DNA from: a virus
DNA: 28,526 bases
Strand: one strand, 5' to 3'
IMG/VR virus record: IMGVR_UViG_3300009507_000087
Coordinates: 1 to 28,526 of that record
Part shown: in pieces, positions 1 to 28,526 of the stretch
Numbering within the stretch: position 1 is the stretch's first letter
Layout of the letters: each line of letters starts with the position of its first letter
Translations under genes and position numbers: made by a program
The notes under the pieces: generated by a model
The model's database searches: none
What the model was told of the DNA's origin: nothing
The model's input: the letters and a program-made list of their open reading frames with translations, nothing else

Positions 1-684
1 ATTACAATTAGTAACGATGCAAATAATAGAGTACTAACAGGAGTAGGTAATTCAACTCTTAACGGAGAAGCAGAACTTACATTCGATGGAGCTACATTAA
101 CTGTATCAGGAACAGGTATAGGTCCTTTTACTAATACTAATTCTGACATCACAGGCTTAATCGGAGGTTCTACTTTCGGTACATTAATATCAGGAGAAGA
201 AAACGCACACGTTGCAATTGGATTAAGAGGAGACGATACAGGAGACTCCTTTGCTATAATCAGCGGTAATGGTGATTACTACTCTGATGATATATACGAT
301 AAATTATGCTTCAAGGTAACTAATACAGGTGTTACTACTATAGGAGGTAATCTAACAGTAAACGGAACAGTTAATGCCACAGGAGATATTACAGCATACT
401 TTTCTTCTGATGAAAGATTAAAAGATAATATTGAATTGATTCACAACCCAATTCAAAAAATAAAACAAATAAAAGGTGTATCTTTTGACTGGAACGATCA
501 GTCAACAAACACCGGCCATGACGTAGGAGTAATAGCACAGGATATCGAAAAGGTATTACCGGAGTTAGTTGCAACTAGAGACAATGGCTTTAAAGCAGTA
601 CGTTATGAGAAAATAGTCGCGTTATTAATAGAAGCTGTCAAAGAACAGCAGTCTCAAATTGAGGAGCTAAAAGAAAAGCTCTAG
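1..684 (+). CDS. Tail fibre/spike C-terminus with S74 intramolecular chaperone (5' partial)
   Basis: The frame is open from base 1, so the gene starts upstream; 227 residues are visible. The first ~130 residues are Thr/Gly/Asn/Val-rich with short beta-type repeats (for example GGNLTVNGTVNATGDI just before the chaperone), typical of trimeric fibre shafts. The last ~95 residues match the S74 'chaperone of endosialidase' domain. The Ser-Asp-x-Arg-x-Lys signature is S136, D137, R139, K141, followed by DVGVIAQDIEKVLPELV and a C-terminal coiled coil (EAVKEQQSQIEELKEKL). In the family this domain trimerises the fibre and then cuts itself off at the Ser. The mature fibre would therefore end near residue 135. 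It probably binds the host surface. Confident for the domain; the receptor is unknown. Confidence 0.92.
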   Translation: MTISNDANNRVLTGVGNSTLNGEAELTFDGATLTVSGTGIGPFTNTNSDITGLIGGSTFGTLISGEENAHVAIGLRGDDTGDSFAIISGNGDYYSDDIYDKLCFKVTNTGVTTIGGNLTVNGTVNATGDITAYFSSDERLKDNIELIHNPIQKIKQIKGVSFDWNDQSTNTGHDVGVIAQDIEKVLPELVATRDNGFKAVRYEKIVALLIEAVKEQQSQIEELKEKL

Positions 685-702
685 CGACATAACCTAATCA
701 AT

Positions 703-1191
703 ATGAACATGCCAACACTACCTACCTGGACTTTTCAGGGTAGGCTTATAACAGAGATTTCAGACATGCCGAAAGGTACTTATGGTTTTATTTACGAAAC
801 CTTACATAAGCCAACCGGTTTGAAGTACATAGGAAAAAAAGTACTATTCTTCGAACGAAATAAAAGACTAGGCAAAAAAGCCCTTGAAGCTTTAAGATTA
901 GAGCGCAAGGCAAAAGGTATAGGAGGTAGAACTCCACTTAAACAAAAAGTAATAACAGAATCAGATTGGAAAGAGTATTACGGCTCTCACAAAGACATAT
1001 TAAAATACGTAAAAGAATCAACTAATTTAAGATCAGACTTTGAAAAAAGAATCTTAGCTTTTGTACCTAATAAAAAGCTATTAACATATTTTGAATGTAA
1101 GTACCTATTTATTAATGAAGCACTAGAGCACGATGATGTGTATATCAACGATAACGTTCTAGGAAAGTTTTATAGGAAAGACTTTAAATAA
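703..1191 (+). CDS. GIY-YIG-like endonuclease-family protein
   Basis: The N-terminal third carries a GIY-YIG-like pair: GFIY at about residues 28-31, then KYIGKK about ten residues later, preceded by the YGFIYET strand typical of the fold. The next part is basic (KRLGKKALEALRLERKAKG). A second segment has DWKEYYGSHKDI and FECKYLF, which may supply the catalytic Glu. In phages this fold is found in Seg-type homing endonucleases and other nucleases. It lies 19 nt after the fibre gene and its stop shares an A with the next start (TAATG), so it is in the same transcript. A free-standing homing endonuclease next to a fibre gene would fit known T4-group habits, but another DNA-cutting role is possible. 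Confidence 0.6.
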   Translation: MNMPTLPTWTFQGRLITEISDMPKGTYGFIYETLHKPTGLKYIGKKVLFFERNKRLGKKALEALRLERKAKGIGGRTPLKQKVITESDWKEYYGSHKDILKYVKESTNLRSDFEKRILAFVPNKKLLTYFECKYLFINEALEHDDVYINDNVLGKFYRKDFK

Positions 1192-1493
1192 TGAAACTGA
1201 TAGAAATTTTAACAGAAGAGAATAGATACAACGCCGACGGTTACGACGAAGGTGCTATCAAGCTCATGGGAGATATGATTCTTCCTACTGATAAAATGGT
1301 AGTATTACAAGCAGAAGAAGATACATATAACAGAGGCCTACTAGTAACCAGTAATAAAGATAAAAGTTACGACGTAGCATACTGGGCAGATGATAAAACT
1401 AAGCCCTATCCTATCGGTATAGAAATAGACGGTAAGGAAGTATCTAAAGATGCTAAGATTATTAAATTCATGTTTCATCCAGAAATGAAATAA
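1191..1493 (+). CDS. Small hypothetical protein with capsid-targeting-like leader
   Basis: No family recognised. The 100-aa product begins MKLIEILTEENRY. This leader has a basic residue, a hydrophobic amphipathic stretch, and ends in L-T-E at residues 7-9. It closely resembles the start of T4 Alt (MELITELFDE), a protein packaged in the T4 head and trimmed by gp21. The remainder is soluble and mildly acidic, with probable beta strands (KMVVLQAEED, GLLVTSNKDKSYDVAYW) and no membrane segment. It starts by a TAATG overlap with the preceding gene and ends 3 nt before the next start. Several unrelated proteins in the window share this leader, so I infer it may be head cargo. The downstream domain has no assigned function. 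Confidence 0.6.
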   Translation: MKLIEILTEENRYNADGYDEGAIKLMGDMILPTDKMVVLQAEEDTYNRGLLVTSNKDKSYDVAYWADDKTKPYPIGIEIDGKEVSKDAKIIKFMFHPEMK

Positions 1494-1496
1494 ATT

Positions 1497-2279
1497 ATGA
1501 TTAAACTACAAGAACTAGTCGGCGTACCATCTTTAAAGTATCATTTAGACAATGGTCTCTCTTTACATGAGAATGTCTACCGTTATTCTTCTGACGCTTT
1601 TATACAATTGTTCACTGAAGCTAGAACAGCTCTTAGAGACGGTAAAATTAAACTTAACGAAGAAGATAGTTACCTAATAGAAAATACTGATATAGGAGAA
1701 TACGGAGAATACAATGGTATGAAAGTACCTTTAGACCTTCCTATGATTTCTTCTGGTAAAGATCCTTTATTTGAAATTGGTTCCTTAATTGATGAAATGT
1801 TAGAGAACGAAGACTTATTAGATGAAGGTGCAGGCATAGACGAGATGATAGACTACGAACTAGTAAAAGAACTAGTTGAATCTATGGGTGCTACAATTAA
1901 TATGGAAACATTTAGAAAAGCAGTAAAGCTAAATGAAGATTTAGATTACTCTGGTTTCGATATGCTAAAAGCCTCAGTAGACTATATATCAGAAGCAGAA
2001 TACAAAGGAAAAAAAGTAGCTCTAAATAAACCTAAGCGTGGTGGCTCTAAAAAGTTCTACGTTTATGTAAAGAGTAAAAAAGGAAACGTTAAGAAGGTAT
2101 CTTTTGGTGATACTGGATTATCAGTTAAATTGAAACAAAGAGGAGCAAGAGCATCATTTGCAGCTCGTCATAAATGTTCAACTAAAAAAGATAAAACAAA
2201 AGCAGGTTACTGGTCTTGTAATATAGGCCGTTACTGGAAATCATTAGGCGGTGGATCAAACTTCTCAGGTTACTGGTAG
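1497..2279 (+). CDS. Putative structural/internal protein with basic Cys-containing C-terminal domain
   Basis: A 260-aa two-part protein. Residues 1-165 are acidic and helical with repeated Glu/Asp blocks (LIDEMLENEDLLDEG). Residues ~170-260 are strongly basic: KKVALNKPKRGGSKKFYVYVKSKKGNVKKVSFGD, then RARASFAARHKCS, KDKTKAGYWSC and an aromatic Gly-rich end. That C-terminal block (FYVYVK..GNVKKVSFGD…RHKC…YWSC) resembles a small domain I recall as common in phage structural and prohead proteins (DUF5872-like), but I cannot confirm the family. The N-terminus MIKLQELVG is a weak version of the leader seen on other genes here. The last 29 nt overlap the next gene. A packaged, DNA-contacting precursor that is processed between its acidic and basic halves is possible; this is inference. 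Confidence 0.6.
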   Translation: MIKLQELVGVPSLKYHLDNGLSLHENVYRYSSDAFIQLFTEARTALRDGKIKLNEEDSYLIENTDIGEYGEYNGMKVPLDLPMISSGKDPLFEIGSLIDEMLENEDLLDEGAGIDEMIDYELVKELVESMGATINMETFRKAVKLNEDLDYSGFDMLKASVDYISEAEYKGKKVALNKPKRGGSKKFYVYVKSKKGNVKKVSFGDTGLSVKLKQRGARASFAARHKCSTKKDKTKAGYWSCNIGRYWKSLGGGSNFSGYW

Positions 2280-2568
2280 ACCATATTCCGAAATAGAAGA
2301 GAATGGTTATAAGATAAGGGAGTTTTCTCAAGACACTTCCTCATTTGAATTTGTATGGCATAGAGACAAAGAAGATAGAATTGTTGAAGCTATAGGAAAA
2401 ACAGATTGGAAATTTCAATTAGATAACGAGGTTCCTAAAGAAATAAATCGTATCTTTATACCTAAAGAGACATACCATCGACTTATTAAAGGGTCTGGTA
2501 ATTTAAAAGTTAAAATTAAAGAAGTTATAGGTATTGAAAACATTCGTAATAACACTGAGTCAAAATAA
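2251..2568 (+). CDS. Small cupin-like protein
   Basis: A 105-aa protein. The only workable start upstream of the conserved-looking part is GTG at 2251, giving a 29-nt overlap with the preceding gene; a shorter product from another non-ATG codon is possible. Visible features are FEFVWHRDKEDR, W-K-F-Q-L-D-N-E, and IPKETYHRLIKGSGNLKVKIKEV. This His-containing turn followed by a strand is like a small cupin beta barrel (compare W-H-x-D…IP-x-x-x-x-H-R). A metal-binding or carbohydrate-related role would suit the sugar genes that follow, but no enzyme activity can be assigned. The 3' end overlaps the glycosyltransferase gene by 35 nt, with that gene using a TTG start, so translation is probably coupled. 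Confidence 0.5.
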   Translation: MDQTSQVTGRPYSEIEENGYKIREFSQDTSSFEFVWHRDKEDRIVEAIGKTDWKFQLDNEVPKEINRIFIPKETYHRLIKGSGNLKVKIKEVIGIENIRNNTESK

Positions 2569-4090
2569 AGACTCTCAGAAATCAGCTCAACAAACAATTG
2601 ACTCTGCTAAAAAGGTCGGATACAACGAACCTATAGAGATTTTTGATGCCATTCTACCACACGAATGGAAAGACATACTCCCAGACGACAACAGTCATTT
2701 TAGTAGATACGGCAGACCAGATAACGTAGGAGCTTGTTTTGCATCTCATTACTCACTTTGGAAAAAATGCTTAGAGTTAGATGAACCTATCTTAATTCTT
2801 GAACACGACGCTATATTTGTTGACAACTTACCTGACATAGAATTTGATCAATGCGTTAATTTCGGTAGACCAAGCTACATAAGACCGTATGAAATGATCT
2901 ATGAAGATCCAAAAGACGGTTTAAATCCATTAGTACAAGTAAATTTTCTAGGTCACCATGCGTATGCTATTAAACCATCTGCAGCAGCTCAGTTTATAAG
3001 TGATGCAGAACATAGAGAGTTAACCGCTAACGATGTATGGATAGATAAAAATACATACCCTTGGCTAGAAGAGTATAGACCTTACCCTATTATAGCAGAT
3101 ACTAATTTCTCAACAGTACAAACCGACTTACCAGAAGACTTACCCCTCATAAAGGAATACCTTAAAGTCACAGCCGAAGATAGCCCTCATCGTAGTTACA
3201 TAGAAAAATGGTTCCCTCAAGTATTAGAGAAACAATCTAACAGGCATATAAAAGCAACCGCTGATGAACTACCAAAGGAGTATGTAGAACTTTATCCTGG
3301 CTACTGGGAGAATGATATTTATGCATGGATAAGAAAACCTATAGTAAATAATAAGTACCTCTTAGTAAGCTGGAGAATGTCAGGCTCTGAATTCTGTAAA
3401 GAGACAATAAGAGAAAACTTTCCTGAAACTACTTCATTAGACTACTGGTCTAAAAGCCATGTAGTATTAGATGGAATTGTAGAAAACAGCTTACTTACTT
3501 TAGCTGATACGAAAGTATTTATGATCATTACTGACCCTAGAGAAGTTGCTATGAATCTATTTCACTTTGATAATGGAATTCATTTACATGATAATGACTA
3601 TAAAAGTGGAAGAAATAAAGGAGTATCTTTCTTGAATGAAGTTGCCGACAAACAGATAGAACTTATAACATACTATAAAAAAACCTTTGGAGATAGATGC
3701 ACAGTATTGAGATATGAAGATGCGTTCTATTACCAAGATAAGTTCTTAGATAAAGTCTCTGAATTTTTAGATTCAAAACCTTTAGGGATAGATGATGTTA
3801 GAAAATATAAGAGATCCATATATAAAAACGTAGGTGACTTTAATCAATTCTTCTCAGAAGAAGATCTATCAAACCACTACAAGGAGTATAAAGCTTTTTA
3901 TGACGAATGGCAATACCCAGAAAAAGGAGACATACTACACAAGTACAGCTGGGGTGACGCATCTGCAGGAGATAAAGTAAAATATTCAGACCTATTAGAC
4001 AGAAATGGAATAAAGTTAATTAATAAATGTTGCTTTACAGAAACTGATAAAGAACTATCTAAGAGAGTAAAAGGACTAAATGAATTCTAA
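2534..4090 (+). CDS. GT25-type glycosyltransferase fused to a sulfotransferase-like domain
   Basis: The TTG start at 2534 places the KTFVITLSQN strand at the N-terminus, as expected for glycosyltransferase family 25 (LPS-type galactosyltransferases). Residues 1-~220 carry further GT25 marks: GACFASHYSLW and LILEHDAIF, where E90-H91-D92 occupies the family acidic motif, then LGHHAYAIKP. From ~residue 265 a P-loop sulfotransferase-like domain follows: YLLVSWRMSGSEF (phosphosulfate loop), MIITDPREVAMNLFHF (equivalent to the RDPR-V 3'-phosphate site) and TVLRYEDAFYY. The enzyme could add a sugar and a sulfate to one acceptor, perhaps host LPS, capsule or a virion glycan. The Gly-Thr usual in the sulfotransferase loop is Gly-Ser here. 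Its end overlaps the next gene by 11 nt. Confidence 0.75.
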   Translation: MKTFVITLSQNKDSQKSAQQTIDSAKKVGYNEPIEIFDAILPHEWKDILPDDNSHFSRYGRPDNVGACFASHYSLWKKCLELDEPILILEHDAIFVDNLPDIEFDQCVNFGRPSYIRPYEMIYEDPKDGLNPLVQVNFLGHHAYAIKPSAAAQFISDAEHRELTANDVWIDKNTYPWLEEYRPYPIIADTNFSTVQTDLPEDLPLIKEYLKVTAEDSPHRSYIEKWFPQVLEKQSNRHIKATADELPKEYVELYPGYWENDIYAWIRKPIVNNKYLLVSWRMSGSEFCKETIRENFPETTSLDYWSKSHVVLDGIVENSLLTLADTKVFMIITDPREVAMNLFHFDNGIHLHDNDYKSGRNKGVSFLNEVADKQIELITYYKKTFGDRCTVLRYEDAFYYQDKFLDKVSEFLDSKPLGIDDVRKYKRSIYKNVGDFNQFFSEEDLSNHYKEYKAFYDEWQYPEKGDILHKYSWGDASAGDKVKYSDLLDRNGIKLINKCCFTETDKELSKRVKGLNEF

Positions 4091-5525
4091 AAAGAACATT
4101 ATTGTAGTATCTGCTAGAAGAAGCGGTACACATCTTCTTACTGACTTAATTGTCAATAACTTCGGGTACGAGAGTATTAACTACAATTATATCGACTACT
4201 ACAAATTTACAGATGAAATGCCTATCTTTGAATCTCTTATGAATGAAAGTAGCCATCCAAAGGTTACATGGACTCATACACACGATTATAGAGATTACCT
4301 TAAATATAACCACAGTGAAGAAGATAATGCTAAGCTGAATAAGTTTTTCTTAGAATCTAAAATAATATTAGTCTATAGGGATATTAGAGATATAATAAAC
4401 TCCGTATATAATAGACCCAGATATAAGAACAAATACAAATCATTTACTGATTTTTATACTAACTTTGATTACGATGGATATGAACTTACAGATCAGACGT
4501 ATGATAATATTTCTGATTTACTAATTCAATACTATAAGAATTGGTATTCTGTTTATATGTCAAAAGAACTTTTAGGACTAGATATGGAAGTAGTTTCCTT
4601 TGAAGATATTATAAACAACTATAGTTCAACTTTAAATAAGATAGGAAACTTTATAGAACAAACACCAAGAGGTATAGATATTAGACTACCAAATAAAGAT
4701 AAGAATATAATATATACAACTAACGACTTTAAGAGCGGCAACACTGGTGAGTGGGTAAATAACCTAGATACAGACCTCGGTATTAAATTAGGTGAAAAAT
4801 ATCAAGTAGACCTAGGAGCAGGTTTAGATTGTTTTTTGAACGATATAAAAATACATAAATTTCATACACCGAATAGAAAAGACTTTCAAAAGTTATCTGA
4901 GTGGACCCCTATAGAAGAAGACATAGTGCTAACATCTAAATCGATAGATATAGAAAAAAGGTATGAAGAGACATTAGAAAGATCAAGAGATTTTAGATAC
5001 TACCATAAGGTGTTCTACTACGATGACTGTGTATTAAAGTTTCACTATCCTTGCAAAGCAACACTAGATAAACAGACATTTGACACCACAGTTCCTATTG
5101 CGTCTAAGCAACAGCTTTCTACTATTTTAAAGACTGATAAATTTTTATACGACAACGGAATTATTCCAAAGTTATATAATGCAGGAATTTACAAAGGAGT
5201 TTTGTATGTTGTTCAAGAAAGATATCCGATAGAAAGTGTACTTTATGAAAAATATAACTTTCACCCCAAATGGGGAGATTGGCGTTGGATTGTAGATATG
5301 GGATTCGATACAACAATGTTAAGTTATTTCTATAAAGCACTTGATAATAATATACTACTAACTGATATGTTTAGCGTATATAATTGTGCTTTAGATAAAA
5401 ATGGTAATTTAAAATACTTTGATTTAGACGGTATAAAGTATTATGAATCCAAAGAAGAAATGATCAAATCAGAAGACTATAAAAATACTATAGGTATAGT
5501 AAAAGAGATATTAAATTATGGTTAA
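4080..5525 (+). CDS. Sulfotransferase fused to a kinase-like C-terminal domain
   Basis: Residues 1-~250 are a sulfotransferase. The phosphosulfate-binding loop is SARRSGTHLL (residues 11-20). The 3'-phosphate motif is YRDIRDIINSV, with R100 and R103. VVSFEDIINNY and the KSGNTGEW loop follow. From ~residue 300 a second domain begins: DFRYYHKVFYYDDCVLKFHYPC (a VLK lysine strand), LYNAGIYKGVLYVVQERYP (hinge-like), LTDMFSVYNCALDKNGNLKYFDLDGIKYY (an N…D-L-D-G metal-site arrangement). This has the order of a minimal protein-kinase/aminoglycoside-kinase fold, although the catalytic loop Asp is not in a classical HRD. It would transfer sulfate from PAPS and perhaps phosphate from ATP to a glycan or protein. 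It sits between two GT25-type genes, overlapping both, so it belongs to the same surface-modification cassette. Confidence 0.72.
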   Translation: MNSKKNIIVVSARRSGTHLLTDLIVNNFGYESINYNYIDYYKFTDEMPIFESLMNESSHPKVTWTHTHDYRDYLKYNHSEEDNAKLNKFFLESKIILVYRDIRDIINSVYNRPRYKNKYKSFTDFYTNFDYDGYELTDQTYDNISDLLIQYYKNWYSVYMSKELLGLDMEVVSFEDIINNYSSTLNKIGNFIEQTPRGIDIRLPNKDKNIIYTTNDFKSGNTGEWVNNLDTDLGIKLGEKYQVDLGAGLDCFLNDIKIHKFHTPNRKDFQKLSEWTPIEEDIVLTSKSIDIEKRYEETLERSRDFRYYHKVFYYDDCVLKFHYPCKATLDKQTFDTTVPIASKQQLSTILKTDKFLYDNGIIPKLYNAGIYKGVLYVVQERYPIESVLYEKYNFHPKWGDWRWIVDMGFDTTMLSYFYKALDNNILLTDMFSVYNCALDKNGNLKYFDLDGIKYYESKEEMIKSEDYKNTIGIVKEILNYG

Positions 5526-6468
5526 ACTTACTAAAAATAATAAAGGAAGTAAGATACAAGAGATTAAATTTGATCTCCGTAATTTTGGAGCAGATAAGAT
5601 CTACGTTATTCACAATGCTAAAAGCAAGCAACGTAAAGCAGATTTTGTACATGCCTGGGATCACTTCTCAGGATTTGAGTATGAATTTATAGATGCAGTT
5701 ATTCCTACTGACTTTGATATAAATGAATTGATACAAGATGAACACTCAGAGTTTAAATTAGATACAGAATACTTTGACTTAGGTGATGTAAGTATTACAA
5801 AGGTTATTTTAGCAATTGCTTTTTCTCATTTTAGAGTATATAATGAAGTACATCATCTACCAAAAAATATAAAAAGAATATTAGTTTTAGAAGACGATGC
5901 TAGACCTAGTCCTGCATTAATGGAATACATCTATACAGGAGAATATAAACAATTTTTAGAATCAATAAAGAAAAGAACATTTGATTTCCTGTTCTTAGGA
6001 ACAGCTGATGACATTATAAAAGGAAGAGATTATAACGAAATATTAAGAATACCAGAAACATTTACCGGACTAGCAGCGCATGCTGTACTGTACGATAGAG
6101 ATACAATCAATAGGTTAGTAGATAATAAATATAAAGTTAGTTTTGCAGCAGATACTTTTCTACATTACTTATTTGATAGAGATATCTTCCCAACTGTTTA
6201 CTCTCCTTACGTTTCTCTAATAGAACAGCAGCATATACAGATAGGCAGCTTCTTCTTAGATGTTGATGATCCAGACTACGAATACTCTACATCTTCTCAA
6301 GTCAACCATAAAGTGCATGAAGTAAGTGAAGAACACCCGCACATAGAGGAAGGTATGTTACAATACATTCATAAAGATTATTTTAAGAATAGAAATACAA
6401 CAGTAGATTGGAACGATAGAATTGTAAAGTTTAAGTGGAAAATAAGCGAACTTCAATCCCTACTCTAA
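5518..6468 (+). CDS. GT25-type glycosyltransferase
   Basis: A 316-aa protein. KIYVIHNAKSKQRK near residue 26 is the first GT25 strand (normally V-I-N-L-x-R). FEYEFIDAVIP, then AIAFSHFRVYNEV, then RILVLEDDARPSP follow in the family order. E125-D126-D127 form the acidic nucleotide-sugar/metal motif. DFLFLGTADD and TFTGLAAHAVLYDRDTINRLV match the C-terminal half of the fold. It starts 8 nt inside the preceding sulfotransferase-kinase gene. The two GT25 domains in this cassette are diverged from each other, so they probably act on different acceptors. Likely role is modification of the host surface or of virion proteins; the donor sugar cannot be read from sequence. No signal peptide is visible, so it acts in the cytoplasm. 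Confidence 0.78.
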   Translation: MVKLTKNNKGSKIQEIKFDLRNFGADKIYVIHNAKSKQRKADFVHAWDHFSGFEYEFIDAVIPTDFDINELIQDEHSEFKLDTEYFDLGDVSITKVILAIAFSHFRVYNEVHHLPKNIKRILVLEDDARPSPALMEYIYTGEYKQFLESIKKRTFDFLFLGTADDIIKGRDYNEILRIPETFTGLAAHAVLYDRDTINRLVDNKYKVSFAADTFLHYLFDRDIFPTVYSPYVSLIEQQHIQIGSFFLDVDDPDYEYSTSSQVNHKVHEVSEEHPHIEEGMLQYIHKDYFKNRNTTVDWNDRIVKFKWKISELQSLL

Positions 6469-6475
6469 CTCCACC

Positions 6476-6483
6476 TATTTATA
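6476..6483 (+). promoter_or_regulatory. TATTTATA element, candidate late promoter
   Basis: CTATTTATATAAAAGG lies in the 30-nt gap after the sugar cassette, ending 15 nt before the ATG at 6499. The same octamer occurs in four other intergenic gaps of the window. It is the reverse complement of the T4 late promoter core TATAAATA, but all genes here run in the + direction, so it may be a diverged late promoter read as TATTTATA. An AAAGGA stretch just downstream is one of the few Shine-Dalgarno-like sequences in the window. Confidence 0.45.
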
Positions 6484-6498
6484 TAAAAGGAATACGAC

Positions 6499-6846
6499 AT
6501 GAAACTAACAGACATAATATTTGAGTACACTGATGCATATAAGAGCATTGAAGATTCTTTAGCAAAAGATATAGAGAATAAGACTAACTCTGGTGACTGT
6601 TTTGTATCTATGGGAGACTATGCCGGTGGAAGACCAGACGATGACCCGTTAAAAGATATGTCCTATGGTAAGGTTACATTTCAAACGAGATCAGACTTCG
6701 AAGAACCTCATTGGGATAAAATTAAAAGCTATGTAGAATCTAGAGGATACGACATTACTCAAGACTCTAGGTTTTTTGACGATGAACCCGGAGAAAGATA
6801 CTACTATCCTACGATAAAGTTTCATTTCAAAACTCCTTCTAAATAA
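6499..6846 (+). CDS. Small hypothetical protein with capsid-targeting-like leader
   Basis: No family recognised. The 115-aa protein starts MKLTDIIFEYTDAY, a short amphipathic leader ending in I-F-E (residues 7-9), very like the leaders of the genes at 1191 and 10175. The rest is acidic with alternating strands and helices: DCFVSMGDYAGG, YGKVTFQTRSDF, HWDKIKSYVESRGYDI, YYYPTIKFHF. This reads as a compact alpha/beta domain without a membrane segment. It is preceded by a candidate promoter and followed after 6 nt by the kinase-like gene, so the two are likely co-transcribed. I infer packaging in the head from the leader; the domain's function is unknown. Confidence 0.6.
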   Translation: MKLTDIIFEYTDAYKSIEDSLAKDIENKTNSGDCFVSMGDYAGGRPDDDPLKDMSYGKVTFQTRSDFEEPHWDKIKSYVESRGYDITQDSRFFDDEPGERYYYPTIKFHFKTPSK

Positions 6847-6852
6847 ATATGT

Positions 6853-7281
6853 ATGAGACTTTCACACGTTCTATTAGGAGAAATACTTTACTACGATCCA
6901 GGCTTTGAGAGAGAAGTAGATAAGATTCAAGACCAAGGCGGTAAGCATTTAGGTTCTGGAGATTATGGAGCTGCTTATTTACTTAACGGTAGAGTTTATA
7001 AAGTTACTACTGACGAAATAGAATTAGAACACGCACATCAAATAAAAGGCAAGAAGACTAATAATTTTGCTTATATCTACGACGTTGAAACTATTGAAGA
7101 TAAGTTAGGTATAATACAAATGGAGGTACTAGGAGAGTTCAAAGGAGAAGTACCTGAGGAATGGGTGGATGCAGTAAATAGAGAAGCCGAACAACTTGGA
7201 ATTGACCCAGATGAATTAGACATAAGACCTTCTAATATAATGGTAAATCAAAAGCAACACCTTAAGTTGATTGATATTTAA
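6853..7281 (+). CDS. Minimal protein-kinase-like protein ending at the DFG aspartate
   Basis: The 142-aa product has the N-lobe and catalytic-loop elements of a protein kinase in correct order. The glycine loop is G34-S-G36-D-Y-G39, the VYKV lysine is K50, and a hinge-like IIQMEVLGEF follows. The catalytic loop LDIRPSNIMV has D123 and N128, and the terminal strand LKLIDI has D141. Spacing D-to-N is 5 and N-to-D is 13, as in classical kinases (D166, N171, D184 of PKA). The protein stops one residue after the DFG-like Asp, so the activation segment and C-lobe are absent. The N-terminus MRLSHVLLGE resembles the capsid-targeting-like leader. TAATG couples it to the oxygenase downstream. It could be a minimal active kinase, an ATP-binding pseudokinase, or a small-molecule kinase. 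Confidence 0.65.
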   Translation: MRLSHVLLGEILYYDPGFEREVDKIQDQGGKHLGSGDYGAAYLLNGRVYKVTTDEIELEHAHQIKGKKTNNFAYIYDVETIEDKLGIIQMEVLGEFKGEVPEEWVDAVNREAEQLGIDPDELDIRPSNIMVNQKQHLKLIDI

Positions 7282-7769
7282 TGACTATTAGCGACGCTGA
7301 TAAGATTTTAAACTTCCACGACCAACATCTTACAGAGTTCTACGGTCGTACTTTTGCTGATAATATGAGATCCAATAAACAATATGGATTACAGAACCAC
7401 AGTATATACAACTTCATAAAGCAAATAATAACCAAAGATATTCAGAACATTAATAAAGACTGGATACCCACAGATTGGATAAGTCTTATAGAATATGTTA
7501 AAGGAGATTATTTCAACACACATAAAGATGACTATGGTAATAAAGCAAATAAAGACCCCAACCTTTTATATTCAGCAGGATACTTATTAAATGATAAATT
7601 TGACGGAGGATCCTTTATTCTTAACGGAAAAAGACAGGTACATAAGATTGGTGAGTTGTTTTACTTTAAGAGAGATGAACTACATGAAGTAGAGCCTATT
7701 AAACTAGGTAAAAGGTACTCCTTACACTTCGGCATACAAAAAAAGACAGGTAATAAGTTGTTAATATAG
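7281..7769 (+). CDS. 2-oxoglutarate/Fe(II)-dependent oxygenase, prolyl-4-hydroxylase-like
   Basis: A 162-aa protein with the full iron-binding triad of the 2OG-Fe(II) oxygenase superfamily: H81-K-D83 in YFNTHKDDY, and H135 in DELHEVEPI. R145, exactly ten residues after H135, is placed to bind the 2-oxoglutarate carboxylate. The intervening strands (LYSAGYLLND, FDGGSFILNG, KIGELFYF) follow the double-stranded beta-helix order. Such enzymes hydroxylate protein side chains or nucleobases and are frequent in marine T4-type phages, where targets are mostly unknown. It starts by TAATG coupling to the kinase-like gene, which suggests paired modification of a common substrate. It has no capsid-type leader, unlike that neighbour. 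Length is typical of small phage members. Confidence 0.85.
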   Translation: MTISDADKILNFHDQHLTEFYGRTFADNMRSNKQYGLQNHSIYNFIKQIITKDIQNINKDWIPTDWISLIEYVKGDYFNTHKDDYGNKANKDPNLLYSAGYLLNDKFDGGSFILNGKRQVHKIGELFYFKRDELHEVEPIKLGKRYSLHFGIQKKTGNKLLI

Positions 7770-7813
7770 ATATTATTTCTTATATTGTTATATAACTAGT
7801 TACGGACAATTAC

Positions 7814-8014
7814 ATGGATTATACATTCCTACTGGGTTCTATTGAAAATTTATTGGGCAAATCCCATAAAAGAGCTCGTTCTAATCATGCTTTTCACTGC
7901 CCTTTCTGTAATCACAGGAAGCCAAAGCTGGAAATCAATATGGCAACTAACGAAGAGGGTCATAACCCTTGGGAATGTTGGGTATGTCAAACTAAAGGCC
8001 GTACAATCCGTTAG
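7814..8014 (+). CDS. DNA primase, N-terminal zinc-binding domain (separated from the TOPRIM part by an amber stop)
   Basis: The 66-aa product is a CHC2-type zinc domain: H-C-P-F-C, then twenty-odd residues, then W-E-C-W-V-C, ending CQTKGRTIR. In T4-type primases (gp61) this domain recognises the priming site and continues directly into the catalytic core. Here the frame hits TAG at 8012-8014, and the core continues in the same frame from 8015. TAG is the normal stop of many genes in this window, so genome-wide amber reassignment is unlikely. The break may be a point mutation, sequencing error, programmed readthrough or a true split gene. The first 66 residues alone lack any catalytic site. 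Confidence 0.75.
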   Translation: MDYTFLLGSIENLLGKSHKRARSNHAFHCPFCNHRKPKLEINMATNEEGHNPWECWVCQTKGRTIR

Positions 8015-8737
8015 TTGCTTAAACAGTTAAAAACTACTAGGGAACAAGCACAAGACATACTTAAATATCTTCCGAAAGGATCATATATCGACTATAAGGG
8101 ACTATCTATAGTAGAGCTACCTAAAGAGTTTCAACCTCTATACTCAGCTTCAACGACTTCAATTATTGCTAACTTAGTAAGAAAGTACCTATATGATAGA
8201 GGAATTACCGACAATGATTTTATTAAATATAATATTGGATACTGCACAGATGGAGACTATGGAGGACGAGTTATTATTCCAAGTTATTCTGGATCCGGCC
8301 GGCTCAATTTCTTTGTTGCAAGAACTTACGATGGCAACTACTATAAGTACAAGAATCCTGAAGCTTCCAAAGACATAATCTTCTTTGAAAAACTTATTAA
8401 CTGGAATACTCCAATCGTCTTATGCGAAGGAGTGTTTGACGCTATTGCTATCAGACGAAACGCTATTCCTATACTAGGAAAGAGCCTCTCTACTTCATTA
8501 TACAAGAAACTAATTACTAGTGAAGTAAAAGATATATACATTGCTTTAGATACAGATGCAAGAAAAGCTGCTATGAAAATAGCAGAACAATTAATGAATC
8601 AAGGAAAAAGAGTTTTCTTTGTGGACCTATTGGATAAAGATCCAAGTGATATGGGGTTTGAATATTTCACAAAACATATACAACAAGCAGAAGAGTTAGA
8701 TTTAACAAAAATGATGCTGCACAAATTAGACCTATGA
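8015..8737 (+). CDS. DNA primase, TOPRIM catalytic domain (continues the frame of the zinc domain)
   Basis: A 240-aa reading frame, continuous in phase with the zinc domain. It contains a DnaG-type core: YLYDRGITDNDFIKYNIGY, GGRVIIPSY and FFVARTYDG, then TOPRIM. The TOPRIM Glu is in VLCEGVFDAIAI and the metal Asps are in YIALDTDARKAA, followed by FVDLLDKDPSD. Together with the upstream piece it would make 307 residues, near the size of T4 gp61. No in-frame ATG precedes the TOPRIM active site. Independent synthesis would therefore need the TTG directly after TAG, which has no visible ribosome site. It makes RNA primers for lagging-strand synthesis if functional. The start is uncertain; readthrough from 7814 is equally consistent. 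It overlaps the following nuclease gene by ATGA. Confidence 0.78.
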   Translation: MLKQLKTTREQAQDILKYLPKGSYIDYKGLSIVELPKEFQPLYSASTTSIIANLVRKYLYDRGITDNDFIKYNIGYCTDGDYGGRVIIPSYSGSGRLNFFVARTYDGNYYKYKNPEASKDIIFFEKLINWNTPIVLCEGVFDAIAIRRNAIPILGKSLSTSLYKKLITSEVKDIYIALDTDARKAAMKIAEQLMNQGKRVFFVDLLDKDPSDMGFEYFTKHIQQAEELDLTKMMLHKLDL

Positions 8738-9516
8738 TAAAACAAGGTATGAACATTCTAAAAGAGAATGCTAAAAAAAGACTGGACTTTAACCCAGAAC
8801 TAAAACAGATTAATTTTTTAGACCGTAGAGTCTATAAGAGAAGCGAAGGAGTATATTACCCGTCCGTAACAACTATACTCCAGTATATGCCCAAAAATAA
8901 GTTTTTCGAATCATGGATGAAAGACGTTGGGCATAACGCTGATCTTATTATGCGTAGAGCAGGTAAGCAAGGTACACAGGTACATGAGGCAGCTGAAAAG
9001 TTAGTTGAAGGAGAAGAAGTACAGTGGATGGATGAATACGGCAATGCTAAGTACTCTCAAATAGTATGGGAGATGATCCTTAAGTTTGCTGATTTCTGGA
9101 AAGAATACAAACCTGAACTAATATCCTCAGAGCAATTTGTTTGGTCTGACGAACATAAGTTTGCTGGTACAGCAGATATAGTATGTAAAATGAATGGCGA
9201 AACTTGGTTAATTGATATTAAGACATCTAACAGTATACATAAATCTTATGACTTACAGTTAGCTTCTTATGCAAAAGGCTTAGAAGAGAGTAGAGGTATT
9301 AAGATTGATAGAACAGCAGTACTATGGTTAAAAGCTCACTCAAGAGGTCCTTCTAAACAGAAAAACGTAATACAAGGTAAAGGATGGAAACTGTTGCAAA
9401 TAGATGAAATAGATAAGAACTTTGAGCTATTTAAATTGATCTATAAACTCTATGCATTAGAAAACCCAAATACTGAACCTATTTATAATAAGTACCCAAC
9501 AGCAATAAAAGTATAA
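8734..9516 (+). CDS. PD-(D/E)XK nuclease, RecB/Cas4-like
   Basis: A 260-aa nuclease with the core of the RecB/Cas4-like clade: YYPSVTTILQYMP near the N-terminus, GTQVHEAAEKLVEGE (helical His motif), FAGTADIV with D148, WLIDIKTS with D161 and K163, then DLQLASYA with Q175 and Y179. The D…D-x-K plus Q-x-x-x-Y arrangement is the classic active site. Such phage enzymes act as exonucleases in recombination, host-DNA breakdown or replication-fork processing. It follows the primase with an ATGA overlap, so they are translated together and form a small DNA-metabolism block placed unusually between fibre and head genes. The last codons contain a TATTTATA element that may drive the next gene. No zinc-coordinating cysteines of Cas4 type are present. 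Confidence 0.85.
   Translation: MIKQGMNILKENAKKRLDFNPELKQINFLDRRVYKRSEGVYYPSVTTILQYMPKNKFFESWMKDVGHNADLIMRRAGKQGTQVHEAAEKLVEGEEVQWMDEYGNAKYSQIVWEMILKFADFWKEYKPELISSEQFVWSDEHKFAGTADIVCKMNGETWLIDIKTSNSIHKSYDLQLASYAKGLEESRGIKIDRTAVLWLKAHSRGPSKQKNVIQGKGWKLLQIDEIDKNFELFKLIYKLYALENPNTEPIYNKYPTAIKV
9480..9487 (+). promoter_or_regulatory. TATTTATA element inside the nuclease 3' end
   Basis: The octamer lies 32 nt upstream of the lipoprotein ATG at 9520. This matches the 31-33 nt spacing of the copies at 13717 and 15320. It lies within coding sequence (codons for Pro-Ile-Tyr-Asn), so chance occurrence is possible and the call is weaker than for the intergenic copies. Confidence 0.3.
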
Positions 9517-9519
9517 TAT

Positions 9520-10413
9520 ATGAAAGACTCAGTAAATTCGTTTTTAAGAATAGCAGTAATATACCTAACAGTAATATTTTTAGCAGCATGCAGTTCATTG
9601 CAGTTTAAATATACTACTCTAAACCACGCAGGATATATTGATGGAATTTACAACAGTCCTTCTACAGTCAAAATAGATACTTTATCTTACTCTCAATTCA
9701 AATGGAAGATTAGAACTGATTTTCAATTTAGATATGACTATGCTCAATACGCTTTAAGCCAACCTACATCGTTCGATTGGAATAATAGACTACTAGGATT
9801 CAGAACCAATAGATATAATTATTGGAGTCCTTATACGGGATATAATTACCACTGGAATAGAACACAGATGTGGACTGATTGGGCTTGGGATTATCCTTGG
9901 TTTACACCTAATAGGTGGTCAATGTTTGGATACGATAGGTGGGGGTATAGTAATTGGCATTATAATTATGGATGGAACCACCCTTTCTATAGTAACCCTT
10001 ATAACTGGAATTACCGACCTAATTATAATAGAAGACCAAATGTAGCTTATATTAACGGTAGAAGAGGTTCTAATAATGTAATAAATAACCGTACAAATGT
10101 AAGAGTTAATCAACCAAGATCAGCTACAGTTGGTAACACATTAACAGAACCAAGAAGAATAATAATTAACAAAGATGATCAAACTATCAGAAATACTCCT
10201 AGAGTCTACCAAAGGCCCGAAAGCAGTAATAATGGCAGGAGGAGCGGGATCAGGCAAAACATACCTACTCAACCAACTAGGGTTAGACAGCCTTCTCAAT
10301 CTCAACCCCGACAAATACGTCGAGGATCCCAACCACCCGTATTACAACAAACTAGGACCAGCGGCCAATCAAGTAGCCAAGGACGCAGCAGCAGCAGCAG
10401 AAGAAAAAACTAG
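9520..10413 (+). CDS. Phage-encoded lipoprotein, Trp/Tyr/Asn-rich, with Arg/Gln/Ser-rich overprinted tail
   Basis: A type II signal peptide is clear: hydrophobic IAVIYLTVIFLAAC with lipobox L21-A-A-C24 followed by Ser-Ser, so the mature protein is probably lipid-anchored in the host envelope. Residues ~60-175 hold a distinctive block: FKWKIRTDFQFRYDYAQYAL, then dense Trp/Tyr/Asn/Arg clusters (WAWDYPWF, NWHYNYGWN). I recall similar aromatic lipoproteins from marine flavobacterial phages. From ~residue 180 it becomes low-complexity Arg/Gln/Ser/Pro/Asn. The final 239 nt overlap the start of the P-loop kinase gene in another frame. Possible roles are envelope modification, superinfection exclusion or lysis timing; none is proven. 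The signal peptide call is strong; the true C-terminal extent depends on whether the overlap is used. Confidence 0.8.
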   Translation: MKDSVNSFLRIAVIYLTVIFLAACSSLQFKYTTLNHAGYIDGIYNSPSTVKIDTLSYSQFKWKIRTDFQFRYDYAQYALSQPTSFDWNNRLLGFRTNRYNYWSPYTGYNYHWNRTQMWTDWAWDYPWFTPNRWSMFGYDRWGYSNWHYNYGWNHPFYSNPYNWNYRPNYNRRPNVAYINGRRGSNNVINNRTNVRVNQPRSATVGNTLTEPRRIIINKDDQTIRNTPRVYQRPESSNNGRRSGIRQNIPTQPTRVRQPSQSQPRQIRRGSQPPVLQQTRTSGQSSSQGRSSSSRRKN

Positions 10414-11116
10414 CTTTGTATGGGATACAACTGCATCTGGTGCTAGATTTGAAAAGCAGCTAGATGACTTGTTAGCCAAGAAATACCAAGTCTACATGGT
10501 AATGGTGTACGCTCATCCTATGATATCTTATATATCTAACTTTCAAGGTAGAGAGAGAAATATACCAAGTGATGCCGTATTCTCTACTTGGAGAAATGTA
10601 TACCAAAAGATAGAAGACTATAATAAAAAACTTAAAGGTAACTTATCTATATTTGTTTCTGACAGAGGCGGTAAGTTTAAAAAAGAAATAGAAGGCTTTG
10701 ACACAGCAGCTAAAAACGGACTATCAGGAGTAAGAGATTACCTTAAAGGATACAACGAAAAGAATGATATAGGAGGTTCCTCTTTCTTTAAACCAGTAGA
10801 AATGACCTCAGACGAGGAACAAGAGTTTAAGAAACACGTTGGTAGTATAGATTGGGATAGAGATAATAGATCAGAAGATAAAGCTATTAAACAAGCCTTT
10901 TTAAAAGCATATAAAAAGAATGGAGTAGGTCCTGGCCAAGATAAACTTAAGGACGCAGTTAAAAAATATAGAGAGTCATCTGCTAAAAGAAAAGAAGCTG
11001 CTGATGCAGTATTGGATAATATAATCGATATGATTTATAATCCTACATTCCAGGCAAAGCTACAGCATTCTACACCATCAGAAATAGACTCTAAAGTTCA
11101 ATCATTCTTAGCATGA
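10175..11116 (+). CDS. Zeta-toxin-like P-loop kinase with capsid-targeting-like leader
   Basis: A 313-aa protein beginning MIKLSEILLESTKG, a leader ending L-L-E at residues 8-10, followed almost at once by the first strand of a P-loop domain. Walker A is G22-G-A-G-S-G-K28-T29. NLNPDKYVED after it resembles the zeta/AAA_33 substrate-binding segment. TSFVWDTTASG and YQVYMVMVYAHP follow the core strands, and WRNVYQKIEDYNKKL fits a lid helix. The last ~110 residues are charged and helical. Zeta-type kinases phosphorylate UDP-GlcNAc in toxin systems, while phage relatives can modify nucleotides or RNA ends. No antitoxin is seen beside it. The start is supported by the leader itself, even though it lies 239 nt inside the lipoprotein gene. 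It couples to the next gene by ATGA. Confidence 0.75.
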   Translation: MIKLSEILLESTKGPKAVIMAGGAGSGKTYLLNQLGLDSLLNLNPDKYVEDPNHPYYNKLGPAANQVAKDAAAAAEEKTSFVWDTTASGARFEKQLDDLLAKKYQVYMVMVYAHPMISYISNFQGRERNIPSDAVFSTWRNVYQKIEDYNKKLKGNLSIFVSDRGGKFKKEIEGFDTAAKNGLSGVRDYLKGYNEKNDIGGSSFFKPVEMTSDEEQEFKKHVGSIDWDRDNRSEDKAIKQAFLKAYKKNGVGPGQDKLKDAVKKYRESSAKRKEAADAVLDNIIDMIYNPTFQAKLQHSTPSEIDSKVQSFLA

Positions 11117-12159
11117 TAGCATTATATCCAGGAGCATTTAAACCACCTCACCGAGGTCATTTTAACGTTATCAAGTCTTTACTTGATGGCTCTTATAATG
11201 GATCTATATATGATAAGGATAACTACAAAGAAAAAGGAGCAGATCTATTAGGTGGCAGAGCTAACGAAAAACCCGACATTAGTAAGGTTATCGTATTTGT
11301 TGGAGGCGGCGAGAGAAACGGTATAACAAAGGAAGAGTCGATGGCAATATGGCAAGTCTATGCTAAACATTTAGGTAATGTAGAGATATTAGACGGTCAA
11401 AAGAACCCTATGTTTGCTTCTAAAGATTATGCACAAGCTAGCCCTGATGAAGAGTTCGTAGCAGTAACTGGAATTAGAGGAGATCAAGACTTTGTTGATT
11501 TAAGAAGAGTAACAACTTATAAAAATGCCCCTAACGTCCAAGGACTAGCTTTAGCATCAGCTCCTGGCTCAGGAATTAGAGCTACAGACTTTAGAAAAAG
11601 CATACTATCTGGTAACTTAGACGATATTATAGATTTCTTTCCAGAAGCGTTATCACAAGAGGAAATACTTAATATACTAACAGATTTGAAAGACAAGATA
11701 GTAGCAGAGATTTTAGGATCTAATATAGAAGGCTTTGTTGAAGGGTACTTTAACTCACAATTAAGCGAAGATACTCAGATTACAAGTAAAAAATTAGAAT
11801 TAAAAGACTATATTACCTCTCTAACCGAGTATATGTTAGATAAAGGTATGAAAATAACTCCTTTACCAGAGTTAAAACTACGTCAAGATGAGGATAATGC
11901 TGCTAACTTCTTTGGTAGAACAGCTCATTACGATCCTAACATTAAAGAAATCGTATTATACGTTACAGGTAGACATAATAAAGATATAGTAAGGTCTTAT
12001 TCACATGAGATGATACATCATATGCAAAACCTTAGCGGTAATATAGGACAAGTTGATACTTCCAATACTAATGAAGACGAACACTTAATGGAGCTTGAAA
12101 AGCAGGCTTACCTAGAGGGTAATATAACCTTTAGAAACTGGGAAGATTCACTTAAATAA
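11113..12159 (+). CDS. Nucleotidylyltransferase fused to a zincin-like metallopeptidase domain
   Basis: Residues 1-~175 are a cytidylyltransferase-family Rossmann domain. YPGAFKPPH13-R-G-H16 is the HxGH nucleotide site. KVIVFVGGGERNG follows, with a VTGIRGDQD stretch, and SAPGS153-G-I-R156 stands in for the C-terminal ISGTxIR signature. Residues ~230-348 form a second domain with S-H298-E299-M-I-H302-H, an HExxH zinc motif, in VRSYSHEMIHHMQN. Downstream acids (EDEHLMELEKQAYLEG) could supply the third ligand. Enzymes of the first family join a nucleotide to a small phosphate ester such as NMN or a sugar phosphate. The zincin half suggests protein cleavage or a structural metal site. Coupled to the tagged kinase by ATGA. 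The fusion looks continuous, with no internal stop. Confidence 0.75.
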   Translation: MIALYPGAFKPPHRGHFNVIKSLLDGSYNGSIYDKDNYKEKGADLLGGRANEKPDISKVIVFVGGGERNGITKEESMAIWQVYAKHLGNVEILDGQKNPMFASKDYAQASPDEEFVAVTGIRGDQDFVDLRRVTTYKNAPNVQGLALASAPGSGIRATDFRKSILSGNLDDIIDFFPEALSQEEILNILTDLKDKIVAEILGSNIEGFVEGYFNSQLSEDTQITSKKLELKDYITSLTEYMLDKGMKITPLPELKLRQDEDNAANFFGRTAHYDPNIKEIVLYVTGRHNKDIVRSYSHEMIHHMQNLSGNIGQVDTSNTNEDEHLMELEKQAYLEGNITFRNWEDSLK

Positions 12160-12210
12160 GTTGCCTCCCTGAATAATTTTTCGTATATTTAAGTATTAAA
12201 TAAAGGTTAT

Positions 12211-12600
12211 ATGAACAGACAAGAAGTAGCAGAAGTAGTAAAAGAAGTTTATCCTAGTATAGAAAAACACTACGGATATTCTAGGTATTCTCCTGAATGT
12301 ACTCCTTATATTGAATTGCATCATAACATATATGCTAGATATAGTGGAGAAGCAGAAGCTGAAGGAGAGCAAGATGACTGTCATGCTGAATATGATAGGA
12401 TAGATAACTCAATAGTTATATACTACCCTCAAATGAAAGACAGAAATCACATTATTCAGACATTAGTTCATGAATATCAACATTATCTTCAGTCGCCTTT
12501 GTGGATGCAAAGATATTACAGTATGGGATATAGATATGACAATCACCCTTACGAAATAGCAGCATATAAAGAAGAAGAAAATTATAAAATATTCGCATGA
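12211..12600 (+). CDS. Small zincin-like metalloprotein (HExxH)
   Basis: A 129-aa protein with L-V-H87-E88-Y-Q-H91-Y-L-Q, a standard HExxH zinc site. NHPYE115-IAAYKEE lies 24 residues later, and its Glu is well placed as the third ligand, as in small SprT- or gluzincin-like families. The N-terminus MNRQEVAEVVKEVYPS is a weak match to the leader seen elsewhere (V-K-E). CTPYIELHHNIYARYSG and SIVIYYPQM form strands before the metal helix. It is preceded by a 51-nt gap containing TATATTTAAG and AAAGG, one of few leaders with a Shine-Dalgarno-like sequence. The gene immediately upstream also ends in an HExxH domain, so two zincins lie in tandem but are not obviously duplicates. Substrate unknown. 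Confidence 0.72.
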   Translation: MNRQEVAEVVKEVYPSIEKHYGYSRYSPECTPYIELHHNIYARYSGEAEAEGEQDDCHAEYDRIDNSIVIYYPQMKDRNHIIQTLVHEYQHYLQSPLWMQRYYSMGYRYDNHPYEIAAYKEEENYKIFA

Positions 12601-13142
12601 AAAAAAGTATAGTAGATTTATTAGAAGCTTATCCACTTCCAGAACAAAAGGATAAACCGCCATATAAGATATATTGCGATATGGACGGCGTACTAACTAA
12701 TTTTGAATCAAGATTCGAACATTATAGTGGTATGCATCCACAAGATTACGAAAAGAAGTATGGATTACCTGCTTTCTGGGAACTTATAGATGTTAAAATC
12801 GGAGTTAAGTTCTGGATAGGTATGGATTGGATGCCCGACGGTAAAAAACTTTGGGACTTTATATCACCATATCAACCGGACTTATTAACTTCTCCTTCTA
12901 GAGACAATGCTTCTAGATTAGGTAAACAACTTTGGGCTAAGAATAATTTGAGCCCTAAACCTAAAGTAATAATGGCATACTCTAAAAGTAAACAAAACTA
13001 CGCTAACGAAAATAGTATATTAATTGATGATAAAAAGTCTAATATAAACGAATGGAGAGCTGCTGGAGGAATTGCCTTTAGAGTTAGAAAAGGAGATATA
13101 TCAGATGCTATCGAAGGATTAAAAAAATTAGGATATGAGTAG
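12597..13142 (+). CDS. HAD-family phosphatase (5'(3')-nucleotidase-like) with capsid-targeting-like leader
   Basis: The 181-aa protein has a complete small HAD core. The nucleophile motif is YCD28-M-D30-G-V-L-T-N, then FW and WIGMDWMPDG in the cap region, motif II L-L-T-S-P-S, motif III Lys near KPKVIMAYSKSKQNYA, and motif IV SILIDDKKSNI with two Asps. This arrangement is typical of deoxyribonucleotidases and related phosphatases. Homologues usually begin close to the first strand. Here 22 extra residues precede it, starting MKKSIVDLLEAYPLPEQ with L-L-E at residues 8-10. That leader matches the kinase at 10175, so I infer head packaging. It overlaps both neighbours (ATGA and 8 nt), so translation is coupled. 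The substrate could be a dNMP or another phosphomonoester. Confidence 0.8.
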   Translation: MKKSIVDLLEAYPLPEQKDKPPYKIYCDMDGVLTNFESRFEHYSGMHPQDYEKKYGLPAFWELIDVKIGVKFWIGMDWMPDGKKLWDFISPYQPDLLTSPSRDNASRLGKQLWAKNNLSPKPKVIMAYSKSKQNYANENSILIDDKKSNINEWRAAGGIAFRVRKGDISDAIEGLKKLGYE

Positions 13143-13713
13143 AGATTCTTTACTAAAGAAAGAGTTTAAAGAAGCAGATGTAAAGAGAGTAAGAAACTTA
13201 GTTAATAAGGACTTTACTTCCAGCATAAAGCAACAAGCTGGTTATACTAAGATAAAAGGTAGGTATAAAGAAGGTGATGTATGGGAAGAATCCGGTAAGG
13301 AATGGACTATAAAAAACGGTATAAAGCAGAACATCACAAAACTAGACTCAGCTAAAAAAGCAGTTAGGTTACCATTAGCATGCCCTAGATGTAGCAATAG
13401 GATGAAGAAGCGGTTAGATAAAAAGATGTATAAGGTACATGGCTTTTGTTTTGACTGTGTTGTTGACTTTGAGGCTAATTTAAAGCAAGCAGGACTATAT
13501 GAAGATTACGAGAAGAAAATGATGTCCGGTAACATAAAAGAATTCATTGTAGACATAGAAGCCTGGGTAACAGAATCACTTCAAGATAAGATTACTATGG
13601 TAACGGAAGCAGGTGATAAAGAAAGCTGGGGAGGAATGTCTGACGACTATAAGGATAAAATTACCGAAGATCTGCAAAAATATATATCGCGTTTAAGAAA
13701 ACACGTAATTTAG
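13135..13713 (+). CDS. Zinc-ribbon protein, function unknown
   Basis: A 192-aa basic protein. The centre holds a four-cysteine zinc ribbon: A-C83-P-R-C86 and F-C105-F-D-C108, separated by basic residues (NRMKKRLDKKMYKVHG). The N-terminal part reads RDSLLKKEFKEADVKRVRNLVNKDF, followed by a beta segment (YKEGDVWEESGKEWTIKNGIKQN). The C-terminal third is acidic and helical, with VDIEAWVTESLQDKITMVTEAG. The layout suggests nucleic-acid or protein binding, for example a transcription or assembly accessory factor. It is coupled to the HAD gene by an 8-nt overlap and ends an apparent operon, since a TATTTATA element follows. I do not recognise the family by name. Zinc binding is a confident reading; the biological role is not. 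Confidence 0.6.
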   Translation: MSRDSLLKKEFKEADVKRVRNLVNKDFTSSIKQQAGYTKIKGRYKEGDVWEESGKEWTIKNGIKQNITKLDSAKKAVRLPLACPRCSNRMKKRLDKKMYKVHGFCFDCVVDFEANLKQAGLYEDYEKKMMSGNIKEFIVDIEAWVTESLQDKITMVTEAGDKESWGGMSDDYKDKITEDLQKYISRLRKHVI

Positions 13714-13716
13714 TTG

Positions 13717-13724
13717 TATTTATA
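13717..13724 (+). promoter_or_regulatory. TATTTATA element, candidate late promoter
   Basis: The octamer sits in the 44-nt gap between the zinc-ribbon gene and the membrane-protein gene, 33 nt before the ATG at 13758. It is followed by AGTAATAGTAAACAAGGACTATAAT. The string ATAGTAAAC and a downstream TATAAT also follow the copy at 24885, so the shared element is longer than the octamer. Confidence 0.5.
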
Positions 13725-13757
13725 AGTAATAGTAAACAAGGACTATAATTACCAATT

Positions 13758-14114
13758 ATGACTCAAAAGCAAACATTAGACGCCGTATTAGGGGAATTGA
13801 GATTCATCAAAAAGCATATGCCTAACGGCGAGATGAAAATCATTCAAAAAGATCTTGAAGCTCTTAAGGAAGATGTATCAGATTTAAAATATACATTACT
13901 GAACCCAGATAACGGAGTAATTGTAAATACGAATAAGAATACAGAATATATCACTGAAATGAAAGCAGGTAAAGAAAAATTTACTGATCAAATGCTTGAA
14001 TTAGAAGATATTAAAAGATGGAAAGCCGGAGTATCTAAAGCACTTTGGATTATATTCGGTACTTTAGCAGCTATTGTAATTAGGATGTTAATAATGCATT
14101 CAGAAAAAGGATAG
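13758..14114 (+). CDS. Coiled-coil protein with C-terminal membrane anchor (holin/haemolysin-accessory-like topology)
   Basis: The 118-aa protein is helical. Residues ~1-85 are charged with heptad-like Leu/Ile spacing (LRFIKKHM, LEALKEDVSDLKYTLL, MLELEDIKRWKAG). One transmembrane helix lies near residues 92-112 (ALWIIFGTLAAIVIRMLIM), followed by a short charged tail. This topology resembles XhlA-type accessory membrane proteins that work with holins, and single-span phage membrane proteins generally. No endolysin or second holin is next to it, so a lysis role is only a possibility. It is preceded by the extended TATTTATA element and followed after 5 nt by tiny basic genes. Confidence 0.6.
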   Translation: MTQKQTLDAVLGELRFIKKHMPNGEMKIIQKDLEALKEDVSDLKYTLLNPDNGVIVNTNKNTEYITEMKAGKEKFTDQMLELEDIKRWKAGVSKALWIIFGTLAAIVIRMLIMHSEKG

Positions 14115-14119
14115 TAGTA

Positions 14120-14278
14120 ATGAAAAACTTTATACAAGCACTTAAAGAACTTCAAGAAGAAAAACCAGGACTATGGGCTAACATTAGAGCTAAGAGAGCT
14201 AGAGGTGAAAAACCTGCTCATAAAAACTCTAATGCTCATAAAGATGCAGTTAAAGCAGGTAATAAATTAAAACCATAA
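14120..14278 (+). CDS. 52-aa basic protein with capsid-targeting-like leader
   Basis: A short frame read directly from the sequence: ATG at 14120, TAA at 14276-14278. It begins MKNFIQALKELQEEKPG, a leader with L-K-E (8-10) and L-Q-E (11-13). It continues into a very basic region (LWANIRAKRARGEKPAHK, then AHKDAVKAGNKLKP). This is the plan of T4 internal proteins: removable leader plus small basic DNA-associated body. It begins 5 nt after the membrane-protein gene and ends 3 nt before the next basic gene, so it is well embedded in an operon. I recall similar LWANI(R/H)AKR peptides from related phages but cannot name a family. Confidence 0.65.
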   Translation: MKNFIQALKELQEEKPGLWANIRAKRARGEKPAHKNSNAHKDAVKAGNKLKP

Positions 14279-14281
14279 TCA

Positions 14282-14473
14282 ATGCCTGCGAAATTAAAAC
14301 CATCAGTTAAAGAATACGTTAAAGATGCTAGAGGTAGAATGACTAGTAAATTTGCATGGAAACATTATACACCATCAGCTACCTCTACAGAAGAGTTAAA
14401 AAAATTACTAGTTAGCCCAAGTTATAAAAAGAAGAAGAATATCATCTTAAGAGAATTAGCTAAAAGAAAATGA
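14282..14473 (+). CDS. 63-aa very basic protein
   Basis: The product is rich in Lys/Arg throughout: KLKPSVKEYVKDARGRMTSKFAWKHYTP, then KKLLVSPSYKKKKNIILRELAKRK. No cysteine, membrane segment or known motif is present. The middle (TPSATSTEELKKLL) could form a helix-turn. It does not carry the leader found on its two neighbours. It is flanked by other small basic genes, with a 3-nt gap before and ATGA overlap after, so it probably works with them, for instance as a DNA-binding or assembly protein. The protein function is unassigned. Confidence 0.55.
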   Translation: MPAKLKPSVKEYVKDARGRMTSKFAWKHYTPSATSTEELKKLLVSPSYKKKKNIILRELAKRK

Positions 14474-14691
14474 CAAGATTAACATTAGCACAAATGATCG
14501 GAGAGATACTTGCTACCGAAAACTTCAAAGATGGAAAGAAGAAAGGTAAGTCAAGACCAGGTCGTGTAAAAAAGTCTGGTGCTAGTTGTAATGGTTCTGT
14601 TACTGACCTTCGTAGAAAGGCTAAGAATGCATCTGGTGAAAAAGCTAAGATGTATCATTGGTGTGCTAATATGAAAGGCGGTAAAAAATGA
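14470..14691 (+). CDS. 73-aa basic Cys-containing protein with leader
   Basis: It begins MTRLTLAQMIGEILATENF, an amphipathic leader with I-G-E (10-12) and a following L-A-T-E. The body is basic (KDGKKKGKSRPGRVKKSG), then ASCNGSVTDLRRKAKNASG and KMYHWCANMKGGKK. Two cysteines, one before and one in W-C near the end, bracket a Lys/Arg-rich helix. The gene at 1497 also ends with a C…Lys-rich…Y-W-x-C arrangement. The pattern of leader plus basic body suggests an internal head protein. It overlaps both neighbours by ATGA, so its production is coupled to them. No enzymatic motif is visible. Confidence 0.55.
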   Translation: MTRLTLAQMIGEILATENFKDGKKKGKSRPGRVKKSGASCNGSVTDLRRKAKNASGEKAKMYHWCANMKGGKK

Positions 14692-15317
14692 TATTGACAA
14701 ATTCAAAACTACGTAGCGAACCTAATTTTCTAGACCCTATTGAGGAAGTAGAAATATTAAGAGATACAACTTGCGTAGATTTATTTGATCAAAACGGATA
14801 TCATTTAACAAAAGCTGAACAAGCTTTCTTAACTCGCAACGGCTATTCCCCTATTGAAAGAAGACATGAAGATTGTCTAAGACATGATTGGTTGGTATGG
14901 GATAAAAAAGACGGAGCTCATTTTAACCACTCAGACTTATTTGAAAGAAAAGGTTTTGCAGACCAGGCTTTAGAGCAATTACAAGTACATGCAGAAGAAT
15001 ATAACCCTATGCTGTACAAACTAATTAAAATGAAGCCTAAATGGGGAATAGATATATCAATAGATTATGTCTCTCCAGATGCTGTTTTTGAAGTCTTCCA
15101 TTACGAATGGGATGCTTTTGAATATGATGCAGTAATAGAAAAGAAATTAGAAATTGAGCAATTCGTTCTTAATCAAGATTGGGATGATATTGCTATTAAA
15201 TTATGGAAAATTAAAGACCAATGGATTAACTTAGATTTTTTTAATCAAACTCAATGGCGCACAAACTACTTTGGATTATCTCCTGAGAAGTTCAAGAACG
15301 TTATTTGGGAGAGTTAG
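14688..15317 (+). CDS. Hypothetical protein, acidic, Trp-rich
   Basis: No family recognised. The 209-aa protein has no signal peptide or membrane helix. It contains LTKAEQAFLTRNGYSPIERRHEDCLRHDWLVWDK, a mixed helical segment with several His, and aromatic acidic stretches (FEVFHYEWDAFEYDAVIEKK, VLNQDWDDIAIKLWKIKDQW, FFNQTQWRTNYFGLSPEKF). The regular Trp/Phe spacing in the second half suggests a helical repeat or a protein-interaction surface. It is the last gene of the basic-protein operon (ATGA overlap upstream), and the 41-nt gap after it holds a TATTTATA element and a palindrome. The position just before the head block suggests a structural or assembly role, but this is inference. Confidence 0.5.
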   Translation: MILTNSKLRSEPNFLDPIEEVEILRDTTCVDLFDQNGYHLTKAEQAFLTRNGYSPIERRHEDCLRHDWLVWDKKDGAHFNHSDLFERKGFADQALEQLQVHAEEYNPMLYKLIKMKPKWGIDISIDYVSPDAVFEVFHYEWDAFEYDAVIEKKLEIEQFVLNQDWDDIAIKLWKIKDQWINLDFFNQTQWRTNYFGLSPEKFKNVIWES

Positions 15318-15319
15318 TC

Positions 15320-15327
15320 TATTTATA
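15320..15327 (+). promoter_or_regulatory. TATTTATA element with adjacent palindrome, candidate late promoter
   Basis: CTATTTATACT lies at the start of the 41-nt gap, 31 nt before the ATG at 15359. A perfect 14-bp palindrome TATATACGTATATA follows at 15330-15343, between element and gene. The gene it would drive is the largest in the window, and no Shine-Dalgarno sequence is seen before its ATG. Confidence 0.5.
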
Positions 15328-15358
15328 CTTATATACGTATATATAACAACCGCTCATT

Positions 15359-18300
15359 ATGACTTACAATGAAATTAAACGTCGTCTAATTAAGTGTGAG
15401 AAGACATTAGCTCTTTTTCAAGCAAAGGACTTATCTAATTCAACACCAGAAGAAAGACAACAAACCCAAAAGAATATTATCTCAGTTAATGAATCTATAG
15501 TAAACTACAAAAAGATTCTTAAAGAAGGTAGTAAAACCTATATCCTCACCCCTAAATCAGGACAAACCTCAGCAGCATCATTATCTGATGATGAAGTAGA
15601 TGCTCTAAAAGATGCAGATGATATTAAAGGTATCAAGTCTGCTGACGGAGAAGAAATAAAAGAGAGGTTAAAGAAGAATAGCGGAGTAGAATTTTCAGTA
15701 GAAGAAACAAAGTCAATTGCAAAGCAAGTAGGTAAAGCAGTAGCTATGTCTCTAAAAGCAGTAGGCGATGCTGTAAGAACTATGAGAGCTACTCATATAG
15801 AAGAAAATTCATTTGATGTTGAAGTAGATTATAAAAACGGTTCAGATGATGCATTTTCTTTTCATATCATAGACGATACATTACATTTAGCTGATTTTAG
15901 TTTCGATAAAGAACTAGTAGATGTAGGAGTTAAACCTTCAGGAGAAGCTATAGTTAATGTAGACGTATTATCTAACGAATTACAAAAACATTTCAAATCT
16001 TTAAATGAGAAGCTTAGCTATAACGGTAGAGAGTTTAGTCATGAAGAAGAAGATAGATTAGATTTAATTGCTCACAGAGTATTTAAAAATGATTTTAGTA
16101 AGTTATCTGATGAAGATAAAGCTAAGGTATTTGCTTCTAGAAGTAAAGTAGGAGTTGAAGAAAGCGACGTTAAAGAATCATATACAAAAGAAAAATTATT
16201 AGCTTATCTAGGTCAAGCAGACGATGCTATGATTAGAACTTATGATGATAAGTACTTAATTATATATAATCCAAAGAATGGTAACGACGATAATGCTGCA
16301 ATGTGGCATGACGATACTGTATTTGGTGTAGATCAAGATGGAGGAGAACATGAAGTAAGATATGATCAAATAGATGGCTTTCAATTAGAAGGTTATGATC
16401 CAGATCAAGAACAGAAAGATGATGAAGAAGATCATGGAGTAGGTTACGACGACGAAGGACGTCCATTAGGTGAAGGTGAAGGAGACGACCACCACTACTT
16501 AAAGGTACCTAGTGCAGATTATAAAAAAGCAGCATCTATATTAGATCAAAACATTGACCCTACTTACGTTAAAATGGATGTAGTCGATAACGATGGAGCT
16601 GGTAATGTAATATTCTACTTCATATTTAAACATGAAGACGGCTTTGACGATATGTACGATGACTCTGGAGATACAGACTCAGAGTTCTACCAAGAACCAG
16701 AAGAAGACGGTGGAGCATTTGTATACGATGCTGTAATGGATTTACGAGCTAACGATATTACTGTAGTAGATTCTTCTGCTGAGATGGATGAAGCAATAGA
16801 TATTAACGACCCTGTCTTAATGAAGATGAGAGTCGCTAAAAAGAGAAATGCCGATCTTAAGAAAGTAGATCAAATGCACGCTCGTGATAGAAAAGATCAA
16901 AGAATAAACGGTAAGAAGAGACTCTTAATTAAACAGCTTAAAGATAAGAGAGCTGAGATAGAAAGAGAGATGGAGAATGATCCAGAAATTGAAACAACCG
17001 GAGGACCAGTAGCTGATAGATACGGTGATATGTTAAATAAGATTGACAACGCTATTGAAAAAGCAGCAGGCAGAATTAAGCCTGTAGATTACGATACGGC
17101 AGTAGGTAAAGTATCAGAAGATGAAGAAGAGGATGCTAGAAACGATGCTGATTATGAAGCTGGCTGGCATGATGATCCAAGAAAAGATGAAGCATCTGGC
17201 GATGGTCAGTTAGTTACTTTCGGATACGATTTAGATATGATACAACAAGTAGTTGATCATTTACAGAAAAAATATAAAGAAGGAGAAGATTTTGAATTGC
17301 ATGTAGGTAGAGGAGATACTCATCCTAACGCAGTAACTTTAAAGAATCCAGCATTAGAAAAGGATTATGATTTAAACGATATGTTGAACGCAGCACAAAG
17401 TGACGAGGATCGATATGATGCTTACACAGACGGTGCAGATACCGATTACGCTAAACGTAGAAAAGAAGGAGACGATTATTACGAAGATCCAGACTACTAT
17501 AGAGAATCAAAACAACACCCTTCAAAAGGAGATAGAGGAGGAGCTAAAAAGATACAGAAAGCATATGATTTAGTAATCACTTTGATGAAAGATCTTGCTA
17601 AGAAGTATAAAGCAGGAGATAAATCAGTTGTTGATCAACTTAAAACTCTTACTATCACTAAAAAGAAATTAGAAAAACAATTAGATACAGCAGTAGCAGG
17701 TACTAATATGGATCAAGATATAGACGAAAAGAAGATAAATGAGTATGCTTCTAGAGATTTAGATGAAATATTTGGAGCATTAGGATACAGACAAGGCTTT
17801 GACGAGTTTATAGAAGATAATCCTGGATGTGTAGAAGTAATAATGGAATGGATAGGAAGCATCAGAGACTTTCAACGTAAGCTTTCAGATGAATACTCTA
17901 AAGAAGAGTTAGAAAACTTAGGATTCTATTATGGAGATGATGACGATGAGTATAACGAATCACTTGACGAATCACTCAACCCAGAAGTATCAAATAAAGT
18001 AGCTCAGTTTATTAAAGCAATGGCTAAGAGATACGGCTATGAAGAACAAGATGCTGTATATGCTATCATGGCTGCATTAAAACAAAGAGATTTTGATGGA
18101 GTAAATGAGAAAGATTCTTACAAAGGCAAACATCAAGGCTCTAACTACAAATGGCCAATGTCAAAGGCAACTAAAGATAGAAAAGAGGCAGATAAAAAGA
18201 CATTAAAAGAATTCACAGATGATAGATTTAAAGGTTCAGAAGTAATAGATAATGCTAACGAAAGAGGTCCTGATATGTTCGGTAAAGGAATATTTGCAGA

Positions 18301-19081
18301 TCTATTACCTAAAGGAGTAGCTAGTGAAAACGATGCAATTGAAGCTTTAAAGAAACATGATAAGAGCGGTATTAAAACAAGAATGGGTCGATACGCACCA
18401 ATGTTTGTTCACATGCAATATCATGAATTAGAGCATGAAGGTGAAAAATATAGAATGCATCAAAAACAGTACTACAATAGTAACTTTAAAGATAAAGACC
18501 CAGACTTCAATCCTGCAGTATCAGAAATCACCTTAATGAAAGTAGATGAAAATGATGAGGGTAAAAATTTAGGTACCATCTTAGTCAAAACAGATCAATA
18601 CGTACAAGACTTAAGAAACTTACCTGGACTAGGAAAGAGACATATGGAAGAAGCTACTAGAAAAGACTTAGGAATGAGTTCATCAATATCTAAAAGTAGA
18701 GCAAAAGCTCATTTAAAGAGCCCGTCTAATGACGGTTCTAAAGTATACGGATTAGATAAAGACGGTAAGAGAGTTCATATTAAGAGTATCAATGACGTAG
18801 ATAAATTTAAGAAGTTTGAATTAGATGCTGACTTGGAAGAAGCAGGTCCTGGATTTAAACATGATTGTGCAGCACATGTTGTACATGAAGTATATGGAGC
18901 AGGTATTTGTTTAGACGAACAACATACTTTAGTTAAAGAAGGTAATAAGCATGTAGTTACTCACTATGACGTATTCTTTAAGAAAGGAAATAGATTAGTA
19001 GAAGATGTTCCTGCTGAACACTTAAAAGTGATCACTATGAATGAACACTGGCATAAAGGCTACAAAAAGAAAAAGAAGTAA
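15359..19081 (+). CDS. Very large acidic head-region protein (1240 aa)
   Basis: No enzyme family recognised. The N-terminus (MTYNEIKRRLIKCEKTLALFQAKDL) is helical, then LKEGSKTYILTPKSG and a helical SIAKQVGKAVAMSLKAVGDAVRTM segment. The middle is extremely Asp/Glu-rich with several runs (DDEEDHGVGYDDEGRPLGEGEGDDHHY; GDDDDEYNESLDESL). A central basic helical module (NDPVLMKMRVAKKRNADLKK to AAGRIKP) and YGYEEQDAVYAIMAALKQRDFDG separate these. The C-terminus is a small domain, FKHDCAAHVVHEVYGAGICLDEQHT to HVVTHYDVFFKKG, ending in five lysines. Many hydrophobic-x-Glu sites occur between modules. Alternating acidic linkers and modules, next to terminase and portal, suggest a head-core or internal scaffold polyprotein trimmed by gp21. 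Protease targets are inferred, not shown. Preceded by a candidate late promoter. Confidence 0.65.
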   Translation: MTYNEIKRRLIKCEKTLALFQAKDLSNSTPEERQQTQKNIISVNESIVNYKKILKEGSKTYILTPKSGQTSAASLSDDEVDALKDADDIKGIKSADGEEIKERLKKNSGVEFSVEETKSIAKQVGKAVAMSLKAVGDAVRTMRATHIEENSFDVEVDYKNGSDDAFSFHIIDDTLHLADFSFDKELVDVGVKPSGEAIVNVDVLSNELQKHFKSLNEKLSYNGREFSHEEEDRLDLIAHRVFKNDFSKLSDEDKAKVFASRSKVGVEESDVKESYTKEKLLAYLGQADDAMIRTYDDKYLIIYNPKNGNDDNAAMWHDDTVFGVDQDGGEHEVRYDQIDGFQLEGYDPDQEQKDDEEDHGVGYDDEGRPLGEGEGDDHHYLKVPSADYKKAASILDQNIDPTYVKMDVVDNDGAGNVIFYFIFKHEDGFDDMYDDSGDTDSEFYQEPEEDGGAFVYDAVMDLRANDITVVDSSAEMDEAIDINDPVLMKMRVAKKRNADLKKVDQMHARDRKDQRINGKKRLLIKQLKDKRAEIEREMENDPEIETTGGPVADRYGDMLNKIDNAIEKAAGRIKPVDYDTAVGKVSEDEEEDARNDADYEAGWHDDPRKDEASGDGQLVTFGYDLDMIQQVVDHLQKKYKEGEDFELHVGRGDTHPNAVTLKNPALEKDYDLNDMLNAAQSDEDRYDAYTDGADTDYAKRRKEGDDYYEDPDYYRESKQHPSKGDRGGAKKIQKAYDLVITLMKDLAKKYKAGDKSVVDQLKTLTITKKKLEKQLDTAVAGTNMDQDIDEKKINEYASRDLDEIFGALGYRQGFDEFIEDNPGCVEVIMEWIGSIRDFQRKLSDEYSKEELENLGFYYGDDDDEYNESLDESLNPEVSNKVAQFIKAMAKRYGYEEQDAVYAIMAALKQRDFDGVNEKDSYKGKHQGSNYKWPMSKATKDRKEADKKTLKEFTDDRFKGSEVIDNANERGPDMFGKGIFADLLPKGVASENDAIEALKKHDKSGIKTRMGRYAPMFVHMQYHELEHEGEKYRMHQKQYYNSNFKDKDPDFNPAVSEITLMKVDENDEGKNLGTILVKTDQYVQDLRNLPGLGKRHMEEATRKDLGMSSSISKSRAKAHLKSPSNDGSKVYGLDKDGKRVHIKSINDVDKFKKFELDADLEEAGPGFKHDCAAHVVHEVYGAGICLDEQHTLVKEGNKHVVTHYDVFFKKGNRLVEDVPAEHLKVITMNEHWHKGYKKKKK

Positions 19082-19084
19082 GAT

Positions 19085-20185
19085 ATGCATAAACTAGAAA
19101 AACTCATACTAGAGGCTTACTCAGATGTCATTAACGAAATGTCTGTAGCAGCTATCGAACAAAAAGGCGGTACTGTACAGTGGGAAGATATTTCTGATGC
19201 ACAGAGAAAAAGTATTGTCAAAAGATACGGTGAACCTAACTATAACGGTGAACATGATTTTTTCAACCAGGCCATGGACACTTACTTTAAAGCTACAGAA
19301 AAAAATACTGAAACAGGCAGTATAGGGCATAAGATACTTAGACTACCTTCTTTCGGCTCATTATATAAGAACTTCGCTGATATCATTAAAGACATTAAAA
19401 AACTAATGGGCTCTGATGATGTTAGAACAGATCAAGCTGCTAGAGAGTTATTTGAGTTAATTAAAACTAACTTTAGAAAGATACAAAGATACTTAAGAAC
19501 AGAAAGACCGGAACAATACAACTTACTTAAACTACAAAGAGTAAGTGAAGTAATGACCTCTAGGTTAAATGAATATAAAACAAGTCTAAGTTTAAATGAG
19601 TCGTTAATTGATTCCTTAAACGAAGAAGAACCTACACCAGAAGAAGAACCTGATACAGAAGCTCCAGAAGAGACTGTATTAGAAGACGCTACTGATGAAA
19701 TCCTGGGAAAGTTCCCAACATTAAAAAAAGCAATTGTTAAGTTACAAACCGGACAGTTTAAGGAGTTCGTTGAAAGCATCGACTGGATCTCACCGAGGCC
19801 ATCGTCTTTCAGGGTGAACATTAAAAACGGACAATCCTATATCCTTAAATGGACAGGAACTGGGTTTGAAGCACAAATACTTGGTAAACGTTACTATATC
19901 GATAAGATAGACGAATATCAACAAGCTTTAGATAAGTTGGCTAGACTTTACAAAGAAGGTCCTATGAGCGGGGCTGGAGAAGGAGAGCCCGCTGATACTG
20001 ATTCCGGAAGCGGAGGAGGTGGAGGCGGTGACTTCCCGGGTGGAGAAGGCGGAGCCGAAGGCGGTGAAGAAGGTGGAGCTGATGTAGACGCTTTAGGTGG
20101 AGATGATGCCGGAGGTGAAGAAGGCGGAGCTGACTTAGGTGGAGAAACTATTGACTTCGAAGACGGAGAAGAACCAGAAGCATAA
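19085..20185 (+). CDS. Structural-type protein with leader and Gly/Glu/Asp-rich tail
   Basis: The 366-aa protein starts MHKLEKLILEAYSDVINEM, a clear capsid-targeting-like leader with I-L-E at residues 8-10. A helical domain follows (IGHKILRLPSFGSLYKNFADIIKDIKKLM, LFELIKTNFRKIQRYLRTERPEQY). An acidic Pro/Glu hinge (~residues 180-205) leads to a beta-rich domain (SFRVNIKNGQSYILKWTGTGFEAQILGKRYYI). The last ~75 residues are nearly all Gly, Glu, Asp and Ala and must be disordered. It begins 3 nt after the 1240-aa gene and couples by TAATG to the next tagged gene. The tail codons are GG-rich, making 19980-20170 the most GC-rich patch here; this is protein composition, not a sign of transfer. Likely a head-internal or core protein. 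Confidence 0.6.
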   Translation: MHKLEKLILEAYSDVINEMSVAAIEQKGGTVQWEDISDAQRKSIVKRYGEPNYNGEHDFFNQAMDTYFKATEKNTETGSIGHKILRLPSFGSLYKNFADIIKDIKKLMGSDDVRTDQAARELFELIKTNFRKIQRYLRTERPEQYNLLKLQRVSEVMTSRLNEYKTSLSLNESLIDSLNEEEPTPEEEPDTEAPEETVLEDATDEILGKFPTLKKAIVKLQTGQFKEFVESIDWISPRPSSFRVNIKNGQSYILKWTGTGFEAQILGKRYYIDKIDEYQQALDKLARLYKEGPMSGAGEGEPADTDSGSGGGGGGDFPGGEGGAEGGEEGGADVDALGGDDAGGEEGGADLGGETIDFEDGEEPEA

Positions 20186-21384
20186 TGAACCTTATAGATA
20201 GAGTCATACTAGAATGGTCCTATAAGACCAAAAAAGGATATCCTGACATTAACAGTCAAGAGGATATGGCTTTGTTTGAATCTATGTTTGGTTTTAACTT
20301 AAACGAAGCTTATACTGAATTTCCTACCTCAACTGATCAAATAAGTAATCCTAAAGTAGCAGAGCTTTTTAAAATTGTAAAAGCATTTCCTGGATTAAAA
20401 ATAGAAGATCCTATAGCAATAGATCCTAATAAAAAGAATCACCCTAAAATAACAAGAGCTTTAAAAACTAATAATAATTTTATATCTCATTTAGAAAAAG
20501 GTTTAGGAATAGAAATAGAAGATGCTAACGAAGTAATAAAATGGAACGGTCTTTCTATTGAATTTGGAGAAGGATCAAGAGGAGGAAGAGGTTCAAATAG
20601 TAAAGGTTTATCTTTTGAAGCAGAAATCGCTGCTGATCTTAATAATTTTAAAGCAGGAAACGAACAATATACTCATGAAGGTTTAGTAAAAGAAATGATT
20701 AAAGAGTTTGATTTGAATCCTACTAACTTCAAAGTAATAGAAGAAGGAGGTGAAAATAAAAGAAGACCTTTAGTATTTACAGATAAAGGACCTATAGTAG
20801 GTCATTCAGGAGAAAATATAGCAGATACTTTAACAGATTTAACTATTGATAAATCCGGTACTAAAATTTACATTTCGTTAAAGTTTGGCGGTACATTAAC
20901 TTTCTTTAACGCTGGAGTAGCTGCAACAGTATTCCCGAAAAGTGATTTCGCAGACGGTAAAATAGAAACCCCTAATGGAGTTGCATTATTAGATACGTTT
21001 GGAATTGATAATGAATTATTTTGTAGAGTATTTAATGAATATAAAGAAGACGGTACCGGTACTAATTTTTCTGAATACCATAGAGCTACTAACGATTTTG
21101 ATAAAGACAAATTATTTAATTTAGTAGAAAGCGGAATAGGTACAGGGTACTATATGCTTAAAGGAGGTAGAAAGACTGAATTCTTTTTTGTAGGGGACGA
21201 TTATAATAAAGCAGCTTCTCAACCTACTTCCGGTATTGAGATACAATATGGAGGGAAATCAGGAATAGGAAAAAGAATAGATATTGTATTTGAATCTGAA
21301 AAATATAGGTTTAAAATCAATATTAGAAATAAACAAGGCAAATTGTACCCATCACATATAATGTGTGATTATAAAGCAAAGTAG
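20185..21384 (+). CDS. Tagged protein, possible restriction-type nuclease
   Basis: The 399-aa protein begins MNLIDRVILEWSYKT, a leader ending I-L-E (residues 8-10). A helical, polar linker runs to ~residue 135. The second half has features reminiscent of a PD-(D/E)XK fold: GLSFEAEIAADLNNF (helix with Glu), then DTLTD218-LTIDKSGTKIYIS231-L-K233-FGG, where Asp, a strand pair and S-x-K occupy the D…(E)xK positions with Ser replacing Glu. Aromatic strands (TEFFFVGDDYN, GIEIQYGGK, RFKINIRNKQGK) follow. The nuclease reading is an inference from one motif and could be wrong. The gene lies between a tagged structural gene and TerL, 2 nt before TerL. If it is a nuclease carried in the head it could cut host DNA or protect incoming DNA. 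Confidence 0.5.
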   Translation: MNLIDRVILEWSYKTKKGYPDINSQEDMALFESMFGFNLNEAYTEFPTSTDQISNPKVAELFKIVKAFPGLKIEDPIAIDPNKKNHPKITRALKTNNNFISHLEKGLGIEIEDANEVIKWNGLSIEFGEGSRGGRGSNSKGLSFEAEIAADLNNFKAGNEQYTHEGLVKEMIKEFDLNPTNFKVIEEGGENKRRPLVFTDKGPIVGHSGENIADTLTDLTIDKSGTKIYISLKFGGTLTFFNAGVAATVFPKSDFADGKIETPNGVALLDTFGIDNELFCRVFNEYKEDGTGTNFSEYHRATNDFDKDKLFNLVESGIGTGYYMLKGGRKTEFFFVGDDYNKAASQPTSGIEIQYGGKSGIGKRIDIVFESEKYRFKINIRNKQGKLYPSHIMCDYKAK

Positions 21385-21386
21385 TT

Positions 21387-22961
21387 ATGGCACAAGATAT
21401 AAAGAAAATAATAGCACAGGAGTATATTAAGTGTGCTAAAGATCCAGCCTATTTCATGAAGAAGTATTGCTATATACAGCATCCTACTCGTGGCCGTATC
21501 TTATTTAACTTATATCCATTTCAGGGTAAAGTATTACACTTATTTAAAGATCATCAATACCTTATTACTCTTAAGTCAAGACAGCTTGGTATTTCTACTT
21601 TAGCTGCTGCTTATAGTTTATGGTTGATGTTATTTCATAAAGATAAGAACGTATTAGCATTAGCAACAACTCAAGCAACTGCACGTAACTTAGTTACAAA
21701 GACGATGTTTATGTATGATCAGCTACCTAAATGGTTAAAGCTACCTGCATTAGAGAAAAACAAATTATCACTGAGACTTAAAAATGGATCTAAAATTACA
21801 GCGAAATCATCTAATGCTGATGCAGCAAGATCCGAAGCGGTATCGCTCTTACTTATTGATGAGGCCGCCTTTATTGATAACATTGACGAAACGTTTGCAG
21901 CTGCTCAACAAACACTAGCTACAGGTGGACAATGTATGGCACTATCAACTCCTAACGGTATTGGTAACTGGTTCCATCAAACTTGGGAAAAAGCAGAAAG
22001 CGGTGAGAATTCATTCTTACCTATTAAATTACCCTGGACAGTTCATCCTGAGAGAAATGAAGCTTGGAGAGAACAACAAAATGCAGATTTAGGACCTAAG
22101 ATGGCAGGACAGGAATGTGATTGTGATTTCTTAGCATCCGGTGATACGGTATTTGAACCAGATGATATGGCTTTCTACGAACAAACCTACCAGAAAGATC
22201 CTTTAGAAAGAAGAGGAGTTGATGGTAATTTCTGGGTATGGGAAGGAGTAGACTATACTAAATCGTATATGGTTGTAGCAGATGTTGCTCGAGGTGATGG
22301 AAGAGATTATTCTGCATTTCACATATTTGATATAGAAACTGCTACTCAAGTTGGGGAGTACAAAGGTAAAATAGCTCCAAGAGATTTTGGTAATATGTTA
22401 GTAGGAATTGCAGCAGAGTACAATGAAGCATTGCTAGTAGTTGAAAATGCTAATATAGGTTGGGCTACTATAGAACAGGTAATGGAACGTGAATATCGTA
22501 ACTTATTCTATAGTGCAACTAATAACATGGAGACAGTAGAGACTTATATGCATAAGTTTGAAAGAGATAAATTAGTACCAGGCTTTACAATGTCAGCTAG
22601 AACTAGACCATTAGTAATAGCTAAGATGATAGAGTATATAAGAGATCATTCTGCAACTATACAATCAAAAAGACTTATGTCTGAAATGAGAGTATTTGTT
22701 TGGAAAAACGGAAAAGCACAAGCACAAGATAGGTATAACGACGACCTTATCATTTCATGTGCAACTGCACTATATGTAAGAGATACTGCACTTAGATTAA
22801 GACAGCAAGGAATAGACTTAGCAAGAGCACAGCTATCTTCTTTTAGTAACCTTAATGCTAAAAACAAAGCAGTCATTAAATCAGTTGGATCCCAACAAAA
22901 TAATCCTTATATTGTAGATAATGGTCGTACAACAGAAGATATCAGTTGGATATTAAAATAG
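21387..22961 (+). CDS. terL: Terminase large subunit, T4 gp17-like
   Basis: A 524-aa packaging motor. ATPase motifs: Q-motif YPFQ (43-46), Walker A SRQLGIST (64-71), Walker B L-L-L-I-D158-E159-A-A-F, and coupling-motif region ALSTPNGIG. The nuclease domain has V-A-D299-V-A-R-G-D-G-R-D, the V-V-E353-N-A-N strand and R-Y-N-D452-D453, giving the RNase-H-like metal site. It pumps DNA into the prohead through the portal and cuts the concatemer. The Walker A lysine of T4 gp17 (SRQLGKTT) is Ile here; variant P-loops of this kind are known in terminases, where a nearby basic residue can substitute. It is slightly shorter than T4 gp17 (610 aa). No small subunit is recognisable nearby. The portal gene follows after a candidate promoter. 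Confidence 0.96.
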   Translation: MAQDIKKIIAQEYIKCAKDPAYFMKKYCYIQHPTRGRILFNLYPFQGKVLHLFKDHQYLITLKSRQLGISTLAAAYSLWLMLFHKDKNVLALATTQATARNLVTKTMFMYDQLPKWLKLPALEKNKLSLRLKNGSKITAKSSNADAARSEAVSLLLIDEAAFIDNIDETFAAAQQTLATGGQCMALSTPNGIGNWFHQTWEKAESGENSFLPIKLPWTVHPERNEAWREQQNADLGPKMAGQECDCDFLASGDTVFEPDDMAFYEQTYQKDPLERRGVDGNFWVWEGVDYTKSYMVVADVARGDGRDYSAFHIFDIETATQVGEYKGKIAPRDFGNMLVGIAAEYNEALLVVENANIGWATIEQVMEREYRNLFYSATNNMETVETYMHKFERDKLVPGFTMSARTRPLVIAKMIEYIRDHSATIQSKRLMSEMRVFVWKNGKAQAQDRYNDDLIISCATALYVRDTALRLRQQGIDLARAQLSSFSNLNAKNKAVIKSVGSQQNNPYIVDNGRTTEDISWILK

Positions 22962-22963
22962 AC

Positions 22964-22971
22964 TATTTATA
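22964..22971 (+). promoter_or_regulatory. TATTTATA element, candidate late promoter for the portal gene
   Basis: CTATTTATATAAAAATATATTTTAG fills the 26-nt gap between terL and the portal gene; the octamer ends 16 nt before the ATG. The downstream TATAAAA run matches the copy at 6476, giving a shared CTATTTATATAAAA core. Confidence 0.5.
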
Positions 22972-22987
22972 TAAAAATATATTTTAG

Positions 22988-24880
22988 ATGGCAGATACAT
23001 CATTGTTCGGAAGACTTCAGAGACTATTTTCTAACGACGTAGTTATTAGAAACGTTGGTGGAACGCAGTTAAAAGTAGCGGACACACAATCAATACAGAC
23101 TACAGGTAAAGTTAAGACTAATTCTTTAATGGATAGGTTTACTAGACTGTACACGTATAATAAAGCTAACATCTTTAATCCTAACCTAAACTACCAGACA
23201 CTTAGGATTCAGTTATATTCTGACTATGAAGCAATGGATACAGATCCTATCATAGCATCAGCACTTGACGTAATTGCAGATGAAGCTTCAGTAAAAAATG
23301 ATCAAAACGAAGTTTTAGCAATTAAATCTTCAGATGAAAATATACAGAGAGTTCTTTATAATCTATTCTATGACGTATTAAACATAGAATTTAACTTATG
23401 GTCTTGGACTAGACAGATGTGTAAGTATGGAGACTTTTTCTTGAAGTTAGAGATAGCAGAGAAGTTTGGAGTATATAACGTACTTCCTTATACTGTTTAT
23501 CATATTGCTCGTTTAGAAGGACATGATGAAGAGAATCCTAATAAAGTAGAATTCGAATTAGATCCTGACGGAATAGCAGCATCTACAGATACTAACTACT
23601 TACCTAATAGTAAGCAGTCAAGTAGAATAAAAATAGATAATTACGAAATGGCTCACTTCAGATTAATATCTGATGTACATTACTTACCTTACGGTAGATC
23701 TTATTTAGAGCCAGCAAGAAAGATATTTAAACAAACTACATTAATGGAAGATGCGATGTTAATTCATCGTATAATGAGAGCACCTGAGAAGAGAATGTTC
23801 TATATTAACGTAGGTTCAATTCCTCCTAATGAAGTAGAGCAGTTTATGCAGACTACTATTAACAGTATGAAGAAGACTCCTTATGTTGATCCTAATACAG
23901 GACAATATAACTTGAAGTTTAACATGCAGAATATGATGGAAGATTTCTATCTACCAGTCAGAGGAGGAGATACTTCAACAAGAATAGAGACAACTAAAGG
24001 CTTAGAATATGATGGTACTACTGACGTACAATACTTACAGGCTAAGTTATTTGCTGCATTAAAGATACCTAAAGCTTACTTTGGTTACGAAGGTGACTTA
24101 AGCGGTAAAGCTACTTTAGCGGCAGAAGATATACGATTTGCAAGAACAGTAGAAAGAATCCAAAAGATAATGGAGTCTGAATTAACTAAGATTGCATTAG
24201 TACATTTATACACACAAGGTTTTCAAGGAGAGAGTTTAACTAATTTTGAAATTAAACTAACTACACCATCAATCATCTTTGAACAAGAAAAAGTAGCACT
24301 ACTTAAAGAGAAAGTAGACTTAGCTGCTCAAATGCAAGATTCTAAATTATTCTCATCAGATTATATCTATGAAAATATATTTGATCTATCTGAAGACTCT
24401 TATATGGAAATGAGAGACTTAATGATTGAAGATGAGAAACGTAGATTTAGAAGAGCACAAATTGAAGGTGAAGGGAACGATCCAGCTAGCTCAGGTATGA
24501 CTTATGGTACACCACATGATTTAGCATCTATGTACGGTAGAAGATCAACATCTACTCCTAAAGGAGGTAGCGCTAATGAAGTTCCAAAAGGCTACGATGA
24601 AACTCCTGATTGGGGACAGCCTGGACCAGAAGGTGGTAGACCTACAGAAAAAGCATCCGTATATGGAACAAATGATGCCTTAGGAGGAAGAGATCCTCTA
24701 GGACAGCATGGCATGAAGGGTGGATTCCCCAGCGATGCAGATAACGTAAATGAAACGAAAGCCAAATCAATATTACATCGTCAACTTAGTGACTTAAAAC
24801 AGATTGTCTTTAAAAAAGACAGTGATAAAGACACTTCTAGTCTACTAAGTGAAGAGAACATTAAAGATTTAGGTAAGTAG
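22988..24880 (+). CDS. 20: Portal vertex protein, T4 gp20-like
   Basis: A 630-aa portal. T4-type landmarks are clear: NPNLNYQTLRIQLYSDYEAMDTDPIIASALDVIADEAS near the N-terminus, LWSWTRQMCKYGDFFLKLEI, PYGRSYLEPARKIFKQTTLMEDAMLIHRIMRAPEKRMFYINVG (the long helical stem region), then KLFAALKIPKAYFGYEG and DIRFARTVERIQKIMESEL. It forms the dodecameric ring at the head vertex through which DNA enters and leaves. It nucleates scaffold assembly. The ~100 C-terminal residues after RRFRRAQIEGEG are Gly/Pro-rich and probably disordered, making the protein longer than T4 gp20 (524 aa). It follows terL directly; the tail sheath and tube genes that separate 17 and 20 in T4 are missing from this place. Confidence 0.96.
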   Translation: MADTSLFGRLQRLFSNDVVIRNVGGTQLKVADTQSIQTTGKVKTNSLMDRFTRLYTYNKANIFNPNLNYQTLRIQLYSDYEAMDTDPIIASALDVIADEASVKNDQNEVLAIKSSDENIQRVLYNLFYDVLNIEFNLWSWTRQMCKYGDFFLKLEIAEKFGVYNVLPYTVYHIARLEGHDEENPNKVEFELDPDGIAASTDTNYLPNSKQSSRIKIDNYEMAHFRLISDVHYLPYGRSYLEPARKIFKQTTLMEDAMLIHRIMRAPEKRMFYINVGSIPPNEVEQFMQTTINSMKKTPYVDPNTGQYNLKFNMQNMMEDFYLPVRGGDTSTRIETTKGLEYDGTTDVQYLQAKLFAALKIPKAYFGYEGDLSGKATLAAEDIRFARTVERIQKIMESELTKIALVHLYTQGFQGESLTNFEIKLTTPSIIFEQEKVALLKEKVDLAAQMQDSKLFSSDYIYENIFDLSEDSYMEMRDLMIEDEKRRFRRAQIEGEGNDPASSGMTYGTPHDLASMYGRRSTSTPKGGSANEVPKGYDETPDWGQPGPEGGRPTEKASVYGTNDALGGRDPLGQHGMKGGFPSDADNVNETKAKSILHRQLSDLKQIVFKKDSDKDTSSLLSEENIKDLGK

Positions 24881-24884
24881 TGCA

Positions 24885-24892
24885 TATTTATA
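24885..24892 (+). promoter_or_regulatory. Extended TATTTATA element, candidate late promoter
   Basis: CATATTTATAATAGTAAACGTGTATAATG occupies the 28-nt gap after the portal gene and runs into the ATG at 24909. ATAGTAAAC and TATAAT after the octamer repeat the layout of the 13717 copy with shorter spacing. Confidence 0.5.
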
Positions 24893-24908
24893 ATAGTAAA
24901 CGTGTATA

Positions 24909-25763
24909 ATGAAAATAAAGCATTCCAAGTATAAAAATACTGGGCTAATATTCGAATTATTAGTCAAGCAGATTGCCGCTGATACTCTTAGTAATAAGAA
25001 TTCACCGGCTGTAAGCATTATACGAGAGTATTTCGCGAATAGATCTACATTAGCCAAAGAATATAAGATGTATAGTCTTGTAATCAAAGCAAATGGAGTA
25101 GCACAAAGAAAAGCAGAAGCTATTCTTTCTACAATAACTGAAGTATCTAGAAAACTAGATCAAAAGCTACTTAAATCACAAAAATATAAACTTATCTCTG
25201 AGATTAAGAAACATTATAACTTAGAGGAGTTTTTCAGCATATCGGTAAGAGACTATAAAGCTCTTGCTGCACTATATTGTCTACTAGAAGCACAGAATAA
25301 TGCAGAAATGGTAGACCCACAATATTTAGTAGATAATAAGTTAACAATATTAGAGCACCTTACTGCGGTAAAGCAAAACGAGGATAGCGTAAAGGATACC
25401 TTAATAGAAGAGTATTCGAAGTACGATAAGGACTTAAGATTGTTAACTTTTAAAATATTATTAGAGAAGTTTAACGATAACTACAAGAACCTACTACCAG
25501 AACAAAAGTACATACTTAAAGAATTTATTACCTCAGTTAACTCAAAAGCACGTTTACGAAACATTGTTAATGAGGAGTTAAATAAAATATCTGAACAAGT
25601 AGGTAAATTTGCTAATAAAGTAAAAGATAAGGTAGTTAAGATTAAATTAGAAGAAGTTTCTAAAGCAATTGTTCCGTTAAAGAAGACTGATGCGATAAGT
25701 GATAGCCACTTAGTTAACTTGATGCAGTATTACGACCTAGTAAATGAACTTAAGACTCTATAA
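24909..25763 (+). CDS. Helical head-assembly-region protein, function unknown
   Basis: A 284-aa, almost wholly helical, Lys/Glu/Leu-rich protein with a conserved-looking start (MKIKHSKYKNTGLIFELLVKQIAADTL). Helical segments such as KYKLISEIKKHYNLEEFFS and RLLTFKILLEKFNDNYKNLLPEQKYILKEFI suggest coiled-coil or bundle architecture. There is no signal peptide, membrane helix or catalytic motif. I recall related proteins between portal and scaffold genes of marine T4-type phages, and the position corresponds to where T4 keeps small core genes after 20. A role in prohead core or portal assembly is therefore reasonable but inferred. The stop overlaps the next start (TAATG), so the two are co-translated. 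Confidence 0.6.
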   Translation: MKIKHSKYKNTGLIFELLVKQIAADTLSNKNSPAVSIIREYFANRSTLAKEYKMYSLVIKANGVAQRKAEAILSTITEVSRKLDQKLLKSQKYKLISEIKKHYNLEEFFSISVRDYKALAALYCLLEAQNNAEMVDPQYLVDNKLTILEHLTAVKQNEDSVKDTLIEEYSKYDKDLRLLTFKILLEKFNDNYKNLLPEQKYILKEFITSVNSKARLRNIVNEELNKISEQVGKFANKVKDKVVKIKLEEVSKAIVPLKKTDAISDSHLVNLMQYYDLVNELKTL

Positions 25764-25948
25764 TGAAGAGATCAGAAGTAGTATCATTAGTTAGAGAAGT
25801 AATGCAAGAGTTAGACGAAGCAAACGTTACTGGCGGTTCAGCTACATTTACTCCTGGACAAGGAATGAATTATGCTACTCCTTTCGCTTTTGGGAATGCA
25901 AAAAGAGCTAAAAAGACATTAAAGAAACAAGGATACAAAGAAGTATAA
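25763..25948 (+). CDS. Small prohead-core-position protein (gp67-like by position) with leader
   Basis: The 61-aa product opens MKRSEVVSLVREVMQELDEANVTGG, an amphipathic helix with V-R-E, M-Q-E and L-D-E steps, i.e. several potential gp21 cleavage sites. The second half is Gly/Ala/Thr-rich (SATFTPGQGMNYATPFAFGNAKRAKK) with a basic end. T4 gp67, a small prohead core protein, occupies the same place between portal and protease genes and is destroyed by gp21 during maturation. Sequence similarity to gp67 cannot be shown by eye. It is coupled to both neighbours (TAATG upstream, 2-nt gap downstream). A core-protein role is likely from context; precise homology is open. Confidence 0.6.
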   Translation: MKRSEVVSLVREVMQELDEANVTGGSATFTPGQGMNYATPFAFGNAKRAKKTLKKQGYKEV

Positions 25949-25950
25949 AC

Positions 25951-27873
25951 ATGACAGCAACTGAAAAATATAACTCCGTACTAGAAGGCTCAATGGCTAA
26001 AGGGGAGTTCTTACGCCAAATGAAGCAAGCGTTCCCTAACTATTTAACAGTATCTAATGGATTCGACGATTCAGTACAGATTCTAAAGAATAGAGGAATG
26101 ATTTCTGAAAATCAACTAAAAGATATCAGACACATAAAATCACCAGAAGATAATTTCTCTTTGACTAGTATTGATAGAGGAGTTAACTATGAACTGAATA
26201 AAGCTGGTATTGATTCTTCTGGAGTTGTCACAAAAGAACAGTACATTAAAGCTAGACAGCAAACTATCCTTAACTTACAAAAAGATCAAGCATTCTATTA
26301 CAACCTTATGGCTGGTGAATCAGCTAAAGTAGATAAGCATGATAAGATGAAGGAAACTAAAAGAGGAGCTAAAGACGCAGATACTTTTAATGCAATGAAG
26401 AAAGCTACTCTAAAAGAAGATATAGATCATACTTTAGATCCTTATGAAGATAAAAAAGAAATAGTAAGACAGGTAATTGATTTAGTCAAAAGAGAAAAAT
26501 CAGTACCTACTTCTATTGCTGTAGATTTTATTAAAACCCACTACGAAGACATTATTAACTTACGAGACGATCAAGCTATATTAGACGAGTTTGAAGAGTT
26601 CTTCTCAGTCAACTACGAAAGCGGTACTGACTACATGGAAGAAACAGACGCTTACGATAATGACGAGGAAACTCAAGACATGATCGATAAGATGAGAAAA
26701 GATGGTAAAGATGCAGATGACTTTGTAGACGAAGATGGTATGGATGCAGCTCAAATGGATGCTATAAAGAATTACACACCAGGAAGTATGGACGAACGTC
26801 CTCATGAATATAAGCCTGGTGATATGTTCTCTACTGACTTCGATTACGAAGGTATGCTTAAAGCAGGTCTTAAAATTAGAGTTAATACTCCAATTGAGAC
26901 TATACAAGCTATCTACGATTCTTTCGAAGATGTTAACTACCATAGAGAGAATAGTCACTTAGGTAATGTAATTGATGCTTTAGAAGCTGGTGATAGAGCA
27001 GAAGCAACAGATGCTTTAAAGAAGTATAGAAAAGAGATAAAAGAAACTCTAGCAGGTATATTCGAAGGAGCTTTTCCAATGAGAGAAAGAGACGATAGCT
27101 ATGTACCTAGAAATGGAGAAGCATTATCAGAAAGAGTAGGAAGTTTACAAGAATTTATATCCCTTATAGAAGATAGAGCTGAAAATAACGATACTACAGG
27201 AGCTGAAGAAGCAGAAGAAGTAGTTTACGCTATTGGAGACCATTATAACTTTGGAGTTGATATTCTGCATGCTGCAAACGAAGCTAAAGGAAAAGATCAT
27301 GACGGAGATGGAGACGTTGACGGAGATGATTATAAGGCTGCTAAAGATAAGGCTATTAAAAAAGCAATGGGTAAAGATGAAATGGTAAAAGAGAATCTTA
27401 AAGCCATTATATCTAAAGTATTAAAAGAAAATACTACTATAAATGAAGCTGCTACTAACCAATTAGCTAAATTCGCAGAAGATTATGCAGGCTTTGAAGG
27501 TATGAAAGGAGCAATATTAGACTTACAGAATATAGTAACAGATATTGAAGCTTATTACGACAAGACTAGAGAAAAGATACAAAAGGTATACGATACTTTA
27601 GGTGAAATAAGAAACGAAGAAGGTTTAAAAGTCGGAGGATTCTTAGCACCAGCTATAGAAACAGCATTTAGTAAAGACCTTAGACCAGTAACTAAAACTG
27701 GTTTCTTAAAAGGACTAGATACTCCTAAAGTTAGAACTATTTCTAGTGCAGAAATTGATGCAGCTAAAAAGGCGCAAGGTTTAGATGAATTCGAAACAGC
27801 ACCAGCACCAAAAAGTAATGTTTTCGCTCCATTAAGAGAGTCTTCTTACGGGAAGAACAAAAAGAAAAAATAA
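25951..27873 (+). CDS. Large prohead core/scaffold-like protein with EF-hand-type loop
   Basis: The 640-aa protein lies between the small core gene and the protease, where scaffold genes cluster. N-terminal part: FLRQMKQAFPNYLTVSNGFDDSVQILK, helical. The middle is highly acidic (FEEFFSVNYESGTDYMEETDAYDNDEETQDMIDKM). At residues 449-460 there is a calcium-loop match: D449-x-D451-x-D453-G454-D455-V456-x-x-x-D460, flanked by charged helices (NEAKGK before, YKAAKDKAIKKAMGK after). C-terminally VKENLKAIISKVLKEN is followed by coiled-coil-like helices and a basic end in four lysines. Several L/V-x-E sites could be processed by gp21. In T4 the main scaffold gp22 follows 21; here the candidate precedes it. 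It may combine scaffold and internal-head roles. Identity is inferred from context and composition. Confidence 0.6.
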   Translation: MTATEKYNSVLEGSMAKGEFLRQMKQAFPNYLTVSNGFDDSVQILKNRGMISENQLKDIRHIKSPEDNFSLTSIDRGVNYELNKAGIDSSGVVTKEQYIKARQQTILNLQKDQAFYYNLMAGESAKVDKHDKMKETKRGAKDADTFNAMKKATLKEDIDHTLDPYEDKKEIVRQVIDLVKREKSVPTSIAVDFIKTHYEDIINLRDDQAILDEFEEFFSVNYESGTDYMEETDAYDNDEETQDMIDKMRKDGKDADDFVDEDGMDAAQMDAIKNYTPGSMDERPHEYKPGDMFSTDFDYEGMLKAGLKIRVNTPIETIQAIYDSFEDVNYHRENSHLGNVIDALEAGDRAEATDALKKYRKEIKETLAGIFEGAFPMRERDDSYVPRNGEALSERVGSLQEFISLIEDRAENNDTTGAEEAEEVVYAIGDHYNFGVDILHAANEAKGKDHDGDGDVDGDDYKAAKDKAIKKAMGKDEMVKENLKAIISKVLKENTTINEAATNQLAKFAEDYAGFEGMKGAILDLQNIVTDIEAYYDKTREKIQKVYDTLGEIRNEEGLKVGGFLAPAIETAFSKDLRPVTKTGFLKGLDTPKVRTISSAEIDAAKKAQGLDEFETAPAPKSNVFAPLRESSYGKNKKKK

Positions 27874-27874
27874 T

Positions 27875-28453
27875 ATGGCACAACTATTAGTAGACGTAAC
27901 ACCGTTTAGACCGGTACTTAAGGAATCAAAAACTAAGCCGGGAGTATATGAGGTAGAAGGAGTAATGCAAAGAGCAGTTGCTAAAAATCAAAATGGACGT
28001 ACATATAGTAAGGACATTTTATTAAGAGAATCAGAAAGATACATTAAAGAGTTTGTTAAGCAAGGTAATGCTTATGGAGAACTTGATCACCCTGAGTCTC
28101 CCGTTGTCTCTCTAAAGAACGCCTCTCATATAGTAAAAGAGTTATGGTGGAAAGGAGACGACCTTATGGGACGTGTAGAGCTACTTAATACACCTTCTGG
28201 TAATATCGTAAAAGAGATTGCTAGAGCAGGACATACAATAGGTATCTCATCTAGAGGTACAGGATCAGTTCAACAAACTAACGAAGGTACTTTAGAAGTA
28301 CAAGACGATTTTGAATTAGTATGTTGGGACTTCGTATCCAATCCATCCACACACGGTGCATTTATGAACCCAGTATCTTTATCAGAAGGTAAAATTAAAG
28401 TTTCTAAATATAGCAATTTAGATATTATTATAAACGATATATTAAGAGCATAA
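27875..28453 (+). CDS. 21: Prohead maturation protease, T4 gp21-like (S77 family)
   Basis: A 192-aa serine protease of the herpes-like prohead-protease group. It starts AQLLVDVTPFRPVLKES. NQNGRTYSKDILLRE is the usual second conserved block. G-E-L-D-H72-P provides the catalytic His, and T-I-G-I-S125-S126-R-G the nucleophilic Ser region. FELVCWDFVSNPSTHGAFM is the conserved C-terminal block. In T4 this enzyme digests the core, trims capsid proteins and removes the targeting peptide of internal proteins after hydrophobic-x-Glu. Its presence gives the processing enzyme for the leaders seen across this window. Length is close to T4 gp21 (212 aa). It begins 1 nt after the preceding stop. Confidence 0.95.
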   Translation: MAQLLVDVTPFRPVLKESKTKPGVYEVEGVMQRAVAKNQNGRTYSKDILLRESERYIKEFVKQGNAYGELDHPESPVVSLKNASHIVKELWWKGDDLMGRVELLNTPSGNIVKEIARAGHTIGISSRGTGSVQQTNEGTLEVQDDFELVCWDFVSNPSTHGAFMNPVSLSEGKIKVSKYSNLDIIINDILRA

Positions 28454-28455
28454 AA

Positions 28456-28521
28456 ATGAAATGTAATTGTAAAACCTGTAACTGTGGTACTTCATGTAAT
28501 TGTACATGTTGTGACTGTTAA
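28456..28521 (+). CDS. 21-aa Cys-rich, metallothionein-like mini-ORF
   Basis: ATG at 28456 and TAA at 28519-28521, two bases after the protease stop. Nine of the 21 residues are Cys, at positions 3, 5, 8, 10, 14, 16, 18, 19 and 21. C-N-C occurs three times, with C-T-C and an adjacent C-C near the end; other residues are Lys, Asn, Thr, Gly, Ser, Asp. Dense C-x-C spacing without aromatic residues is the hallmark of metallothioneins and other metal-thiolate peptides. No Shine-Dalgarno is visible, but few genes here have one, and the position gives translational coupling to the protease. It could also be a remnant or chance frame. Function, if any, might be Zn/Cu binding in the cell or prohead. 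Confidence 0.5.
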   Translation: MKCNCKTCNCGTSCNCTCCDC

Positions 28522-28526
28522 TAATA

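Follow-up and report, generated by a model that had tools for sequence, protein, structure and literature searches.

The fungal copper metallothioneins of the Neurospora/Agaricus type are about 25 amino acids long, with CxC repeats, a CxCG-x2-CxC stretch and seven Cys, and the prokaryotic metallothionein SmtA carries near its start a CxC-x2-CxC motif that is also present in the phage peptide described here. The beta domain of animal metallothioneins contains nine Cys, with which it binds metal as Zn3 and Cu6 species (PMC9846682), and bacterial metallothioneins bind Zn tightly and buffer it (PMC10612145). The window, by which we mean the entire 28,526-nucleotide stretch of viral DNA that was analysed, a record of IMG/VR, encodes a peptide of 21 residues with nine Cys. 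It resembles the vertebrate beta domain in its nine Cys on a short, CxC-rich chain without aromatic residues, for which an M(II)3Cys9 stoichiometry may be expected by analogy (PMC9846682), but its Cys are spaced differently, it stands alone, and homology is not detectable. The SmtA/BmtA proteins (Pfam Metallothio_Pro; PMC10612145) share the prokaryotic setting and the richness in Cys, but are larger, include a zinc-finger-like part and use His. The best similarity in the PDB, to wheat Ec-1 (PDB 2kak), is non-significant (E = 2.6); this plant protein has a CxCG-x2-CxC-type stretch but is multi-domain. The fungal copper metallothioneins match the phage peptide in size, CxC repeats and the CxCG-x2-CxC stretch, whereas they have seven Cys instead of nine, are eukaryotic and have no shown homology to it. 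This likeness is probably convergent.

The features of the window that matter for the analysis are as follows.

2251..2568, + strand: small gene whose homologue is the direct upstream neighbour of the mini-gene in 39 other contigs (neighbour clustering)
27875..28453, + strand: T4 gp21-type prohead core protease (Peptidase_S77), upstream of the mini-gene (Pfam, PHROG)
28451..28458, + strand: junction of the gene 21 stop TAA, a 2-nt spacer AA and the ATG of the mini-gene
28456..28521, + strand: nine-Cys metallothionein-like mini-gene, 21 aa, MKCNCKTCNCGTSCNCTCCDC (ORF listing, conserved family)

The sequence-only reading had described nine Cys in 21 codons with three C-N-C units, placed two bases behind the stop of the prohead protease, and the ORF bears this out. 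It runs from an ATG to a TAA, and the gap to the protease, which ends at 28453, is 2 nt. The protease was identified as Pfam PF03420 Peptidase_S77 (E = 5.4e-34) and as PHROG 207, head maturation protease (E = 4.2e-51). The window contains 113 ATG ORFs of 18-40 aa, and the other 112 have at most four Cys. In 200 first-order Markov windows, which yielded 31,606 simulated ORFs of that size, the maximum was six, so a nine-Cys ORF is not a product of chance. We found no terminator-like site near the mini-ORF and no unusual RNA folding on its strand (z = -0.74). An RNA element in place of a gene was ruled out, given the ordinary fold and the synonymous changes at Cys codons described below.

A scan of the viral collection with the pattern C[ND]C..C[ND]CG..C[ND]C.CC[ND]C, in which start and stop were both left unspecified, matched 53 viral contigs. 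All 53 have a Met one to three residues before the motif and a stop zero to two residues after it. An unrestricted Cys pattern returns mostly Cys-repeat noise from GC-rich or repetitive DNA, so we used restricted patterns. Wider scans gave at least 106 distinct peptides, or at least 117 with the loci found through neighbouring genes. The true order of Cys gave at least 119 matches in the viral collection, vs none when the Cys spacing of the same pattern was reversed. The consensus, about 21 residues long, is M-x-C-[ND]-C-x2-C-x-C-G-x-S-C-x-C-x-C-C-[ND]-C, with the Cys spacing CxC-x2-CxC-x3-CxC-x-CC-x-C. A longer form, MRNRQNCNCENCKCQKACNCMKCNCSKSCDCACCDC, occurs on the reverse strand of one contig (L271, match at 798-854), where a further Cys-rich half stands in front of the usual nine-Cys unit. 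A blastn search with the mini-gene DNA returned chance matches only, and tblastn of the peptide against cultured phages gave no match, probably owing to the low-complexity filter. Flavobacterium phage immuto, a cultured relative, lacks the mini-gene, and the single place in it with three mismatches does not read as a family member.

In full-pattern scans the conservation of Cys is given by construction, and only two samples are free of this bias. The first came from a half-pattern, M-K-C-[ND]-C-x2-C-[ND]-C, which specifies only the first four Cys. It recovered 54 distinct sequences, one of them cut off at a contig end. Nine Cys in 21-23 residues were found in 52 of the 53 complete sequences, and both TGT and TGC are used at each of the five Cys codons outside the half-pattern. 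The remaining sequence, MKCDCKECNCGTTCEHTCCNC (in L399 and L400), has a His for Cys at residue 16, the sole Cys replacement in the sample; this variant retains a metal ligand. The second sample was fetched by neighbouring genes with a filter blind to Cys spacing (at least five Cys, at least 25% Cys, up to 60 aa). Cys-rich mini-ORFs were present at 20 of 72 loci of a FAD oxidoreductase gene and directly behind the small 2251-2568-type gene at 9 of 79 loci. All 29 have nine Cys, with the spacing altered in one (L520). Cys positions are therefore conserved in the family, the exceptions being the Cys-to-His variant and the nine-Cys variant with altered spacing.

On a tree of 130 core DNAs, the Cys codons underwent 139 synonymous and no nonsynonymous changes (the zero being by construction in the scans), vs 126 synonymous and 293 nonsynonymous inferred changes at non-Cys codons. 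Gly is kept in 111 and Ser in 109 of the 130. Likewise, the window peptide MKCNCKTCNCGTSCNCTCCDC differs from its homologue MKCNCEVCNCGTSCDCTCCNC (L041, the same contig as L122) at non-Cys codons only. Cys codons thus change only synonymously apart from the one Cys-to-His, and the free change of Cys codons that would have spoken against a gene is clearly not seen. Strong purifying selection acts on the nine Cys, and the mini-ORF is a real, conserved coding gene.

The metallothionein-like composition noted for the window extends to the whole family. The at least 117 distinct peptides are 20-23 aa long with nine Cys (43%), arranged as three CxC units and one CCxC, and so combine the small size, high Cys content (about 20-30% or more) and CxC/CC motifs of metallothioneins. 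Their 2,470 residues include no F, W or Y, His occurs in one peptide, and net charge is near zero across the family. Profile searches placed the peptide in none of the described families. Among 23 diverse members, Pfam at E ≤ 10 gave nothing except Metallothio_2 in one (E = 6.4), without a match to the SmtA/BmtA prokaryotic metallothionein profile. None of the 23 matched a PHROG profile at E ≤ 10, NCBIfam had no match, and a family profile found no relative in the PDB. We found no papers on phage or viral metallothioneins; the small-phage-gene catalogue of Fremin 2022 could hold the family as an unlabelled cluster. None of the protein libraries or papers searched thus contains a phage metallothionein family. 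By sequence the peptide falls outside every family tested; by function class it would be a metallothionein.

The sequence-only reading had placed the mini-gene in a late head operon and suggested that it might buffer Zn/Cu during infection or in the capsid. The genomic contexts do not support a specific link to the head operon or capsid, and the position behind gene 21, which that reading had proposed to compare among relatives, is not conserved. Only one of 80 gene-21 relatives, the L041/L122 contig, has a mini-ORF directly after gene 21, as in the window. In L001-L003, whose protease is 99% identical to that of the window and whose DNA is 92% identical in the final 1.2 kb that end at the gene 21 stop, no mini-gene follows; there the TAA of gene 21 runs into the ATG of the next gene as TAATG. 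The mini-gene is missing altogether from seven records of gene-21 relatives, the 156-kb record of L003 among them. Elsewhere, it lies directly behind a homologue of the small 2251-2568 gene in 39 contigs and often overlaps it by 4 or 11 nt (in the window itself the gene that follows this small gene is a different one, not the mini-gene). In 49 contigs a FAD oxidoreductase gene lies downstream, typically 115-126 nt after the mini-gene, and in at least 24 contigs the mini-gene sits between two further genes. The distance to the gene upstream is often -4 or 1-2 nt, as would fit a gene translated within an operon, and the larger viral records searched hold a single copy where the gene is present. 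With such varied sites, and near-identical relatives that do without it, no tie to the head or capsid is supported. Rather than a fixed head gene, the mini-gene is a single-copy accessory gene whose site varies, and its absence from most close relatives suggests that its benefit is conditional.

In six gene-21 contigs (L007, L009, L011-L014), a different conserved element, ATTCCCTCGGACGCTACCGAAGGCAGGTGT, directly follows the gene 21 stop; behind it comes a terminator-like hairpin that has a T run. No Rfam match to this type of element was found in L007 and L011.

The distribution points to phages. A scan of 84,980 prokaryotic species genomes, with a pattern requiring Gly at core position 9, returned 71 stretches, of which 70 are Cys-repeat noise. 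The single family match (L160, CAJQMN010000095.1) is on a contig binned into a Flavobacteriaceae MAG. Its T4-like phage genes match those of the mini-gene phages, FAD gene included, so it is most likely phage DNA, and the family appears essentially phage-only. The nearest cultured phage is Flavobacterium phage immuto, with a protease 77% identical to that of the window. Shine-Dalgarno-like motifs precede only 9 of 172 start sites, and start sites without such motifs are usual in Bacteroidota. On both grounds the host is probably a marine flavobacterium, and carriers of the mini-gene are probably T4-like phages infecting marine Flavobacteriia.

We assign a probability of roughly 0.7 to the reading that the mini-gene, an accessory gene of the moron type, encodes a phage-specific minimal metallothionein-like peptide whose main task is to buffer metal in the infected cell, with thiol redox as a secondary one. 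A metal-thiolate buffer is favoured by the metallothionein composition and motifs, by the number of thiolates, which is that of a beta domain, and by the Cys-to-His variant, which retains a metal ligand. The nine-Cys layout is found in more than 100 phage sequences and in almost no cellular ones, so viruses appear to carry a metallothionein-like peptide of their own. We infer that the peptide is translated in the cell, binds metal at the stoichiometry given below and acts as a buffer. The metal-free form would be unfolded, and the nine thiolates would wrap a small cluster of about three Zn(II)/Cd(II) or about six Cu(I), as in the nine-Cys beta domain; by this analogy, each peptide probably holds one M(II)3Cys9-type cluster. 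Candidate advantages are the shielding of phage enzymes from excess Cu/Zn, the holding of zinc that host proteins release, or the blunting of oxidative stress.

The strongest rival is a specific metal-linked effector that strips or delivers metal, or binds one host or phage protein such as a host metalloenzyme or a defence protein. The phage-only distribution, accessory presence and varied position of the mini-gene are typical of host-interaction genes, and some non-Cys positions also show preferences. However, the non-Cys positions vary widely, as the 293 nonsynonymous changes indicate, so no conserved partner-binding surface is apparent, and we regard this role as unlikely. The other alternatives are less well supported.

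It is more doubtful still that the ORF is a Cys-codon leader, whose translation would mainly serve to gauge the supply of charged Cys-tRNA and to attenuate the downstream gene, while the peptide itself had no function. The ORF is very short and Cys-rich, and many copies lie about 115-126 nt before the FAD oxidoreductase gene, with a hairpin and a terminator-like element between. However, the genes that follow the mini-ORF are of many kinds, and it lies at many different distances from them or overlaps them, rather than keeping one place ahead of a single type of regulated gene; its start often falls within the end of the gene upstream. At 36 of the 72 FAD loci the hairpin element precedes the FAD gene with no mini-ORF nearby, and sensing of Cys codons would leave unexplained the fixed Cys spacing, the Gly in 111/130 and Ser in 109/130, and the lack of aromatics.

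The element upstream of the FAD oxidoreductase gene is conserved and about 115 nt long (for example in L090, L104, L119, L160 and L208, loci outside the window), and lies behind the mini-ORF when one is present. Its hairpin has an invariant loop, ATTCATAGC, on a covarying stem of 4-6 bp (GACTG/CAGTC, GACAG/CTGTC, GTCCG/CGGAC, GCTCG/CGAGC and GGATAG/CTATCC). An invariant CTGTGGC within a terminator-like hairpin follows, and then a TATATT promoter-like motif. The element has no match in Rfam. We considered it as part of the mini-gene and rejected this, since it accompanies the FAD gene even at loci that lack a mini-ORF. The oxidoreductase itself, about 430-480 aa long, is encoded at 6484-7932 of L397 (in mini-ORF orientation) and in 48 related contigs, and is weakly related (about 25-29%) to an 'NAD(FAD)-utilizing dehydrogenase' of Campylobacter phages.

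A thiol redox buffer, or a carrier of Fe-S or another cofactor rather than of Zn/Cu, would suit nine thiols in 21 residues and the frequent FAD oxidoreductase neighbour. Against this, 52 of 72 FAD loci have no nearby mini-gene, the mini-gene also occurs without an adjoining FAD gene, and the Cys-to-His change is easier to reconcile with a metal ligand than with thiol redox chemistry, so we consider such a role very improbable. Least probable is a small Zn-thiolate component of the virion or head assembly, acting together with the gp21 protease or within the capsid, for although the mini-gene directly follows gene 21 in the window and L122, it does so in only one of 80 gene-21 relatives and lies elsewhere in most contigs.

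The mini-gene is too short for most gene callers and has no profile in Pfam, NCBIfam or PHROGs. As the peptide is small enough for synthesis and metal loading, the metal-binding claim is directly testable, and the family offers a natural minimal nine-thiolate peptide in more than 100 variants for metal-selectivity studies. Somewhat more tentatively than for the peptide itself, we think it fairly likely that the T4-like phages infecting marine Bacteroidota carry a mobile auxiliary gene for a 21-residue, virus-only metallothionein, and that this peptide controls how much metal is available in the infected cell. If true, metal buffering would join the functions that phages bring into marine bacteria.
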